From NCBI GenBank assembly GCA_021776175.1, contig JAJFGJ010000030.1, forward strand, positions 1 through 64,000: a stretch of DNA of 64,000 bases, given 5' to 3'. Shown here one piece after another: positions 1 through 64,000 of the stretch. Below the pieces are notes generated by a model. The model saw only the letters and a program-made list of their open reading frames with translations, was not told the origin of the DNA and did no database searches. The stretch is from Kiloniellaceae bacterium. Its GTDB lineage: Bacteria; Pseudomonadota; Alphaproteobacteria; Kiloniellales; J153. Within the stretch, counting starts at the first letter, position 1, and each line of letters opens with the position of its first letter. The position numbers were made by a program, and so were the translations under genes.

Positions 1-470
1 CACTCGTGATAGATCTCCGGGTGAGGTTTGGCGAGGCCAAACTCGCAGGAAAACACTTCGACGTCGAAAAGGCCATGGAGCGGCGACCCGCCCCATGCCT
101 CGATCTCTGAGCTGTCGCAGTTGGATAGGACGGCGGTGCGAAGTCCTATACCGCGCATTTTCTGGAGAATTTCGATGTTTGCGAGCGGTATCGAGCCTAG
201 GACGCGAGCGAATATCTGCTGGTGAGACAAAGCCGCGGCGGCCAAAAGTTCATCTGAAACAGCCACGTCAATGGTTCGTGCCAACTGCCGCATGATCTCT
301 ATCGGTTCCCGTATCGCACCGGTTAAACGCGGACCCGACGATTCCGTAAGTGCGGAGGTCCACAGGCCGCGAGGGACACTCAGGACATCCGCCGTCCACG
401 GCACGTCATCCCGAGCATAGTCGTGGGACGTGAGGGTATTAAATAAGTCGAATATGACCGCTTTGAGCAT
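1..470 (-). CDS. HAD-superfamily hydrolase, C-terminus beyond window edge
   Basis: Reading leftward from the ATG at 468-470, a continuous frame runs off the left edge, so about 156 residues are visible. It opens MLKAVIFDLFNTLTSHDY, the haloacid-dehalogenase motif I with the nucleophile Asp in FDLFNTL. Motif II appears as AVLSNCDSSE, and motif III lysine lies in GLAKPHPEIYHE next to the edge. Spacing matches the haloacid-dehalogenase/phosphoglycolate-phosphatase type with a helical cap between motifs I and II. The substrate cannot be told. The next feature upstream is an IS6 remnant, so any former operon partner is lost. Confidence 0.85.
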   Translation of the reverse strand, partial: MLKAVIFDLFNTLTSHDYARDDVPWTADVLSVPRGLWTSALTESSGPRLTGAIREPIEIMRQLARTIDVAVSDELLAAAALSHQQIFARVLGSIPLANIEILQKMRGIGLRTAVLSNCDSSEIEAWGGSPLHGLFDVEVFSCEFGLAKPHPEIYHE

Positions 471-552
471 GGCGCTCTCGATGCCTAACAGGTAATGAAC
501 GGCATTGTCACGTTAATCGGAAGCAACTGCAAAAAATCGTATTGACGCCCTT

Positions 553-786
553 TCATGTTGCCGCACTCGCACTTTCCCATACATTGAACGCGTCGGTTCG
601 AAGCCGCTTGAACGTGGATCTGCTGAGTAAATGACGCTGGACGTAAAAGGTGTTGTAGACCGAGGATTGGATATTCAGGAAGCGTTGCGCAGAGACTAAT
701 GACTTGAAGTGCTGCTGTTTGCACTCTCGCCGTCTGACCGGCTGGTGCGAGTTCTCCACACGCTTATCGTCAATGTGTTCAGCCAT
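553..786 (-). pseudogene. IS6-family transposase remnant (C-terminal part)
   Basis: The frame encodes about 78 residues matching only the end of an IS6-type DDE transposase, with VENSHQPVRRREC around the catalytic Glu, then AQRFLN and VYNTFYVQRHLLSR. The intact element at 33481-34281 has the same order (AESSHVPIRR, AQRFLS, IYNLFNVHRHLISR). The N-terminal half with both Asp residues is absent, so it cannot transpose. Homology may reach about 30 bp upstream of the ATG. The beheaded AraC gene starting near 840 suggests this insertion damaged it. Confidence 0.8.
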
Positions 787-839
787 CAGTCCGAGGGTTT
801 GAAATGCGACATGATATGATCTGAGTTGGTCGGTTGTGA

Positions 840-1034
840 TCCGAGTTGGGTATCGGTCCCAAAATCTACTACGCCGATCTGCGCCTGACCTTGGGACGGC
901 GCCTTCTGGAGCATACCAACCGCAGTGTGAGCGACATCGCCTTGAGCTGCGGTTTCGGGTCCGGGTCGGCCTTCGCCCGCGCCTTCCGCGCCACCTTCGC
1001 CATCAGCCCCAGCAGCTTGCGCCGCGCGCATTGA
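840..1034 (+). pseudogene. AraC/GlxA-type regulator, C-terminal HTH fragment
   Basis: The frame keeps about 64 codons of the AraC C-terminal DNA-binding domain: LRLTLGRRLLEHTNRSVSDI, then ALSCGFGSGSAFARAFRATF and a final PSSLRR. This is the second helix-turn-helix and the family signature. A TGA at 837-839 closes the frame upstream, so the sensor half and the first helix-turn-helix are missing. The breakpoint lies just beside the IS6 remnant. The fragment is non-functional as a regulator. Confidence 0.8.
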
Positions 1035-1063
1035 GAGACGTGCGGCGCGCCTTGAAAACAGAA

Positions 1064-1912
1064 TTATTTCCGGCGCGCGATCATGATCACCGGGGCAATG
1101 CGGCCGCGCTGCGTATTTTCCAAGGTGTTCTTGAATTTCACCGGCGCGCTGGCGCCGATCACCAGGTGCACGCCGAGGGGCGGCGGCGCCTCGCCGGCCG
1201 CGAGCAGGCGGCGCTGAAAGAAGTCTATGGCGGCATCGGTCCGGTCCTCCACCTCCTCGACCTCGAAGCCGGCACCGTCCAGCAGCGCGCGCATCTCGTC
1301 GGGTGCGGTCAAGTGGCTGGTCGCGGGAGTTTCCGCCCAGGGCACGGGGAAGGTCAGGTCCTCGCCGTTCTTCTTCATGACGTCATAGGCGCAGAACACG
1401 GCGCCGGGTTTCAAGACCCGGGCGATCTCGCCATATAATTCCGCCCGCGCGGCGATATTCATGGCCACGTGGATGGTGATGGCGGCGTCGAAGGCCGCGT
1501 CCTCGAACGGCATGTCCAGGGCGCTGGCGGTCTTGAAGGAGACTTTGCCGGTCAGGCCGGTCATCTCGGTCAGAGTCTTGGCAACCGCGATATATTCGGG
1601 GGTTAGATCGATACCGGAAACCCGGCAGCCGGTTTCCTCGGCGATGAAGCGCGCGGCGCCGCCGATGCCGCAGCCGACATCGAGAACCCGCATGTCCGCG
1701 CGCAGGCCCATCTTGGCGGCCAAGTGGGCCGTCGCCTCGCGGCCGCCGATATGAAATTCGTCGACCGGCGCCAGGTCTTGGGCGCGCAGGGCCGCCTCGT
1801 CGATCCCGGCGGCCTTGAGCCCGCCCCGGATGCGCCCCAAGAGGTCCGCGTCGCCATAGTGAGCCGCGACCGCGCTTTCGTTGCGCGCGACGGCGCTTTC
1901 GTTGACTGTCAT
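1064..1912 (-). CDS. class I SAM-dependent methyltransferase, sarcosine/dimethylglycine N-methyltransferase-like
   Basis: The 282-residue protein starts at the ATG at 1910-1912, preceded by AAGGAG about 8 nt upstream. Longer frames begin in unrelated sequence. Motif I is RVLDVGCGIGGAARFIAE, followed by the acidic GIDLTPEY and a post-motif region typical of UbiE/Coq5-like small-molecule methyltransferases. MNIAARAELYGEIARVLKPG corresponds to motifs II and III. The overall pattern resembles bacterial glycine/sarcosine/dimethylglycine N-methyltransferases. The substrate is inferred only, although the betaine demethylation operon further right makes an N-methyl-glycine plausible. The C-terminal 30 residues are basic. 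Confidence 0.75.
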   Translation of the reverse strand: MTVNESAVARNESAVAAHYGDADLLGRIRGGLKAAGIDEAALRAQDLAPVDEFHIGGREATAHLAAKMGLRADMRVLDVGCGIGGAARFIAEETGCRVSGIDLTPEYIAVAKTLTEMTGLTGKVSFKTASALDMPFEDAAFDAAITIHVAMNIAARAELYGEIARVLKPGAVFCAYDVMKKNGEDLTFPVPWAETPATSHLTAPDEMRALLDGAGFEVEEVEDRTDAAIDFFQRRLLAAGEAPPPLGVHLVIGASAPVKFKNTLENTQRGRIAPVIMIARRK

Positions 1913-2203
1913 TGAATCTTTCTCCTTAAGATCGCTTGGCGCACCGGCGCTTTCAGCAAACACGATGATACTTGCCACTTCGATACGCCACACCTTTTTT
2001 GTTCGTTGAAATTCCACTTCCGAAAATCCGGATTCGCTCTGGATCGCCGTATCTGGTAAAGTGTTAACGACCGCAAGTGGTCAACCGGGTTATCCCGGAT
2101 AAAAAGAGCGAGCTTGTGGTAACGGCCGTTCGAGCCAATGCCACATCTCTATACGCGTTCTCTAGGGGGGTACGAACGCTTTAATACAAAGGGAGAGGCG
2201 AAC

Positions 2204-3484
2204 ATGAAAAATAAATTTCTGATCGCGACGATCTTCGGGCTGAGCGTCACGCTCGGCACAACGGGCGCTTGGGCGGATGGGACCGAAACCCTGGGGCCGC
2301 CCAGCATAGCTACCGCGAGCGGCACCGGGATCGTCGGCGCCGGCGCTGGATTAAGGGACGGGCCCGGCATGATCGATATCGATGTGCCCGGCGCGGTCCA
2401 GCAGGTTCTGCTCTACTGGGGTTGCTTCGCCAATCCCGGCGGCCAGGACGACACCATCACAGTGGACGGATCCTCCGTCACCGGCACATTGATTGGAGGC
2501 CCCACCACATTCTTCTCAAGCGTCCAGGGCGCCACATTCCGCGCCGACATAACCGGTCTTGGCCTGGTCTCCGAGGGCTTCAATTCGCTCTTGGTGGACG
2601 GTCTGAACTGTGACTTCGTCAGCAACGGCGCCGGCGTGTTGGCGATTTACGACGACGGCGTTTCGCCGGCGGCGGAAATTCAAATCCGGGACGGCAACGA
2701 TCTCGCCTTCATCGAGTTCGCGCCACCCCTGGATACGACCGTCCCGCAGACGATCGTGTTTCCGGTAAGCACCGTCGACCGCACGGCGGACATTGTCCTG
2801 TTCTTCCATAGCGTCGCGGACGACAGGGACCGTCCGTCCTCGGTCGACATCACCGTCGGCGGCGTGACCACGTCATTGAACAACCTGCTCGGCAGTAATG
2901 ACGGCGGCGAGTGGGATACCGTGAACATCTCCGTCAATGTTCCCGCCGACGCCACCATGCTGACCGTTCAGGCCTTGTCGATAGACCGGCTGGGCACCGG
3001 GGACCTTCCGGCGTCGCTGGACTGGTCCGCCGCCGGCATCGCCCTTCGCGAAGACGTTCCGCCCACGCTCGATGGCCGGATCACGGGCGGCGGCAGCAAT
3101 TTCACGATCGATGGCGCTCGGATCACCAAGGGATTGCAACTTCACTGCGACCTGCGCAATCCGAACAACTTCCAGATCAACTGGAAGGGCCATTCCTTCC
3201 ATCTGCTCAACCTGACCGCCGCGAACTGCACCGAGGATCCCGACATCATCCAGCAACCGCCCGCCTCGTCACCCTTCGACACCTTCAACGGCAGCGGTAC
3301 GGGCAGGCTGAAGACCGGCGGCACCACCGACTTCGACGCAACCGTCGACTTCATCCTCGTGGATGCCGGCGAGCCCGGCGTCGACGATACGGCACGGATC
3401 GAGATCAAGAACGGCGTCGGAGATGTTGTACTCTTCGTGGAGGGTTTCCTCGACAAGGGAAACTTCCAAACGCACAAGGACTAG
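2204..3484 (+). CDS. secreted or cell-surface beta-rich protein, unknown function
   Basis: The 426-residue protein starts at the ATG at 2204, with GGGAGAGG upstream. Residues 1-24 form a Sec signal (MKNKFLIATIFGLSVTLGTT, cleavage after AWA). The mature part is acidic, Thr/Val/Gly/Asp-rich and beta-like. Near residue 310 a C-terminal module begins GRITGGGSNFTIDGARITKG, followed by HCDLRNPNNFQINW. To my recollection this module recurs at C-termini of many bacterial exported proteins. Two Cys (GLNCDF, YWGCF) lie in the first half. A hairpin terminator follows, so it is probably monocistronic. I assign no activity. Confidence 0.75.
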   Translation: MKNKFLIATIFGLSVTLGTTGAWADGTETLGPPSIATASGTGIVGAGAGLRDGPGMIDIDVPGAVQQVLLYWGCFANPGGQDDTITVDGSSVTGTLIGGPTTFFSSVQGATFRADITGLGLVSEGFNSLLVDGLNCDFVSNGAGVLAIYDDGVSPAAEIQIRDGNDLAFIEFAPPLDTTVPQTIVFPVSTVDRTADIVLFFHSVADDRDRPSSVDITVGGVTTSLNNLLGSNDGGEWDTVNISVNVPADATMLTVQALSIDRLGTGDLPASLDWSAAGIALREDVPPTLDGRITGGGSNFTIDGARITKGLQLHCDLRNPNNFQINWKGHSFHLLNLTAANCTEDPDIIQQPPASSPFDTFNGSGTGRLKTGGTTDFDATVDFILVDAGEPGVDDTARIEIKNGVGDVVLFVEGFLDKGNFQTHKD

Positions 3485-3543
3485 ATGTGATTGTGACAGG
3501 CTGGGGTAAACCGCCCCGCTAGACGTCACTGTCGCTAAGATGC

Positions 3544-3574
3544 ACGGAGGCCGCGGTCCTAGCGGCCTCCGTTG
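3544..3574 (+). terminator. probable rho-independent terminator
   Basis: An 11-bp GC-rich stem (3544-3554 pairing with 3562-3572) and a 7-nt loop lie 60 bp after the secreted-protein gene. They are followed by a weak T-rich stretch (TTGTATTTCT). Confidence 0.65.
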
Positions 3575-3680
3575 TATTTCTCCCACCCGCTTTATGACCG
3601 CATCCCAATAATACCCGCCCCTTGGCTAGACCACCAACTTGGCCCCATCCATTACAGAGTCATCTCGAGCTTGATCCACG

Positions 3681-3958
3681 GGTGTCCGGTTTAAATATTT
3701 GGACGGGCTGCATGACGTTGATCCTGCTCGTGTTTAAGCCTTCCGCGGCGTTATCGACATGAAAGCGGCGTGTCCTCGGGCACTGGAAAGACTTGGCGAG
3801 TCTGTCACCCCCACCCCAACCCTCCCCCGTCGAAGGGGGAGGGAGTAAGAGGAAGAGCCCTGTTTTTATTCCCTCCCCCCTTGAGGGGGAGGGTTAGGGT
3901 GGGGGGACTTGGGCGCCGGGATTGGTTTGGAAATGGCCGCAAAATTAAACCGGACACC
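3681..3958. repeat. dispersed C/G-rich palindromic repeat, copy 1, with short terminal inverted repeats
   Basis: The element opens with GGTGTCCGGTTTAAAT (3681-3696) and closes with the inverted ATTAAACCGGACACC (3944-3958). The core at about 3808-3908 is a long hairpin of CCCCACCC...CCCTCCCC against GGGGAGGG...GGGTGGGG. The left end plus core recur at 51237-51455, and the core alone recurs at 47184-47283. It separates the secreted-protein gene from the OYE operon. No protein is encoded. Confidence 0.7.
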
Positions 3959-4032
3959 AGCGGGCTTGATACGGGAAGACAATTATTGGTTTATGAGCCA
4001 GCGATCCAAACCTAATTCGGAGGCCCTTCGAC

Positions 4033-5124
4033 GTGACCAGCAAACTTTTTTCGCCCCTCGCCCTGCGCGGCACGACCCTGCCCAACCGCATCGTGGTTTC
4101 GCCCATGTGTCAGTACAGCGCCGAGGATGGCACCATGGGCGATTGGCACCTCATGCACCTGGGCCAGTTCGCGGCCGGCGGCACGGGCCTGATCGTTTTC
4201 GAGGCCTCGGGCGTCGAGGCGGCGGGGCGCATCACCCTGGGCTGCGCCGGGCTGTATTCCGACGAGAACGAGGCCGCCATGGCCCGCGTGATCAAGTTCT
4301 GCCGCGACCACGGCGAGGCCAAGATCGGCCTCCAGCTCGCCCATGCCGGGCGCAAGGCCTCGACCCACCGGCCCTGGCAGGGCCAAGGCTCCCTGAGCGC
4401 CGGGGAAGGCGGGTGGCCAACCTTCGCCCCTTCCGCCCTGCCCTTCGACCCGAGATGGCAAACGCCGGAAGCGCTCGACAACGCCGGGCTGGCACGGATC
4501 AAGGCCGCCTTCGTCCAGGCCGCCGAGCGCGCCGGGCGCATCGGGTTCGATCTGCTCGAGGTTCACAGCGCCCACGGCTATCTGCTGCACTCCTTCCTGT
4601 CGCCGCTCAGCAACCGGCGCGAGGACGACTACGGCGGCAGCCTGGAAAACCGCCTGCGCTTTCCCTTGGAGGTTTTCGAGGCGGTGCGCGCGGCCTGGCC
4701 CGAGGACAAGCCCCTGGGCCTGCGGGTTTCGGCCAGCGATTGGGTGCCCGGCGGCTGGGATATCGAGGGCACGGTCGCCCTGGCCCAGGCCCTGGCGGAG
4801 CGCGGCTGCGACTTCATGGACGTGTCCAGCGGCGGCAATTCCCCGGACCAGAAGATCGACCTGGGCCCCGGCTATCAGACCCACTTCGCCGAGGCCGTGC
4901 GCCGCGCCTGCGGCCTGCCCACCATGGCCGTCGGCCTGATCACCGACCCGGTCCAGGCCGAGACGATCCTGAAAACCGGCCAGGCCGACCTCATCGCCCT
5001 GGCCCGCGGCCTGCTCTACGACCCCCGCTGGCCCTGGCACGCCGCCGAGGCCCTGGGCGACAAAGCCTACTGCCCGCCGCAGTATTTACGCAGCCACCCG
5101 ACCCTGACGGCACCCCGCGCTTAA
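4033..5124 (+). CDS. NADH:flavin oxidoreductase / Old Yellow Enzyme, YqjM class
   Basis: The 363-residue protein uses a GTG start preceded by GGAGG. It is a complete FMN-binding TIM barrel: VVSPMCQYSA with Cys26, the redox-tuning cysteine of the thermophilic-like (YqjM) OYE class; QLAHAGRKAS; the substrate-anion-binding His pair in HSAHGYLLHSFLSP; and the NRREDDYGGSLENR motif. The C-terminal GLITDPVQAE and LARGLLYDP bind FMN phosphate. It should reduce activated C=C bonds such as enones with NAD(P)H. The DUF2817 gene begins 14 bp downstream, implying one transcript. Confidence 0.9.
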   Translation: MTSKLFSPLALRGTTLPNRIVVSPMCQYSAEDGTMGDWHLMHLGQFAAGGTGLIVFEASGVEAAGRITLGCAGLYSDENEAAMARVIKFCRDHGEAKIGLQLAHAGRKASTHRPWQGQGSLSAGEGGWPTFAPSALPFDPRWQTPEALDNAGLARIKAAFVQAAERAGRIGFDLLEVHSAHGYLLHSFLSPLSNRREDDYGGSLENRLRFPLEVFEAVRAAWPEDKPLGLRVSASDWVPGGWDIEGTVALAQALAERGCDFMDVSSGGNSPDQKIDLGPGYQTHFAEAVRRACGLPTMAVGLITDPVQAETILKTGQADLIALARGLLYDPRWPWHAAEALGDKAYCPPQYLRSHPTLTAPRA

Positions 5125-5137
5125 ATGGGAGACCACC

Positions 5138-6256
5138 TTGCCTGCCCATCCCTTCGATCACCCCTTCGACCTCGCCGCGAGTTTTTCCGACGATTATGCC
5201 CAGGCCCGGACGCGCTTCCTGGCCGCCGCCAAGGATGCGAGGGGCACCTTACGAGTCTATGAAAACCCGCTCACGGGGCCCGATGGCGAGGCCCTATCCA
5301 CCGATACCGCCTGGTTCGGCCCCGGCGATGCCAAGCACGTCCTGGTCCTGCAGTCCGGCACCCACGGGGTCGAGGGTTTTACCGGCTCGGGCGCGATCCT
5401 CGACTGGCTCGGCGCCGGGGGCGCGCGGGCGCTGCCGGACGGCTTGGCGGTCCTCGCCATACACGCCATCAATCCGCACGGTTTCGCCTGGCTGCGCCGG
5501 GTGACCGAGGAGAACGTGGATCTCAACCGCAACTTCGTCGATTTCGCCGCACCCTTGCCCGAAAATGCGGGTCACGACGAACTCGCCGACGCCCTGGTGC
5601 CCAGCGCCCTGACCGGCCCCGTGTTCGAGGACGCCGAGTCCAAGATCGACGCCTGGCGCGAGAAACACGGCGAGAAAGCCTTTAGCGTCGCGCGCGGCGG
5701 CGGGCAATATAAGCACGCGCACTCCATGTTCTATGGCGGCACCGCGCCGACCTGGTCCCGGCGCACCCTGGAGACCATCATGGACGACAACACCTTGGCC
5801 GCGCGCGCCCAGGTCGCCATTGTCGACTTTCACACCGGCCTCGGCCCCTTCGGATATGGCGAGCCTATTTGCAGCCACGAAGAGGGCACCCCGGCCCTGG
5901 CGCGCGCCAAGCGCTGGTACGGCCAATCGGTCACGGAACCCGCCACCGGCTCCTCGTCCTCGGTGCTTAAAGTGGGCCTGAACGAATACGGCTGGATGGC
6001 GAAGCTGGGTCCGCACGCGACCTTCATCGCCCTGGAATACGGCACCTACACGCCCGAGCGCGGGCGCCTTGTCCTGCGCGAGGACCACTGGCTCCACGCC
6101 CACTCAAACGTCGAGTGGAGCGCCCCCGAAACCCAGCGCAACAAGCAACAAATCCGAACCCACTTTTACCCCGACACCGACGACTGGCGCGAAATGGTTC
6201 TGTTCCGAAGCCGGCAAATCGTAAGGCAGGCAACGGCGGGGTTGAGTAGGGCGTAG
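5138..6256 (+). CDS. DUF2817 M14-like zinc carboxypeptidase/deacylase
   Basis: The 372-residue protein uses a TTG start with GGGAG upstream. It has the M14-type metal site: SGTHGVEGFTGS supplies His76 and Glu79, VDFHTGLG supplies His232, and Glu300 in ALEYGT is the likely catalytic acid/base. NVDLNRNF is the family Asn-Arg substrate motif. These proteins are probably amidohydrolases or carboxypeptidases with undefined substrate. It is probably co-transcribed with the OYE gene. Its last 40-80 codons recur as non-coding remnants at 8876-8998 and 15138-15397. Confidence 0.85.
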   Translation: MPAHPFDHPFDLAASFSDDYAQARTRFLAAAKDARGTLRVYENPLTGPDGEALSTDTAWFGPGDAKHVLVLQSGTHGVEGFTGSGAILDWLGAGGARALPDGLAVLAIHAINPHGFAWLRRVTEENVDLNRNFVDFAAPLPENAGHDELADALVPSALTGPVFEDAESKIDAWREKHGEKAFSVARGGGQYKHAHSMFYGGTAPTWSRRTLETIMDDNTLAARAQVAIVDFHTGLGPFGYGEPICSHEEGTPALARAKRWYGQSVTEPATGSSSSVLKVGLNEYGWMAKLGPHATFIALEYGTYTPERGRLVLREDHWLHAHSNVEWSAPETQRNKQQIRTHFYPDTDDWREMVLFRSRQIVRQATAGLSRA

Positions 6257-6537
6257 TCCGCTTGAGAGTCCCATCTCTGGGGAATACCGGACGTGAATTG
6301 GACGTGGCTGGAACAACCGTTCTTAGCCATTTCCGGATGTTATCACTTTGCCGAGATTTCCGAAGAAACGCGTGGGCTGCCCATCATCACTCTCATATAT
6401 TTACCTCAAAAGCATTGGCTGCCCTTTACTGACAAGTCGCCTCGGTAAAAATTCTATGGACGCGCCTGCTGTAATTTCATGCCTAGCGAAGACATTAGGG
6501 CCTGGCAGCGAATATCGAAAACGTGGGGAAGGATGTC

Positions 6538-7242
6538 ATGATCGATTTATACACAGCGGCCACGCCCAATGGCCAAAAAGTCCACATCATGCTTGAGGAA
6601 TGCGGCCTCGACTACGAGATGCATTGGATCGACATCGACAGCGGAGAGCAGTTCGCACCGGATTTTCTAAAGGTAAGCCCAAACAACAAGATTCCGGCAC
6701 TCGTCGACCATGACGGACCCTCGGGTAAGATATCGCTTTTTGAATCAGGAGCAATCCTGCTCTACCTCGCCGACAAGGCCAAAAAATTCCTACCCACCGA
6801 GCCAAATCGAAAGTGGGAGACAATCCAGTGGCTAATGTGGCAGATGGGTGGCTTTGGCCCCATGCTCGGCCAAGCGCACCATTTCAATAAGTATGCACCG
6901 GAGAACCCACTAGGTCCGGTCGTCCTCCCTTATGCCCAAGATCGCTATACCAACGAAGCGGCACGGCTCTATCGCGTGCTCGACCACCAGCTCGCCACGC
7001 ATGATTGGGTTGCAGCCGAAGAATACACCATCGCTGACATGGCCATTTTCCCCTGGTGCCGGCTATATGAGCGTCAGGGCCAGAACATTGATGACTTTCC
7101 CAACGTGAAACGTTGGTTCGCCTTGGTCGCCGCGCGACCCGCCGTTGCCAAAGATATGAACAAACTTGAAGACATCGTTGGAGAGTGGGACGAGGAAAGC
7201 TGGGAGGTTTCCTTCGGCGCTCGCCAGCGTACGCAACAATAG
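6538..7242 (+). CDS. glutathione S-transferase, YfcG/YghU (Nu) type
   Basis: The 234-residue protein starts at ATG 6538, with GGAAGGA 5-10 nt upstream; a GTG five codons earlier is less likely. The N-terminal thioredoxin fold reads IDLYTAATPNGQKVHIMLEE with the Nu-class Thr/Asn pair, then NNKIPALVDHDG and FESGAILLYLADK for glutathione. An all-helical C-terminal domain follows, with YTIADMAIFPW. Relatives reduce disulfides or organic peroxides. It begins the cargo block that ends at the TauD remnant (8498) and reads the same way as its two neighbours. Confidence 0.9.
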   Translation: MIDLYTAATPNGQKVHIMLEECGLDYEMHWIDIDSGEQFAPDFLKVSPNNKIPALVDHDGPSGKISLFESGAILLYLADKAKKFLPTEPNRKWETIQWLMWQMGGFGPMLGQAHHFNKYAPENPLGPVVLPYAQDRYTNEAARLYRVLDHQLATHDWVAAEEYTIADMAIFPWCRLYERQGQNIDDFPNVKRWFALVAARPAVAKDMNKLEDIVGEWDEESWEVSFGARQRTQQ

Positions 7243-7290
7243 GCTACGGAATTTCCCATCTTCACACGATCGACGCAGAGGATATTTTCT

Positions 7291-7944
7291 ATGGCCAAAC
7301 CTGACTCGATCGCCGCCCTAACTGAACTCGGGCGGGTGCGGTTATCAGAGCATTTCTTCATGCGCGAGATGCTCTACAGTGAGGTTGCCAATTTTCACGG
7401 GTTGTCCAATATGCCCGATGATCCAGATCTTGCAATTACCGTGGGGAAACGACTTTGTGAGGAAATTCTAGAGCCGTTGCACCGAACTTTTGGTCATGTG
7501 ACGGTGAGGAGCGCCTTCCGCTCATCAGGTGTGAACGGGTTCTGTAATGCCCGCCATGTGGAGATCGGCGACGGTGACACCGATTATTACTGCGGAGACA
7601 ATATATACAGCGCGGCGCGTCATATCTGGGACCGACGTGACGACGCTGGCTACATGGGCGGCACGGTGTCCATCATCATTCCATGGTATCTGCCGCACTA
7701 TGAAAAAACAGGGGACCCCCTACCGCTAGCTTGGTGGATCAAGGATCACATCTCCGCCTATGGCGAATTGATGTTCTTCCCGTGGCTCTGCGCTTTTAAC
7801 ATCCGTTGGTATGAGGGACCGAGCGATCAAGCGATCATTCTGGACGACGGCACCGATGATGAATTGCTGAGTGATCGCACTATAGCGAGCTTCAACGATG
7901 ACCATAGCGCCCTTTATGAAGGTTTCCCAACTTTCGCCGGGTAG
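7291..7944 (+). CDS. peptidase M15-like protein, divergent
   Basis: The 217-residue protein has an N-terminal stretch, LSEHFFMREMLYSEVANF, then LEPLHRTFGHVTVRSAFRSS and VN. This is the pattern of M15A D-Ala-D-Ala carboxypeptidase-like proteins (LxxHF..xE, then LEPLR...SxYRS..VN). The canonical zinc ligands downstream are not clear. The C-terminal half is Trp/Tyr-rich (IIPWYLPHYE, AWWIKDH, FNIRWYEGP). There is no signal peptide, so an intracellular role or loss of peptidase activity is possible. It lies 48 bp after the GST gene. Confidence 0.5.
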   Translation: MAKPDSIAALTELGRVRLSEHFFMREMLYSEVANFHGLSNMPDDPDLAITVGKRLCEEILEPLHRTFGHVTVRSAFRSSGVNGFCNARHVEIGDGDTDYYCGDNIYSAARHIWDRRDDAGYMGGTVSIIIPWYLPHYEKTGDPLPLAWWIKDHISAYGELMFFPWLCAFNIRWYEGPSDQAIILDDGTDDELLSDRTIASFNDDHSALYEGFPTFAG

Positions 7945-7993
7945 CCGGCGGCGGGGCCGTGTTGTCGAATGTAATAACATTAAGAGAAGCGCA

Positions 7994-8416
7994 ATGAGTG
8001 AAGAAACCAAGAGCGTTAGCGGCGGCTGTTACTGTGGCAAAGTGCGCTATCGCGCCAGTTACATCAGCGCGGAGATCACAGAATGTCATTGCTCGCAATG
8101 TAGAAAACAGTCTGGACATCGTTATGCCGTGACAAGCACGAAGTCTGGAAATGTAACGATTGAGGGCACTGGCAACATCACCTGGTTCCGCGCCTCACCC
8201 GCCGCGCAGCGTGGATTTTGTGCGACGTGCGGTTCCCACCTGTTTTGGCGTTCATTGAGCGACGACGATATGGCTATCCTTGCGGCGAGCATCGACGAAC
8301 CAATTGGGCTTCGCCTGGTGAGTCATATCTTCGTCGAAGACAAAGGTGATTATTACACGATCACGGATGATCTTCCGCAGTTCACGGGATACGACATGCC
8401 ATATAGCCCGGCGTGA
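7994..8416 (+). CDS. GFA/CENP-V-type zinc protein
   Basis: The 140-residue protein starts at ATG 7994; longer frames overlap the preceding gene out of family. Cysteine motifs are GGCYCGKVRY, ECHCSQCRKQSGH and FCATCGSHLFW, the zinc-binding set of the glutathione-dependent formaldehyde-activating family. Formaldehyde activation is disputed for many members, so substrate is unassigned. It is the last gene of the first cargo block. A second, divergent member is at 50789-51184. Confidence 0.85.
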   Translation: MSEETKSVSGGCYCGKVRYRASYISAEITECHCSQCRKQSGHRYAVTSTKSGNVTIEGTGNITWFRASPAAQRGFCATCGSHLFWRSLSDDDMAILAASIDEPIGLRLVSHIFVEDKGDYYTITDDLPQFTGYDMPYSPA

Positions 8417-8497
8417 ACGTGGGCGGCCGCGCGCTAATCTCGGGCGGCAACTTTCATGCCGGTTGGAGAACGACCCCGCTCGCCTTCCCGCCCCGCC

Positions 8498-8881
8498 CTA
8501 GCACGGCACGCCGCCCTTTAGGGTGACGCGGTGCAGCAGGCGTTTGTGGCCGTGGTAATCGTTGAGCGGGTAGTGCTGGGTGCAGCGGTTGTCCCAAAAG
8601 GCCACGGCCCCGGGCGACCACTTGAAGCGGCAGGTGAACTCGCCGCGGATTTGATGGGCGAAGAGATAGGCCAGCAAGGGCGCGCTTTCGGCCTCGGTCA
8701 TGTCCGCGAAGCGCACGCTATGGCCGGGATTGACGTAGAGCGCCTTGCGCCCGGTTTCGGGGTGGGTGCGCACCACCGGATGAAACGCCTCGGTCTGGCG
8801 CCCGCCGGCGTCCTTGCCCGAATCTTCGATGCGGTTCTCGCGGGTTTCCGCCGCCGCCGGGGTGGCGCCCGAATTCAGCGC
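8498..8881 (-). pseudogene. TauD/TfdA dioxygenase, 3'-end fragment
   Basis: The last 127 codons of a TauD gene are nearly identical at DNA level to the 3' end of the intact copy at 12050-12889, with roughly ten differences over 380 bp. The distal iron ligand region WDNRCTQHYPLNDYHGHKR is kept, but the N-terminal HxD half is missing. Homology stops at CAGCGC (8876-8881), where sequence switches to the DUF2817 tail. CAGCGC is present at the corresponding place in both parents, suggesting joining by microhomology. Confidence 0.9.
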
Positions 8882-8998
8882 ATCAAGCAACAAATCCGCA
8901 CGCATTTTTACCCCGGCACCGACGACTGGCACGAAATGGTGTTGTTTAGAAGCCGGCAAATCGTGCGCCAGGCAACGGCGGGGTTAAGTAGGGCGTAG
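8876..8998 (+). pseudogene. DUF2817 gene, 3'-end fragment (copy 2)
   Basis: This copies the last 39 codons of the intact DUF2817 gene (6139-6256), ending at the equivalent TAG. QQIRTHFYPGTDDWHEMVLF and FRSRQIVRQATAGLSRA are kept with few changes. It is fused directly to the antisense TauD tail. Similarity continues briefly past the stop (CTTGAGAGT in both). No metal site remains, so it is non-functional. Confidence 0.88.
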
Positions 8999-9148
8999 GC
9001 AACTTGAGAGTTGATATGCTCAAAGCACGAAGCTGAGTTGAACGTCGGCTTTTCGGTCCAAAGCGGCTGTCATACCGCGCAGTTCCGAACTTCGCTTTCT
9101 AGCCAAGAATGGACATTAAGGGCGCACAGTCAGCGATGTAATATCGGT

Positions 9149-9346
9149 TGGGGCTGTCCTAGATAACTATCTCTGATTTGCCATTTTGATCCATAGCCTG
9201 AGCTGCCTCAAGAGCTGCTTGGGGGATCCTCCGTTGAAGCGCCATTCGCACTCCTTGAGGAATAGATGAAAGTGCTTTTTCGGCACACCGTTGAATTTCC
9301 GCATGTGGCGCTTGGCCTGGTTCCAGAAGTTCTCGATGCCATCATC
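9149..9346 (-). pseudogene. IS1595-family transposase remnant
   Basis: Residues 33-91 of the frame match the end of IS1595/ISXO2-like transposases: DGIENFWNQAKRHMRKFNG, PKKHFHLFLKECEWRFNGG and a final LRLWIK. The catalytic N-terminal half is absent. GGGGCTGTCCTAGATAAC (about 9152-9169) just outside the stop may be the surviving terminal inverted repeat. It marks the left side of the second cargo block. Confidence 0.75.
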
Positions 9347-9482
9347 GCCCGGCGTGGCAAGCCTCGGACCTGCGTCTCGGAGCAAACCAGAACGGGTTCT
9401 ACTTTTGACTGGAGGAATAATGGGGCTCAGGTCAAAAATCATGCGATTCTAGATCTGATTTCTCAGTGTTTGCGGTTTTCAT

Positions 9483-10130
9483 TTATGGGTCTCCGAATTG
9501 CAACTGGAAGATCCATCTAATTACCAGTAATATACATAATAAAATAACGGCTATAACAAGCATTTTTCCCGTAAAACATAGTATACAAAACCTTCCAATC
9601 TGCATCGGGGGCGAGAATTTAATGCTGCCCTTGTCCATTTTCTCTTCGTCACTTCTGTGCTTCTCTTTGCTTTCCTCGCCCAGAAGCGGTGCCACAACAA
9701 ACCCTCCGATGGCTACGCCATCCTGCCATTGTGGGTTATGAGTAACATCACCATGCGGGAGTGAGTAGCCTCCCCTGCAAGGACCGAGGTCCTCGAGTGG
9801 TTCATCAAAGCACACATCGACTCCCGACCTATAATACGTAACCCACCCAAAACAGGTGTCCGTCCATTTATATTCACGACCATCCTCACAGCCATAGTGA
9901 GTTTCAACGAGTACTTTGCAGTCGTCCTTGACGCTGCTGAAGCGATAGCAGTATCTAGTAACTGTTCGATACTTCTTGCAAGGATATGGAACAAATATTG
10001 TGCACCACTTTGTACCACAAGGATATGGAATACCTCCCCACCCCTGACACCACTTAATGCCACAGGGAACTGAGACATCTTTATGACAGACGCCCCAGTA
10101 ACTCTCGGTTACTTCTGTGCTATACCCCAT
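9483..10130 (-). CDS. cysteine-rich protein with C-terminal membrane anchor, unknown
   Basis: The 215-residue protein has about 14 Cys in its first 120 residues, in repeated patterns such as VPCGIKWCQGWGG and YPCGTKWCTIFVPYPC. A charged linker (GEESKEKHRSDEEK) follows, then one hydrophobic helix near the C-terminus (KMLVIAVILLCILLVIRWIF). I recognise no family. There is no N-terminal signal, so topology is unclear; a tail-anchored protein with a Cys-rich, possibly metal-binding head is one reading. DNA is AT-richer than flanking genes. It lies downstream of, and on the same strand as, another Cys-rich gene (10585-11403). Confidence 0.55.
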   Translation of the reverse strand: MGYSTEVTESYWGVCHKDVSVPCGIKWCQGWGGIPYPCGTKWCTIFVPYPCKKYRTVTRYCYRFSSVKDDCKVLVETHYGCEDGREYKWTDTCFGWVTYYRSGVDVCFDEPLEDLGPCRGGYSLPHGDVTHNPQWQDGVAIGGFVVAPLLGEESKEKHRSDEEKMDKGSIKFSPPMQIGRFCILCFTGKMLVIAVILLCILLVIRWIFQLQFGDP

Positions 10131-10584
10131 TTCGCACCGCGCAATTTTTCAGTCCCTCGAAAGGAAGGCCCACAACAATCACATCGCAGCCAGATGAAAG
10201 GCGGTGCGGGACAACTCTCGGTGTCGCTCCCGTTATGCCTGGCGGCGTCGCCACCCAAATCCTGCCAAGACCGCCATTGCTTGCACCCCTCTCACTGGCA
10301 GTGGATGGGATAGATAGGAGAATGTGTGGGCATCGATGAAAACGCCATAAAAGAGGCCAATAGACGAGGCCGAGAAATGGCCCAAAAAAGCCGGTGTTCG
10401 CAATTGGAAAATCGCTCGATACTTCGAAATCATATGCGGATGCAATTGGCTCGAAATTGGATATCGATGCCGGAGAGTCCAAAGCTGGGAGCGGCAAGTG
10501 TCAGGTCATTACCATTTCTGTACACCAATGGTGTTAAAACATAACCTCATCTGGATCGGTAAACAGGACTAAGCAACTTAAAAA
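10131..10584. other. 454-bp gap between two Cys-rich genes
   Basis: The stretch holds several short open frames on both strands, including a TTG-started 125-codon minus frame (10120-10497) that overlaps the next start by 11 bp. None has a convincing ribosome-binding site or recognisable family. A decayed third gene of this group is possible but not supported. Confidence 0.3.
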
Positions 10585-11403
10585 TCAATCACCCTTTTTC
10601 TTTCTTGGTTTTCTTGGATCGTTCATCCTTAGCGATGGAACGCGTCCCAATCCTTCAAATATGAACTCATTTTCACTTACTGTCTTTAGCTTCCATCCTT
10701 TGCGCTCTAAGGATCGAATCGACTGATTCAATGCCAACGCATCCGTAATCTCAATTGGCGGTTTCTTATGCTTAGCAAGTTTCAGGATTTCTCGATCAAG
10801 CCGCCATGTAGATGATCTAACTAGCTGTGAACGACTTAACACCATTGAAGACTGTCGAGCACATGAAATTCGGGCCGTTACAGAGTAGGCCGCATCATCG
10901 TTATTCGCGGATACATCGAAAGTTTGTCCTATGCCAAAATCTTGGGCTTTAGACCATGTGCGCTGCGCCACTGGAAGAATATCGTTTTCTCCATTGAAGC
11001 CACTATCGCGCTCATAACCTGACACCTTCACTCTAAGTTCGGATGTAAACTGATCTATTGGGACGTTTATGCTTACCCCTATGTCATATGGTATCCCGTC
11101 ATCATCATCAATAAAGTTGTCAGGATATTCTTTTATTTCTTGAATTCCATTGGCTTCTAAAACCAATGTCCAGTCTCCGGCCCCCCATTCAGCGTCATCT
11201 GAAACCCGCAACGTGACAAAATCAACCCTGGCCATTGTGCAGACTGGGGTAGGTTTAGTTTCTACAGGCGGCGGTGTTTCCTGAGTTGGAGGAGGTTCTG
11301 TAGCTGGTGTAGTTGTCGGGCCTCCCCCTTGTCCACAGTTAACAATTACTTTGTGGCATCCGCAGGTTTCATGGCATCCACACGAAGAGCAATGACCTGA
11401 CAT
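10585..11403 (-). CDS. Cys-rich head, Pro/Thr linker, C2-like middle: unknown accessory protein
   Basis: Start chosen at ATG 11403 (MSGHCSSCGCHETCGCHKV) because GGGAGG lies about 10 nt upstream. The 272-residue product has three parts. First is a 25-residue head with seven Cys and several His, a likely metal site. Second is a linker, PATEPPPTQETPPPVETKPT. Third is a domain whose start (RVDFVTLRVSDDAEWGAG) looks beta-sandwich-like, with an acidic FIDDDDG loop that could bind calcium. The C-terminus is basic (DPRKPRKKKGD). No family recognised. It probably shares a transcript and function with the downstream Cys-rich membrane protein. Confidence 0.55.
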   Translation of the reverse strand: MSGHCSSCGCHETCGCHKVIVNCGQGGGPTTTPATEPPPTQETPPPVETKPTPVCTMARVDFVTLRVSDDAEWGAGDWTLVLEANGIQEIKEYPDNFIDDDDGIPYDIGVSINVPIDQFTSELRVKVSGYERDSGFNGENDILPVAQRTWSKAQDFGIGQTFDVSANNDDAAYSVTARISCARQSSMVLSRSQLVRSSTWRLDREILKLAKHKKPPIEITDALALNQSIRSLERKGWKLKTVSENEFIFEGLGRVPSLRMNDPRKPRKKKGD

Positions 11404-11505
11404 AGCATGGCCCTCCCGAAATCCTTCCAATCATCTTTTTGGAGTCGTTCACAGTTACGGCAGAAACGCATTGATATAAATCATTCAGAGGGGTTTTTTG
11501 TCCTC

Positions 11506-11646
11506 TTATGACTTGGGTAATAAGAGCTGGCCTTTCTTCCATGTTCCTCGTGTGTGTCGCCGAACTTCTCGCGCGATCTTATCCGGCATCTTGATGTGAA
11601 ATCCGTTTTCATGAAAATACCAACGGGGCAACGCAATTAAACTCAT
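11506..11646 (-). CDS. possible 46-residue small protein
   Basis: ATG at 11644-11646 opens MSLIALPRWYFHENGFHIKM, ending GQLLLPKS before TAA. The composition is protein-like, with an aromatic start and basic centre. There is no clear Shine-Dalgarno. It may be a small gene or a decayed fragment. No family recognised. Confidence 0.3.
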   Translation of the reverse strand: MSLIALPRWYFHENGFHIKMPDKIAREVRRHTRGTWKKGQLLLPKS

Positions 11647-12049
11647 GGGGGTGTGTCATTATCTTGGTTTTCGATTCACCTTATAGCGGCAAATGTCATG
11701 ACCCGATGACCACTCTGGGTCACGAGCAGAAATGCTAAATACTCTGCGCTAATGCCTGCCGTTGGGTGTAAAGCAGGCATTATCAGCCAACAGGTGGGCG
11801 TTCCAACTTTTGAGTTGTTTAGCACCGGTGCGATTCGCCTCGCTCGTGCGGGTTCTGGGGTGGCAACAAGTAGTACGCGGGTTATACGAAAGTGATACTT
11901 TTCAGCACGAATTTATACGAGCCGCCGCGCGCTCGTCCTTCGTCCTTCGACAAGCTCGGGATGAGGCAGCTCGGGATGAGGGCGCTGTGTCTTCCGCAAC
12001 GTTTTCGTTGCGAAGGGGCGCGCGGGCGCTGCCGCCTTCCCGCCCTTGC
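11647..12049. other. 400-bp gene-free stretch with dispersed repeat
   Basis: No supported gene. At about 11936-11980 it carries CCTTCGACAAGCTCGGGATG, a sequence repeated in both orientations at 13883-13976. TTATACGAAAGTGATACTTT (11883-11902) resembles TTATACGAAAATCATACATT upstream of the other TauD gene (19853-19872), possibly a shared regulatory or recombination motif. Confidence 0.5.
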
Positions 12050-12889
12050 CTAGCGCGGCACGCCGCCCTTTAAAGTAACGCGGTGCAGCAGGCGTTTGTG
12101 GCCGTGGTAATCGTTGAGCGGGTAGTGCTGGGTGCAGCGGTTGTCCCAAAAGGCCACGGCACCGGGCGACCACTTGAAGCGGCAGGTGAACTCGTCGCGG
12201 ATTTGATGGGCGAAGAGATAGGCCAGCAAGGGCGCGCTTTCGGCCTCGGTCATGTCCGCGAAGCGCACGCTATGGCCGGGATTGACGTAGAGCGCCTTGC
12301 GCCCGGTTTCGGGGTGGGTGCGCACCACCGGGTGAAACGCCTCGGTCTGGCGCCCGCCGGCGTCCTTGCCCGAATCTTCGATGCGGTTTTCGCGCGTCTC
12401 CGCCGCCGCCGGGGTGGCGCCCGAATTCAGCGCCTTGAGCGGTGCCAGCATGGCCTTCATGCCGTCCGACAACGCCTCGTAGGCCGCGGTCATGTCGGCG
12501 AAGAGAGTATCCCCGCCGGCCGGCGGCAGGACCTTGGCATGGAGGACGGTGGCCATGGGCGGCGCGGGAAGATAGGCCGTGTCGCTGTGCCATATGCCGC
12601 CGAAATTCTTGACTTCCCCCTCCAGTTTCAGGATCGGCACCACCAGGGGATAGTCCTCCAGGCCCTTGACGAAGGGGTATTCCGTGACCTCGCCGAAATA
12701 CCCGGCGAAGTCCATGAGGCGGCCGGGGTTCAAATCCTGATCGCGGAAAAAGACCGCGCCGTGGCGCAGCAGGGCCTCGCGAATCAGGGTCACGGTTTCC
12801 GGGCTCAACCCGGCGCTTAGATCGAGGCCGGAAATCTCCGCCCCCATGGCGGGATTCACGGGGGCGATGGCGATTTCGCGCGCGGCCAC
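12050..12889 (-). CDS. TauD/TfdA-family Fe(II)/2-oxoglutarate dioxygenase
   Basis: The 279-residue protein uses a GTG start 2 bp after the stop of the dehydrogenase gene, so translation is probably coupled. Iron ligands are His101 and Asp103 (GGIWHSDTAY) and His255 (WDNRCTQHYP). Arg266/Arg270 in GHKRLLHR bind 2-oxoglutarate. PVNPAMGAEISGLDL is the family N-terminal signature. Members hydroxylate sulfonates, aryloxyacetates or amino-acid-like substrates; the actual substrate is unknown. A close paralogue lies at 18903-19763, and its own 3' third is copied at 8498-8881. Confidence 0.9.
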   Translation of the reverse strand: MAAREIAIAPVNPAMGAEISGLDLSAGLSPETVTLIREALLRHGAVFFRDQDLNPGRLMDFAGYFGEVTEYPFVKGLEDYPLVVPILKLEGEVKNFGGIWHSDTAYLPAPPMATVLHAKVLPPAGGDTLFADMTAAYEALSDGMKAMLAPLKALNSGATPAAAETRENRIEDSGKDAGGRQTEAFHPVVRTHPETGRKALYVNPGHSVRFADMTEAESAPLLAYLFAHQIRDEFTCRFKWSPGAVAFWDNRCTQHYPLNDYHGHKRLLHRVTLKGGVPR

Positions 12890-12891
12890 GA

Positions 12892-13848
12892 TCAGCCCCG
12901 CCGCACGACCGCTTCGCCGCCCACTTCCTCGGGCTCGTCGTCGGTCATCTCGGGCGGAAAGCCGGGGGCGCGCAAGTCGGTGCCGCAGGCGTCCTCCAGG
13001 CGCTTGACGATGCTCGACGACCAGGCGCGGGCGCCGTAGCGCTCCTGCCCGTCCTTGAAAATGCCCGACACCAGGGGCGCGATCTCCAGCGGCACCCCGG
13101 CGCGTTCGGCCACGGATTCGAACAGGCCCATGTCCTTCAACACCAGGTCCATGGTGAAGTTGATGTTGTAGCTGCCGTTCAGGATCACCTGGCTTTCGGT
13201 CTCGTGCACGAAGGAATTGCCCGAGGAAAGCCGGATCGCCTCGTAGGCCGTGGCCAGATCCATGCCCGCCTGCTTGGAGACCGTCAGGGCCTCGCCGATG
13301 GCCGCCAGGTGGACCGAGGCCAGGTAGTTGGTCACCACCTTGAGCACCGAAGCGGAACCCAGCGGCCCGGTGTGCAGGATGCGCCGCCCCATGACGCTCA
13401 ACGCGGGCAAGGCGGTCTCGAAACCCGCGCGCGGGCCGCCGACGAAGATCGCGATGTTGCCGGTCGCCGCCCGGTGACAGCCGCCCGACACGGGAGAGTC
13501 CATGGCGGTGGCGCCGCGTTCCTCCACCAGGGCGCCCAGGCGCTTAACCTCGGCCTCGTCGGTGGTGCTCATCTCGAGCCACAGCTTGCCCGGCCCCAAA
13601 CCGGCGAGCACGCCGTCGGCGGCTTCCATGACCGCGGCGCTAATGGCGGGCGCGGGCAGGCAGGTGATTATGAGATCGCAAGCCGCCGCCAGGGCCTGGG
13701 GCGATTCGGCCCCTTGCGCGCCGCTGTCCAGAAACGGCTGGACCGCCGTGGGGTCGAGATCGCGCACGGTCAAATTGAAACCGTTGCGCAGAAGGCTGCC
13801 CGCCAGCTTGCCGCCGACATTGCCCAGGCCGATGAAACCGATCCTCAT
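12892..13848 (-). CDS. 3-hydroxyisobutyrate dehydrogenase-like (beta-hydroxyacid dehydrogenase)
   Basis: Start at ATG 13848, with GGGGGA 8-10 nt upstream. The 318-residue protein has the Rossmann motif GFIGLGNVGG (5-14), the substrate motif DSPVSGG (117-123) and catalytic Lys170 in GSASVLKVVTNYL, all family-typical. It oxidises a beta-hydroxyacid with NAD(P)+. It is the first gene of an operon with the TauD gene: the pair may hydroxylate and then oxidise one carbon skeleton. The exact substrate is open. Confidence 0.88.
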   Translation of the reverse strand: MRIGFIGLGNVGGKLAGSLLRNGFNLTVRDLDPTAVQPFLDSGAQGAESPQALAAACDLIITCLPAPAISAAVMEAADGVLAGLGPGKLWLEMSTTDEAEVKRLGALVEERGATAMDSPVSGGCHRAATGNIAIFVGGPRAGFETALPALSVMGRRILHTGPLGSASVLKVVTNYLASVHLAAIGEALTVSKQAGMDLATAYEAIRLSSGNSFVHETESQVILNGSYNINFTMDLVLKDMGLFESVAERAGVPLEIAPLVSGIFKDGQERYGARAWSSSIVKRLEDACGTDLRAPGFPPEMTDDEPEEVGGEAVVRRG

Positions 13849-13882
13849 GCGATTTTCCCCCAACTTGTAAACCCCGCCGCAC

Positions 13883-13976
13883 CCTCGTCCTTCGACAAGC
13901 TCAGGATGAGGGCTCTATTGTTAATACCTGTCCTCATCCTGAGCTTGTCGAAGCCTCATCCTGAGCCTGTCGAAGG
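13883..13976. repeat. dispersed CTTCGACAAGCTCAGGATGAG palindrome pair
   Basis: CCTTCGACAAGCTCAGGATG occurs forward at about 13888-13910. Its inverse (CATCCTGAGCTTGTCGAAG) follows at about 13934-13952, and a third partial inverse (CCTGAGCCTGTCGAAGG) at about 13960-13976. Together they can fold as a long hairpin. A variant sits at 11936-11980. This is an intergenic repeat with no coding content, and it may also end the transcript from either side. Confidence 0.7.
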
Positions 13977-14065
13977 ATCAAAACACGGCGACGTTGTGCC
14001 ACGCGTATGCCACCGCGATTCGCCGCTATCCGGCGAAAATTTGCCAGTAAGGAATAAAAGCGCGG

Positions 14066-14131
14066 CTAATCCGCGCGTACCAAGTCTACCCCGCCGCGTT
14101 CCAGGGTGTTACTCAAATCGCGCGGCGGGGC
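14066..14131 (-). pseudogene. DeoR-family regulator, 3'-end fragment
   Basis: The last about 22 codons read APPRDLSNTLERGGVDLVRA then stop. They match the end of the intact DeoR gene at 20659-21420 (APPPDLSAALDHGGVELVLA) at about three of four nucleotides. Nothing of the HTH or sugar-sensing domain is present. It lies between the HIBADH-like gene and OmpA, another 3' tail displaced within this region. Confidence 0.7.
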
Positions 14132-14138
14132 TCGCTCG

Positions 14139-14193
14139 GCCACCGTTACCGGATCAACCGGCGTTACCGGGTCAGCCGGCGTTACCGGATCAG
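14139..14193. repeat. three tandem 18-bp repeats at the OmpA 3' end
   Basis: The unit GTTACCGG(A/G)TCA(A/G)CCGGC repeats with 18-bp period at 14145, 14163 and 14181. The last unit contains the final codons and TAA of the OmpA gene (14182-14184), so the array apparently grew from the gene end. Confidence 0.75.
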
Positions 14194-15039
14194 TTTGATC
14201 TCGACCCGGCGGTTCCTCGCTTCGGCCGCGCCCGGCGAGGTTTCCACCGCGGGGCGGGCCTCTCCGTAATGCTTGGCCTCGATCTGTTCCGCCTTGACGC
14301 CCGCCGATATCAAGAGGTCCGTGACCATCTTGGTCCGGGCCTCGGACAGGGCGATGTTCTTGGCCTGGTTCCCGGCGCTGTCGGTGTGGCCGCTGACCAG
14401 CACCTTGAGCGAGGTCCCCTTCGCCAGGGCCGCGGCCTTCATCAATTTCTCCACCTGCGCCTGGCCGAAATCGGCGCTGCCCGTTTTGAAATAGACGATG
14501 TGCGCGCTGGGCGCCTTCACCGTTTTGACCTTGGCGAGAGCGGCTTGGAACCGGTCGCGGCAAGCGGCGATATCTTCCGGCTGCCGGTTTTCTTCCTGCT
14601 CCTGCATCCAGCAGTCGAAGCTGACCTGCGCCTCGGCGGCGCGGCCCGGCGCCTTGTCGCGGGCGCCCCTTTGGAGCAGGGCCATCAGGTCCATGCGGGC
14701 CGCCGATAGCTCGTCGCGCGCGTCCACCGGCAGCTCCCGGTCATAGAGCGAGTCCGGGGCCACATCCTGGTTTTCGGCCGCGGCCAGCGCCTTCTTGGAA
14801 AAGGCGCCCGAATCGGCCCAGTCGTATTCCGCCCGTTCGCCGGCGGCGAGCGCGAGATAACCTTCGTAAAGCAAACGGTTGAACTCGGACCCCTTCGGCT
14901 CCGCCGCCTTGGCCGCCGCGTAGGGCTCCTGATAGATGTTCTCTTGAATCCAGGCGTCGGCCTGCTGCCCCTGCTCGGCACAGGCGGCCAGAAACGGCGC
15001 ACTCATTCCCAAGATTACGAACCGGAGTTTCCTAGACAT
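14182..15039 (-). CDS. OmpA-family peptidoglycan-associated lipoprotein
   Basis: The 285-residue protein starts at ATG 15039 behind AGGGAGG. The signal MSRKLRFVILGMSAPFLAAC ends in a lipobox with Cys20. The middle is helical and charged, including YEGYLALAAGERAEYDWADS. The C-terminal 110 residues are OmpA-C: VYFKTGSADFGQAQ, VLVSGHTDSAGNQAKNIALS with the diaminopimelate-binding Asp, and EARNRRVEIKLIR. It should tether the outer membrane to peptidoglycan. It stands alone, and its stop is embedded in an 18-bp tandem repeat. Confidence 0.9.
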   Translation of the reverse strand: MSRKLRFVILGMSAPFLAACAEQGQQADAWIQENIYQEPYAAAKAAEPKGSEFNRLLYEGYLALAAGERAEYDWADSGAFSKKALAAAENQDVAPDSLYDRELPVDARDELSAARMDLMALLQRGARDKAPGRAAEAQVSFDCWMQEQEENRQPEDIAACRDRFQAALAKVKTVKAPSAHIVYFKTGSADFGQAQVEKLMKAAALAKGTSLKVLVSGHTDSAGNQAKNIALSEARTKMVTDLLISAGVKAEQIEAKHYGEARPAVETSPGAAEARNRRVEIKLIR

Positions 15040-15137
15040 CCCAACCTCCCTAAGTACCTCTCCAGCCGAGTTATTAGGATCACGGCTGCTCGTTATCATA
15101 CAATTGAAGATTGAAAACAGGCCCGGAGTCAACCACC

Positions 15138-15397
15138 CGGCGAGCGCGGCCTTCACCGCCCCAGACTACGGCCCCCGCACCCCCGAGCACGGACACCCCG
15201 TCCCGCGCGAGACCCCCCGGCCCCACGCCCACTCAAACGCCGGTTGGAACCACGCGTGGTATGCGCCGGAAAAGAGTCGCATCTAGGAACAAATTGGAAC
15301 GCACTTCACCCCCGACACCGACGACTGGCGCGAAATAGTGCTGTTTAGGAGTAGGCAGATTGTAAGGCAGATGATGGTGGGGTTGTGTGGGAAGTAG
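15138..15397 (+). pseudogene. DUF2817 gene, 3'-end fragment (copy 3, degenerate)
   Basis: About 85 codons correspond to residues 290-372 of the intact protein, with frameshifts and stops. DYGPRTPEHG matches EYGTYTPERG, PHAHSNAGW matches LHAHSNVEW, and TPDTDDWREIVLF-like sequence reaches a terminal TAG at 15395-15397. It is more diverged than copy 2. Six bases after its stop lies the end of the helical-repeat gene of the HNH island. Confidence 0.8.
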
Positions 15398-15402
15398 AAT
15401 TT

Positions 15403-17853
15403 CTACTTTTCTTTTTTGCCATCTGCTTTTGCAGTTTCTTTTTGCTCGCGAGCTCCATCTTCGTCACCGACTTTTTCTTCGCGAACACCATAGGTATGTT
15501 TGCGCAACGCTAAACTTTCCTCCGCCCGGAGCCTCTCATACTCCGATCTTTCCTCAAGTGCCTTTACATAACTAGAAGCAAAATTCCGAACCAATTCGTT
15601 CTCATCGCTTAACCAGGGTTTAATCTCCTCCATCTTTCGCACATAGGTCTGTGCAAAACCAAATTCACCCATAACGACTCCGGTGCTCTCCAAGACTATT
15701 TCAACTGTTGTGAGGAGTTCATCTTTTTCCGGAAGCTTCGCAACGATTGCCCTGCAAATCCCATGCAGGAATGGTTCTCCCTCATAATTTCGCAATACGG
15801 ACAGAACAAATTCGATATCCTGTTTTTCACCAGCGTGCACCAAATCTAGAAGCTTCGCCTCAAACTGTTCCGAAAAGTTCGGAAAAATTATTTTTAGGAG
15901 ATTTGCTCCGTGATACTGAAATGGCTCTCGCTCTCTATTTTCGTCAAACCACAGACGTACCGTATCAACTGCAATTTCCGGTGAATCTGCCAATACCTTA
16001 TTGAGTTCATGGAACTGGAACGGGATTGCGTCATAGTTTCCTCCCGGCTTAGCCGCTTTCTCATACTGCAGGCGTTCCCCAAACAATGTGATGATCCGTT
16101 GTGGGTCATCTTTCGCTAAAGGTATCAATAATTCCTCCGCATGATACTCAATATCTTTCACCAAAAGCAGTCCACTGAGAACAATCTCTCTACCCTCTTT
16201 TCCTAAGTGATGAAGAATCTCCCCCCGTTCCTTTCGGTACCAAAGTACATTTATCCAATCTGAAAATCCTATTCTTGTTAGTGATTCCACAGCCGGTAAA
16301 AAGAACTCTGGTATGAGATCTTTGCCGCCATCAGCATAGTTGGAGACTGCAACCTCTACTATCAATGTGAGGATATCCCGATTAGCATCCTTAGCGCCCT
16401 TGTCCAAAAGAATTTGGAGAAATTCTTTATCGAGATTCTCATTTGATATGAAAAGTTTAGTAACGGCTATGAGTTGCTGATCAGTCGCAATCCACTCTAG
16501 CATAAGCGCCCGCAAATCCGACTTAAGCGGGCCCTTCCAGAGTCCCTTGAGAAGGGGAATTGTAAACAGCTCAATCTCATCAAGATTTTTTGTCAAAAGG
16601 CTAAAAGCCAGATCGGGAGACCGCTCCGCAAATTGCTGCAGAAAATTGAAGAAATTTGGAAAAGTGGCCAAATCATCAGATTCTGTATTGACGAATTTTA
16701 GAATGCGGTCACGCCATTCCGGCCAGTTTTCAATATTAATGCTTTCTGCATACTCCTTAGATTTTGCTGAGCGGTATTCGTCTATTCCCATAAAATCGGG
16801 CTCTTTTGTCAGGGACTCTTCCCATTCCTCGAATACGCCTTCAAAACCGATCAGATCTTTGTAAATCTTGTATTCGTCGTGGCTCGCAAGAACATCTCGA
16901 ATCTCAAGCGCCGCAGCTTTCACATCGTCACCTGGCGCATGACGGTATCGCCAGAACGCATCATGTTCGACTTTTTGAATAATTTGGAGATTTTCGCCAG
17001 GCAGTAATTCCTTGAAGAAGGTCATCACATAAAGTGTGTTATCTGAAACCATGCGCAACAATTCGTCGCCATATGTGCCGCTGTTAGGAGTGCGGGTCGA
17101 ATCGAGCATGGAGTTTATAATGGATGTCTTTTCAGCGGTTGTTGTCGCCGTGCCATATAGCCTTCTCAGCAAGTGCAAACAGCGCCAACGGATGTCCTTG
17201 ATTTCGTCGTTAGCAGGAACGGATGTTGTAGACAAAACTACTGACTTATAATCCCATGCTGTACCCCGCATGCTTGAAGATAGAAGATGTTTGCACAGCG
17301 TAATTATGTCGGACAAATTTCGTTGCTGCTCCACCAAATCCAGAGCTTCCAGCCAAGCAAGTATTTTGAGTTGAGGCGCACCCCCTAAACCAGCTCTATT
17401 CTTACCACTAAAATAGATATCAATATTAAATTCAGCTAGATGCTCCAGACCCTGCATCGCCTGCGTACACACCGCCGAATCTTCATGCTTGGTATAATTC
17501 ATAAAGATTTCGAGTATGTCTTCTAATCTGTGATAGCGAATACGACTAAGTAATTTCAAAATCTCTATGATCAGGTGATTTTTGTTTTGATACCTGGCCA
17601 GTTCAGGCTCGTGCGTTAGCTCCAACTCATCTAGGCGCTTCAAAAATGAACGAACAATTCCCACAACAGTTTCAGGCAAGCGATATGCGAAAGTATCGAG
17701 CAACTCTATTTGTTGCTCTAACACATCATAGTGACTCTCATGCTCGAACTTAGCGGCAACTTTTGCAGCCTCTTTTTTGACAGCGTTTTCAGTCATTTCT
17801 CCACTTGTTCGGGCTAACTGCGTCAAAATTTTTATTTTTGAAGAATGATCCAT
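15403..17853 (-). CDS. large alpha-helical (HEAT/ARM-like) repeat protein, partner of HNH nuclease
   Basis: The 816-residue protein is almost entirely predicted helical, with amphipathic helices such as DVLEQQIELLDTFAYRLPET, EILKLLSRIRYHRLEDILEI and NTLYVMTFFKELLPGENLQI. There is no signal, membrane segment, Walker motif or recognisable catalytic motif. The C-terminus is a charged coil ending KETAKADGKKEK. The gene starts 5 bp after the HNH gene stop, so the two form an operon. Both are visibly AT-richer than flanking genes, indicating transfer. I infer a scaffold or sensor role in a two-gene defence system; no family name is assigned. Confidence 0.7.
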   Translation of the reverse strand: MDHSSKIKILTQLARTSGEMTENAVKKEAAKVAAKFEHESHYDVLEQQIELLDTFAYRLPETVVGIVRSFLKRLDELELTHEPELARYQNKNHLIIEILKLLSRIRYHRLEDILEIFMNYTKHEDSAVCTQAMQGLEHLAEFNIDIYFSGKNRAGLGGAPQLKILAWLEALDLVEQQRNLSDIITLCKHLLSSSMRGTAWDYKSVVLSTTSVPANDEIKDIRWRCLHLLRRLYGTATTTAEKTSIINSMLDSTRTPNSGTYGDELLRMVSDNTLYVMTFFKELLPGENLQIIQKVEHDAFWRYRHAPGDDVKAAALEIRDVLASHDEYKIYKDLIGFEGVFEEWEESLTKEPDFMGIDEYRSAKSKEYAESINIENWPEWRDRILKFVNTESDDLATFPNFFNFLQQFAERSPDLAFSLLTKNLDEIELFTIPLLKGLWKGPLKSDLRALMLEWIATDQQLIAVTKLFISNENLDKEFLQILLDKGAKDANRDILTLIVEVAVSNYADGGKDLIPEFFLPAVESLTRIGFSDWINVLWYRKERGEILHHLGKEGREIVLSGLLLVKDIEYHAEELLIPLAKDDPQRIITLFGERLQYEKAAKPGGNYDAIPFQFHELNKVLADSPEIAVDTVRLWFDENREREPFQYHGANLLKIIFPNFSEQFEAKLLDLVHAGEKQDIEFVLSVLRNYEGEPFLHGICRAIVAKLPEKDELLTTVEIVLESTGVVMGEFGFAQTYVRKMEEIKPWLSDENELVRNFASSYVKALEERSEYERLRAEESLALRKHTYGVREEKVGDEDGAREQKETAKADGKKEK

Positions 17854-17858
17854 GACAA

Positions 17859-18620
17859 CTACTCTTCCAACTCTAGCAAAATTTCAGCCATTAAAGTTTC
17901 TGCGGCCTGCTGACAAACTTCCGCGTTCAAAGGTAGATAATGGCTTTCCGTAATTTGTATTAGGCCATTGGCTTCAAGACGCTGAGCATTATTCTCGACA
18001 AGTGTCTGATCGTATCCAAATGAATTAAGTTTTTCGAGTATCCTGGTTTTAGAAGCAGGGTCATACCATTGACTGTAGCCAAGCACGCGGCGCCTCACTT
18101 CTTGGTCAATACCTCCAAAATCCGCCAGCGTTGGTGTTAGTATATCCTGCGTAACGCCTGATCCGTTCTGAATACCTACTTTGTATTCTTCAGAGCTTCG
18201 GGCAACTTGCACTTCATTTAACAACGATTTGCTGCTGTGAGACTCTGTAGCTATCTGAAGTTCATCATAGGTAACAACAGCGACTTCAGAAGTTGCCTCC
18301 TGCATTCTTATTTCATGTTTCAATTTCCAATCGAACAATTTCTCGACTGTGTATGTCTCTCGCTGTTTGTCGATCAATGTATGGTGAGTTGGGCACAGGA
18401 ATATTAGGTTTTCCGCACTGCCCAGAAATTCTGGCGACTTTGTCGGATCGAAGCGCGCAGAGCCCTTTTTTTCTCCGAATATATGTGCAGCTTCGCCGAT
18501 AACCACACCCGATTCATCATCAGTTGGACCTTGAGTGAGGCGCTCTTGGCATTCCGGATGCGCACAAATCCCGCCACTACGATGAGCACTGTACAGCTTC
18601 ACTTTATCTTTAAAACTCAT
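17859..18620 (-). CDS. HNH endonuclease with C-terminal accessory domain
   Basis: The 253-residue protein has an N-terminal HNH beta-beta-alpha-metal nuclease: GGICAHPECQERL (Cys19, Cys24), IGEAAHIFGEKKGSARFDP with His46, NLIFLCPTHH with Asn71, Cys76 and His79/80, then IDKQRETYTVEKL. This is the defence-associated HNH form also seen in CBASS and related effectors. Residues 130-253 form a separate mixed domain, with SKSLLNEVQVARSSEEYK and a helical end (QQAAETLMAEILLELEE), possibly regulatory. It is first in the operon, and a nucleic-acid-degrading effector role is inferred. Confidence 0.85.
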   Translation of the reverse strand: MSFKDKVKLYSAHRSGGICAHPECQERLTQGPTDDESGVVIGEAAHIFGEKKGSARFDPTKSPEFLGSAENLIFLCPTHHTLIDKQRETYTVEKLFDWKLKHEIRMQEATSEVAVVTYDELQIATESHSSKSLLNEVQVARSSEEYKVGIQNGSGVTQDILTPTLADFGGIDQEVRRRVLGYSQWYDPASKTRILEKLNSFGYDQTLVENNAQRLEANGLIQITESHYLPLNAEVCQQAAETLMAEILLELEE

Positions 18621-18902
18621 GAAACCGCACAGCGCCTATTTTTCGGATATCGAATTTATGGACAAATATCGGCAGAGCCTGAAAACAATGCAGAATGAAT
18701 CCAATTCATGCGAGCTCTTTTGCGAAATTTGGATTCTTGCCAAGTGCATTGGTCGAGAATAGTAAATTTGCTCAATTTTGGGAAGTGATGAAGCCTACCC
18801 AACTCTCCACCCCTTCCCATTGCCCGCGACCAGGCAGGCTCTAATCTCAGGCGGTGATTTTTTGCTGCTTGGCGAGTTACCCCATAACGCTTCTTGCCCA
18901 CA
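18621..18902. other. 282-bp spacer between HNH island and TauD 3' end
   Basis: No supported gene. GCTCTAATCTCAGGCGG (18838-18854) corresponds to GCGCTAATCTCGGGCGG near 8430, so the region just beyond the TauD stop is shared between two copies. The HNH operon promoter should lie here; I could not fix -35/-10 boxes with confidence. Confidence 0.4.
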
Positions 18903-19763
18903 CTAACGCGGCACGTCGCCCTTTAGGGTGATGCGGTGCAGCAGGCGTTTGTGGCCGTGGTAATCGTTGAGCGGATAGTGTTGGGTGCAGCGGTTGTCCC
19001 AAAAGGCCACGGCGCCGGGCGACCATTTGAAGCGGCAGGTAAACTCGGCGCGGATTTGATGGGCGAATAGATAGTCCAGCAAGGGCGCGCTTTCGCCGGG
19101 CGTCATGGCGTCGAAACGCACGCTATGGCCGGGATTGACATAGAGGGCCTTGCGCCCGGTTTCGGGGTGGGTCCGCACGACCGGGTGAAACGCCTCGGTC
19201 TTTAGGGCGCCGGCGTCTTTGCCCGACTCTTCGATGCGGTCCTTGCGGGTCTGGGCCGCCGCCGGCGCGGCGCTTGAATTCAGCGCCTTGAGCGGCGCCA
19301 GCAGGGCCTTCATGCCGTCCGACAGCGCCTCATAGGCCGCATACATGTCGGCGAACAGGGTATCCCCGCCGATGGGCGGCAGTTCCTTGGCGTGGAGGAT
19401 GGTGGCCATGGGCGGTTCGCGGAGGTAGGCCGTATCGCTGTGCCATATGCCGCCGAAATTCATGGTCTCCTCCGCCCGTTTCAGGATCGGGACAACCAAG
19501 GGAAAATCCGCCAAGCCCTTAACGAAGGGATATTCCACCGCCTCGCCAAAATACCCGGCGAAGGTCATGAGCCGGCCGGGGTCCAAATCCTGATCGCGGA
19601 AAAAGATGACGCCATGGGTCAGCAGCGCCTCACGAAGCCGCAACACGGTCCCCGGGCTCAACTCGTCACACAGGTCGAGGCCGGAAATTTCCGCCCCGAT
19701 GGACGGGCTTAAAGGGGTAATGTCCATGTCGCGCTCAGGCATGAAAACGCTCGCGTTCACCAT
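18903..19763 (-). CDS. TauD/TfdA-family dioxygenase, paralogue
   Basis: Up to 286 residues, about 80% identical over the shared part to the copy at 12050-12889. It has the same HxD (GGIWHSDTAY), distal His (WDNRCTQHYP) and Arg (GHKRLLHR). Several starts are possible (19763, 19742, 19727); none has a strong Shine-Dalgarno. Unlike its paralogue it has no dehydrogenase gene directly upstream. The upstream region carries TTATACGAAAATCATACATT, a candidate control element. Confidence 0.88.
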   Translation of the reverse strand: MVNASVFMPERDMDITPLSPSIGAEISGLDLCDELSPGTVLRLREALLTHGVIFFRDQDLDPGRLMTFAGYFGEAVEYPFVKGLADFPLVVPILKRAEETMNFGGIWHSDTAYLREPPMATILHAKELPPIGGDTLFADMYAAYEALSDGMKALLAPLKALNSSAAPAAAQTRKDRIEESGKDAGALKTEAFHPVVRTHPETGRKALYVNPGHSVRFDAMTPGESAPLLDYLFAHQIRAEFTCRFKWSPGAVAFWDNRCTQHYPLNDYHGHKRLLHRITLKGDVPR

Positions 19764-20004
19764 GAGAATTTAGCGCCATGGTAAAGGTGCCGAGGGCTAC
19801 ATGTCACGCTATGGAATACCGCACATTCCACACAAAACCCGGCGCGCGGATTATACGAAAATCATACATTTTTATACGGGATTATATGCGCCCCTCATAC
19901 TTCACCTAGCCCCCGGCGATAGGAGCGGGAAGGTGGGCGCGTCTTCCACCGCGGGCGCCGCGTTGCCATCGGCAAGAGGGCTGGCGCGCCTCGATCGGTC
20001 CGCC

Positions 20005-20205
20005 TTAAGCGGCTTGCGATTCCTCCGAAACATCGGCAAGGCGTCTTTCCGGATCCCGGCGGAGATCGCCGGGGTTGCCGGCGCGGCGGCGCTTGGCGCG
20101 CGTTTCCGCCGCCACGCATGCCGGGCAATTCATGTGTCCGCACGCGCCATAAGTTTCGAAGAAAAGCGTAAAGCAGCGCCGGGTGCATTGTTCGAGTGTG
20201 GGCAT
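20005..20205 (-). CDS. 66-residue Cys-rich small protein
   Basis: ATG 20205 follows GAGGAG with 8-nt spacing, an excellent ribosome-binding site. MPTLEQCTRRCFTLFFETYG is followed by ACGHMNCPACVAAETRAKRR, a C-x3-C-x10-C-x4-C-x2-C arrangement suggesting a small zinc or iron-sulfur knuckle. The basic C-terminal half could bind nucleic acid. GC-rich codon use is native-like. No family recognised. It lies between TauD and the DeoR regulator. Confidence 0.6.
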   Translation of the reverse strand: MPTLEQCTRRCFTLFFETYGACGHMNCPACVAAETRAKRRRAGNPGDLRRDPERRLADVSEESQAA

Positions 20206-20560
20206 CGATCGGTCTCCTCAGTTGAGGCAAGATCACGGATCATGCCTCGAAGAAACGCCTCGCCTGTCACACACCTTCTTACAAGAAATATTCTTGCGCG
20301 GAATTATCACTACACTTCCGACATCACGTTGTATTATTGTAAACATAGATTAAATTTCAGTTAATATTGTCCGAAATTCTATCTTAGCGCGCATCCTCGC
20401 CCAAAACGCAGGTGGCCTGGGGCCGGGGCGGCCGGCAACGCGGCGCGTCTTCCACAGCGTTTGCATTGCGCGGGGCCGGGCGGGGGTTAGGCTTTGGCCG
20501 TGATTTAGAGGCCGATGGCTAGGGTGCGGCTATGGAAAATCTGGCTGGATTGGAAAAAGT
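20206..20560. other. 355-bp gene-free upstream region
   Basis: An AT-rich stretch (about 20270-20385) precedes the 66-residue gene on the minus strand and probably holds its promoter. No other gene is seen. Confidence 0.35.
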
Positions 20561-20654
20561 TTTTTCCCTGTTAGCAGGGAATAACAGGGAAAAGGCCGGA
20601 CCGTCTTTCGGCCGCCCTGTTCTTTCCCTGCTCGGCAGGGAATAACAGGGAAAT
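20561..20654. repeat. paired TTCCCTGTTAGCAGGGAATAA repeats
   Basis: Two copies of the palindromic unit TTTCCCTG(n)CAGGGAATAA followed by CAGGGAAA lie at about 20563-20593 and 20631-20653. They flank a GGCCGGACCGTCTTTCGGCC hairpin. They sit immediately after the DeoR gene stop and may serve as its terminator. Confidence 0.7.
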
Positions 20655-20658
20655 GTTT

Positions 20659-21420
20659 TTAGCCCGCGAGCACCAATTCCACGCCGCCGTGGTCCAGGGC
20701 GGCGGACAAATCGGGCGGCGGGGCGCGATCGGCGATTAGGGTATCGACGGCGGCGAAATCGCAGACCTTGACCAGGGCGGTGCGGCCGAACTTGGAATGG
20801 TCGGTCACGATGATGCGGTTCTCGCCCCGGGTCAGAACGGTGCGGGCGAATTCGGCTTCCTCCAGGCTGTAATCCATGGGCCCGGTCCCGGCGTCCATGG
20901 CGCCGATGGAGATAAAGGCGTGACGGACCTTGAAGTGGGAAATGAACTCGATCGCCGAGCGCCCGAAGGCCGCGCCATTGTCGCCGCGCAACTCCCCGCC
21001 CGCCATGTAGACCGTGTTGCCGTTGACGGTCGCCAAAGTGCGGGCGATATCGGAGGAATTGGTCACCACGGTCAGGCTGTGCTTTTTCAAAAGCTCACGC
21101 CCCAGTAGGCTGGTCGTGGTGCCGGTATCGAGCATGACCGAATCGCCGTCTTCGATGGCGCGCGCGGCCTGCACGGCGATGGCGCGCTTGGCTTGCGCGT
21201 AGTCGCGCATGCGGCGCTCGAACGGCGCTTCGCCGACCTGATAAGGCAGGGTCACCGCGCCGTGCATCTTGAGCAGCTCGCCCAATTGGCTGAGCGGTTT
21301 CACGTCGCGGCGAATGGTCTCCAGGGACACATCCAGCCGCGCCGCCAGGCCGGCGATGGTGCAGGTGCCCTCCTCGCGCACGATCCGCAAGATTTCCGAA
21401 TGGCGTTTCGAATGGCGCAT
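20659..21420 (-). CDS. DeoR-family transcriptional regulator
   Basis: The 253-residue protein has an N-terminal winged HTH (RHSEILRIVREEGTCTIAGL, then DVSLETIRRDVKPL, the DeoR signature). The sugar-phosphate sensing DeoRC domain follows, with DSVMLDTGTTTSLLG, VVTNSSDIA and FISIGAMD. It diverges from the betaine transport operon across 255 bp and is the natural candidate to repress it, although the family usually senses phosphorylated sugars. The kinase-like genes in that operon could supply a phosphorylated ligand. Its 3' end has a displaced homologue at 14066-14131. Confidence 0.9.
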   Translation of the reverse strand: MRHSKRHSEILRIVREEGTCTIAGLAARLDVSLETIRRDVKPLSQLGELLKMHGAVTLPYQVGEAPFERRMRDYAQAKRAIAVQAARAIEDGDSVMLDTGTTTSLLGRELLKKHSLTVVTNSSDIARTLATVNGNTVYMAGGELRGDNGAAFGRSAIEFISHFKVRHAFISIGAMDAGTGPMDYSLEEAEFARTVLTRGENRIIVTDHSKFGRTALVKVCDFAAVDTLIADRAPPPDLSAALDHGGVELVLAG

Positions 21421-21675
21421 GATCTTCCCGTTTCATGGCTTTTTGTGGTTTTTGACCGGTGTAGGGTGACAAAATACCAGCTTATAGGCAAGCCGTGCCC
21501 GAGATTATTCGCAAAACCCCACAATTCGCGCCCCGGACCGATTGACAGGGCCCGCGCGAGGCGCAACACTTGCCAGGCAAGGTCACATGCCGTCCCCGCG
21601 CTTTACGCCGGAGCGGCGAAATACGCGTAATCCCGGCCAAAACGGGCGCGCATAAACACGCAAGGAGGAATTTTC

Positions 21676-22638
21676 ATGTTTCACCGGGGCCGATATTTCG
21701 GAGTCTTGGCCGGCGCGGCGGCGTTGATCGCGGCCGGCGCCTTGGCGCCACAAGCCAAAGCCGGCGTCGAGTCGAAAGACCCGATCAAGCTGACACTGCA
21801 CGACTGGACCGGCCAGTTCATCACCACCAAAATCATGGGCGAGGTCTTGAAAAAGGCCGGCTACAATATCGAGTACGTCCAGGCCGATTACCTGGCGCAA
21901 TTCGCCGGCCTGAAGACCGGCGATCTGCATGTCGCCATGGAGATCTGGGAGACCACGGGCCGCGACGCCATGGACGAAGCCACGGCCACCGGCAAGGTCG
22001 AAAACCTGGGCGAGACCGGACTGCAAGCCATCGAGGAATGGTGGTACCCGGCTTACATGAAAGAAAAGTGCCCGGGCCTGCCCGACTGGAAGGCGCTGGG
22101 CAAGTGCGCCGAAGCCTTCTCCGTCCCCGAGACCGCGCCCAGCGGCCGCTACCTGGGCGGCCCCGTCACCTGGGGCGGTTTCGACGACGAACGGGTCGAG
22201 GCCCTGGGCATCGATTTCGAGGTCGTGCACGCGGGCACCGACGCAGCCCTCTTCGCCGAGCTCGAATCCGCTTACCAGCGTAAGGCGCCGATCCTGCTGT
22301 GGGTCTACGCGCCGCATTGGGCGCCGGTGAAATACAAGGGCGAATGGGTCGATTTCCCCAAGTATTCCTCCGAATGCTACAACGACGCCTCCTGGGGCAC
22401 GAACAAAAATGCCAAGTACGACTGCGGCAAGCCGCGCGGACCCATATGGAAGGTCTCCTGGTCCGGCCTGAAGGACAAGTGGCCGGGCGCCTACTCGACC
22501 ATCAAGAATTCCAAGATCAATAACGACGAGATGGGCGCCATGGTTTCGGCGGTCGACTTGGACGGGAAAGATCTGGACGGCGTGGTCGCCGATTGGATCG
22601 CCAATAACGAAGGCCGCTGGAAAACCTGGCTGCCGTGA
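21676..22638 (+). CDS. glycine betaine/quaternary amine ABC transporter substrate-binding protein
   Basis: The 320-residue protein follows GCAAGGAGGAATTTTC and ATG. The signal peptide ends at QAKA (residue 29). The mature protein is OpuAC/ProX-like: KLTLHDWTGQFITTKIMGEV, DLHVAMEIWETTG and the aromatic ligand-box region LLWVYAPHWAPVKYKG. It has an even number of Cys that may pair in the periplasm (KCPGLPDWKALGKCAE; SECYND with YDCGK). It delivers a quaternary amine to the permease below. A strong hairpin separates it from the ATPase gene. Confidence 0.9.
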   Translation: MFHRGRYFGVLAGAAALIAAGALAPQAKAGVESKDPIKLTLHDWTGQFITTKIMGEVLKKAGYNIEYVQADYLAQFAGLKTGDLHVAMEIWETTGRDAMDEATATGKVENLGETGLQAIEEWWYPAYMKEKCPGLPDWKALGKCAEAFSVPETAPSGRYLGGPVTWGGFDDERVEALGIDFEVVHAGTDAALFAELESAYQRKAPILLWVYAPHWAPVKYKGEWVDFPKYSSECYNDASWGTNKNAKYDCGKPRGPIWKVSWSGLKDKWPGAYSTIKNSKINNDEMGAMVSAVDLDGKDLDGVVADWIANNEGRWKTWLP

Positions 22639-22657
22639 TCCTGTAAGACCTTTAGAT

Positions 22658-22686
22658 GAGCGGGCGGGTCCGGCGCCCGCCCGCTC
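22658..22686 (+). promoter_or_regulatory. intercistronic GC hairpin after the binding-protein gene
   Basis: A perfect 11-bp stem (22658-22668 with 22676-22686) and a 7-nt loop occur 20 bp after the stop, without a long T-tract. This is typical of mRNA stabilisers or partial terminators that raise binding-protein over permease expression. Confidence 0.6.
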
Positions 22687-22719
22687 TCACTTTCTCAAAA
22701 GTCAGCGATCCTTGGTAGC

Positions 22720-23751
22720 ATGACCGAGACCCGCTCCAAACTCATATGCAGGTCGGTCTGGAAGCTGTTCGGCAGGGACGCCGAGGCCTTCCTGCGCGAC
22801 CACCCGGACGCCGCCTCGGCCCCTGAACGAATCGCCGAGGCCGGCCTGATCGGCGCCGTGCGCGCGGTCGATCTGGAAGTCCGCGAGGGCGAGATTTTCG
22901 TCATCATGGGCTTGTCGGGTTCCGGCAAATCGACCCTGGTACGCTGCATGTCGCGCCTGATCGAACCGACGGCGGGCGAAATCCTGTTCGACGGACAGGA
23001 CCTGCTCAAGGCCAGCGTGAAGGAAATGATCGATATCCGCCGCCATCGCATGGGCATGGTGTTTCAGCACTTCGCGCTGCTGCCCCATCTCACGGTTCTC
23101 GGCAACGTCGCTTTTCCGCTCGAAGTCCAGGGCGCCCCACGCGGCGAGCGAGAGAGGCGGGCGCGCGAGATCATCGAACTCGTCGGCCTGGGCGGGCGCG
23201 AGGGTTACTACCCGCGCGAACTTTCCGGCGGCCAGCAGCAGCGTGTCGGGATCGCCCGCTCTCTGGCGGTGGAACCCGAGCTATGGTTCCTGGACGAACC
23301 CTTTTCCGCCCTCGACCCTCTGATCCGCCGCGAGATGCAGGACGAGTTCCTGCGCCTTCAGCAAATGCTGAAAAAGACCATCGTCTTTATCACCCACGAC
23401 TTCGACGAGGCGATCCGCCTGGCCGACCGCATCGCGATCATGAAGGACGGGGCGGTCGATCAAATCGGCGCGCCCGAGGATCTGGTGGTACGCCCGGCGA
23501 CGCCCTATGTGGCGGAATTCACGCGCGACGTCTCGCGGGCCAAGGTGCTGTCGGTCGGCAGCGTCATGAAGCCGCTAAATTCCCAGGCCCGCGGCGACTA
23601 CGCGGGCGAATTGACCGCGAATCAAAAGATCGCGCAGATCGCGCCCTTGTTGCGCGCGGCCCGGCGGCCCTTTGCCGTGATCGACGCCGAGGGCGGCCTG
23701 ATTGGCGAACTGGCCCGCGACGACGTGATCGACATCCTGATGGAGGGGTGA
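22720..23751 (+). CDS. glycine betaine ABC transporter ATP-binding protein (ProV/OpuAA type)
   Basis: The 343-residue protein has Walker A GLSGSGKS (64-71), signature LSGGQQQR (168-175), Walker B LWFLDEP (188-194) and the switch His in ITHDFDEA. The N-terminal [13 protein letters not shown] and the 45-residue extension before the core are ProV-type. Residues 270-343 form a CBS-like tail, though shorter than a full CBS pair. The permease starts 4 bp after its stop. Confidence 0.92.
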
Positions 23752-23755
23752 CGCC

Positions 23756-25759
23756 GTGAGCCGCGCAAGCATCGCCCTGGCGCCATGGCGGCACTCGAGC
23801 GTGCTGGTGTGGGCGGCGGCCTTCGCCCTGGCGTACATGCTGTGGATTTGGGGCGGCGAGGTCGCGCCCTGGGCCATGAAGTACCCGCGCGCCTGGATCG
23901 TGCCGCTCAAGTTCTGGATCTCCGATGGCATGTCGTGGCTGATCGAGGACGCGACCTTCGGTTTGTTCACCTTCACGGAACTAACGCGCGGCATTTCCTG
24001 GCTGATAGAGCGGCCCTATCGCCTAGCCCTCGGCTTGCTGTCCCACGGCCTGCTTCAGGGCCAGGGGTCGGACGCGGTACAAATCCTGCCGCCCCTGACT
24101 TGGATCGCCATCGTCGCCATCGTCGTGGCGCTTGGCCGCTTTACCAAGGATTGGGCCCTGGCGGCGCTCGCCGGGGGATGCTTCGCATACCTCGCCATTT
24201 TCGGTCAGTGGGACGGCGCCATGGTCACCCTGGCGTCGATCCTGATCGCGGTGCCCTTCGGCATCGCCGGCGGCCTGTTCGCCGGTCTGGCGAGCTATCG
24301 CTGGCGGACGATCGAGCGGCTTATCCGCCCGGTGCTGGATCTCATGCAGACGGTCCCGGTCTTCGCCTACCTGGTACCGATATTGTTTCTGTTCGGATTC
24401 GGGCCCGTGTCGGCCATTATCGCGACCATCGTCTACGCCATGCCGCCCATGGTCCGCATCACCATCATGGCCCTGCGCGGGGTGCCGGGGGAAATGGTCG
24501 ATCTGGGCAACATGGTCGGGTGCAGCCGGCGCCAGATGACCTGGAAAGTCTTGGTGCCCAGCGCCATGCCCGGCCTCATGGTCGGCGTCAATCAGGTCAT
24601 CATGTTGTCGCTGAACATGGTCATCATCGCCTCCATGATCGGCGCCGGCGGACTCGGCTTCGAGGTCCTGGCTTCCTTGCGCCGTCTCGATATCGGCTCC
24701 GGCATCGAATCGGGGGTGGCGATCGTGGTCCTGGCGATCGCCCTCGACCGCCTCTCGCAAGCCCTGGCCAACAAGAACCCGCCGGAACACAGCGAGGCCG
24801 AGGCCCGGCTGCCGCTTTGGCGCCGCTACGCTTATACTTCCGTTTGCCTGGCCATTGTCTTTGCCACGGGCCTGGTGGGGCTGGCCGCCGGCTGGGTGCA
24901 AAGCTATCCCGAGGCCTGGGCGGTCACGACCGGCAGCCTTGGGGAGAATTTGGTCCGCTGGATCAACGTCAACTATTTCGATCAACTGGAAGCGGTCAAA
25001 ACCGCGGTCCTGCTCAATGTCCTGATCCCCTTCAAGCGCTTCCTGCTCGGCCTGCCCTGGATCGCGGTGGTGGCTTTACTGGCGGTCGCGGGCTGGCGGC
25101 TGGGCGGTTGGCGCTTGGCCCTGCTGTGTGCTGTCTTGAGTCTGTTCAACGTGACGGTGGGCCTGTGGGCCAAGTCCATGATCACGGTCTACCTGTGCGG
25201 TATTTCCGTGGTCTTCGCCGCCTTGATCGGCATTCCCATCGGCATCCTGGCGGCGGAGCGCGAGCGCCTGTGGGGTTTCGTCAAGGTCGTCATCGACACC
25301 CTGCAAACCTTGCCGTCCTTCGTTTACCTCATGCCGGTCGTCATGTTGTTCAGGGTCGGAGATTTCGCCGCCATGATCGCGGTCATCGCCTACGCCCTGG
25401 CCCCGGCCATACGCTATACCGCCCACGGTATCCGGCAGGTCGACCCGCACTTGATCGAGGCTGGCATCGTATCCGGCTGCACCCGGTTTCAAATTCTGAC
25501 CAAGATCAAACTCAAGCTGGCCTTGCCCGAAATCATGCTCGGCATCAACCAGACCATCATGCTGGCCCTGTCCATGTTGGTGATCACCGCCCTGGTGGGC
25601 ACGCGGGACCTCGGCCAGGAGGTCTACATCGCCTTGACCAAGGCCGACACCGGGCGCGGCATCACGGCGGGGCTGTGCGTCGCCTTCATCGCCATCATCG
25701 CCGACCGCCTGATCACCGCCGGGGCCCAGCGGGCCAAGGCGCGTTTAGGATTGGAATAA
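23756..25759 (+). CDS. double-length betaine ABC permease (two ProW domains fused)
   Basis: The 667-residue protein uses a GTG start (GGAGGGG upstream). It contains two complete BPD_transp_1 permease domains in tandem. The first has LIRPVLDLMQTVPVFAYL and the coupling-helix EAA-like loop GCSRRQMTWKVLVPSAMPGL. The second has VVIDTLQTLPSFVYLMPV and the loop GCTRFQILTKIKLKLALPEI. A single chain could thus form the whole membrane pore instead of a ProW homodimer. Around twelve or more membrane segments are visible. Confidence 0.9.
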   Translation: MSRASIALAPWRHSSVLVWAAAFALAYMLWIWGGEVAPWAMKYPRAWIVPLKFWISDGMSWLIEDATFGLFTFTELTRGISWLIERPYRLALGLLSHGLLQGQGSDAVQILPPLTWIAIVAIVVALGRFTKDWALAALAGGCFAYLAIFGQWDGAMVTLASILIAVPFGIAGGLFAGLASYRWRTIERLIRPVLDLMQTVPVFAYLVPILFLFGFGPVSAIIATIVYAMPPMVRITIMALRGVPGEMVDLGNMVGCSRRQMTWKVLVPSAMPGLMVGVNQVIMLSLNMVIIASMIGAGGLGFEVLASLRRLDIGSGIESGVAIVVLAIALDRLSQALANKNPPEHSEAEARLPLWRRYAYTSVCLAIVFATGLVGLAAGWVQSYPEAWAVTTGSLGENLVRWINVNYFDQLEAVKTAVLLNVLIPFKRFLLGLPWIAVVALLAVAGWRLGGWRLALLCAVLSLFNVTVGLWAKSMITVYLCGISVVFAALIGIPIGILAAERERLWGFVKVVIDTLQTLPSFVYLMPVVMLFRVGDFAAMIAVIAYALAPAIRYTAHGIRQVDPHLIEAGIVSGCTRFQILTKIKLKLALPEIMLGINQTIMLALSMLVITALVGTRDLGQEVYIALTKADTGRGITAGLCVAFIAIIADRLITAGAQRAKARLGLE

Positions 25760-25764
25760 AAACC

Positions 25765-26643
25765 GTGCCCTTGAACGACGCTCAGAAAAAAGTAGCCGCG
25801 CTGTCTTTCTGGCGCGGCCCGGTCATGCCCGAACCCCTGAGCGGCGGCATCACCAACGAGAATTTCACGGTGGTCGACGGGGCCGGGAAATTCGTCGTGC
25901 GCGTGGGCGGCGATATTCCCCGCCATCAGATCATGCGTTTCAACGAACGCGCCGCCTCCCACGCCGCCCACGCGGCGGGCCTGTCGCCGGAGGTTGTCCA
26001 TAGCGAGGACGGAATTCTGGTCCTGCGTTTCATCGAGGGGAAAACGCTGAGCGAGGCCGATGTGCGCGAGGACGCGGCCTTGGAGAAAATATTGCCCCTT
26101 ATCCAGCGCTGCCACGCCGAGATCCCCAAGCACTTGCGCGGCCCGGTGCTGATGTTCTGGGTCTTTCATGTTCTGCGCGACTATGCCCACACCTTGCGAG
26201 AGGGCGGCAGCCGCCACGGCCCCCGCCTCGCCGGTCTGATGGACACGGCGCGCGAGTTGGAAGCGGCGGTGGGGCCGGTCGAGGTGGTCTTAGGGCACAA
26301 CGATCTTCTGGCCGCCAACTTCATGGACGATGGCCAGCGCATGTGGTTGATCGACTGGGATTACGCCGGTTTCAATTCGCCGCTCTTCGACCTCGCCAAC
26401 TTAGCGACCAACAATGAACTGGCGCCGGCGCAGGAAGAATGGCTGCTCGCCACCTACTTCGGCCGCGCGCCGGACGCCGGGTTGTGGCGGCGCTATGGCG
26501 CCATGAAGGGCGCTTCGCTGCTGCGCGAGACCCTGTGGAGCATGGTGTCGGAGATTCACTCCACGCTCGACTTCGATTACGCCGGATATACCGCCACGAA
26601 TCTAGAACGCTTCGAGCGCACTCTGGCCGCGGTGAGGAACTGA
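25765..26643 (+). CDS. choline/ethanolamine kinase-like phosphotransferase
   Basis: The 292-residue protein starts at GTG 25765, 5 bp after the permease stop. It has the APH/choline-kinase fold: PLSGGITNENFTVVDGAGKF nucleotide loop, FVVRVGGD, catalytic GHNDLLAANFM and metal-binding LIDWDYAGFNSPLFDLANLA. It might phosphorylate choline or a related alcohol after uptake, perhaps making the DeoR inducer; this is inference. A second, distant member closes the operon at 31546. Confidence 0.85.
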   Translation: MPLNDAQKKVAALSFWRGPVMPEPLSGGITNENFTVVDGAGKFVVRVGGDIPRHQIMRFNERAASHAAHAAGLSPEVVHSEDGILVLRFIEGKTLSEADVREDAALEKILPLIQRCHAEIPKHLRGPVLMFWVFHVLRDYAHTLREGGSRHGPRLAGLMDTARELEAAVGPVEVVLGHNDLLAANFMDDGQRMWLIDWDYAGFNSPLFDLANLATNNELAPAQEEWLLATYFGRAPDAGLWRRYGAMKGASLLRETLWSMVSEIHSTLDFDYAGYTATNLERFERTLAAVRN

Positions 26644-26647
26644 ATAC

Positions 26648-29092
26648 ATGGCGAAACTTCCCGAGCGCGCGCAGATCGTCGTCTTAGGCGGCGGCATTGT
26701 CGGTTGCTCGACCGCCTTTCATCTGGCGCGCGATCACAAGGCCGATGTGGTCCTGCTGGAAAGCGGCCGGCTGACCAACGGTTCGACCTGGCACGCCGCC
26801 GGACTGGTCGGGCAACTGCGCACCTCCGCCAGCATCACCCAGGTCTTGAAATACTCCGTCGATCTTTACACCAGGCTGGAGGAGGAAACCGGCCTCGCCA
26901 CCGGATGGAAACAGAACGGCGGCCTGCGCCTCGCCTGCAACCAGGAACGCTGGACCGAAATAAAACGCCAGGCGACCACGGCGCGCAGCTTTGGCCTGGA
27001 AATGAACCTGCTCACGCCGAGCGAAGCCAAAAAACTTTGGCCCATGATGGCCACGGACGATCTGGTCGGCGCCGCCTTCCTGCCCAGCGACGGCCAGGCC
27101 TCGCCCTCCGACATCACGCAATCCCTGGCCAAGGGCGCGCGCATGAACGGGGCGCGCATACACGAGAACACCGCCGTCACCGGCTTTATTATCGAAGGCG
27201 GCCGCATCGCCGGGGTGCGCACGTCCCAAGGCGACATCGCCTGCGAGAAGGCGGTCATCTGCTGCGGCATGTGGTCGTCCCAGATCGCGGCCCTGGCCGG
27301 GGTGAGCGTGCCGCTGCAAGCGGTCCAGCACCAATTCATGATTACCGAGCCGGTCGAGGGCGTGACGCCGGACATGCCGACCCTGCGCGACCCCGACCGC
27401 CTGATCTACTTCAAGGAAGAAGTCGGCGGCCTGGTCATGGGCGGTTACGAGCAAAACCCGATTCCCTGGGCGCCGGACCCTATCCCCAGCGATTTTTCAT
27501 TCCAGTTGCTGGATTCCGATTGGGATCATTTCGAACCCTTGATGGAGCAAGCCTTGGCGCGGGTGCCGGCGCTGGAGTCCGCCGGGATCAAGCAACTTCT
27601 GAACGGCCCGGAAAGCTTCACCCCCGACGGCAACTACATCATGGGCGAGGCGCCGGAGGTCAGGGGCCTTTTCGTCGGCTGCGGCTTCAATGCCTTCGGC
27701 ATCGCGGCGGGTGGCGGCGCCGGCTGGTCCCTGGCGGAATGGATTATCCACGAGGAGCAACCGCTCGACCTCTGGAGCGTCGATATCCGCCGCTTCGCCA
27801 AGATGCACCGGGACCGGTCCTGGGTCCGCGAACGCACGCTCGAAGCCTATGGCAAGCATTACACGGTCGCCTTCCCGCACGAGGAATACGAAAGCGGCCG
27901 GCCGCTCATTGTCTCGCCGCTTTACGAACGCCTCAAGGCACGGCGCGCCTGCTTTGGGTCTAAGCTTGGGTGGGAGCGCCCCAACTGGTTCGCGCCCCAA
28001 GGCGTGGAACCGGCCGATGAGTATTCCATGGGCCGGCAAAACTGGTTCGCCCATGTGGCGGAGGAACACCGCGCCTGCCGGGAGCGGGTGGCGATCTTCG
28101 ATCAATCCTCCTTCGCCAAGTTCGAGCTCCATGGCCCCGATGCCGAGGCCGCCTTGTCCTGGATCTGCGCCAACAACGTCGCCGTTCCGCCGGGGCGCGT
28201 GGTTTACACCCAGATGCTCAACACCCGAGGCGGCATCGAGTGCGACCTGACCGTGGTGCGCCTGGCGGCCGAGCGCTATTACATCGTCACCGGCACCGGC
28301 TTCCGCACCCATGATTCGGCTTGGATAAAGGACCACATCGGCGCCGATATGCAGGCGGAACTGATCGACGTGACCCAGGACTTCGGCACCCTGTCCCTGT
28401 TCGGCCCGCGCGCGCGCGAAGTCTTGGCGAAAGTCACGGACGCCGATCTTTCCCACGACGCCTTCCCCTTCGCCCAAATGCGCGAAATCGATTTGGCCGG
28501 GCATAAGGTGCGGGCCATGCGCCTCACCTACGTCGGGGAATTGGGCTGGGAGATGCACATGCCCATCGCGGCCCTGGGCCCGGCCTTCGACGCGGTCATG
28601 GCGGCGGGCGAGCCCTTCGGCATCGCGCCCGCCGGATACCGCGCCATAGAATCCCTGCGCCTCGAGAAAGGCTACCGGGCCTGGGGTTCCGATATCACCC
28701 CCAACGATTCGCCCATCGAGGCCGGGCTGGGCTGGGCGGTGAAACTGAAATCCGACCGCCCCTTCCTGGGCCGGGCGGCGGCGGAGAAAGCCGCCAACAC
28801 GCGGCCAGGCAAAATGCTCGCCTGCTTCACCCTGGAAGATCCGGCGATCGTGCTGGTCGGGCGCGAGACCATCCTGCGCGACGGCGCCCCGGCCGGTTAC
28901 CTGACCAGCGCCGGGTTCGGGCACACCATCGCCAAGCCCATCGGTTACGGCTATGTCCGTAACGCGGACGGCGTCACCAAGGATTACCTGCGCGCGGGAA
29001 CCTACGAGCTTGTCGTGGCCAGCGAAAAGGTGCCGGCCCAGCTTCACCTGGGACCGCTCTACGATCCGGAAATGAAAAAGATCAAAAGCTAA
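26648..29092 (+). CDS. FAD-dependent dimethylglycine/sarcosine dehydrogenase-GcvT fusion (first)
   Basis: The 814-residue protein has an N-terminal DAO/FAD domain (IVVLGGGIVGCSTAFHLARD). His49 in GSTWHAAGLVGQL is the residue that carries covalent FAD in DMGDH/SARDH relatives. From about residue 430 an aminomethyltransferase (GCV_T) domain follows (SSFAKFELHGPDAEAALSW, FGPRAREVLAK), ending with a GCV_T-C barrel (SAGFGHTIAKPIGYGYV). The oxidase half demethylates an N-methyl amine and the GcvT half passes formaldehyde to tetrahydrofolate. Confidence 0.9.
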   Translation: MAKLPERAQIVVLGGGIVGCSTAFHLARDHKADVVLLESGRLTNGSTWHAAGLVGQLRTSASITQVLKYSVDLYTRLEEETGLATGWKQNGGLRLACNQERWTEIKRQATTARSFGLEMNLLTPSEAKKLWPMMATDDLVGAAFLPSDGQASPSDITQSLAKGARMNGARIHENTAVTGFIIEGGRIAGVRTSQGDIACEKAVICCGMWSSQIAALAGVSVPLQAVQHQFMITEPVEGVTPDMPTLRDPDRLIYFKEEVGGLVMGGYEQNPIPWAPDPIPSDFSFQLLDSDWDHFEPLMEQALARVPALESAGIKQLLNGPESFTPDGNYIMGEAPEVRGLFVGCGFNAFGIAAGGGAGWSLAEWIIHEEQPLDLWSVDIRRFAKMHRDRSWVRERTLEAYGKHYTVAFPHEEYESGRPLIVSPLYERLKARRACFGSKLGWERPNWFAPQGVEPADEYSMGRQNWFAHVAEEHRACRERVAIFDQSSFAKFELHGPDAEAALSWICANNVAVPPGRVVYTQMLNTRGGIECDLTVVRLAAERYYIVTGTGFRTHDSAWIKDHIGADMQAELIDVTQDFGTLSLFGPRAREVLAKVTDADLSHDAFPFAQMREIDLAGHKVRAMRLTYVGELGWEMHMPIAALGPAFDAVMAAGEPFGIAPAGYRAIESLRLEKGYRAWGSDITPNDSPIEAGLGWAVKLKSDRPFLGRAAAEKAANTRPGKMLACFTLEDPAIVLVGRETILRDGAPAGYLTSAGFGHTIAKPIGYGYVRNADGVTKDYLRAGTYELVVASEKVPAQLHLGPLYDPEMKKIKS

Positions 29093-29110
29093 GACGAAGG
29101 AGCCCCCGCC

Positions 29111-31534
29111 ATGTCCTTCAAGGCCGACCGCCATGCCAGGATCGTCATTATCGGTGGCGGCGTCCTTGGCTGCTCCCTCGCTTATCACCTGGCGCGCGCC
29201 GGGGAAGCGGACGTACTGCTGCTGGAAAAATCCCAGATCACCAACGGCTGTACCTGGCACGCGGCGGGACTTGTCGGGCAGCTGCGCGGCAAGCGCAACC
29301 TGACCCGCTTGATGCAGGATTCGGTCGCGGTCTTGGACCGTCTGGAAGCCGAGACCGGACAGGCCATCGATTGGCGTAAGGTCGGCTCCCTGCGTCTCGC
29401 GTCCTCCCCCGCGCGCTGGAGCGAAATCCGCCGCGCCATGACTCAGGCGCGCGGTTTCGGCTTCGAATGCCACAGCTTGAGCCCGGCGGAGGCGAAGGAG
29501 AAATTCCCCTACATCGATTTGGAAGGCGTGGTCGGGGCCGCCTTCATACCCTCCGACGGTTATGTCGATCCCTATGCCCTGACCCAGGCCTTCGCCAAGG
29601 GCGCCCGCGCCAAGGGGGCGCGGATCGAGGAAGGCGTGTGCGTGCGCGAGATCGTGCGCGAAGGACGGCGCGCGGTTGGGGTCGTGACCGAGGGCGGTAC
29701 CGTCGGCTGCGACATTCTGGTCAACTGCGCCGGTCTATGGGCCAAGCGCATCGGCGAGATGGCGGGGGTTCCCCTGGCCGCCGGGGTGGTCGAGCATCAG
29801 TATTTCGTCACCGAGAAAACTCTCGACTTCGCGCCCGACCTGCCGACCCTGCGCGACCCGGATAAGAACTTCTACCTGAAGCCCGATGTCGGCGCCTTCG
29901 CCATCGGCGGCTGGGAAGACGGCTCGAAAGGGTGCTGGCGTGGGCGGCCGCCGTTCGAATTCGGGCGGGAGCTTTTCGAATCTAACATGGACCGCTTGGA
30001 GCGCTTCGCCCTGCCCTGCGCCGAGCGCCTGCCGATCCTGGACGAGACCGGCATACAGACCATTATCAACGGCCCGATTCCGGTTTCCGCCGACGGCGAA
30101 CCCATCATGGGATTGGCGCCGGAGCTGGATAACTTCTATGTCGCCTGCGGCTTCACCGCCGGCATCGCCGCCGCCGGCGGGGCCGGTCACGCCATGTCCA
30201 ACTGGATTCTGCACGGCGATCCGGGCATGGATCTCTGGCCCTTCGATGTCCGCCGCTTCGGCGCTCCGCAAGCCAACGGGCGCTATCTGGAAGCCCGCGC
30301 CATCGAAGCCTATGCCGCCTATTACAAAATCCATTGGCCGGGCGAGGAAACCCAGGCCGGGCGCGGCCTGCGGCGCAGCCCCCTGTACGAGCCCTTGAAA
30401 CAACGCGGCGCGGTGTACGGCGCCAAGTCCGGGTGGGAGCGGCCCAACTGCTTCGCCACGAACGGGCAGCAGGATATCGAGCGGCCCAGTTTCGAGGACA
30501 AGCCCGGCTGGTTCCATGCGGTCGGCGCCGAGGCCCGTGCCATTCGCGAGCGCGTGGCCCTGATCGACCAAAGCTCCTTCGCCAAGTTCGAGATTACCGG
30601 AGCGGGAGCGGGCAAGTTCCTGCAAGGCTTGGCCGCCAACGACCTCTCCGGCCCGCCGGGGCGCTGCGTCTATACCCAGCTTTGCAACGAGAGCGGCGGG
30701 ATCGAGGCCGACCTGACGATCATGAAGCTGGCCGAGGATCGTTATTACGTGGTCACCGGTTCGGGCTTCGGCGTGCGCGACGGACATTGGATCCGCGCCC
30801 ACATGCCTGGCAACGGCTCGGTCCACATGCGCGACGCGACGGCCGAGCGCGCGGTCATCAACGTCTGCGGTCCGCGCGCGCGCGAGGTGTTGCAAGCGGT
30901 CACGGACCAGGATGTATCCAATGCCGCCCTGCCGTTCCTTTCCGTCGCCGAGATCGAAATCGGTCACGCCAACGTGCGCGCCGCGCGCGTCGGCTATGTG
31001 GGGGAACTGGGCTGGGAACTCTACATCCCGGTCGAGAATGCCGCCCACGTCTACGAGACCTTGATCGAGGCGGGCCGGGACTTCGGCATCGCCGATGCGG
31101 GATACCGCGCCATAGAATCCTGCCGCCTGGAAAAAGGCTATCTCTACTGGTCCGCCGATATCAGCCCCGACTACTCGCCCTACGAGGCGGGCCTTGGGTT
31201 CTGCGTCGCCCTCGGCAAGGGCGATTTTCTCGGCCGCGAGGCCCTGGCGGCGATCGAGGAGAAGGGCGTCGAGCGCAAGCTGTGTTCTTTCGCGGTCGAG
31301 GGCTTCGCGCCGTTTCATGGCGGCGAGGCGATCCTGAAAGACGGCGAGGTCGTCGGGCAAACCACCAGCGCGGGCTTCGGCCACACCTTGGGACAATCCA
31401 TCGCCTTCGGCTACCTGCCGCGCGGCCTGGCCGGAGAAACGGATTTCGAGATCGAAGCCCTGGGCACGTCCTACCCGGCCACGCGCGGCCCGCGCTGTCA
31501 CTACGATCCAAGCAACGCGCGCCTTAAGGCATAG
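29111..31534 (+). CDS. FAD-dependent dimethylglycine/sarcosine dehydrogenase-GcvT fusion (second)
   Basis: The 807-residue paralogue of the preceding gene starts 18 bp after it with AAGGAG upstream. Order is the same: IVIIGGGVLGCSLAYHLARA, His50 in GCTWHAAGLVGQL, then GcvT from about residue 430 (SSFAKFEITGAGAGKFLQGL) and SAGFGHTLGQSIAFGYL at the end. Two adjacent paralogues fit successive demethylations (dimethylglycine to sarcosine to glycine), though which enzyme does which cannot be read from sequence. The betaine-demethylating first step is not in this window. Confidence 0.9.
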   Translation: MSFKADRHARIVIIGGGVLGCSLAYHLARAGEADVLLLEKSQITNGCTWHAAGLVGQLRGKRNLTRLMQDSVAVLDRLEAETGQAIDWRKVGSLRLASSPARWSEIRRAMTQARGFGFECHSLSPAEAKEKFPYIDLEGVVGAAFIPSDGYVDPYALTQAFAKGARAKGARIEEGVCVREIVREGRRAVGVVTEGGTVGCDILVNCAGLWAKRIGEMAGVPLAAGVVEHQYFVTEKTLDFAPDLPTLRDPDKNFYLKPDVGAFAIGGWEDGSKGCWRGRPPFEFGRELFESNMDRLERFALPCAERLPILDETGIQTIINGPIPVSADGEPIMGLAPELDNFYVACGFTAGIAAAGGAGHAMSNWILHGDPGMDLWPFDVRRFGAPQANGRYLEARAIEAYAAYYKIHWPGEETQAGRGLRRSPLYEPLKQRGAVYGAKSGWERPNCFATNGQQDIERPSFEDKPGWFHAVGAEARAIRERVALIDQSSFAKFEITGAGAGKFLQGLAANDLSGPPGRCVYTQLCNESGGIEADLTIMKLAEDRYYVVTGSGFGVRDGHWIRAHMPGNGSVHMRDATAERAVINVCGPRAREVLQAVTDQDVSNAALPFLSVAEIEIGHANVRAARVGYVGELGWELYIPVENAAHVYETLIEAGRDFGIADAGYRAIESCRLEKGYLYWSADISPDYSPYEAGLGFCVALGKGDFLGREALAAIEEKGVERKLCSFAVEGFAPFHGGEAILKDGEVVGQTTSAGFGHTLGQSIAFGYLPRGLAGETDFEIEALGTSYPATRGPRCHYDPSNARLKA

Positions 31535-31545
31535 GAGGAACAACC

Positions 31546-32478
31546 ATGACCGATGAAACTATTGCCCAGGCGCGCGCGGCCATGGCTACGCTGCCGCTAT
31601 TCAAAAACCTGGACCCGGCGCGCGTCGCGGTGACGCGGCTTGGCGGCCTGACCAATCTAGTGTTCCGCATTGACGATAACGGCGAGAGCTTTTGCCTGCG
31701 GCTTCCCGGCCAGGGCACGGAAGAATACATCGACCGCGAGGTCGAGGCCCACAACGCGCGCGCCGCCGCCGCCGTGGGGGTCAGCGCCGAGGTCCTCCAC
31801 GCCGACGCCGCCAGCGGCGTCATGGTCACGCGCTTTCTGGACGGCGCCGAAACCATGTCGCCCGAGACCTTCCGCGCCAAGGCGGGAGCGGCGGCGCGCG
31901 CGGCCCAGGCTTTCCACAAGTTGCACACCGGCGGGCAAAGTTTCGAATTCCGGTTCGAGTTATTCGCCATGATCGACGACTACCTGAAAATTCTAGCCAC
32001 CAAGAGCGTCGATTTCCCGCCCGGCTATCACGATGTCCTGAAGGAAGCCGAGGCGGTGCGCGAAGCCTTGACCGCGCGGCCGGGCATCTTGGCGCCCTGT
32101 CATTGCGATCCCTTGTGCGAGAACTTCCTGGATACGGGCACGCGCATGTGGATCGTCGACTGGGAATATTCCGGCATGAACGATCCCATGTGGGACCTGG
32201 GCGACCTGTCGGTCGAGGCCGGGTTCGAGGCGGCCCACGACGAGGCCATGATGAACGCCTACTTCCCCGGCGGCGCGGGCGAGGCCGACTGGGGCCGCAT
32301 GGTCATCTATAAGGCCATGTGCGATCTGCTGTGGACCCTCTGGGGCTTGATCCAGCACGCCAACGACAATCCGGCGGAAGATTTCTGGGCCTACGCCACC
32401 GGCCGCTTCGCCCGCTGCAAAACCCTCATGGCCACCCCGGCCTTCGCCGGCCATTTGCAAGCGGTGCGCCGGGGATAG
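31546..32478 (+). CDS. choline kinase-like phosphotransferase (second)
   Basis: The 310-residue protein follows AGGAGG. It has RLGGLTNLVFRIDDNGESFC for ATP, catalytic APCHCDPLCENFLDTG and metal-binding IVDWEYSGMNDPMWDLGDLS. This is closer to the choline/ethanolamine kinase type than the first copy (which has GHNDLLAANF). It is the last gene of the operon. Directly after its stop lies an RHS fragment, so the RHS array begins at the operon end. Confidence 0.85.
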   Translation: MTDETIAQARAAMATLPLFKNLDPARVAVTRLGGLTNLVFRIDDNGESFCLRLPGQGTEEYIDREVEAHNARAAAAVGVSAEVLHADAASGVMVTRFLDGAETMSPETFRAKAGAAARAAQAFHKLHTGGQSFEFRFELFAMIDDYLKILATKSVDFPPGYHDVLKEAEAVREALTARPGILAPCHCDPLCENFLDTGTRMWIVDWEYSGMNDPMWDLGDLSVEAGFEAAHDEAMMNAYFPGGAGEADWGRMVIYKAMCDLLWTLWGLIQHANDNPAEDFWAYATGRFARCKTLMATPAFAGHLQAVRRG

Positions 32479-32484
32479 CGGGCG

Positions 32485-32626
32485 AGGTTAGCGGCGCTGC
32501 CGGCGATGGAGACGGTCCCGCCGAAGGGTTTGGCGACCCGGTCCCAGGCCAGCGCCCCGGCCTGATCGGTCATCCTTTGCGGCGTGCCCAGGTGATCGGC
32601 GTGAACGTAGAGCTGCGAAAGGCTGA
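32485..32626 (-). pseudogene. RHS core fragment (module A)
   Basis: Minus-strand sequence reads YVHADHLGTPQRMTDQAGAL, then AWDRVAKPFGGTVSIAGSAA and breaks off into the kinase gene end. This is the conserved RHS repeat immediately before a toxin tip. The tip itself is missing. It is the most distal scar of the array. Confidence 0.8.
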
Positions 32627-32685
32627 AGCTGCCGCACCTCAGCGGTGAAGTTGGTAGCTAACCTAGTGTATTTATGGATTCAACT

Positions 32686-32964
32686 CTATCGACGGTGTTT
32701 GACGTGGATCAAAATTTCACCGACTGCATATGAAACTAACACTCCAAAAAACAATTGAACAATCACACCGATAAGCACAAGGGAATCGAAGTAACCAAGG
32801 TTAATCCTCGCATAAATCTGAAATACGAGGCACAGAACAGCAGCGACTGCTATTGACTTTAACAAGACCGCACGGCGCAAATGCGTGTTCCACATTACGG
32901 GTAGGGATATCATAGCGACACCTGCGAAGTATCCCCAAACAACAAAATTCTCGCTACCGTTCAT
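32686..32964 (-). CDS. small membrane protein, probable immunity to the PLA2-type RHS tip
   Basis: The 92-residue protein has three hydrophobic helices: NFVVWGYFAGVAMISLPVMW, AVLLKSIAVAAVLCLVF and SLVLIGVIVQLFFGVLVSYA. It ends ILIHVKHRR. Its start overlaps the end of the RHS-PLA2 gene by 11 bp, the usual toxin-immunity arrangement. A membrane location fits protection against a phospholipase. No family recognised. Confidence 0.6.
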   Translation of the reverse strand: MNGSENFVVWGYFAGVAMISLPVMWNTHLRRAVLLKSIAVAAVLCLVFQIYARINLGYFDSLVLIGVIVQLFFGVLVSYAVGEILIHVKHRR

Positions 32965-33480
32965 CGCATTGACCTACTTGGCAAGCCTGTTTCTGTGCTT
33001 GTATATATGCGCTCTGCCCGAAGCTTTTGGCGGATTTGTAATGAGTTCTTGCCACTACCCGACAAAATGAACCTATCGATGACTCGTACTTTCGGCATTG
33101 AGCCTCCATACAACTAACAAAATTACCGTCGCATTCAGTCTTTGAAATATTGCATGTCCCGTAGCACCTATCGTGTTGATCGCAGCAAGGCGAAAACGGA
33201 AAACCGAACGGGTTATCGGCAATGAAAGGTTCGTTGTAGCCGCTACCGCATGTTGCTAGGCCAAATCGGTCAGCGAATTTAGCCGGGTTCCCTTCAACAT
33301 ACCCATAGGTATTCAATCCACCATCCAAGCCGATTGGATCGGATTGCAGATATCGCCCGGTGCTCGGGTCGTAGTCGCGGAAATAGTTGTAGTGGAAGCC
33401 GGTTTCCGGGTCGTTAAGCTGGCCGGGGAAACGCTGCGGGTTGGTTGCCGCGCCGGTGAGGGAGACGGTCTCGCCGAAGG
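32954..33480 (-). pseudogene. RHS C-terminal tip with phospholipase A2-like toxin domain (module B), truncated by IS6
   Basis: The remaining segment holds the RHS end (TGFHYNYFRDYDPSTGRYLQ, then SDPIGL and GGLNTYGYVEGNP), then a tip with PCCDQHDRCYGTCNISKTEC. CCxxHDxCY is the catalytic His-Asp signature of secreted PLA2s, and surrounding Cys (FVSCMEAQC, GSFCR) would form the disulfides. Upstream the frame enters the antisense of the IS6 transposase, so the RHS delivery part is lost. The toxin is probably silent unless recombined into a full rhs gene. Confidence 0.85.
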
Positions 33481-34281
33481 GGTTTGTCAAATTAACTCTG
33501 GGGCGCGGGTGATTGGATGATAGATTTCTCCGATGCAGGAAATCTCGTATCGGCGCCACCGCTTTCACCCTGACATCATTAAGCAAGCCGTTTGGCTCTA
33601 CTTCCGCTTTACGATGAGTAATCGGGATGTCGATGATCTGTTGGCCGAGCGCGGCGTTGACGTCAGCTATGAAACGGTTCGCCTGTGGGTGCTGAAATTC
33701 GGACGCGCCTATGCTCATAAGATCAGAAAACGCCGTGGCTCCGCGCTCAACATCTGGCACCTGGACGAAGTCTTCGTGAATATCGGCTGCAAGCAGATGT
33801 ACTTGTGGCGGGCGGTTGATGGAGAGGGCGAGGTGCTGGACGTTCTGGTTCAGAAGCGCCGGAACAAGCGGGCCGCCTTGAATCTTATGCGGAAATTGCT
33901 GAGAAATCAGGGCGTGCGTCCGACACAGATCGTGACGGATAAACTGAAGTCTTACGGTGCGGCATTTCGGGAATTGCGTCTCACCCACCTTCACGATACC
34001 GGACATCGCTTGAACAATCGGGCTGAGAGTTCGCACGTTCCAATACGACGATGGGAACGAAAAATGCAGCATTTCAAATCACAAAGTCCAGCGCAAAGAT
34101 TCCTCTCCACTCACGGCCCTATCTACAATCTATTCAACGTCCACCGTCACCTCATCTCCCGTCGCACACTTCGAATTTTCCGCGACCTGGCGATGGCGGA
34201 ATGGCAAACCGTGACAGCGGCCATGTGAACCGCTCTGGCTCTGAGTTTCGGCTGGCCTTGCTCAAGTTAAGTTGACAAGCC
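33481..34281 (+). mobile_element. IS6-family insertion sequence, complete
   Basis: About 801 bp bounded by imperfect inverted repeats: left GGTTTGTCAAATTAACT (33481-), right GGCTTGTCAACTTAACT when inverted (ending 34281). It contains one intact transposase. The left end lies inside the RHS module B sequence. The right flank is not the continuation of RHS, and the flanking 8-mers differ. A deletion or replicon-fusion event next to the element is therefore likely. Confidence 0.85.
33533..34228 (+). CDS. IS6-family DDE transposase
   Basis: The 231-residue protein has a HTH region (FTMSNRDVDDLLAERGVDVS) and the complete catalytic triad: Asp78 (IWHLDEVFV), Asp136 (IVTDKLKSY) and Glu165 (NNRAESSHVPIRR). 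The C-terminal MQHFKSQSPAQRFLSTHGPI is family-typical. Length is normal, so it is probably active. The fragment at 553-786 is a diverged relative. Confidence 0.95.
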   Translation: MQEISYRRHRFHPDIIKQAVWLYFRFTMSNRDVDDLLAERGVDVSYETVRLWVLKFGRAYAHKIRKRRGSALNIWHLDEVFVNIGCKQMYLWRAVDGEGEVLDVLVQKRRNKRAALNLMRKLLRNQGVRPTQIVTDKLKSYGAAFRELRLTHLHDTGHRLNNRAESSHVPIRRWERKMQHFKSQSPAQRFLSTHGPIYNLFNVHRHLISRRTLRIFRDLAMAEWQTVTAAM

Positions 34282-34369
34282 CCGCCAGGGTATTTCTTCT
34301 CAGTACAACCAGAAACCTAATTAGTGCACTGTCACCGAAATCCGAAATCCCACCGAAATCCAAGTGACT

Positions 34370-34588
34370 CTAAGTGAGATCCACAAATCCCTCGCTCCAG
34401 TTTAACTCATTTAGAGGATACCTATCCACGCTAAAACCGTTCGGGGTTTCGCAAAAACCAGGTGCTGTTTTCATTTTCTCAACTGCGGCCCCTGCATTTT
34501 TCCTGTTAGAAAATATCCCGATAATCTTGACGTCCTCATCATCCTCGCCCTCGCTCCGGACATGCTGGACCAGAAAAACATCTGTCAT
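34370..34588 (-). CDS. probable immunity protein for RHS module C
   Basis: The 72-residue protein (MTDVFLVQHVRSEGEDDEDV then IGIFSNRKNAGAAVEKMK, ending WSEGFVDLT) belongs to a small acidic family often found beside RHS and other polymorphic toxins, as I recall. A GTG four codons earlier (34600) is an alternative start. It directly follows the toxin-tip gene at 34616 on the same strand. Confidence 0.65.
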   Translation of the reverse strand: MTDVFLVQHVRSEGEDDEDVKIIGIFSNRKNAGAAVEKMKTAPGFCETPNGFSVDRYPLNELNWSEGFVDLT

Positions 34589-34615
34589 GTCGCTATCCAC
34601 TTCGAGTATATCGGA

Positions 34616-35497
34616 TCACTTGAACGCCCTATCTCCCCATTTTTTGATCTTGCCGTGCTCACTTTTTGGCCCTTTCCTATAGTTTCCACGTCCGTATTTC
34701 CGATCTAAAAGACGATCTGCGAAATCTCGCCCCTTTTCACCAACAAGTGGTCGTTCTCCTCTGGCCCAACTGGGTACATCTTTGGCGCCCTCCTCCCCAG
34801 ATATGTTTGGCTTAGGTTCTTTTGTCGGTCGTGAGGATTGATCGCCGTTGCTATCATCAGAAGACTCATTTAGTAGCGGACGATCATACCAATCGCTTGG
34901 TAATGGGCAGACATTGCCAATCCAATTTAGGAATTGATCGATGTCCGGTACGCGGCACAAATCCGGACTAGTCAAGCATATGGCCGTGGCGACAATTGGA
35001 ACGCCATAGATTACCAAGGGTATAATCGCCGCGGCTAACTTGCCATCCGGATCGTAGTAGTTTACCGGGTTCCCACCCACATACCCATAGGTATTCAATC
35101 CGCCCGCTAACCCGAATGGATCGGATTGTAGATATCTGCCTATACTCGGGTCGTAGTCGCGGAAATAGTTGTAGTGGAAGCCGGTTTCCGGGTCGTTAAG
35201 CTGGCCGGGGAAGCGCTGCGGGTTGGTGGCGGCGCCGGTGAGGGAGACTGTCTCGCCGAAGGGTTTCTGCACCCGGTCCCAGGCCGGCGCCCCGGCCTGG
35301 TCGGACATCCTTTGCGACGCGCCCAAGTGATCGGCGTGGACGTAGAGCGGCGCCTCGGCATCATTTGAGACAAATCGTATCGCATCGGCGGCGACATTGT
35401 GCAAGATAGTCTTGCCGCCGGGCTCGGCTACAAAGCGCACCTCGCTGGCTATTTCATAGTCATTGGCGTCGTCGCTAAAGGCACTTATGATAAGCAC
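34616..35497 (-). CDS. orphan RHS C-terminal tip (module C), unknown toxin
   Basis: Frame of 293 residues. The RHS core starts around VAADAIRFVSNDAEAPLYVH and runs through GGLNTYGYVGGNPVNYYDPD. A linker with a hydrophobic stretch (PLVIYGVPIVATAICL) follows. The tip ends SWARGERPLVGEKGRDFADR, YGRGNYRKGP and KIKKWGDRAF, a C-terminal pattern I associate with many RHS/polymorphic toxins but cannot name. No delivery domain or convincing start is present; it is a displaced cassette. Confidence 0.75.
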   Translation of the reverse strand: MLIISAFSDDANDYEIASEVRFVAEPGGKTILHNVAADAIRFVSNDAEAPLYVHADHLGASQRMSDQAGAPAWDRVQKPFGETVSLTGAATNPQRFPGQLNDPETGFHYNYFRDYDPSIGRYLQSDPFGLAGGLNTYGYVGGNPVNYYDPDGKLAAAIIPLVIYGVPIVATAICLTSPDLCRVPDIDQFLNWIGNVCPLPSDWYDRPLLNESSDDSNGDQSSRPTKEPKPNISGEEGAKDVPSWARGERPLVGEKGRDFADRLLDRKYGRGNYRKGPKSEHGKIKKWGDRAFK

Positions 35498-35529
35498 CGC
35501 GATTGCTAGTGTTGGGCGGGTGTAAGCTA

Positions 35530-36000
35530 TTACTTTCTGCTTCTATCGATCCTAAAAAGAATCTCTTCGGAAAGCTCCTTGAATTGACGATAAACCTCTA
35601 GGTCTTTCGTCCTTAAGGCGCTGCCTAGCTTGGTGCGAAGCTGGTGAAGTATCAGGCGGGCGTGGTCAGTTTGGTCCTGTCGTTCACAATACTGAGCAAA
35701 GAATATTTCCATACCTCCCTCATTTTCGAGATTCGTATATCCAAGTTCAACAATATTATTGTGCAGCGTCTCAGCTGTTTCGAACGGAACATTACGATCA
35801 CAAAGCAATCTCATCTTCCATTCCGCCACTCGGCGTTTGACTTCCAGTTCCAGTTCTTCGGACAGCACCAATGTTAGGCACGTCGCCTCAGCCTCATTAA
35901 AAGCAGGAGCGATCTCGTCTGTCTGCATTTTGAATGTACGCGCCGCCGTGCGCTCCAATAGGCGCGCAACCTCCTTTGAATTAGTTTCCGCGTTATTCAT
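35530..36000 (-). CDS. probable immunity protein for RHS module D
   Basis: The 156-residue, mainly helical, acidic protein (MNNAETNSKEVARLLERTAA, LSEELELEVKRRVAEWKMRL, GGMEIFFAQYCERQDQTDHA) is AT-richer than metabolic genes. It starts 10 bp after the tip gene at 36010 ends. I recognise no family; the position defines the call. Confidence 0.6.
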   Translation of the reverse strand: MNNAETNSKEVARLLERTAARTFKMQTDEIAPAFNEAEATCLTLVLSEELELEVKRRVAEWKMRLLCDRNVPFETAETLHNNIVELGYTNLENEGGMEIFFAQYCERQDQTDHARLILHQLRTKLGSALRTKDLEVYRQFKELSEEILFRIDRSRK

Positions 36001-36009
36001 GGCAACAAC

Positions 36010-36771
36010 CTATTGGAAGTTCCAGTAATCGCACCTGACAGCGCCGCTACCTGTTATCGCAATATCGGGCCATGTTCCACTGTTCCGAACACACTGATCA
36101 CGGCATACGCCACAGCGACTGCTTCCATAAACACTCCCTGGGAGATCGGCCAGCGATGTATCTAGGCACCTGGTAAAGTGCTCATCACAGCTTGGGTCAT
36201 CATTATCTGCCGAACAAAATTCGTAGAGCAAATACGCTCCGACACCGGCACCGGCCGCCGCATATCCGGCCCATTTTGGCAACGCCGCATCGGTGGGGTC
36301 CGGCACCAACACATCGCCAACCACCGTACTCCACCAAAGAGTGGCGGCCGCCTGGGCATCCTCGCCATCCGGATCATAGTAGTTAACTGGATTACCGCCG
36401 ACATACGCATATGTATTCAACCCACCGCCCAAGCCAATTGGATCGGATTGTAGATATCGCCCGGTCGTGGGGTCGTAGTCGCGGAAATAATTGTAGGAGA
36501 ACCCGGTTTCCGGGTCGTTAAGCTGGCCGGGGAAGCGTTGCGGGTTTGTCGCCGTACCGGTTAAGGACACCGTCCCGCCGAATGGTTTGGCGACCCGGTC
36601 CCAGGCCAGCGCCCCGGCCTGGTCGGTCATCCTTTGCGGCGTGCCCAGGTGGTCGGCGTGGACGTAGAGCGGCGCCTCGGCGTCGTTCGAGACAAATCTC
36701 ACCGCGTCGGCGGCAACACTGCGCTGGAAAATACCGGGGTCGCTGGTGCTGGTATCGGTGGCGAAGCGCAC
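36010..36771 (-). CDS. orphan RHS tip (module D) with Cys-rich end, unknown toxin
   Basis: RHS core (YVHADHLGTPQRMTDQAGAL ... GGLNTYAYVGGNPVNYYDPD), then a hydrophobic stretch (WAGYAAAGAGVGAYLLYEFC). The tip has about eight Cys: PSCDEHFTRCLDTSLADLPG, SSRCGVCRDQCVRNSGTWPD and a final CDYWNFQ. The upstream edge carries a duplicated VAADAVRF segment (about 36700-36790), a visible trace of recombination. Toxin activity unknown. Confidence 0.75.
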   Translation of the reverse strand: MRFATDTSTSDPGIFQRSVAADAVRFVSNDAEAPLYVHADHLGTPQRMTDQAGALAWDRVAKPFGGTVSLTGTATNPQRFPGQLNDPETGFSYNYFRDYDPTTGRYLQSDPIGLGGGLNTYAYVGGNPVNYYDPDGEDAQAAATLWWSTVVGDVLVPDPTDAALPKWAGYAAAGAGVGAYLLYEFCSADNDDPSCDEHFTRCLDTSLADLPGSVYGSSRCGVCRDQCVRNSGTWPDIAITGSGAVRCDYWNFQ

Positions 36772-36825
36772 CGCGTCGGCGGCAACGACGCGCGGAAAGT
36801 CCGACCGGCTACCCTTTCTTATAAA

Positions 36826-37137
36826 CTAGTCTGCTTTTTTTCGTTTCCGTGTGATTCGCTCAATATATTTTTTTTCGCCATCAACTAAGCGTTTAACGAT
36901 CCTCAATTTCTCACGATCCTCATAGCTTGCATCAGCGTAGTCTTCAAGAAACCAGCGATACCACGGCTCGAATTCGGGACCGAAATCCACCCCGATCCTG
37001 TCACACAGAGTCCGAAGAATCAGGTTCTTTTCTATGGGCTCTAACGGCTCCAGATCGGGAAAAATTTTCGCCCTCCCGCCTTTCATTAATTCGATCAGCA
37101 AGTGAAGTACGGGAGCGTTTTCAAGTGTGTTAGACAT
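36826..37137 (-). CDS. probable immunity protein for RHS module E
   Basis: Start at ATG 37137, 5 bp after the tip gene stop, giving 103 residues (MSNTLENAPVLHLLIELMKG, PWYRWFLEDYADASYEDREK, ending ITRKRKKAD). A small helical protein of no recognised family, placed as the cognate immunity by position. Confidence 0.6.
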   Translation of the reverse strand: MSNTLENAPVLHLLIELMKGGRAKIFPDLEPLEPIEKNLILRTLCDRIGVDFGPEFEPWYRWFLEDYADASYEDREKLRIVKRLVDGEKKYIERITRKRKKAD

Positions 37138-37142
37138 GAGAG

Positions 37143-37800
37143 TTAGAACCTCGGTAGCCGTGGGCAGTAGTCTGGACACTGAACGCAAAATACGGACGCA
37201 CTTAGTTCGTACTGTCTTTCCAAAAAGGTCGTATCGGCTCCGAGAGCTTTCATTTTCTCTATTAGCAAATATTCCTCAACAAGTAGGAGGAACCATTCCT
37301 CACAATCGACTTCACATTCGTTGTCGTTCGCTGGTGGGTCATTTGGCTGGTTTCCACCATTTCCTGCGCCCTTGTCTGGGCCGTAGCAAATCTGGGGAAA
37401 GAACCTACAAATCAAATAGGGATCAAAAGGAGACTTTCCAGATGGATCAGTAAATCTGACAGGATTGCCTACTGCGTACCCATAGGTGTTCAACCCGCCC
37501 GCCAAGCCAATCGGATCGGATTGTAGATATCTCCCGGTCGTCGGGTCGTAGTCGCGGAAATAGTTGTAGTGGAAGCCGGTTTCCGGGTCGTTAAGCTGGC
37601 CGGGGAAGCGCTGCGGGTTGGTGGCGGCGCCGGTGAGGGAGACTGTCTCGCCGAAGGGCTTCAGCACCCGGTCCCAGGCCAGCGCCCCGGCCTGATCGGT
37701 CATCTTTTGCGGCGTGCCCAGGTGATCGGCGTGAACGTAGAGCGGCGCCTCGGCATCGTTCGAGACAAATCTCACCGCATCGGCGGCGACAGAGCGCAGG
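37143..37800 (-). CDS. orphan RHS tip (module E), unknown toxin
   Basis: RHS homology begins at SVAADAVRFVSNDAEAPLYV (about 37797) and ends GGLNTYGYAVGNPVRFTDPS. The open frame extends to 37883, but that extra part is unrelated and overlaps an opposite gene. The tip is about 95 residues with six Cys (YLICRFFPQICYGPD; NDNECEVDCEEW; FCVQCPDYCPRLPRF) and an acidic helical centre. No catalytic motif recognised. Confidence 0.7.
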
Positions 37801-37875
37801 ACCCAACCGTGCGCTAGGCCAGTTTGAGGTAAACTAGTATTTCTGTGAGAGAAGAGAATCGAGAGGTAGACGAAA

Positions 37876-38274
37876 ATGCACAATGAGCAGGAATTGATCT
37901 TTGTTAAGACGTTCGTTTCCTCTGATCAGCGGCGCAGATTTACAGAACTTCTGAAAACCTCGAAGGGCCGAAAACGCTTCATTGGTTACCTGGCACATTC
38001 ACTGAAGCTAAACAAAGAACTCGCGGCGAAGATTCCTGCGTCGCTTTAGGATTCAGCAAGTATTGTAGAAATACTCCGGAAAAAAGGTGCGAATGCAGAT
38101 TGCTTCGTTATATCAGAAAATCCGAAATTAGACCGAATGACCGGGCCGCTCGATGAAATTTGTAACAGTGTAATTGGTTCTGGATTCGCCACGATTGTCT
38201 CGTGCCGCCTCGGTTTGCTTGCCTATTTTGAGGGTGAAGACATGGGCGAGCGATACATACTTGAAAAACCATAG
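37876..38274 (+). pseudogene. small conserved protein interrupted by one in-frame TAG
   Basis: One continuous frame of 132 sense codons is broken only by TAG at 38047-38049 (codon 58). It reads MHNEQELIFVKTFVSSDQRR ... AKIPASL, stop, DSASIVEILRKKGANADCFV ... VSCRLGLLAYFEGEDMGERY. I recall relatives with an unbroken IP..Q stretch at this place, so CAG to TAG is a likely cause. AGAGG precedes the ATG. The family is uncharacterised. It is the only plus-strand gene in the RHS array. Confidence 0.65.
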
Positions 38275-38300
38275 AAAGTATTCATTTGGGTCCGAGCAAT

Positions 38301-38639
38301 TCAGTTGATATCTGTATCACTGCGGTATGTGTGAAACCTAGCGAATCTAGCAGAACCTGTTTCTTCTGCCTGTTCTTCCAAAGAAAGTAATTCTTCAGAA
38401 ATTTGGAAATGTTTCTTCCGTTCATCGAACGGCTCTATTTCTTCGATTGACAGCACATCAATACGCATTTCAATGGCCGCCTTGCGAACCTGCTCCCTAA
38501 AATGCGAGCGGTCATAGGCCAAGGCGACTACATTCACGTAAGCACCCAGGGCCTTATCAAAAACACCGCTATCATCTGCCGAAACTACGTTCGCAAGTCC
38601 AATCCACATTTGCTTTTCAATAGTATCTCCAGCCCTCAT
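38301..38639 (-). CDS. probable immunity protein for RHS module F
   Basis: The 112-residue protein (GVFDKALGAYVNVVALAYDR, FREQVRKAAIEMRIDVLSIE, then EIEPFDERKKH) starts 15 bp after the RHS module F stop. The GAYVNVVA and AAxEM patterns recur in small proteins beside polymorphic toxins, in my recollection. It is acidic, consistent with binding a basic toxin tip. Confidence 0.65.
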   Translation of the reverse strand: MRAGDTIEKQMWIGLANVVSADDSGVFDKALGAYVNVVALAYDRSHFREQVRKAAIEMRIDVLSIEEIEPFDERKKHFQISEELLSLEEQAEETGSARFARFHTYRSDTDIN

Positions 38640-38654
38640 CTGCTTTTAACTTCG

Positions 38655-39325
38655 TTATTTTGGATAGGTGTGATGAGCTCCACCCGGTTTCTTGCCTCCC
38701 TTACTATCGGTTGGGTGGTAGTGAGGCTTCCGCCCGTCTGTGGGAGTCGGGTGATGGATCGGGGGCCCCTTGCCGTCATTCCGGGCGGCGTCCCTAGCGC
38801 GTTTCCTAGTCGGGTGCTCCTTATCATGCCTCTTTGGCTTTCCACTGGGACCATTCTCAGAACTAGGGGCGTCAGATTCGTTCTGTAAAACAGTATCATA
38901 CCAGTCCGCCGGCAGCGGGCAATATTGGGCCAGCTCATTGAAGTCCGGCACGAGGCACAAATCCGGTGCCAGATAGCAGTAGATAGCACCGCCGATGGCT
39001 AGGGTTCCCGCCACACATGCGGGGTTGGCGATACAGGCGATAGCCAACGGCACAAGCGGTAGAGCAAACTCTCCCGTCGGATCGACGTACCTAACCGGGT
39101 TCCCGCCCACATACCCATAGGTATTCAACCCGCCCGCCAACCCAATCGGATCGGATTGCAGGTATCGCCCTATACTCGGGTCGTAGTCGCGGAAATAGTT
39201 GTAGTGGAAGCCGGTTTCCGGGTCGCTAAGCTGGCCGGGGAAGCGCTGCGGGTTGGCGGCGGCGCCGGTGAGGGAGACGGTCTCGCCGAAGGGTTTCTGC
39301 ACCCGGTCCCAGGCCAGCGCCCCGG
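38655..39325 (-). CDS. orphan RHS tip (module F), basic His-rich toxin end
   Basis: RHS homology starts inside AGALAWDRVQKPFGETVSLT, abutting the glycerate-kinase gene end, and passes GGLNTYGYVGGNPVRYVDPT. A hydrophobic stretch follows (LVPLAIACIANPACVAGTLA). The tip is very basic: KPKRHDKEHPTRKRARDAAR, then DGRKPHYHPTDSKGGKKPGG and AHHTYPK. The HYHPTD-type ending is common in polymorphic toxins and suggests a nuclease, unproven. It is the most upstream module, with no RHS delivery gene beyond it. Confidence 0.75.
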
Positions 39326-39343
39326 CTTACGCTTGTTGATCGC

Positions 39344-40615
39344 CTAGGGCTTTGGATCGCCCGCGATCAAAATCGCCCGGAAGTCGTTGACGTTGGTGCG
39401 GGTCGGGCCGGTTATGATCAGATCGCCGAGCTTGGAAAAGAATCCATAGCCGTCGTTGTTGGTCAGGCTGGCGCGCGCATCGAGGCCCAGGGCTTCGGCA
39501 CGCGCCAGGGTGTCGGGACCGGCCAGGGCGCCGGCGTTATCTTCGGTTCCGTCGATGCCGTCGGTGTCGCAGGCCAGGGCGTGAATGCGCGGCGCGCCGG
39601 CCAAATCCGCGGTGAGGGCCAGCAGGAATTCCGCGTTGCGCCCGCCCCGGCCCTCGCCGCGCACCGTGACCGTTGTCTCCCCGCCCGAAAGCAACACGGC
39701 GGGTGCGGGCGTGGGCTGTCCGTGGCGCGCGACCTGACGCGCGATGCCCGCGTGCATGAGAGCGATATCGCGTGCCTCGCCTTCGATACTATCGCCCAGA
39801 ATTACCGGCGTGACGCCGGCCTCGCGCGCAACCCGCGCCGCCGCCTCCAGCGAGTCTTGCGGGGTGGCGATGAGTTTGGTTTCCACGCGGGCCAGGCGCG
39901 GATCGCCGGGTTTGGGCGTCTCCTCCGCCGCCGCTTTCAAATGCGCGAGGACGTCGCGCGGTTCTTCGATCCTATAGGCCGCCAGGACCGCCAAGGCGTC
40001 GGCGAAGCTGGTCGGGTCCGCCACCGTGGGGCCCGAGGCTATGGCCGAAAGATCGTCGCCCGGCACATCGGAAATGGCCAGGGTCACGACCCGCGCCGGC
40101 GCGCAAGCCATGGCCAAGCGGCCGCCCTTAATGGCCGAGAGGTGTTTGCGGACGCAGTTGATCTCGCTAATGGTCGCGCCGGATCGCAACAGGCGCGCGG
40201 TCACGCCACGTTTGTCTTCAAGCGTCAGGCCCGGCGCCGGGGCGGCCAGCAAGGCCGAGCCGCCGCCCGAGATGAGGCACAGGACCAGATCGTCCGCCGT
40301 CAGACCGCCAACCATTTTCAGAATACGATCCGAGGCTTCGCGCCCGGCGCTGTCGGGCACCGGGTGGGAGGCCTCGACCGCCTCGATATGGCGGCAGGGG
40401 GCGCCGTGGCCGTAGCGGGTCACGACCAGGCCTTCCAGGGGGCCGCTCCAATTATCCTCCACCGCCTTGGCCATGGCCGCCGCCGCCTTGCCCGCGCCCA
40501 CGACTATGGTGCGGCCCTTGGGCGGCTCCGGCAGGTGGGGCGGCACGCAGCGCGCCGGGTCCGCCGCCGCGACCGCCGCCTTGAATAGATCATTCAGGAA
40601 TGCATTGGGAATCAT
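39344..40615 (-). CDS. glycerate 2-kinase (GckA/TtuD, MOFRL family)
   Basis: Start chosen at ATG 40615 (MIPNAFLNDLFKAAVAAADP); 423 residues. N-terminal domain with RTIVVGAGKAAAAMAKAVED, VLCLISGGGSALLAAP and SGATISEINCVRKHLSAIKG. The C-terminal MOFRL domain has PAVLLSGGETTVTVRGEGRG, GGRNAEFLLAL, ACDTDGIDGTEDNAGA and LTNNDGYGFF, then GPTRTNVND. All family motifs are present. It makes 2-phosphoglycerate from glycerate and may serve the glycine/serine flux from the betaine operon; that link is inference. Confidence 0.92.
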   Translation of the reverse strand: MIPNAFLNDLFKAAVAAADPARCVPPHLPEPPKGRTIVVGAGKAAAAMAKAVEDNWSGPLEGLVVTRYGHGAPCRHIEAVEASHPVPDSAGREASDRILKMVGGLTADDLVLCLISGGGSALLAAPAPGLTLEDKRGVTARLLRSGATISEINCVRKHLSAIKGGRLAMACAPARVVTLAISDVPGDDLSAIASGPTVADPTSFADALAVLAAYRIEEPRDVLAHLKAAAEETPKPGDPRLARVETKLIATPQDSLEAAARVAREAGVTPVILGDSIEGEARDIALMHAGIARQVARHGQPTPAPAVLLSGGETTVTVRGEGRGGRNAEFLLALTADLAGAPRIHALACDTDGIDGTEDNAGALAGPDTLARAEALGLDARASLTNNDGYGFFSKLGDLIITGPTRTNVNDFRAILIAGDPKP

Positions 40616-40663
40616 GGACCTAGTTTTACAATCAACCGCGTTAGGGAACAAAGCGCGAAGAAG

Positions 40664-40767
40664 GTTTACCACGAAGGCCCGAAGACACGAAGAAGCCGCG
40701 AAGCAGATTTCATATTTTATATCTTCGCGTCTTCGCGCCTTAGTGCCTTAGTGCCTTAGTGGTGAAT
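40664..40767. repeat. solo palindrome of the GxxExxY-flanking repeat
   Basis: GTTTACCACGAAGGCCCGAA (40664-) and the inverted CGCCTTAGTG...AGTGGTGAA (to 40767) face each other over about 20 bp, with GCGAAGA/TCTTCGC tracts. The same inverted ends flank the GxxExxY gene at 45262-45754. Here there is no gene between them. Confidence 0.6.
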
Positions 40768-40860
40768 CCCTTTTCTATTGGAAGCTTCGGGCTTGCGGCG
40801 GGACGGCGATCATTCGATATTCTCCAGCCGCCGTTTTTCCCGTTTCTCACCGAGGCTGTC

Positions 40861-42090
40861 ATGCATCTTGATCCCGTCCTGACCCAGGAATTACCCAACT
40901 TCGTCACCCATTTGGAATGCTCCATCACCGGCAAGCGCTACGAAGCGGGCCGGGTGCAGGGACTCTCCGAGGCTGGGCGGCCGCTGCTGGTGCGCTACGA
41001 TCTTGAGGCCCTGGCCAAGTCGATCACGAAGGAGACTCTGGCCGGCCGCACCACCGGCTTCTGGCGCTACCGGGAATTCCTGCCCGTGGGCCAGGCGGAA
41101 AATGTGGTCAGCCTCGGCGAGGTCGTGACCCCGCTCATACCGCTCGCCAATCTCAGCGATGGCCGGGTCATCGTGAAGGACGAAGGACGCCTGCCGACCG
41201 GATCCTTCTAGGCCCGCGGCCTGGCCCTGGCGGTCGCCATGGCCAAGGAATTGGGCCTGTCCCACCTGGCCATGCCAACCAACGGCAACGCCGGCGCGGC
41301 CATGGCCGCCTATGCCAGCCAAGCGGGCCTGCGCACCACCATCTTCTGCCCCGACGACACGCCGGAAATCAATGTCTCCGAGATCGAGCTTCAGGGCGCG
41401 GCGGTCTACAAGGTCAACGGCCTGATCAACGATTGCGGCAAGATCGTCGGCGCCGGCAAGGAATCCCCCGGCTGGTTCGATGTCTCGACCTTGAAGGAGC
41501 CCTACCGGATCGAGGGCAAGAAAACCATGGGCCTGGAACTGGCCGAGCAGTTCGGCTGGGAGCTGCCGGACGTGATCTTCTATCCGACCGGCGGCGGCAC
41601 CGGCCTGATCGGCATGTGGAAAGCCTTCGACGAGCTGGAAGCCATTGGCTGGATCGGCTCCAAGCGTCCGCGCATGGTGTCCGTGCAGGCGACCGGCTGC
41701 GCCCCCATCGTCAAGGCCTTCGAGGACGGAAAGGAACACGCGCCGCTGTGGCAGGATGCCCATACGGTGGCGGCCGGCATAAGGGTGCCGGTCGCGGTCG
41801 GCGATTTTCTGATCTTGCGCGCGGTGCGCGCCTCCAACGGTTTCGCCATCGCGGTGACCGACGAGGCGATCATGGAAAGTTTGCGCGAAGTTGCCACCAA
41901 GGAAGGTTTGCTGCTGTGCCCCGAGGGGGCCGCGACCTATGCCGCCTATAAGGCCGCCCTGGCGGACGGCCGCGTGAAAGCGGAGGAGACGGCGGTTTTG
42001 TTCAATTGCGCGACCGGCCTCAAGTACCCCCTGCCCGCGGTCGACCGCCATATCGACAAGGACCGCTTACCGGACCTGGCGACCCTTTGA
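40861..42090 (+). pseudogene. threonine synthase-like PLP enzyme with TAG at the catalytic lysine codon
   Basis: A 410-codon frame from ATG 40861 is intact except for TAG at 41209-41211 (codon 117). The context is EGRLPTGSF, stop, ARGLALAVAMAKELG, exactly where fold-type II enzymes read GSFKxRG with the PLP-binding Lys. Downstream features remain perfect: MPTNGNAGAAMAAYASQAGL, YPTGGGTGLIGMWKAFDELE, LLLCPEGAATYAAYKAAL. AAG to TAG is one base. No active enzyme can arise without readthrough inserting Lys. The lack of other decay suggests recent loss or a base-call error. Confidence 0.85.
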
Positions 42091-42209
42091 TTTAGGGGCC
42101 AATTCCTGTCTGGAACATACTGATATTCGGTCTTTTTTAGCGTGCGGAGGACGCTCTTTCTCGACTAGACTGGATGCCGGAACCTAACCAGGGGAGCATA
42201 GGTGAAACC

Positions 42210-43208
42210 ATGGATATCCAGCACCCTTACCTGCTGTTTCTCGGCGACGCCAAGGACCAGCTAGCCGCCAAAACCGCCCAGGGCGTCGCCCACTGGCGGC
42301 CGGAGTGGTGCGTCGGACAGCGGCGCCTGGAAGGCTGCCAGGCAGATCTGGGCCTGACCGACATGACCCTCGAGGAAGCCTGGAACGCCGGCGCCAAGAC
42401 CCTGGTGGTGGGCGTCGCCAACCGGGGCGGCGTGATTTCGGATGTCTGGACCGATGTGCTCGAACGCGCCCTGATGCAGGGTTTCGACCTGGCGGCGGGA
42501 TTGCACAATCGCTTGGCCGACGTGCCCAGCCTGGCCGCCATCGCGGCTCAGCATAACCGCAAGCTGTTCGACGTGCGCCACCCCGACCGGAGCTTCGATG
42601 TCGCCAACGGACGCAAGCGGAGCGGCAAGCGGCTCTTGACCGTGGGCACCGACTGCTCGGTCGGCAAGATGTACACATCCCTGGCCCTGGAACGCGGCAT
42701 GCGCGACAGCGGCCTGAAGGCTGATTTGCGCGCGACCGGGCAGACCGGAATCCTGATCGCCGGATCGGGGGTCTCCATCGACGCGGTGGTGGCCGACTTT
42801 ATTTCCGGCGCGGTCGAATCGATTTCGCCCGCCAACGAACCCGATCATTGGGACCTGATCGAGGGCCAGGGTTCGCTGTTTCACGCCTCCTACGCCGGGG
42901 TCAGCCTGGGGCTGCTCCATGGCGCCCAGGCCGATGCCCTGGTCCTGTGCCACGAGCCGACCCGTCATCATATGCGCGGCCTACCCGAATACCCCCTGCC
43001 CGAGTTGAAGGTGTGCATGGAAGCGAACCTGACGGCGGCGCGCCTGACCAATCCGGTGGCGCGCTTCGTCGGAATTTCCGTCAACACCTCGCACATGGCG
43101 GCGGGCGAGGCCGAGCCCTATTTGCGCCACCTGGAAAAAGAACTGGGCCTGCCCGCCGTCGATGCCTTCAAGGACGGCGTGGCCCCAATCGTCGCGCGGC
43201 TCGGCTAA
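42210..43208 (+). CDS. dgcN: DUF1611 / D-glutamate N-acetyltransferase DgcN
   Basis: Start at ATG 42210 (MDIQHPYLLFLGDAKDQLAA); 332 residues. P-loop-like RLLTVGTDCSVGKMYTSLAL, ATGQTGILIAGSGVSIDAVV, DFISGAVESISPANEPDHWD and EGQGSLFHASYAGVSLGLLH are the DUF1611 landmarks. The gene overlaps dgcA by one base (TAATG). In marine Proteobacteria this pair is reported to convert D-glutamate via N-acetyl-D-glutamate; function here follows from the pairing. Confidence 0.85.
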   Translation: MDIQHPYLLFLGDAKDQLAAKTAQGVAHWRPEWCVGQRRLEGCQADLGLTDMTLEEAWNAGAKTLVVGVANRGGVISDVWTDVLERALMQGFDLAAGLHNRLADVPSLAAIAAQHNRKLFDVRHPDRSFDVANGRKRSGKRLLTVGTDCSVGKMYTSLALERGMRDSGLKADLRATGQTGILIAGSGVSIDAVVADFISGAVESISPANEPDHWDLIEGQGSLFHASYAGVSLGLLHGAQADALVLCHEPTRHHMRGLPEYPLPELKVCMEANLTAARLTNPVARFVGISVNTSHMAAGEAEPYLRHLEKELGLPAVDAFKDGVAPIVARLG

Positions 43209-44185
43209 TGCAACTTAGGGTGCGCCGCGAAGTCTGGCCGATCCGCGGCACCTTCGCCATTTCGCGCGGCAGCAGCAGCGAGACGGTCGTTGTCGTCGCC
43301 GAACTCTCGGCGGGCGGGATCCTGGGCCGGGGAGAATGCGTGCCCTATGGCCGCTACGGCGAAACCGTGGACGGCGTTATCGAGGCCATCGAAGCCACGG
43401 CGCCGCGCCTGGCCGAGGGCCTGGACCGGCGGGGCCTGCAAGACGCCTTGCCGGCGGGGGCCGCGCGCAACGCCCTGGACTGCGCGTTCTGGGATCTGGA
43501 GGCCAAGCGAGCCGGCAAGCGGGTGTGGCAGCTTGCCGGCCTGCCGCCGCCCGAGCCCCTCATCACCGCCTACACCTTGTCCCTCGACAGCCCGGAGGCC
43601 ATGGCTCGAAACGCGGCCGGAAACGCCCAACGGCCACTGCTGAAGCTGAAGCTCGCCGGGCCCGGCGACCTGGCGCGGGTCGAAGCGGTGCGCGCGAACG
43701 CCCCCAAATCGCGGCTGATCGTCGATGCGAACGAGGGCTGGACGCCGGCCAACTACCTGGAACTGGCGCCGCGCCTGGCCAAACTCGGGGTCGATCTGAT
43801 CGAACAACCCCTGCCCGCCGGCGAGGACGAAGCCCTCGCGGACATGGCCCACCCGGTTCCGGTCTGCGCCGACGAAGCCTGCCACGACACCGCGTCCCTG
43901 GCCAAAATCGAGGGCCGCTACGACGCGGTCAATATCAAGCTCGACAAGACCGGCGGATTGACCGAGGCGCTCAAGCTCAAGCAGGCGGCCCAAGCCCAGG
44001 GGTACAAGATCATGGTCGGCTGCATGATATCGACCTCCCTGGCCATGGCGCCCGCGACCCTGGTCGCGCAAGGCGCGCGGGTCGTCGATCTGGACGGCCC
44101 CCTGCTGCTCGACCGCGACCGGGACCACGGCCTGGTCTTCGACGGCAGCACGATCCAGCCCTTCGGCGCGGCGCTGTGGGGTTAA
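43208..44185 (+). CDS. dgcA: enolase-superfamily N-acetyl-D-glutamate racemase DgcA / dipeptide epimerase-like
   Basis: The 325-residue protein starts at ATG 43208, overlapping the dgcN stop. Catalytic KLKL (Lys146, Lys148), metal ligands Asp173 (IVDANEGW), Glu199 (LIEQPLP) and Asp222 (CADEA), and the opposite-face Lys244 (NIKLDKTGG) are all present. C-terminal VGCMISTSLAMAPA and VDLDGPLLLDRD are epimerase-type. Alone it would be called a dipeptide epimerase; the neighbour favours N-acetylglutamate racemization, feeding L-glutamate metabolism. Confidence 0.88.
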   Translation: MQLRVRREVWPIRGTFAISRGSSSETVVVVAELSAGGILGRGECVPYGRYGETVDGVIEAIEATAPRLAEGLDRRGLQDALPAGAARNALDCAFWDLEAKRAGKRVWQLAGLPPPEPLITAYTLSLDSPEAMARNAAGNAQRPLLKLKLAGPGDLARVEAVRANAPKSRLIVDANEGWTPANYLELAPRLAKLGVDLIEQPLPAGEDEALADMAHPVPVCADEACHDTASLAKIEGRYDAVNIKLDKTGGLTEALKLKQAAQAQGYKIMVGCMISTSLAMAPATLVAQGARVVDLDGPLLLDRDRDHGLVFDGSTIQPFGAALWG

Positions 44186-44189
44186 TCGC

Positions 44190-44540
44190 CTAGCCCGAAT
44201 GGCGGGCCTTGCGTCCGCCCCGGCGGCGGTTGCGGTGTGCGCTCTCGGGCCGGCACATGTGGGTTTCAAGCCGCGCTTGCGAATAACCGGCGGTTTCGCG
44301 CAACAAGCGCACCAACTCACCGCAGGCGCCCTCGGGGTCGGATCCCTTTTCTAAACCGTATTTCACCAACACCGCGCGCGCCGCTTCCGCCGGGTCCTGA
44401 GTGTCGCCCAGGCGCAGGGTCCAGCCGAGCAAGGCATCCCGGGCCGGGCCGGTGAACTCCGCCCCCATGTTCAGGATCTCGCCGATGATGCCGCCCGGAT
44501 CCTCGGGCGCGTGATATTTCGAGGTATAGGTAACCGCCAT
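44190..44540 (-). CDS. hypothetical small protein
   Basis: The 116-residue protein (MAVTYTSKYHAPEDPGGIIG, then EILNMGAEFTGPARDALLGW and LRETAGYSQARLETHMC) ends very basic (SAHRNRRRGGRKARHSG). AAGGGAA lies about 10 nt before the ATG. It follows a methyltransferase gene by 6 bp on the same strand, likely one transcript, and converges tail-to-tail with dgcA. No family recognised. Confidence 0.6.
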   Translation of the reverse strand: MAVTYTSKYHAPEDPGGIIGEILNMGAEFTGPARDALLGWTLRLGDTQDPAEAARAVLVKYGLEKGSDPEGACGELVRLLRETAGYSQARLETHMCRPESAHRNRRRGGRKARHSG

Positions 44541-44546
44541 CGTTGG

Positions 44547-45242
44547 TCATTCCCTTCGGCGTAGCAGGTTGAGCCGGCACGGTTGATCGAAATAGAAAGC
44601 GCCATCGCGTTCCTCGGCATTGGCCTCGAAGGCGGCGCGCAATTCGTCCTCAAGGGATTCGACCTTCGGCCGGCGGCGTTCATCGACGGCGATCACATGA
44701 TCGCGAAAATGCGCGAAGCTATCGTACTTGATGGGCGCCACATAAGTCAGTTCCCGTTCCGCCTCGAACAAGGGCCCCCGAGCCGCCGATCGCAAAGCCT
44801 CGTAAGCCTGGGCGCGGACCTGAGTTTCATCGTCGATCAGGCGGCCGGCCCTGAAACTGGAACCATCGGCGATGGGTTCGGAAATATACAGGACGCCGCC
44901 CGGTTTCAGGACCCGCGCGGCCTCCTCGAACGCCTTGATGTGAAGCTCGCCCGGCACGTGGTGCAGGGAGTTGAAGAAGACCGCGACATCGGCCGAGCTA
45001 TCGTCCAAGGGTAGGTCCTGCGCCCCGGCCTGCTTGTATTCCTCACCGCCGGCGGGCTCCGCCGCCCGCGCGCGCTCCACTTGGTTTGGCGAGGGCTCGA
45101 TGCCCGTGACCCGCGCCCCCAAGCGCGTCATCAAACGCACCAGCCCGCCATCGCCGCAGCCAATATCAACGACCCGCGCGCCCTTGAGAGTCAGAGTCTC
45201 CTCGATAACGTCTTTATGCTTACGATGTGTTGGTACGGACAT
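44547..45242 (-). CDS. class I SAM-dependent methyltransferase
   Basis: The 231-residue protein has motif I RVVDIGCGDGGLVRLMTRLG, post-I VTGIEPSPNQVERARA, AVFFNSLHHVPGELHIKAFE and EAARVLKPGGVLYISEPIAD, a methyltransferase-11-type sequence. The substrate is unknown. It is first in a two-gene unit with the 116-residue protein. Confidence 0.85.
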   Translation of the reverse strand: MSVPTHRKHKDVIEETLTLKGARVVDIGCGDGGLVRLMTRLGARVTGIEPSPNQVERARAAEPAGGEEYKQAGAQDLPLDDSSADVAVFFNSLHHVPGELHIKAFEEAARVLKPGGVLYISEPIADGSSFRAGRLIDDETQVRAQAYEALRSAARGPLFEAERELTYVAPIKYDSFAHFRDHVIAVDERRRPKVESLEDELRAAFEANAEERDGAFYFDQPCRLNLLRRRE

Positions 45243-45261
45243 GTGTGAACTCGACTAAAAT

Positions 45262-45754
45262 TTTCACCACGAAGACGCGAAGACTCTAAGGAACGCGAAG
45301 AAGCAAGAGGCACTATTCACCGGATCAGTCGTTTAATGCCATCCTTTATCAGGGGTACATTGAAATTTATCAGGAACCCGAGTTCCTTATCAGCCAATTT
45401 CAGATAAGTGAGTAGCTGAGCGTCATAAACCGGGAGCATATTTACGACCGCCTTGAGTTCTAAAACAATCCGGTCCTCGACCAGGAGGTCCAAGCGTAGC
45501 CCCGATTCTATCTGCATTCCGCCATAAGTGACGGGTACGGCGATCTGCTTTTGAACCTGGATATTCCTGCTCTCAAACTCCCGGACCATACAGGCTTGAT
45601 AGACCGATTCGAGCAATCCCGGACCAAGCGTTGAATGCACCTTGAATGCAGAATCAACAATGCTCGAAGCTAATCGTTCGGTCTCGTCTGCTAACCGTCT
45701 CATGTGAGGAACCCTTCGGGGCTTCTTAGCGTCTTTGCGTCTTGGTGGTGAAAC
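45262..45754. mobile_element. inverted-repeat-bounded unit carrying a GxxExxY gene
   Basis: The left end TTTCACCACGAAGACGCGAA (45262-) and right end GCGTCTTGGTGGTGAAAC (to 45754) are inverted copies, about 30 bp with a few mismatches, enclosing only the GxxExxY gene. The solo palindrome at 40664-40767 looks like the same ends without cargo. Confidence 0.6.
45317..45703 (-). CDS. GxxExxY-family protein
   Basis: The 128-residue protein contains the naming motif GPGLLESVYQACMVREFESR, then VQKQIAVPVTYGG, LRLDLLVEDRIVLELKAVVN and LGFLINFNVPLIKDGIKRLI. The D(x)n-E-x-K (DLLVEDRIVLELK) core resembles PD-(D/E)XK nuclease-like folds, which is my inference. The family is uncharacterised and often multicopy. 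Confidence 0.88.
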   Translation of the reverse strand: MRRLADETERLASSIVDSAFKVHSTLGPGLLESVYQACMVREFESRNIQVQKQIAVPVTYGGMQIESGLRLDLLVEDRIVLELKAVVNMLPVYDAQLLTYLKLADKELGFLINFNVPLIKDGIKRLIR

Positions 45755-45822
45755 AACTTAATACGACATCGATCAGTCTGCCCGCTCTTGCAGGGGCGTG
45801 GCAATCGGTTAGGCTCGGTGCC

Positions 45823-46995
45823 ATGACCGACTTTAGCGAGAGTGATTTTCCGGAGATACGCCAGGGCGTTCGGGCCCTGTGCGCGGACTTTCCGGGGGCC
45901 TATTGGCGGGCGCTGGACCGGGACCGAGCCTATCCCAAGGCCTTCGTCGAGGCCTTGACCCAGGCCGGCTATCTGGCCGCCCTGATCCCGGAAGAATACG
46001 GCGGCAGCGGCTTGCCGCTTTCCGCCGCCGCCGCGATCCTGGAAGAGGTCCACGCCAGCGGCGGCAACGGCGGCGCCTGCCACGCGCAGATGTACACCAT
46101 GGGCACCATCCTGCGTCACGGCAGCGAGGCGCAAAAGAAAGAATGGCTGCCGGAAATCGCCGCCGGGCGCTTACGGCTTCAAGCCTTCGGCGTAAGCGAG
46201 CCTTCCAGCGGCACGGATACCCTGAGCCTCACCACCACGGCGCGGCGCGAGGGCGGCCATTATATCGCCAACGGGCAGAAGGTCTGGACCAGCCGGGCCG
46301 AATACTCCGACCTCATGCTGTTGCTGGCGCGCACCACGGCCAAGGAGGAGGTCAAGCACAAGGGCGAGGGACTCTCGGTCTTCGTGGTCGACCTGCGCGA
46401 GGCGACGCGGGGAGAGAATCCGCCGGTGACGATCCGGCCCATACGCACCATGATCAACCATGCCACGACCGAGGTCTTTATCGACAATCTGCGGGTCCCG
46501 GCCGAAAACCTGATCGGCGAGGAAGGACGCGGCTTCCGCCACGTTCTGGACGGCATGAACGCGGAACGCATCCTGATCGCCGCCGAGTGCCTGGGCGACG
46601 CGCGCTGGTTCGTCGACACGGCGCGCGTCTACGCCTGCGAGCGCCGGGTCTTCGGCCGCGCCATAGGTCAGAATCAAGGCATCCAGTTTCCCATCGCCCG
46701 CGCTTACGCCCAGGCCCAGGCAGCGGCCCTCATGGTACGCCAGGCAGCGACCTTGTTCGAGGCCGGCCAGCCCTGCGGCGCCGAGGCCAACATGGCCAAG
46801 ATGCTGGCGTCGGAAGCCTCCTGGGCGGCGGCGGAAGCCTGCCTGCAAACCCACGGCGGCTACGGTTTCGCGGAAGAATACGATGTCGAGCGCAAATACC
46901 GCGAGGCGCGCCTCTATCAAGTCGCGCCGATCTCCACCAACCTCATCCTGGCCCATATCGCCGAGCACGTGCTCGGCATGCCCCGGTCGTACTAG
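45823..46995 (+). CDS. acyl-CoA dehydrogenase family protein
   Basis: Start at ATG 45823 (MTDFSESDFPEIRQGVRALC), 390 residues. Typical ACAD order: ALIPEEYGGSGLPLSAAAAI, FGVSEPSSGTDTLSLTTTAR (FAD/substrate), NGQKVWTSRAEYSDL, FGRAIGQNQGIQFPIARAYA, and QTHGGYGFAEEYDVERKYRE. Where many ACADs have the catalytic Glu in IYEGT, this one reads LYQVAPIST, so the base may lie elsewhere or chemistry may differ. It stands upstream of CaiB and MaoC-like genes, a set seen in branched dicarboxyl-CoA degradation. Confidence 0.9.
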   Translation: MTDFSESDFPEIRQGVRALCADFPGAYWRALDRDRAYPKAFVEALTQAGYLAALIPEEYGGSGLPLSAAAAILEEVHASGGNGGACHAQMYTMGTILRHGSEAQKKEWLPEIAAGRLRLQAFGVSEPSSGTDTLSLTTTARREGGHYIANGQKVWTSRAEYSDLMLLLARTTAKEEVKHKGEGLSVFVVDLREATRGENPPVTIRPIRTMINHATTEVFIDNLRVPAENLIGEEGRGFRHVLDGMNAERILIAAECLGDARWFVDTARVYACERRVFGRAIGQNQGIQFPIARAYAQAQAAALMVRQAATLFEAGQPCGAEANMAKMLASEASWAAAEACLQTHGGYGFAEEYDVERKYREARLYQVAPISTNLILAHIAEHVLGMPRSY

Positions 46996-47324
46996 GCGAT
47001 AGCGTGCGCGCAGACTTTGGAAGAAAAGGCGATGATCGAGCGACTCGTTTTCGTGTCATTGCCGGACTTGATCCGGCAATCCATCGCGGTTGCGAGTCTC
47101 GGTCATGGATGAACCCTCGGGTCACGCCCAAGGGTAACGGATGAGAAAATGGATTTAGGTGTGGAACCTGCATGGACCGGCGTACCCCCCACCCTATCCC
47201 TCCCCCTCAAGGGGGGAGAGGATAGCGGCGAGGCACTCCCTCTTCCCCCTCCCCCCTTGAGGGGGAGGGCCGGGGTGGGGGGACCTTCGTGCCACCGCTC
47301 CGCTACGTATTAGGATCGCGAGCC
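46996..47324. other. 330-bp intergenic region with two repeats
   Basis: It holds an ATTGCCGGA/TCCGGCAAT hairpin (47058-47080) and the C/G-rich palindromic repeat (47184-47283). No gene. Confidence 0.6.
47184..47283. repeat. dispersed C/G-rich palindromic repeat, core-only copy
   Basis: CCCCCCACCCTATCCCTCCC at the left and GGGGGAGGGCCGGGGTGGGG at the right form an imperfect hairpin. It matches the core of the elements at 3681-3958 and 51237-51455. Confidence 0.7.
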
Positions 47325-48446
47325 GTGAGCAAACCCCTCGAAGGCCTTCTCATCGTGTCCCTGGAACAAGCCGTCGCCGCGCCCTATTGCGCGTCGCGCC
47401 TGGCCGACGCGGGCGCGCGGGTGATTAAGGTCGAGCGGCCGGAGGGCGATTTCGCGCGCGGTTACGACCGCGTCGCCAAGGGCCAGAGCGCGTACTTCGT
47501 GTGGCTCAACCGGGGCAAGGAATCCATCGCCCTCAACTTCAAGGATGCGGGCGACAAGGCCTTGCTGACCGCCTTGATCGCGCGCGCGGATATTTTCATT
47601 CAAAACCTCGCGCCCGGCGCGGCGGCGCGCGCGGGCTTCGGCAGCGCCGAACTGCGCGCCCGGCACCCGCGCCTCATCACCATCGACATCAGCGGCTATG
47701 GCGAAGACGGACCCTACGCCAAGATGAAGGCCTACGATCTTCTGGTGCAGGCCGAAACCGGCCTGGCGGCGGTGACCGGCAGGCCCGAGGGACCGGGCCG
47801 GGTCGGCGTTTCGGTCTGCGATATAGGGGCCGGCATGTACGCCTACATGGCGGCGCTGGAAGCCCTGATCGAACGAGGCATAACCGGCAAGGGACGCGGC
47901 ATCGCGGTGTCCTTGTTCGATGCCCTGGCCGATTGGATGAACGTGCCCTATCTGTATCAGGTCTATGGTGGCCAAGCGCCCGCGCGGGTCGGCCTCAATC
48001 ACCCTAGCATCGCGCCTTACGGCGTCTACGCGGCCGGCGACGGTGGCGAGGTCGTGATCTCGATACAGAACGAGCGCGAATGGGTCCGTCTCTGCGCCGA
48101 AGTGTTCCAGCGCCCCGATATGGCCAGCGACCCGCGTTTCGCGGATAACCCGGTGCGGGTAACCAACCGCCCTGCCCTGGACGCGGAGATCGCGGCCGCC
48201 CTAGCGCCCCTGACCCGCGCCCAATTGATCGAACGTCTGCGGGCCGCCGACATCGCCTATGGCGCCGTGAACTCCATCGCCGATCTGGCCGCGCACCCGC
48301 AGCTACGCCGGATCGCGGTGGAAACCGCGGGCGGCACCGTCGAGGTCATCGCCCCCCCGGCGCGCGGCGGGGAAACCGTAACCTATGGCCCGGTGCCCGC
48401 GCTCGACCAACACGGCGCGGCGATCCGGCGGGAGTTCGCGACATGA
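47325..48446 (+). CDS. CaiB/BaiF family CoA-transferase
   Basis: The 373-residue protein starts at GTG 47325. It has the family-III CoA-transferase landmarks: LEGLLIVSLEQAVAAPYCAS, RLADAGARVIKVERPEGDFA, YFVWLNRGKESIALNFK, ITIDISGYGEDGPYAKMKAY, and the catalytic Asp in GVSVCDIGAGMYAYMAALEA. It moves CoA between carboxylic acids without free acid release. Its end overlaps the MaoC-like gene by 4 bp (ATGA). Confidence 0.92.
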   Translation: MSKPLEGLLIVSLEQAVAAPYCASRLADAGARVIKVERPEGDFARGYDRVAKGQSAYFVWLNRGKESIALNFKDAGDKALLTALIARADIFIQNLAPGAAARAGFGSAELRARHPRLITIDISGYGEDGPYAKMKAYDLLVQAETGLAAVTGRPEGPGRVGVSVCDIGAGMYAYMAALEALIERGITGKGRGIAVSLFDALADWMNVPYLYQVYGGQAPARVGLNHPSIAPYGVYAAGDGGEVVISIQNEREWVRLCAEVFQRPDMASDPRFADNPVRVTNRPALDAEIAAALAPLTRAQLIERLRAADIAYGAVNSIADLAAHPQLRRIAVETAGGTVEVIAPPARGGETVTYGPVPALDQHGAAIRREFAT

Positions 48447-49300
48447 CCACGCAAGACGAAATGAAAGCTTGGCAAGATTGGGTCGGGCGCGAGCATAGCC
48501 TGGAGGATACCATCGACCTGGGCCGCGCCCGCGCCTTGCAGGCAAGCCTGGACGATAAAGGCGCGGCCCTGAACCCTGGCGACGCTCTGCCGCCTCTGTG
48601 GCACTGGATGTATTTCTGGTCGGCCACGCCGGGGTCGGCCCTGGGCCCCGATGGTCACGCGGCGCGCGGCGGCTTTCTGCCGCCGATCGACCTGCCCCGG
48701 CGCATGTGGGCGGGCAGCCGTGTCAGCTTTCTCCACCCCCTGCCCCTGGGCGTGGCGGCCACGCGCAAATCAAGCATAACCGGTATCCGCTTTAAGGAGG
48801 GACGCAGTGGACAACTCGCCTTCGTGACGGTGCGTCACGAGGTCAGCGCGCAAGGCACGCTGTGTATCGCCGACGAACAGGATATCGCGTACCGCGAAGC
48901 CGCGAAGACGGGCGAGGAATCTCCGCCCGGCGAGGACGCGCCTCGGGACGCGGCCTGGGCCCGCGAGATCCATCCCGACCCGGTCTTGTTGTTCCGCTAT
49001 TCGGCCCTGACCTTCAACGGCCACCGCATTCACTACGACCAACCCTATGCCACGGGGGTCGAAGGGTATCCCGGCCTGATCGTGCATGGGCCGCTCCTCG
49101 CCACCCTCATGGTCGAACTGGCGCGCGCCGCGCGGCCGGATACAAGTATCGCAAGTTTCCAGTTCCGCGCCCTAAGCCCGATCTTCGACACCGCCCCCTT
49201 CACCGTGGCCGGAAGACCGGACGACGACGACGGCCAAGCCGCCGACCTCTGGATCGTCAACCCACAAGGCAAGCTCGCCATGCGCGGGCGGATCGGATAG
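48443..49300 (+). CDS. MaoC/HTD2-like hydratase, mesaconyl-C4-CoA hydratase type
   Basis: The 285-residue protein is translationally coupled to the CoA-transferase gene. It has an N-terminal FAS1-like dehydratase domain (PPLWHWMYFWSATPGSALGP, GGFLPPIDLPRRMWAGSRVS) and a C-terminal hotdog with the hydratase region FRYSALTFNGHRIHYDQPYA (Asn/His/Asp pattern) and EGYPGLIVHGPLLATLM. Relatives hydrate mesaconyl-C4-CoA. With the CoA-transferase and dehydrogenase this suggests C5-dicarboxylate (methylsuccinate, mesaconate or itaconate) breakdown. Confidence 0.82.
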   Translation: MTTQDEMKAWQDWVGREHSLEDTIDLGRARALQASLDDKGAALNPGDALPPLWHWMYFWSATPGSALGPDGHAARGGFLPPIDLPRRMWAGSRVSFLHPLPLGVAATRKSSITGIRFKEGRSGQLAFVTVRHEVSAQGTLCIADEQDIAYREAAKTGEESPPGEDAPRDAAWAREIHPDPVLLFRYSALTFNGHRIHYDQPYATGVEGYPGLIVHGPLLATLMVELARAARPDTSIASFQFRALSPIFDTAPFTVAGRPDDDDGQAADLWIVNPQGKLAMRGRIG

Positions 49301-49413
49301 GGGGCCGGTTAGGCTAAGGTCCGTGAAGTGCCAATACCAAACATAGGCCCTACCAACAAAAACTGCTTAGACATTAATATGGCTTAGCCAGTCGCTTAAT
49401 TATAGGGAATGGT

Positions 49414-50133
49414 ATGTCATCGAATCCGGTTAGTCATAAAGCAGTTCAACGAGGCTCCCCGCGCCAATGGATCGGTATAGTTGTGGTATATCTCTCTATC
49501 CCACTGGCTTTATTGGTGTGCGGAGGGGATTTCGGTTGGTGGCAGGCGTGGATCTATTCCCTGCTGATCGTTACCGCAGGCATAGGGGGGCACATTTGGG
49601 CGGAACAGCGGCATCCGGGCTTGATGGCCGAACGACAAAATATTGAGACTATCCAAGGCGCGAAAGCTTGGGACCAAGTGCTTGCTCCGCTGATGGCGCT
49701 GAGTCTTGGGTTCCCACTGGTCGTTGTGGCAGGGCTGGATCACCGCTATGGCTGGTCCCCCGAATTTCCGTTATGGCTCATCTTACTCGGCTTCATCTTG
49801 ATTTCGCTCGGATACGCTTTCGCTGTGTGGGCATTGGCAGAGAACCGCTTTTTTTCCAGCGTGGTGCGTATTCAGACGGATCGCGGGCATGTGGTGTGTG
49901 ACAGTGGCCCATACCGGATCGTGCGGCATCCGGGCTATGCAGGAAATATTCCGCCACTGCTGGGTATTGTGCTGGCCTTAGGCTCGGCGTGGACACTTAT
50001 TCCAGCTGCAGTGGCGTTGATCATCGCGGTGATCAGAACCGCACTGGAAGACCAGACACTACAGGAAGAGTTGCCGGGTTATCGAGACTATGCGCAGCGC
50101 GTGCGCTATCGGTTAATTCCGGGGATGTACTGA
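49414..50133 (+). CDS. isoprenylcysteine carboxyl methyltransferase / phospholipid methyltransferase-like membrane protein
   Basis: The 239-residue protein has about five to six hydrophobic segments (WIGIVVVYLSIPLALLVCGG, LWLILLGFILISLGYAFAVW, and others). The ICMT/PEMT SAM site is near the C-terminus: GPYRIVRHPGYAGNIPPLLG and LEDQTLQEELPGYRDYAQRV, ending RLIPGMY. Codon use is less GC-biased than neighbours. Substrate is probably a lipid or small molecule; unknown. Confidence 0.82.
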   Translation: MSSNPVSHKAVQRGSPRQWIGIVVVYLSIPLALLVCGGDFGWWQAWIYSLLIVTAGIGGHIWAEQRHPGLMAERQNIETIQGAKAWDQVLAPLMALSLGFPLVVVAGLDHRYGWSPEFPLWLILLGFILISLGYAFAVWALAENRFFSSVVRIQTDRGHVVCDSGPYRIVRHPGYAGNIPPLLGIVLALGSAWTLIPAAVALIIAVIRTALEDQTLQEELPGYRDYAQRVRYRLIPGMY

Positions 50134-50391
50134 AGGGCCTCGCCTCTGCGATTTGTTGGTTTCTTTGAGCATTAGGCGAACCCTGGTCTGTTATACTGAG
50201 CACTCGGTCCACAACAATGCCCTGAACAAAGAGAGTCTATCCCAATGGTATGGCTCTAGCTGCCGCCCTATCGGTCAGGTAATTGTGACGCGATGATTGC
50301 TTCGGGTCAAAAGCGGACCTTCTTGAAACCGGTCGGCTGCCGCGGACCGACTTCGCTTGACGGCGGGGGGCGAGTAACGCTCAATGAGCGC

Positions 50392-50778
50392 ATGAGCGAA
50401 ACAAATCACGATATCCTCGGCTTGGTCGCGAGTGGCGACACGGCTGGGCTTCAAGCGGCCCTGGTAGCGGGCGGCGATGCCATGGCACGCGGCTCCTGGG
50501 GGGTGAGCGCGCTCATGCGCGCCGCCGCCCTGGGTAACCGGGATGCGGTCGATCTGCTGCTGGAACACGGCGCCGAGGCGGACCGGAGCAGCGATGCCGG
50601 GAATACCGCCCTCATGGCCGCCGCCGCGCGCGGCCACCTGGAAATCGTCGCCCGCCTGCTCGACGCCGGCGGCGACCCGGTCCATCAAAACAAGTGGGGC
50701 GTTTCCGCCTACGACTGGGCCAAGTGGCCAAGCAACGGGACCGAGATCGAGCAACTGATGCAGGCCCAAGGCGCGTGA
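50392..50778 (+). CDS. ankyrin-repeat protein
   Basis: From ATG 50392, 128 residues make about three ankyrin repeats: LVASGDTAGLQAALVAGGDA, SALMRAAALGNRDAVDLLLE and TALMAAAARGHLEIVARLLD. No signal peptide, so cytoplasmic. It is 10 bp upstream of a GFA gene and probably co-transcribed. The partner is unknown. Confidence 0.8.
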   Translation: MSETNHDILGLVASGDTAGLQAALVAGGDAMARGSWGVSALMRAAALGNRDAVDLLLEHGAEADRSSDAGNTALMAAAARGHLEIVARLLDAGGDPVHQNKWGVSAYDWAKWPSNGTEIEQLMQAQGA

Positions 50779-50788
50779 AGAGGGCGAA

Positions 50789-51184
50789 ATGAAAATCAAC
50801 GGCGGGTGTCACTGCGGCCATATCGCCTATGAGGCCGAGATTGATCCGGCGCAGGTCATCGTCTGCCACTGCACGGATTGCCAGACCCTCTCCGGCACGC
50901 CCTTTCGCACCGTCGCCTTCGCCCCGGAAGACAGCTTCAAGCTGACTTCGGGGACCCTCAAGGTTTACGTCAAGATCGCCGACAGCGGTAACGAGCGCGA
51001 GCAGACATTTTGCCCGGAGTGCGGCTCGCCGATCTATTCCGCGCCCCACGGCGGCGATTCCAGAAGTCTTGGAATCCGGGTCGGAACGGTCAAGCAGCGC
51101 GATGAACTGGTGCCGAAGACGAAATACTTCGGTAAATCGGCACAAACCTGGCTGGGCGTTCTGGAATCCTTGCCCGAGGCCTAG
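50789..51184 (+). CDS. GFA/CENP-V-type zinc protein (second)
   Basis: The 131-residue protein has INGGCHCGHIAYEAE, VCHCTDCQTLSGTPF and FCPECGSPIYSAP, the full zinc-binding set of the family. It is distinct in sequence from the copy at 7994-8416. It follows the ankyrin gene in a likely two-gene operon. Substrate unassigned. Confidence 0.88.
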   Translation: MKINGGCHCGHIAYEAEIDPAQVIVCHCTDCQTLSGTPFRTVAFAPEDSFKLTSGTLKVYVKIADSGNEREQTFCPECGSPIYSAPHGGDSRSLGIRVGTVKQRDELVPKTKYFGKSAQTWLGVLESLPEA

Positions 51185-51236
51185 GAGTCCCTCCGCGGGC
51201 AACTTCCACAGTGTCATTGCCGGACCCGATCCACGG

Positions 51237-51455
51237 GTGTCCGGTTTAATTATTCGGACGTGCAGCATGGCGTTACCGGCATGAAAATCGCACGTCCCCG
51301 GGCACTGGAAAGACTTGGCAAGTCTGTCACCCCCACCCCAACCCTCCCCCGTCGAGGGGGAGGGAGTAAGGGGAAGCGCCTTGTTTTTATTCCCTCCCCC
51401 CTTGAGGGGGAGGGTTAGGGTGGGGGGGCTTGGGCGCCGGGACCGGCACGGAAAT
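51237..51455. repeat. dispersed C/G-rich palindromic repeat, copy 2
   Basis: It matches copy 1 (3681-3958) closely from GGTGTCCGGTTTAATTATT through GGGCACTGGAAAGACTTGGC and the C/G-rich hairpin to GGGCGCCGGGA. The right terminal inverted repeat seen in copy 1 is absent. Confidence 0.75.
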
Positions 51456-51460
51456 GGTCA

Positions 51461-52072
51461 CTAAGACCTCGGAGAGTTGATTCTGCGCAGCTCGGCTCGC
51501 GCGGCGCGCCGGCGGTCCTTGAACAGGGTGCGGTAAACCTTGACCCGGTAGGGGCCGCTCAGGGTTGGGGTGTTGGAGTGATAGTTCCCGACCGCCCGGG
51601 TCCAGGATCCCCAGGTATCCTTGAAGGCGGCCAGGATACGCGCCGCCGCCTCGGTGTTCGTGGCCGGGTCGAAAGCCGCCTCCAGGCTGTCGAAAGCCTC
51701 CGGGTGATAGTACAGATTGATCTGCATGCAGCCGACGTCGATGTTGGCGACGCCACGCGCCCGAAGGACCTCGACCTCGGCCATGGCCGCCCGCTTGCTA
51801 GGCAGATATCGCCCCCGCCCCTCGGCCATCACGGTCCAGGGCCAGGCAAGAACTTCCCCTTCCGCTTTACGGTAGCGCCCGGTCTCGACCTTGGCGATGG
51901 CCCGCAATAAGCCCCACGGCAAGCGGTGGTTCCGCTCGGCCAGGGCCGCGTGACTGGCGCAAAGCGCCCAGGGGGACAGGGCTCCGCCGGCACCGGCCGG
52001 CGCGGACGCGCCCAGCCAGGAAAACGCGGCGGTAAGAATCCAAACGGCCAAGGGTATCGCGCGTATCTGCAT
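51461..52072 (-). CDS. lytic transglycosylase (SLT family)
   Basis: From ATG 52072, 203 residues: signal peptide MQIRAIPLAVWILTAAFSWL...APAGAGG, then the SLT fold with LPWGLLRAIAKVETGR (catalytic Glu63), MAEGRGRYLPSKRAAMAEVE, NIDVGCMQINLYYHPEAF and WTRAVGNYHSNTP. It cleaves peptidoglycan in the periplasm. Unaccompanied by secretion-system genes here. A TTG ten codons upstream would put charged residues before the signal and is less likely. Confidence 0.88.
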   Translation of the reverse strand: MQIRAIPLAVWILTAAFSWLGASAPAGAGGALSPWALCASHAALAERNHRLPWGLLRAIAKVETGRYRKAEGEVLAWPWTVMAEGRGRYLPSKRAAMAEVEVLRARGVANIDVGCMQINLYYHPEAFDSLEAAFDPATNTEAAARILAAFKDTWGSWTRAVGNYHSNTPTLSGPYRVKVYRTLFKDRRRAARAELRRINSPRS

Positions 52073-52470
52073 CGCTCCAATTCGATGCAGATGCCGTGCC
52101 AAGAACCGCGGGCCGCCTGCCGGGGCTTGTCACAGAAAGAACACGCCCCCAAGACCGGCGTTTGTGTATCCGACAGGGTGCCATGATGCGGGCCGCCGCG
52201 TTAACGCGCGCTCGCCCAGCGGCTGGAAACAAGTTGCAATGCCAAACACTTGGCCATAGGTATCCGCAGCGGAACCGGGCCGGAATTAACTATGAGACAA
52301 TTTTTGTTAAAATTTTGCCGGGCCGAAACGGCGGAAATCCTAGAATCCTGAAATGATCCATTAACTTATTTATGGTCCTATCGTTACAACCGGTAAGACG
52401 GCGGAACGGCGGCCTCGGCCCCCTTCGCGCCAGATCGGAAAACCGGGCCAGAGTGCGGAGTAAGATTGTG
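52073..52470. other. 400-bp divergent promoter region
   Basis: It separates the lytic transglycosylase (-) and MlaC (+) genes. AT-rich sequence near 52278-52320 and 52355-52382 is the likeliest promoter area. No gene seen. Confidence 0.4.
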
Positions 52471-53250
52471 ATGTGGGACAGGGCTTTTACGCCAAGTCGT
52501 AAAATACTGATAGTCGCCGCCATGGCCTGCGGACTTAGCCTGGGCGCCAGCTTCGCGCCCGCTAGCGCCGAGGCCGGCGAAGCGCGATTCGAAATCCTCC
52601 CGGCGTCCTCGGATCCGCAGCAGGCAGCGGCCCGCATGGTTCAGGATTTGGGCCTGCGGACGGCCGAGGCCCTGTCTTCATCGGAGGCGAAGCAGCCGGC
52701 CCAGCGGCGCATCCTTATTCGCCAGCTGGTGAAGCAGGGTTTCAATCTGGAACTGACCTGCCAATTCGTCCTGGGCAAGTACTGGAAGCGCGCCAACTCC
52801 GCCCAGCGTGCGGAATTCATGGATCTCTTCACCGAATATCTCTTGAACAGCTATGCGCGTCACCTCACCGCCTTTCAGGCCGATACCTTGAGCATCGTCG
52901 CCAGCAACCCCGCCGGCGAAAGCGATATCCTGGTTGAAACCAAGGTCAACGGAACCGATGGCCAGGCGGCACCGGTCTGGCGTGTGCGTGCCGTCGATGG
53001 CGAGTACAAAATTATCGACGTCACGGTAGACGGGGTCAGCCTGGCCCTCACGCAGCGCCGGGAATTCGCCTCCGTCGTCAACCGGGTCGGGCTTGAAGGC
53101 CTGCTGAAATTGTTGCGCGACAAGCTGGAGACGCAGGCCAACGCGGCGACCGGCCTCCATAACGTCCAGCAGTCCCATGCCTCCCTCTTGGGCAGCATCC
53201 TTGCCTCGCCGAATGCCGGAGGGCTGAACCTCTTCGTCGCCGGAAACTAG
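52471..53250 (+). CDS. MlaC/Ttg2D-type phospholipid-binding protein
   Basis: From ATG 52471, 259 residues with signal peptide (SRKILIVAAMACGLSLGASF, ending ASAEA). The mature protein is MlaC-like: AARMVQDLGLRTAEALSSSE, TCQFVLGKYWKRANSAQRAE, FMDLFTEYLLNSYARHL, VRAVDGEYKIIDVTVDGVSL and a final QRREFASVVNRVGLEGLLKL. It shuttles phospholipid across the periplasm. Other mla genes are not adjacent. Confidence 0.88.
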   Translation: MWDRAFTPSRKILIVAAMACGLSLGASFAPASAEAGEARFEILPASSDPQQAAARMVQDLGLRTAEALSSSEAKQPAQRRILIRQLVKQGFNLELTCQFVLGKYWKRANSAQRAEFMDLFTEYLLNSYARHLTAFQADTLSIVASNPAGESDILVETKVNGTDGQAAPVWRVRAVDGEYKIIDVTVDGVSLALTQRREFASVVNRVGLEGLLKLLRDKLETQANAATGLHNVQQSHASLLGSILASPNAGGLNLFVAGN

Positions 53251-53272
53251 CGGCGCAATAGCCGTCCAGTAA

Positions 53273-53764
53273 TTACCGGCTCTTCAACCCGAAACAATCG
53301 CGCAAGGCGGCGGTCGTCGAATCCGTGACGAAGTAGGTGCCGTCCTCAATCGCGGATTTGTCCTTGTTCCACTTGGTCGCCTCGAAGTCCCAGCCGATCA
53401 GGTGAAGCCGCTTTTCCGGGTCGTGGATCAGACGGCGCAGACGCCGGCTGAGCACCGCCTGAAAATGCGACAGGATCCGCATGTCGGTGTCATTGGTCGT
53501 GGCCAACAGATCCTTCTGGGTCACGCGCCCGCGCTTCTTGGCGAAAAGTTTCAAGCGCACGCGGTGAGGTTCCGACAAGCCGTGCATGAGTCGCGCCGCG
53601 AGGTCCGGCGTGAGGTTAAAAGGCTCCTTCCACAGCTGGTTCTCGCGCTTCTTTTCCGCCGCCGGCGGGGTCAGGAAACCACTCCCGGCCAGGGTTTCGA
53701 TAATTTCCCGCTTGGTGGCGGTGGAAAGGCGGCGAAAATCGGATTGCTCAATGACGATCCGCAT
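53273..53764 (-). CDS. hypothetical protein, helical, possibly DNA-binding
   Basis: From ATG 53764 behind GGGAGA, 163 residues: MRIVIEQSDFRRLSTATKRE, LAGSGFLTPPAAEKKRENQL, LTPDLAARLMHGLSEPHRVR, then LKLFAKKRGRVTQKDLLATT and SRRLRRLIHDPEKRLHLIGW. The region from SEPHRVRL to RRLRRL resembles a winged helix. No family recognised. It is 9 bp from the YhhQ-like gene stop, on the same strand. Confidence 0.6.
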   Translation of the reverse strand: MRIVIEQSDFRRLSTATKREIIETLAGSGFLTPPAAEKKRENQLWKEPFNLTPDLAARLMHGLSEPHRVRLKLFAKKRGRVTQKDLLATTNDTDMRILSHFQAVLSRRLRRLIHDPEKRLHLIGWDFEATKWNKDKSAIEDGTYFVTDSTTAALRDCFGLKSR

Positions 53765-53821
53765 GACCGGTCTCCCGATTAGGCGCCGATACGATCGGCG
53801 CGAGTTGCGTGGCACACGCGA

Positions 53822-54364
53822 TCAGACCCTTAGGTCGAGACGGGCTGGGCCTGTTCGGCTCATGAGAGCCCGGAACGGAATCAGCATGACCAGCGCCAGG
53901 GTCAGCTTAACCCCATAATCGCCCAGTGCCCAGGTGGTCCAAGGCAAGCCGGTGCCGGCGAAGGCCAGGGAGAAGAACAGAATGGTATCGAGCGCCGAAG
54001 CGGTAATCGAGGAAACGAGAGGCGCTTGCCACCAGGCGGCGCGGCGCAGGCGGCCGAAGATCGCGATGTCCAATAGCTGCGCCAGAAGGAAGGCCAGACC
54101 CGAGGCCGCGGCGATGCGCGGACCGGCGGCCACGACCGAGAGAACCACGGCCACCGCGAAGCCGGCGTAGACGACCTGGCGCGCTGCCCTGGCGCCCAAG
54201 GCGCGGTTGGTCAGGTCGGTGACCAAGAAAGATACCGGATAGGTCAGCGCGCCCCAGGTCAACCAATCGTTGATCGGTATCTGCACCGCGACGTTCGAGA
54301 CCGTCACGATGACGATCATCGCCAGGACGCCCAGAATCGCGCCACGGGTTGCTAAGAGCTTCAT
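53822..54364 (-). CDS. yhhQ: VUT-family queuosine precursor transporter (YhhQ)
   Basis: The 180-residue membrane protein has about six helices. Landmarks are VTVSNVAVQIPINDWLTWGA, LTYPVSFLVTDLTNRALGAR (family signature), AFLLAQLLDIAIFGRLRRAA and SSITASALDTILFFSLAFAG. It imports the queuosine precursor. It precedes the 163-residue protein in the same direction. Confidence 0.9.
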   Translation of the reverse strand: MKLLATRGAILGVLAMIVIVTVSNVAVQIPINDWLTWGALTYPVSFLVTDLTNRALGARAARQVVYAGFAVAVVLSVVAAGPRIAAASGLAFLLAQLLDIAIFGRLRRAAWWQAPLVSSITASALDTILFFSLAFAGTGLPWTTWALGDYGVKLTLALVMLIPFRALMSRTGPARLDLRV

Positions 54365-54421
54365 GCGGTTGAGCCTATGGGACCAAGGTGGCGATGTCGT
54401 ATCGCAACCGCGCGGCCGCGT

Positions 54422-54689
54422 CTAGAGCACTTTCCGACCCTATTAACCCATTTGACCGGTTTTTCGCGTCTGCTGGCTAGGCACGGTCCGCGCCGTGGTC
54501 TTTACGACCACAAGGGGGCCGTAACGACGTCCAGCGGGCGCGAATAACCGGCCTCCGGTGGGCCAAATCAGCCCATCGGCGTCGTTGCGGAACTTGCCCG
54601 ATGCCCCACATCGCGCGGCATTCCGCGCCTAGCCGAATGGGCTGATTTGGCGCCATCAAATGGGTCAATAGGGTCGGAAAGTGCTCTAG
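54422..54689. repeat. 268-bp MITE-like element with 34-bp terminal inverted repeats
   Basis: The ends 54422-54455 and 54656-54689 are inverted and match at 33 of 34 positions (outer part CTAGAGCACTTTCCGACCCT). Each end carries TA two bases in, consistent with TA target-site duplication of the IS630/Tc1-mariner type. Inside is a second inverted pair (CCAAATCAGCCCAT and ATGGGCTGATTTGG). There is no coding gene. The right end provides the stop codon of the neighbouring gene. Confidence 0.8.
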
Positions 54690-55660
54690 CGAAAACCGCC
54701 GCGCCAGTAAAGTTTCCACATCAAACTCCAGCCGCCGAGCAAGGGGTGCCGCAATTGCCATGGCCGCGCCTCGACGCGCACGCCGCTGTGGCGCTCGATC
54801 TTCCAGAGCAAATACTCGGCCCCCCCGTCGAACGTGAAGGCCGCCTTCATCAGGCGCAATAGGGACACCGCCTTGCCGCCCGCCCGGGCCAGCCTCGCCC
54901 CCGCCCAAGCCCGGCGGCGTTGCCCCACGGATGGCCGCCCGCTCAGCAGAACGCCGTGTTCGCCGGTTGCCGCGTCGACCGGAAAAGGCAGCAAGGGCGC
55001 TGCGAGCGCGCTGCGCCACGCCAGAGACTCCGCGGCGGCATTGTAAAGCTTCTCCGGCCGCGCGCCGCCTTCGCTGCGAAGCTCTCTCTTAAAGGTCTCG
55101 CCGAGACCGTGGCACCAGATCTCCTTCGCTGAGAGTGCCCCGGTCATGAGCGGAAAAACGCGGGCATGGAAGGTGACCGCCGCGCTTGCCAGAATCTCCG
55201 CTACCGTGCGCCTGGCGGCTTCGTCCCGGACATAAGAAATGCGGCAGGGTTGCGCGAAACGAGCCCAGACCTGCGGCGTCAAGGCAGCTCGCGACGCGCC
55301 CCGCGCGAACTGATCGACCCGCATGACCGCATACTTGCAACGCAGTGGGCGGCCGGCATGTTTAATTTTCAGGAAATAAACATTCGGCGGCAGCAAACGG
55401 TTCACGACCGCCTTAATGCCCCGGCCATATACAGTTTGATAGTCATCGACGAGGACATAGAAATCGAGAACCTGATCCTCTGACCGGGACTGCCAGATAC
55501 CGGACCCATAGAATAGTATCGCGGCCGGGGCGGTCCGCGACCGCAACTCGTCCGACAGGGCCATAACGCCGGCATCGACGGCTTGACTGGCTTCCGCGTC
55601 GATCCGATCGATCAGGGCCTCGCGCGCCTTTGCCAAAGAGGGGTTCGGGTCTAGGCGCAT
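54686..55660 (-). CDS. Tam41-like CTP:phospholipid cytidylyltransferase candidate
   Basis: From ATG 55660, 324 residues. The nucleotidyltransferase core reads AAILFYGSGIWQ then DQVLDFYVLVDDYQTVYGRG, followed by GRPLRCKYAVMRVDQFARG. That order (GSG, D-x-[IF]-x-V-x-D, later GR-x-[IL]-KY) resembles mitochondrial Tam41 CDP-diacylglycerol synthases. The start overlaps the lipid kinase stop by 10 bp. It would activate the kinase product with CTP. The stop TAG lies inside the MITE end, so the C-terminus may be altered. Confidence is for the superfamily; substrate inferred. Confidence 0.65.
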   Translation of the reverse strand: MRLDPNPSLAKAREALIDRIDAEASQAVDAGVMALSDELRSRTAPAAILFYGSGIWQSRSEDQVLDFYVLVDDYQTVYGRGIKAVVNRLLPPNVYFLKIKHAGRPLRCKYAVMRVDQFARGASRAALTPQVWARFAQPCRISYVRDEAARRTVAEILASAAVTFHARVFPLMTGALSAKEIWCHGLGETFKRELRSEGGARPEKLYNAAAESLAWRSALAAPLLPFPVDAATGEHGVLLSGRPSVGQRRRAWAGARLARAGGKAVSLLRLMKAAFTFDGGAEYLLWKIERHSGVRVEARPWQLRHPLLGGWSLMWKLYWRGGFR

Positions 55661-56610
55661 AGGAAACGGACCCCTGCCGAGGCGCTGAGGGTCAAGGGTA
55701 CATTGGGATCCGATTCGAACAGCTCGCCGTCCAGAGTATAGCCCGACCCGGTCAATAGCTTCAGGCATCGCACCCGCGCCCGCCGGTAACCGTCATGCAG
55801 GTAGGTCGCCGGACCGCCGGCGCGGGCGCCAAGAAAATCCGGCAAGGACCGCAGGATGCTGCGGTAAGGATGCGTCAACATGGCCATGCCCAAGGCATCG
55901 CCGGGTTCGACCGGCCGTAACCCAAGCAGCAGACGGTGCAATCCGGTGGCCAGAAACACGATGGCACGCACTTCCTGCCGCTCCTGACCATCGGCTTCAT
56001 AGCTAATCGTATCCGGGTGCAATATGGGATCGTTCTCGGCGCACCCCGCCAATAGGCGCGTCAAGGCCCAACCAAGGGCCAGCCCGGAGCCAAGCGCCCC
56101 GGTCATGCCGCGTGTATGGAAAGTTTCCCGGCTTTGGCGAATCGCGCGGGGAATGGCCGCCGCCCCGAAAAAGAAGCCGTATATAGGTGGGCTGTCCGGC
56201 GTTTGCCGCAAGGCAAGCAGCTGGCGCTCGCGAAGCATGTCTCCCGGCACGCCGTCGCGGCAGGTTTCCACCAGCCGTTTGAGGGCCAGATCCGGACGGC
56301 CGGAGAGGCCAACGTCGCCGGCGATCATATTCGTTGTGCCCCCGCGCAGGACCGCGATCGCCGGCTCGCTGGAAAAGCCGCGCGGCTCGCGAATCATGGT
56401 CAGGACGGCACGCACGGTTCCATCGCCGCCGTTCACGGCGAGCACCTCGATGCCTCGGCGGGCCAGGTCGCGCAGCACGGCCTCGAGATCGTCAAGGGAT
56501 TGCGTCTCGAAGTGCGGCACACCGGCCCTGGCCGCGATGGCGCGGATTCGCTCCAGGCCGCCGCGATTTCTCCCGCTGTGCGGATTGCTGATCACCGCAA
56601 TGCCAGTCAC
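55651..56610 (-). CDS. diacylglycerol/ceramide kinase-like lipid kinase
   Basis: Start at GTG 56610, overlapping the phosphatidyltransferase stop by 4 bp; 319 residues. N-terminal VTGIAVISNPHSGRNRGG and LAVNGGDGTVRAVL (GGDGT 61-65) are the DAGK catalytic signature, with LRGGTTNMIAGDVGL completing the nucleotide site. Bacterial relatives phosphorylate diacylglycerol, sphingosine or ceramide. The neighbours make a lipid-headgroup role likely. Confidence 0.85.
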   Translation of the reverse strand: MTGIAVISNPHSGRNRGGLERIRAIAARAGVPHFETQSLDDLEAVLRDLARRGIEVLAVNGGDGTVRAVLTMIREPRGFSSEPAIAVLRGGTTNMIAGDVGLSGRPDLALKRLVETCRDGVPGDMLRERQLLALRQTPDSPPIYGFFFGAAAIPRAIRQSRETFHTRGMTGALGSGLALGWALTRLLAGCAENDPILHPDTISYEADGQERQEVRAIVFLATGLHRLLLGLRPVEPGDALGMAMLTHPYRSILRSLPDFLGARAGGPATYLHDGYRRARVRCLKLLTGSGYTLDGELFESDPNVPLTLSASAGVRFLCA

Positions 56611-57797
56611 GGTGCCGCCTGCAACCAAGAGGAAATAGTCTCGCCGCGGCTTCGAGCCGCCTCGGCCTGCGCGATCCTCACCAAGTGCAGAAGGTTGGAG
56701 ACAACCGTCCAGGCCGCCACCGCGACAAGCCCTTCGAACGGACGTCCCACCGCGGCCGCGGCGGTGAGCAGGATCAGATTGGGATTGCGCCGGGCGGTAA
56801 CCAAACGAAAGAAGGAATCGAACCGCCGCCAGACGTGGATCTCGACCCTGAAACGATAGATGAAGTAGCCTTCGATCAGACGGCCGAACACGTATCCCCC
56901 GACCACGATCCACAGGATCGGGGCGAGCCAGCCATCCGGCAAACCCACCCCCGCGATCAGGCCGTAACCCCAGGCCGCGTACCAGAACGGCGGGTGGATC
57001 AGGTCGATGCCGTGATCGAATACATTGCCGAAAGGCGTGGAGGTCAGGGTCACGCGGGCCAGCTTACCGTCGACCGTGTCGAGAAAGGTCATGGGCCATG
57101 CCGCCAGTAAGCCGGCGCCGAAATAGCCCAAGGCGAAAAGAACGGTGGCGGCGACCACCAGAATGGCGCTGACAAGGGTCACGGCGTTGGGAGACAACCC
57201 CAGTGAAACGCATAAACGGGTCACCCACAGGGCCGGCGCTGGCCAGACGTACTTGGTGACCAAGTCCGTGACGCCCTTATAGGCCGCCAGATAGATACGC
57301 CGCTCCACCTCGCGCACGTTGTCCGTGCCGACGGGCAGACAAAGCGGTGCCGCGCGTTTGCGCAACGCGGAGTGGTATGACGCCGCGACCTGCTCAGGGG
57401 TCATGGTCCGAAGGCCGTCCGGCAACCGATCCTCGGCCAAGGCCGCACAGGCACTCTCGGCGCCGCCCGCCGGGGCGTGAGCGGCGACGGCGCGTGCGCC
57501 ATCATCCCCCGGCAAGACCAAAACGGCTTCCCGGTGGTCGAGCAGGCCCCCCAAGACCGCGCCGTCATAGACGACGTCGCCACGAAGCATGAGCACGGTG
57601 CCATCGTCAGGCCAGGTCTCGGCAATGTCATTCGCCTCGGCCACCCCATGGCGCACCAGGGCCCGGCGCAAGCGCTCCTCCTGGCTGAGGCCCCACAGCC
57701 GGGGCGCGGAGGGCGCCACGAGCAGGCGGACATAAACGCTTCCACCCGGCGAGGCGGCGGAAACCTTAGCTCCCAACTTGACAATCTCGTATGGCAT
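56607..57797 (-). CDS. CDP-alcohol phosphatidyltransferase with N-terminal nucleotidyltransferase-like region
   Basis: From ATG 57797, 396 residues. The CDP-OH-P motif D-x2-DG-x2-AR-x8-G-x3-D-x3-D is perfect (Asp240, Asp243, Asp261, Asp265; FLDTVDGKLARVTLTSTPFG). Several membrane helices surround it. Residues 20-165 resemble a degenerate NTP-transferase (LMLRGDVVYDGAVLG, AVLVLPGDDGARAVAA). It joins a CDP-lipid to an alcohol or inositol phosphate. First of a three-gene overlapping unit with the kinase and Tam41-like genes; diverges from the phosphoesterase across only 39 bp. Confidence 0.88.
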   Translation of the reverse strand: MPYEIVKLGAKVSAASPGGSVYVRLLVAPSAPRLWGLSQEERLRRALVRHGVAEANDIAETWPDDGTVLMLRGDVVYDGAVLGGLLDHREAVLVLPGDDGARAVAAHAPAGGAESACAALAEDRLPDGLRTMTPEQVAASYHSALRKRAAPLCLPVGTDNVREVERRIYLAAYKGVTDLVTKYVWPAPALWVTRLCVSLGLSPNAVTLVSAILVVAATVLFALGYFGAGLLAAWPMTFLDTVDGKLARVTLTSTPFGNVFDHGIDLIHPPFWYAAWGYGLIAGVGLPDGWLAPILWIVVGGYVFGRLIEGYFIYRFRVEIHVWRRFDSFFRLVTARRNPNLILLTAAAAVGRPFEGLVAVAAWTVVSNLLHLVRIAQAEAARSRGETISSWLQAAP

Positions 57798-57836
57798 CAC
57801 AGATGGTCTGGCATTGTTATGGGTATCGTGGCGGCA

Positions 57837-58748
57837 ATGTTCTGTTTCGCACAAGTTTCCGATCTGCACCTGCCGCCGCTTCCCCCGGTTCCCTTGCGCG
57901 CGCTCGCGTCCAAGCGAGCCCTTGGATATCTGTCTTGGTATAGGAAGCGCAAGGGCATACACCGCGCGGAGGTGCTGGAAGCCCTGGTCGCGGACTTAAC
58001 CGAACTTCACCACGATCATGTCGTGGTGACCGGCGACGTCACCAACCTGTCGCTTCCGGCGGAATACAGGGCCGCGGCGCAGTGGCTCCACGGCTTGGCT
58101 CCAGCGGACCGGGTTAGCGTCGTACCGGGCAACCACGACGCCTACACGCCGGTCCCGGACCCTGGCTTCATCGGCGATTGGGCGGCGTTCATGACCTGCG
58201 ATTCCGGCGCGCAGGCCGGAACCTTCCCTTTCGTGCGAAAACGCGGCCCGGTCGCGTTTATCGGCGTTTCGAGTGCGGTCCCCTCCCCGCCCTTCATGGC
58301 GACCGGCCGGATCGGCGAGATGCAGCTCAAGCGGCTTGAATCCATGCTGGACGCGCTTCGCGGCAGCGGGCTGCTGCGCATTGTGCTGCTTCACCACCCG
58401 CCGCAGGCGGGCGCCGTGTCGGCCCGCCGTAGATTGACCGATGCCGGCCAATTCCGTAGTGTGCTGTCGCGGGCTGGAGCGGAATTGGTTCTACATGGCC
58501 ATGCCCACCGCGCCTTGGTGGGCGAGCTTCCGGGGCCCCTTGGGCCGATCCGGGTCCTCGGCGCGGCTTCGGCGACCGCATCGGCTCATGCCGGACAGCA
58601 AAGCGCGCAATATCACGCGATCCGCGTCCGCGAGACGAAAGAGACATGGCGGATTTCGGCGGAATCGCGATGCTACGACGCCGCCAAGGGCCACTTCATC
58701 GGCGGGCCAGTCTCGGACATGGATATTACCAAGCGGGTGGCCACGTGA
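57837..58748 (+). CDS. calcineurin-type metallophosphoesterase
   Basis: From ATG 57837, 303 residues. Metal ligands: MFCFAQVSDLHL (Asp9, His11), VVVTGDVTNLS (Asp67), VVPGNHDAY (Asn99, His100), VLLHHPP and LVLHGHAHRAL. An alternative ATG lies at 57819. It diverges from the phosphatidyltransferase gene. It may dephosphorylate a lipid intermediate such as a phosphoglycerol-phosphate headgroup. Confidence 0.88.
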   Translation: MFCFAQVSDLHLPPLPPVPLRALASKRALGYLSWYRKRKGIHRAEVLEALVADLTELHHDHVVVTGDVTNLSLPAEYRAAAQWLHGLAPADRVSVVPGNHDAYTPVPDPGFIGDWAAFMTCDSGAQAGTFPFVRKRGPVAFIGVSSAVPSPPFMATGRIGEMQLKRLESMLDALRGSGLLRIVLLHHPPQAGAVSARRRLTDAGQFRSVLSRAGAELVLHGHAHRALVGELPGPLGPIRVLGAASATASAHAGQQSAQYHAIRVRETKETWRISAESRCYDAAKGHFIGGPVSDMDITKRVAT

Positions 58749-58919
58749 GAGTAATCGCGGGCCACGCCGCTGCATCGTAAGGCTTGAGCGCGCATGAAAC
58801 CGAAAGGGCACGCCCCAGGGATGGATACGGGCCTCACGCCTGCCAGGGAAGACGCCCCCCCTACAGCCAAGGGGCAATGCCGGCGGGAACGGCCATGGCG
58901 AGGATTCCAGGTCGCCACG

Positions 58920-59669
58920 ATGGATCGGCGCCAATTCCTTGCCGCCGGCGCCGGGTCTCTGGCCGTCGCGGTATCGCCGCGGGGCATGGCGGCGGCCAAG
59001 GGGATCGAGCCCCCGGCGCGCGAGATCGCATACCGCGTGCTCAGGGACGGCGGCGAAATTGGCCGCTATGGGCTTTGGATCGACCAAGGAGATGCCGGCG
59101 TCACCGTTCGCGCCGAGATGAATGCCACTGTGAGCATTCTAGGCCTGACCTTATACAGATACCGAATGCAGGCTGAGGAATTCTGGACAGGCAATCGTCT
59201 TACCGCCCTTACTTCGCATACAAACGATAACGGGAAGATTCGTAACGTAACCGCCGCCGCCAGCGGCGATATCCTGATGCTGACGAAAGATGGAAAGAGC
59301 CTGGCCGTGCCCGGCGACGTGGGCACCACCAGCTTCTGGCGCGCGGATACGCCCTACCGGGACAATCTGCTCGACATCGCGAAGGGCCGCGTTCGTAAGG
59401 TCCACGGCACGCCCCTGGGCCGGAAAAAAGTCAGGATCGACGATATTTCCGTATGGGCGCGGCACTACGCGATAGCCGGCCAAATCAAGCGTGAGCTCTG
59501 GTACGACGACGATTTCCGCCTGGTCCGGGCTCAGGCTTTGGATAAGCACGGCGCCATGACCTCGATAGAAGCGATACGATATAACTCGCCAAATACGATC
59601 CCCGCCCAGGGACCTGGCCCCCAGCCTGGAGGCGTGGTAACTATCCCACCGGGGCAGACTGGAAAATGA
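58920..59669 (+). CDS. DUF6134-like exported protein
   Basis: From ATG 58920, 249 residues. MDRRQFLAAGAGSLAVAVSP is a twin-arginine-like signal (RRQFL). The mature part is beta-rich: IAYRVLRDGGEIGRYGLWID, TLYRYRMQAEEFWTGNRLTA and VWARHYAIAGQIKRELWYDD. I recall this pattern as DUF6134, unknown function. The C-terminus is Pro/Gly-rich. It follows the phosphoesterase gene in the same direction. Confidence 0.7.
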   Translation: MDRRQFLAAGAGSLAVAVSPRGMAAAKGIEPPAREIAYRVLRDGGEIGRYGLWIDQGDAGVTVRAEMNATVSILGLTLYRYRMQAEEFWTGNRLTALTSHTNDNGKIRNVTAAASGDILMLTKDGKSLAVPGDVGTTSFWRADTPYRDNLLDIAKGRVRKVHGTPLGRKKVRIDDISVWARHYAIAGQIKRELWYDDDFRLVRAQALDKHGAMTSIEAIRYNSPNTIPAQGPGPQPGGVVTIPPGQTGK

Positions 59670-59801
59670 CGAAGATCTAACTCATTCGTTATTTGACAGG
59701 AGACATAGTACTTCTTAGATAACCTTATCTAGAACGGCGCGCGACTGGTTGGCCTTTTGGACGATCGAGGCCGCCCGTGACAACGGACGGGAAAACATCC
59801 A

Positions 59802-60569
59802 TTGAAGGCCATTATACTGAGCGCCGGGCAAGGCAAGCGCCTGTTGCCCCTCACCGAGGATGTTCCCAAATGCCTGCTCCCGGTGGCGCCGGGCATGACC
59901 ATGCTGTCATGGCAATTGCGCCAGCTTTCGGCGGCCGGTATCGACGACATTACCGTCCTCACCGGTTTCCACGCCGATAAGGTGGATGCGGAACTGGCCC
60001 GCCACCGGCGCCCCGGCCTGCGCCTGACAGGCCTATACAATCCTTTCTTCGGCGTCGCCGACAACCTCGGCAGCGTTTGGCTTGCATGCCGCGAAACGGC
60101 GGGCGATTTCCTGTTGCTGAATGGCGACACCCTGTTCGAGGCGGCGGTACCTCACTATCTCCTGGCGGCCCCCGAGGCTCCCATCACGGTCACGATATCG
60201 CGCAAGAACAGCTACGATGCCGACGACATGAAGGTCCGGTTGCGCAACGGCCGCTTGACCGCTGTCGGTAAGGGCCTCGAGCCGGAGGACACGGACGGAG
60301 AATCCATCGGCTTGATGTCGTTCCGTGGGCCAGGCGCGGATCGCTTTCGCGCGGCCGTCGAATCGGCCATGCGCGGCCCGTCGGGACTACGGTCCTGGTA
60401 TCTGACGGTCATCGATGCCTTGGCGAAGGAATCGCCGCTCGATATCGTCGAGGTGGGTCCCGAGGAGTGGTGCGAGGTCGATTTCGCCGTGGACTTAAAC
60501 CGGGCCCGTAAGATGGTCGGCCGTTGGAGCGCCATTTCAAATCCGCTCGATTCAGCCGCCGCCTTCTAG
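59802..60569 (+). CDS. sugar/choline-phosphate nucleotidyltransferase-like
   Basis: TTG start; 255 residues: KAIILSAGQGKRLLPLTEDV, PKCLLPVAPGMTMLSWQLRQ, FLLLNGDTLFEAAVPHYLLA and EWCEVDFAVDLNRARKMVGR. This is the NTP_transferase fold with G-x-G-x-R-x6-7-P-K, close to CTP:phosphocholine cytidylyltransferase (LicC-type). It could make CDP-alcohol for the lipid pathway. Its 3' end overlaps the convergent gene by 18 bp. Confidence 0.82.
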   Translation: MKAIILSAGQGKRLLPLTEDVPKCLLPVAPGMTMLSWQLRQLSAAGIDDITVLTGFHADKVDAELARHRRPGLRLTGLYNPFFGVADNLGSVWLACRETAGDFLLLNGDTLFEAAVPHYLLAAPEAPITVTISRKNSYDADDMKVRLRNGRLTAVGKGLEPEDTDGESIGLMSFRGPGADRFRAAVESAMRGPSGLRSWYLTVIDALAKESPLDIVEVGPEEWCEVDFAVDLNRARKMVGRWSAISNPLDSAAAF

Positions 60570-61352
60570 AATCCTCCGCACCAAAGACAGATCCTCCACG
60601 GTATCGACGTCGATCGCGGCTTCCGGCCAAGGCAGAATTATGCCTCGCGCGCGGGCTCCGGCCAAGCGGCCGAGCCGGTCGAAGGCACGATCCAAGGTCA
60701 GTGTGCCGGTCAGATAACCGAGCAGCATCCCGGAGCCAATCTTCCAGGCGATCCGCCAGGGCTTCTTACGCTGCCCCTCGAAATCCCGCCACAAAGCCGG
60801 AGCGCGCCGCGCCGCCGGCGTCAGCAAGGCAAAAAGGTTGCAGCTGCTATAGCCCCCGCCTCGAAACTTGAGCGTGGTGCGCCGCGTCTTGGGATAGCGT
60901 GCCTGCACGAGCGGCGCCGAGGCCAGGCCGACGGCGACATCCGTGCCGCCCTCGCGTGCCGCGTCGACGAAGGTGGCGACCAGTTCGGCCGTCAGCAATG
61001 CATGATCGGCGGTCGTGACCAGGACAGGCTCGTCCGCCGGCAAGCTCTCCAGCGCGCCTATGACGCTTTCGCAGGGAGTCCGCGCCGGGGCGCATAGCCG
61101 GAATTTTCCCTCGCGCAAGGCTTGCGCGGCATCGGGCGCTTCGGTCTCGATTGGAGCATCCGCTTCCAGGGAAACGAGAACATCGCCGATCCGCCCGCTT
61201 TCGAAAAGAGCATCGAGCACGCGGGCCAGAAGACTTCGGCCGGCGACCTCGACGAAGGCCTTGCGGCTCTTGCCGCCCGACTTGGCCACGGGATCGTCCA
61301 GCGTCCGGCTGCCTGCCAAAACAAGGGCGGACATGCGACGACCGTCACTCAT
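60552..61352 (-). CDS. MobA-like NTP transferase domain protein
   Basis: Start at ATG 61352, overlapping the GNAT-like stop by 4 bp (ATGA); 266 residues. It reads MSALVLAGSRTLDDPVAKSG, KSRKAFVEVAGRSLLARVLD, ESLPADEPVLVTTADHALLT and GGYSSCNLFALLTPAARRAP. A nucleotidyltransferase of unspecified substrate. Coupling to the acyltransferase-like gene places it in the same lipid pathway. Confidence 0.8.
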   Translation of the reverse strand: MSDGRRMSALVLAGSRTLDDPVAKSGGKSRKAFVEVAGRSLLARVLDALFESGRIGDVLVSLEADAPIETEAPDAAQALREGKFRLCAPARTPCESVIGALESLPADEPVLVTTADHALLTAELVATFVDAAREGGTDVAVGLASAPLVQARYPKTRRTTLKFRGGGYSSCNLFALLTPAARRAPALWRDFEGQRKKPWRIAWKIGSGMLLGYLTGTLTLDRAFDRLGRLAGARARGIILPWPEAAIDVDTVEDLSLVRRILEGGG

Positions 61353-62533
61353 GCCGGCGTCGCCCGCGATAATGTCTTTTGGTAAATCCGGTAGCGTTTA
61401 TCGGCGGCGCCGCCCGTGGCTTCGATCAGCCTGCGGATCGGCCAATTATCCTCGAGCACCCACGAAAGCTCCATATCCTTTATACCTACGGCATTCGCTT
61501 CGTCATGCAGGCGTTGCACCAGGTGCAGCGCCAGCGCGCTGCCAAGAAAGCCGCCACGGTAGGACCGCCGCACGCCCATCATGATAACCCGGCCGGCAGT
61601 CAAGCCCCGCACCTTTAGCCGCCATGCCAGCTTGGCCCACCCGAACGGAAGCAAGCGGCCATTCAAATCGGCGATCGCCTGGTTGAGATCCGGCAGGGCA
61701 ACAATCATGGCCACTGGGTCGCCGTCGATTTCGGCGATTTGCACAAGTTCAGGCCGGATGATGGGGCGAAGATTATCGGCCATGTATTCGACCTCAGCGG
61801 CGGTCATCGGCAGGAAACCCCAGTTATCCGACCAGGCGTCGTTGAATATTTCGAGGATGACCGCAAGCTCTTCGCGGAACCGGCGCAGACGCAGCGGGCG
61901 AACCCGCAGCCCAGCCAAGCTTTCGGCGCGCATCGCTAGGCGGGCCGACTTCTCGGGCAGCGGCGCGGCGGTCGAGCGGCGATAGCCGAGCAGATCCTTG
62001 GCCTTAGCATAGCCAAGCCGTTTCAGGGTTTCGGCGTAAAAAGGGAGGGCGTAGTTCATCAGCAAGCGCGGCGGCGTGTCGAATCCTTCTATCAGGAGGC
62101 CTACCTCGTCGTTGATGGATAGGCTGTAAGGCCCCATGACACGGACCATGCCCTCGCGCGCGAGCCATGCCTCGGCCGGTGCGAGCAGGGCGCCGAGGAC
62201 CGCCTCATCGGCCGCCTCCAGCAGACCGAAATGACCCGTTCCCGCGCGATCTCCATCCTGCGTCAAGGCGTCGATCTGGGCGCTGATACGTCCTACCGGC
62301 AGGCCGCCGCGATAGGCCACGAAGAAACGCACGCGGGCATGATGAAAGTAGGGATTACGCGCGCCTAGATGCGCCCGCCGCTCCATCAATAACGGCGGGA
62401 CCCAGCAAGGCGAGCCGCAGTATATCGGCCAGGGTACGCGGAGAAAGTCATCGAACGCCTTGGCGTTATCTGCCTCTCGGATTTCAATCACGCGCGGCGG
62501 CCGGGGTTTCCGCTTGGCGTCTACCGATCCCAT
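61349..62533 (-). CDS. GNAT-like N-acyltransferase, bacterial ceramide-synthase-family candidate
   Basis: From ATG 62533, 394 residues; a GTG at 62491 overlapping the hydroxylase stop is an equally plausible start. Landmarks: VGRISAQIDALTQDGDRAGT, GHFGLLEAADEAVLGALLAP, GPYSLSINDEVGLLIEGFDT and MELSWVLEDNWPIRRLIEAT, ending RYRIYQKTL. This family is often mislabelled dATP pyrophosphohydrolase. As I recall, the Caulobacter bacterial ceramide synthase is GNAT-like and sits in a comparable cluster. N-acylation of a sphingoid base is a reasonable hypothesis. Confidence 0.65.
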   Translation of the reverse strand: MGSVDAKRKPRPPRVIEIREADNAKAFDDFLRVPWPIYCGSPCWVPPLLMERRAHLGARNPYFHHARVRFFVAYRGGLPVGRISAQIDALTQDGDRAGTGHFGLLEAADEAVLGALLAPAEAWLAREGMVRVMGPYSLSINDEVGLLIEGFDTPPRLLMNYALPFYAETLKRLGYAKAKDLLGYRRSTAAPLPEKSARLAMRAESLAGLRVRPLRLRRFREELAVILEIFNDAWSDNWGFLPMTAAEVEYMADNLRPIIRPELVQIAEIDGDPVAMIVALPDLNQAIADLNGRLLPFGWAKLAWRLKVRGLTAGRVIMMGVRRSYRGGFLGSALALHLVQRLHDEANAVGIKDMELSWVLEDNWPIRRLIEATGGAADKRYRIYQKTLSRATPA

Positions 62534-63272
62534 CGGCGGCGGCGCGCTTCTCGTCCAGGTCCCAGGTGAGGCGCGCGACCCAAGGAAAGCGGCTGACTTC
62601 TTCCCCGGTATAGCCAAGATTGAATACCGTCGCGCTGGCCGGCAGGGCTTTCGGACCCTCGTAATAGGTGGCGAACACCTTGTCGGGCAAGAAGCTGGTG
62701 ATGCCGAAGTTTCCGGTCTCGTTATGAAAGTGATGGGCAAGGTGCAGCCGCTTGATCCGGCGCAGAAACCGCCACTTGGGAGTATACCGCAAATGTTGAA
62801 TGCAGTGGTTGTATTCGTAAAAGCAGGTCACCAAGAGACCCATGGAAAGGGCCAAGGCCGCCGCCGCCGCGCCACCGATCGCCCAGCCGATCGGAGCCAC
62901 CACCAGACCTACCGTCGGCAGCGTGGTGTAAAGCGCGCCGAACAGGACGCTCAGATCGTTCGGATCCCGGTGGTGGTCGAAGTGGATACGCTTCCACACT
63001 GCCGCCGTCAGCGGCGAGCGGTAAAGATAGGCGCCGTGCAGGACAAAGCGGTGCAGAAGGTACCAGACAAAGGGGTAAACAACGACCACGGCCGCCGCGG
63101 TCCACACTAATGGCGGCAGGGACTCGAACCAGCGCCAGGTCAAGTAAACGCAGACCGTGGCCAGGGCCAGATAAACCTGGATCGCCGGATACGAAAAATA
63201 CGCCACCCACAACTCGCCCGGAGTCATCTTGTCGAGGCGATAGTTGGCCTTCCAAAAGCGTCCCAAAATCAT
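62484..63272 (-). CDS. fatty acid hydroxylase/sterol desaturase superfamily membrane protein
   Basis: The 262-residue protein has the di-iron His clusters in order: HRFVLH (74-79), HFDHH (97-101), EYNHCIQH (His156, His160) and HLAHHFH (177-183), between hydrophobic helices. It hydroxylates or desaturates a lipid chain at the membrane. The stop overlaps the acyltransferase-like gene, indicating one transcript. A fatty or sphingoid chain is the likely substrate. Confidence 0.9.
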   Translation of the reverse strand: MILGRFWKANYRLDKMTPGELWVAYFSYPAIQVYLALATVCVYLTWRWFESLPPLVWTAAAVVVVYPFVWYLLHRFVLHGAYLYRSPLTAAVWKRIHFDHHRDPNDLSVLFGALYTTLPTVGLVVAPIGWAIGGAAAAALALSMGLLVTCFYEYNHCIQHLRYTPKWRFLRRIKRLHLAHHFHNETGNFGITSFLPDKVFATYYEGPKALPASATVFNLGYTGEEVSRFPWVARLTWDLDEKRAAADGIGRRQAETPAAARD

Positions 63273-63405
63273 GCTCGATTACCCGGTGAATGGTGACTTG
63301 ATCGCCCGCCATGCGGGTCTTCGGTTAAGTTACGAATGAACCCATCGCACCCTGCGGCGGACCGCCATCGTGTGAGCGGCCGTGCGCGGAACCTCGAGGG
63401 CATGC

Positions 63406-64000
63406 CTATTCCTCAAGCTTGAGCAAAAGCCAGAATGCAAGACTGGCAAACAAGAACATGGGGCCCCAAACCGCGATGAGGGGGGGGAGCACGCCATCTT
63501 CACCCAAGGTTAGCAAGAATCGCTCGGCGATAAAGAACAAAAAGCCCGTGGAAATCACCGCGAAGCTCGCAAGCAGCAGGCGGCTACGACGCCCAAGGAG
63601 CAGGCCGAGCGGCGCCGCAAGCAGAACCATGATCAGGGAAGCCCCCGGTTGCGCCAACTTGCGCTGCAACCAAAGCGCATAGACATGCGGCGGCCGCTCT
63701 CCAAGAGGTTGCTGCCGCCGGATTTCCAATAGATCGGCGAAGGCCAACTCTTCCAGCGGGGCCGCAAGCTTGGAGAACCTGCTTGGGGAAATGGGAAGAT
63801 CGAATGCCGCTTGGTCGCCAAGGCTCTCTTGATTCGCCCCCATGGCCGATCGCTCGACACCTTCAAAGTGCCACCGGGAATCGCTGAAGGTCGCCAGCCT
63901 GGCCGTGAAATAGTCGCTCATGCGTCCTTCCTCGCCGCGCCGGATGACGGTGATCCCGTAAAGCTGCCGGCCGTTCAAACTGGAGTATCCGGTATGGACC
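63406..64000 (-). CDS. LptF/LptG family LPS export permease, N-terminus beyond window
   Basis: About 198 C-terminal residues are present and the frame is open to the right edge. Periplasmic jelly-roll end (LYGITVIRRG, SPSRFSKLAAPLEELAFADL, RRQQPLGERPPHVYALWLQR) is followed by three hydrophobic helices: LAQPGASLIMVLLAAPLGLL, LLASFAVISTGFLFFIAERF and IAVWGPMFLFASLAFWLLLK. This is the LptF/LptG ending; which of the two cannot be decided. It lies upstream of the lipid-hydroxylase cluster on the same strand. Confidence 0.85.
   Translation of the reverse strand, partial: VHTGYSSLNGRQLYGITVIRRGEEGRMSDYFTARLATFSDSRWHFEGVERSAMGANQESLGDQAAFDLPISPSRFSKLAAPLEELAFADLLEIRRQQPLGERPPHVYALWLQRKLAQPGASLIMVLLAAPLGLLLGRRSRLLLASFAVISTGFLFFIAERFLLTLGEDGVLPPLIAVWGPMFLFASLAFWLLLKLEE

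What the first reader, a model, noticed from the sequence alone, without database searches (positions are those of the whole stretch)
32686..33480. RHS tip carrying a phospholipase A2 signature paired with a three-helix membrane immunity candidate
CCDQHDRCY plus surrounding cysteines matches the PLA2 catalytic site. The downstream gene overlaps by 11 bp and encodes a membrane protein, a sensible place to counter a membrane-degrading toxin.
Basis: partly seen in the sequence, partly recalled or inferred. Interest (0 to 1): 0.58.

Follow-up and report, generated by a model that had tools for sequence, protein, structure and literature searches.

The report
Silent phospholipase toxin cassette with immunity
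A broken-off bacterial toxin tip that looks like a fat-cutting phospholipase A2 sits in a row of spare toxin cassettes, next to a small membrane protein that is probably its antidote; the toxin type was known, but a recurring membrane antidote for it seems not to have been recorded.

Summary
The tip (window 32954-33490, minus strand) carries an RHS core (TIGR03696, 5e-25) and a phospholipase A2 domain over the Pfam cut-offs of PF06951 (group XII, 2.9e-13) and PF09056 (1.6e-7). The model's four best solved-structure matches are all PLA2s. The 92-residue ORF overlaps it by 11 bp and has three predicted helices.

The interpretation needs context. The tip is an orphan. It lies in an array of six RHS-core pieces with no full-length RHS gene, and no T6SS ClpV over cut-off, in a 90%-complete assembly. 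An IS6 element has removed the upstream part of its core. It is therefore probably silent, while the small gene can still be translated.

The antidote idea gained support. In the nearest relative (L056, 47% identical tip) the next gene is a homologous three-helix protein (2e-6). Of 26 RHS tips with this PLA2 domain, 16 are followed by an ORF with two or more predicted membrane segments, against 8 of 46 other RHS tips in the same genomes (p=2e-4). Zhang et al. 2012 list Tox-PLA2 as an RHS toxin with no immunity protein. Activity and protection are untested.

The parts
32957..33259 (-). Group XII-like phospholipase A2 toxin domain, catalytic motif CCDQHDRCYGTC, conserved second Asp in KTECDGNF
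   Evidence: PF06951 2.9e-13 and PF09056 1.6e-7; PDB 1faz 1.1e-7; AF2 mean pLDDT 85.5; PLA2s top the fold matches
33260..33484 (-). RHS-associated core of the same reading frame, cut at its upstream side by the IS6 element
   Evidence: TIGR03696 residues 3-78 of the tip, 5.1e-25; repeat family D1
32686..32964 (-). 92-residue three-helix membrane protein, candidate immunity; overlaps tip by 11 bp; AGG 8 nt before its ATG
   Evidence: homologue at the same place in L056
33479..34283 (.). IS6-family insertion sequence, imperfect terminal repeats 16 of 18, no target-site duplication seen
   Evidence: NF033587 4.6e-62 for ORF 33533-34228 +; terminal repeats; flanks read
34370..35497 (-). RHS cassette 2: core plus tip (34616-35497) and 76-residue next gene without TM segment (34370-34600)
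35530..36771 (-). RHS cassette 3: core plus tip (36010-36771) and 156-residue next gene (35530-36000); only its first 50 residues were scored, no TM segment
36826..37883 (-). RHS cassette 4: core plus tip (37143-37883) and 120-residue next gene without TM segment (36826-37188)
38301..39347 (-). RHS cassette 5: truncated core plus tip (38655-39302) and 112-residue next gene without TM segment (38301-38639), abutting the glycerate kinase stop
32469..32618 (-). Remnant of a sixth RHS core at the far end of the array
   Evidence: 80% identity over 50 residues

Best explanation
This is an orphan RHS toxin/immunity cassette. The tip is a group XII-like secreted phospholipase A2 meant to be carried on the end of an RHS protein, which would cut membrane phospholipids of a rival from the periplasmic side. 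The overlapping 92-residue gene makes an inner-membrane protein whose TM2-TM3 loop (RINLGYFDS), predicted to face the periplasm by its charge pattern, would bind and block the enzyme there. In this genome the tip has lost its head and half of its core (an IS6 element ends in it), so the toxin is probably not made or delivered, while the immunity gene keeps its own start and a plausible ribosome-binding site and may protect against neighbours that use the same tip. Shown: PLA2 homology and fold, RHS core, overlap, array, IS, homologous partner in the nearest relative, enrichment of membrane partners. Inferred: enzyme activity, periplasmic site, binding, silence of the toxin, protection.
For: PLA2 and RHS profiles; fold. 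A scan of 84,980 species' contigs and viral contigs for CCxxHDxCYxxC gave 56 + 11 stretches; 38 sequences in 37 loci were kept and 30 loci set aside by eye as chance frames. With the window, 26 of 39 carry the RHS core and 28 of 39 match PF06951. Membrane partner (an ORF with at least 2 TM segments starting -60 to +150 nt from the stop): 16 of 26 RHS-PLA2 tips, 8 of 46 other RHS tips of the same genomes (p=2.3e-4), 1 of 31 in the window's order; it holds at four TM thresholds and without the window, 15 of 25. The 92-residue protein matches the next gene of L056 (phmmer 2.3e-6) and L056's matches L046's (about 1e-7); L056 is the tip's nearest relative. The next genes of the other four tips in the window array show no TM segment. 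No RHS head and no ClpV over cut-off in the own assembly. Orphan cdi/rhs modules without start signals but with immunity genes able to be expressed, some broken by IS elements, are described by Poole et al. 2011 (PMC3150448, passages seen).
Against: 10 of 26 RHS-PLA2 tips lack such a partner. Most membrane partners are not recognisably homologous to one another; window to L046 is only E 0.06. The control includes L178, itself PLA2-like and without a membrane partner; moved across, the counts are 16 of 27 and 8 of 45. The calcium-loop D-x-C[ST] signature printed for Tox-PLA2 is not met in the window (A-T-C-G), so activity is not assured. Silence is inferred: the frame runs on into the IS with possible start codons, and the assembly is only 89.65% complete. 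The immunity model is of modest confidence.
Confidence: 0.68

Rival explanations
1. The tip is a PLA2 fold but no longer an enzyme, and the whole cassette is a decaying remnant in which neither gene matters.
For: Core truncated by IS6, no head or ClpV in the assembly, calcium-loop Asp absent, no promoter-like site in 32600-34400.
Against: The catalytic His, both Asp and the cysteines that are invariant in the 27-sequence alignment are intact, both ORFs are open, and the overlap and a start with a plausible RBS are kept.
Confidence: 0.2
2. The 92-residue membrane protein is not immunity but a helper of the toxin, for instance for insertion or release, or an unrelated gene that hitch-hiked.
For: No direct test; membrane partners are diverse and mostly not homologous; 10 of 26 tips lack one.
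Against: Position directly after the tip with overlap is where RHS immunity genes lie; homologous partner in the nearest relative; enrichment against matched controls.
Confidence: 0.12

Closest known systems
Tox-PLA2 of polymorphic toxin systems (Zhang et al. 2012, PMC3482391; table row and passages seen)
   Same: PLA2 fold toxin domain at the end of RHS proteins
   Different: Its printed signature DxC[ST], CxxHxxxYxN is only partly met (window ATCG; CDQHDRCYGT); the table gives no immunity protein, here a three-helix membrane candidate is attached
Group XII secreted PLA2, PF06951
   Same: Best Pfam match, over cut-off; CCxxHDxCYxxC cysteine pattern
   Different: Bacterial RHS tip rather than a eukaryotic secreted enzyme; PMC11297309 (passages seen) calls the domain 96% eukaryotic
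Prokaryotic PLA2, PF09056 (Streptomyces 1faz/1kp4)
   Same: Over cut-off; conserved His and Asp align
   Different: More cysteines and RHS-borne
Orphan rhs-CT/cdiA-CT modules (Poole et al. 2011, PMC3150448; passages seen)
   Same: Array of displaced tip plus immunity pairs, one cut by an IS
   Different: No full-length head gene in the assembly; sits between a glycerate kinase and a phosphotransferase-like gene

Membership tests
RHS toxin tip | RHS-associated core directly before a variable C-terminal domain | tested here: met
   TIGR03696 5.1e-25, residues 3-78
RHS toxin tip | attached to a full-length RHS protein | tested here: not met
   Core cut by IS6 at 33479; no full-length relative in the own assembly; hence filed as an orphan cassette
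Phospholipase A2 (PF06951 / PF09056) | profile score over the curated cut-off | tested here: met
   50.6 bits against 34; 32.3 bits against 29.4
Phospholipase A2 (PF06951 / PF09056) | PLA2 fold | tested here: met
   AF2 pLDDT 85.5; Z 9.7, 7.5, 7.3 and 6.9 to four PLA2s, next row 5.1
Phospholipase A2 (PF06951 / PF09056) | catalytic His with adjacent Asp and second Asp present | tested here: met
   H31, D32 and D46 invariant in 27 sequences; aligned with 1faz. That these are the catalytic residues of 1faz is recalled
Phospholipase A2 (PF06951 / PF09056) | His-Asp geometry in the model | not testable with these tools
   No model coordinates were returned
Tox-PLA2 (Zhang 2012 signature) | DxC[ST] and CxxHxxxYxN | tested here: not met
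   Window has ATCG and CDQHDRCYGT: C, H and Y kept, D and N not; so called group XII-like rather than a strict member
Cognate immunity protein | gene directly downstream of its tip, conserved with it in relatives | tested here: met
   11-bp overlap; homologue after the nearest tip L056
Cognate immunity protein | protects against the toxin | not testable with these tools
   Needs a bench assay

The most novel reading that the evidence does not exclude
Group XII-like PLA2 RHS tips form a widespread periplasm-acting toxin class, seen here in Proteobacteria, Planctomycetota, Verrucomicrobiota, Lentisphaerota and Nitrospirota. It is neutralised at the membrane by several unrelated small multi-helix immunity families, and in some loci possibly by membrane-anchored beta-propellers. 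The so-called eukaryotic group XII enzymes would share ancestry with these bacterial toxins.
Probability: 0.3. Interest if true: 0.6.

Novelty: new member of a known kind. Interest (0 to 1): 0.42.

Why it matters
It gives testable membrane immunity candidates for a toxin class that the main catalogue lists without one, and a way to ask how a cell is protected against a lipid-cutting enzyme at the membrane itself. It also shows that the PLA2G12 domain, described as mostly eukaryotic, is spread over several bacterial phyla as RHS tips.

Tried and rejected
Pattern-based look-ups with the single tip in genome contigs and viral contigs found no relative; phages none; plasmids only Streptomyces phospholipases plus weak hits. 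PF06951 in 398 genomes of the phylum rang only in the own genome, so this is rare per genome. Among 98 relatives only the own genome and G059 matched the tip; the G059 ORF shows no RHS core by eye.

The 92-residue protein has no hit in Pfam at E 1, only a sub-cut-off NCBIfam match at 0.035, and none in PADLOC. The match H18 on a Pseudoalteromonas plasmid (E 0.04, found with L056's protein) has no RHS gene beside it and was dropped. DUF7670 matched one of three members at 0.0082 only. Its matches in other genomes of the order were weak, best 0.006.

Rows dropped before the counts: 30 of 67 loci by eye; of 113 RHS matches (sum of its match column), 60 places were fetched by hand-picking; tails under 25 or over 450 residues, frames without a stop, and duplicates were dropped. 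A first control regex found 2 and then 20 tips and was replaced by an HMM. The earlier count with another pipeline was 16 of 25 against 1 of 18. A note that says about 16 RHS loci is superseded by 26 of 39. No promoter-like site was found in 32600-34400. The PDB comparison listed no animal group XII structure; that absence is not evidence.

Full report
Observation. The tip ORF on the minus strand ends at 32954 and shows the motif CCDQHDRCYGTC. Its first part is an RHS-associated core (TIGR03696, 5.1e-25), and the rest matches group XII PLA2 (PF06951, 2.9e-13) and prokaryotic PLA2 (PF09056, 1.6e-7), both over the curated cut-offs. Solved PLA2s are found by sequence (1faz 1.1e-7). An AlphaFold2 model from 27 sequences has mean pLDDT 85.5. 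Foldseek gives 4aup at E 2.7e-3 and 1faz at 0.04, both with probability 1.00, and VIA-align gives Z 9.7, 7.5, 7.3 and 6.9 for four PLA2s, with the next row at 5.1. The next ORF, 32686-32964, overlaps by 11 bp and has three predicted membrane segments.

Context. The tip lies at the end of an array of six RHS-core pieces between 32469 and 39347, all on the minus strand. Four further tips have next genes of 76, 156, 120 and 112 residues in which no membrane segment was found (of the 156-residue one only the first 50 residues were scored). The flanks are a glycerate kinase-like ORF (39344-40672) and a phosphotransferase-like ORF (31546-32478), both named by eye. In a congener (G003) these two flanks lie about 220 bp apart; in two others (G001, G002) the site holds other genes. 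So this is a variable site. The own assembly (39 contigs, 89.65% complete) has no full-length RHS gene of this type and no ClpV over the T6SS cut-off. G003 has an RHS gene with an 84% identical core, in two adjoining frames, with RHS repeats and Golvesin_C domains, and a ClpV over cut-off.

The insertion. The ORF 33533-34228 is an IS6-family transposase (4.6e-62). Imperfect terminal repeats at 33479 and 34283 pair 16 of 18. The 8 bp on either side differ, and no RHS core lies beyond the far end. An adjacent deletion removed the upstream half of the core; that is an inference. What is left of the tip has only weak start codons before the catalytic motif (TTG at 33490, 33328 and 33316), so the toxin is probably not made. 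The 92-residue gene has an ATG with AGG 8 nt upstream.

Relatives. A pattern scan for CCxxHDxCYxxC gave 56 stretches in the 84,980-species collection and 11 in viral contigs. I set aside 30 of 67 loci by eye as chance frames, leaving 38 sequences. With the window, 26 of 39 carry the RHS core and 28 of 39 match PF06951. Record titles place them in Proteobacteria, Planctomycetota, Verrucomicrobiota, Lentisphaerota, Nitrospirota and others. PMC11297309 (passages seen) describes PLA2G12 as 96% eukaryotic and reports a haloarchaeal eCIS-associated protein with it for which cytotoxicity to yeast was not confirmed.

Partner test. For each RHS-PLA2 tip I asked whether an ORF starting -60 to +150 nt from the stop has at least two hydrophobic segments. 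It does in 16 of 26 tips, against 8 of 46 other RHS tips from the same genomes (Fisher p=2.3e-4) and 1 of 31 in the window's order. At thresholds 1.4, 1.6, 1.8 and 2.0, p stays below 4e-4; without the window it is 15 of 25, p=4.4e-4. These tips are not independent draws, so p is a guide only. One control, L178, is itself PLA2-like without a membrane partner. Some tips without a small membrane partner are followed by proteins of about 370 residues with one N-terminal segment (L088, L090), one of which has weak beta-propeller matches.

Pair conservation. The nearest tip is L056 (47% identity; a three-row group with 95/87 support that also holds the long-branched L078). Its next gene overlaps by 4 bp and encodes a three-helix protein of 94 residues that matches the window's (phmmer 2.3e-6; BLASTP 3e-6 for a single comparison). 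L056's matches that of L046 (about 1e-7 either way), while window to L046 is only 0.06. The three share LG[YH]xD between helices 2 and 3. Positive charges in loop 1 and at the C-terminus suggest, by the recalled positive-inside rule, that this loop faces the periplasm.

Reading. The best-supported account is an orphan RHS cassette with a group XII-like PLA2 and its membrane immunity protein, with the toxin silent here. Orphan modules that mostly lack start signals while their immunity genes appear able to be expressed, some broken by IS elements, are described in PMC3150448 (passages seen). Zhang et al. list Tox-PLA2 on RHS proteins with no immunity and with the signature DxC[ST], CxxHxxxYxN, which the window meets only in part. 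Searches for Tox-PLA2 and for RHS phospholipases with immunity (listings only, beyond the passages named) showed me no described immunity for this class; subscription papers are not held, so this is not proof of absence.

Noticed in passing
L088, L090, L091, L084, L059, L079 (next gene after the PLA2 ORF): Several group XII-like PLA2 loci are followed not by a small multi-helix protein but by a 270-470 residue protein, most with an N-terminal hydrophobic segment; L091's matches a WD40-like propeller (5.7e-17) and L090's has weak propeller matches, while L059 and L084 matched nothing. They could be another immunity type.
   Followed up: partly
window 33479-33490: The left end of the IS6 element carries a perfect TTGACA facing the truncated tip, but no promoter-like pair was found by scan.
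   Followed up: partly
L233 7164-12832 and L234 3576-10605: The site that holds the RHS array in the window carries other genes in two congeners (sigma factor-like, DUF4331-like and HupE-like by eye) and is nearly empty in a third.
   Followed up: partly
L178 (G502:C283): An RHS tip with ACERHDRCYETC, a group XII-like PLA2 that the pattern scan misses because the first Cys is Ala; the class is larger than counted.
   Followed up: no
window 33533-34228 against G000:C30, C4, C14, C23: Seven further matches to IS6-type transposases in the own genome, several only partial, and another IS6-like ORF lies behind the RHS gene of G003 (L024 13794-14489, by eye).
   Followed up: no
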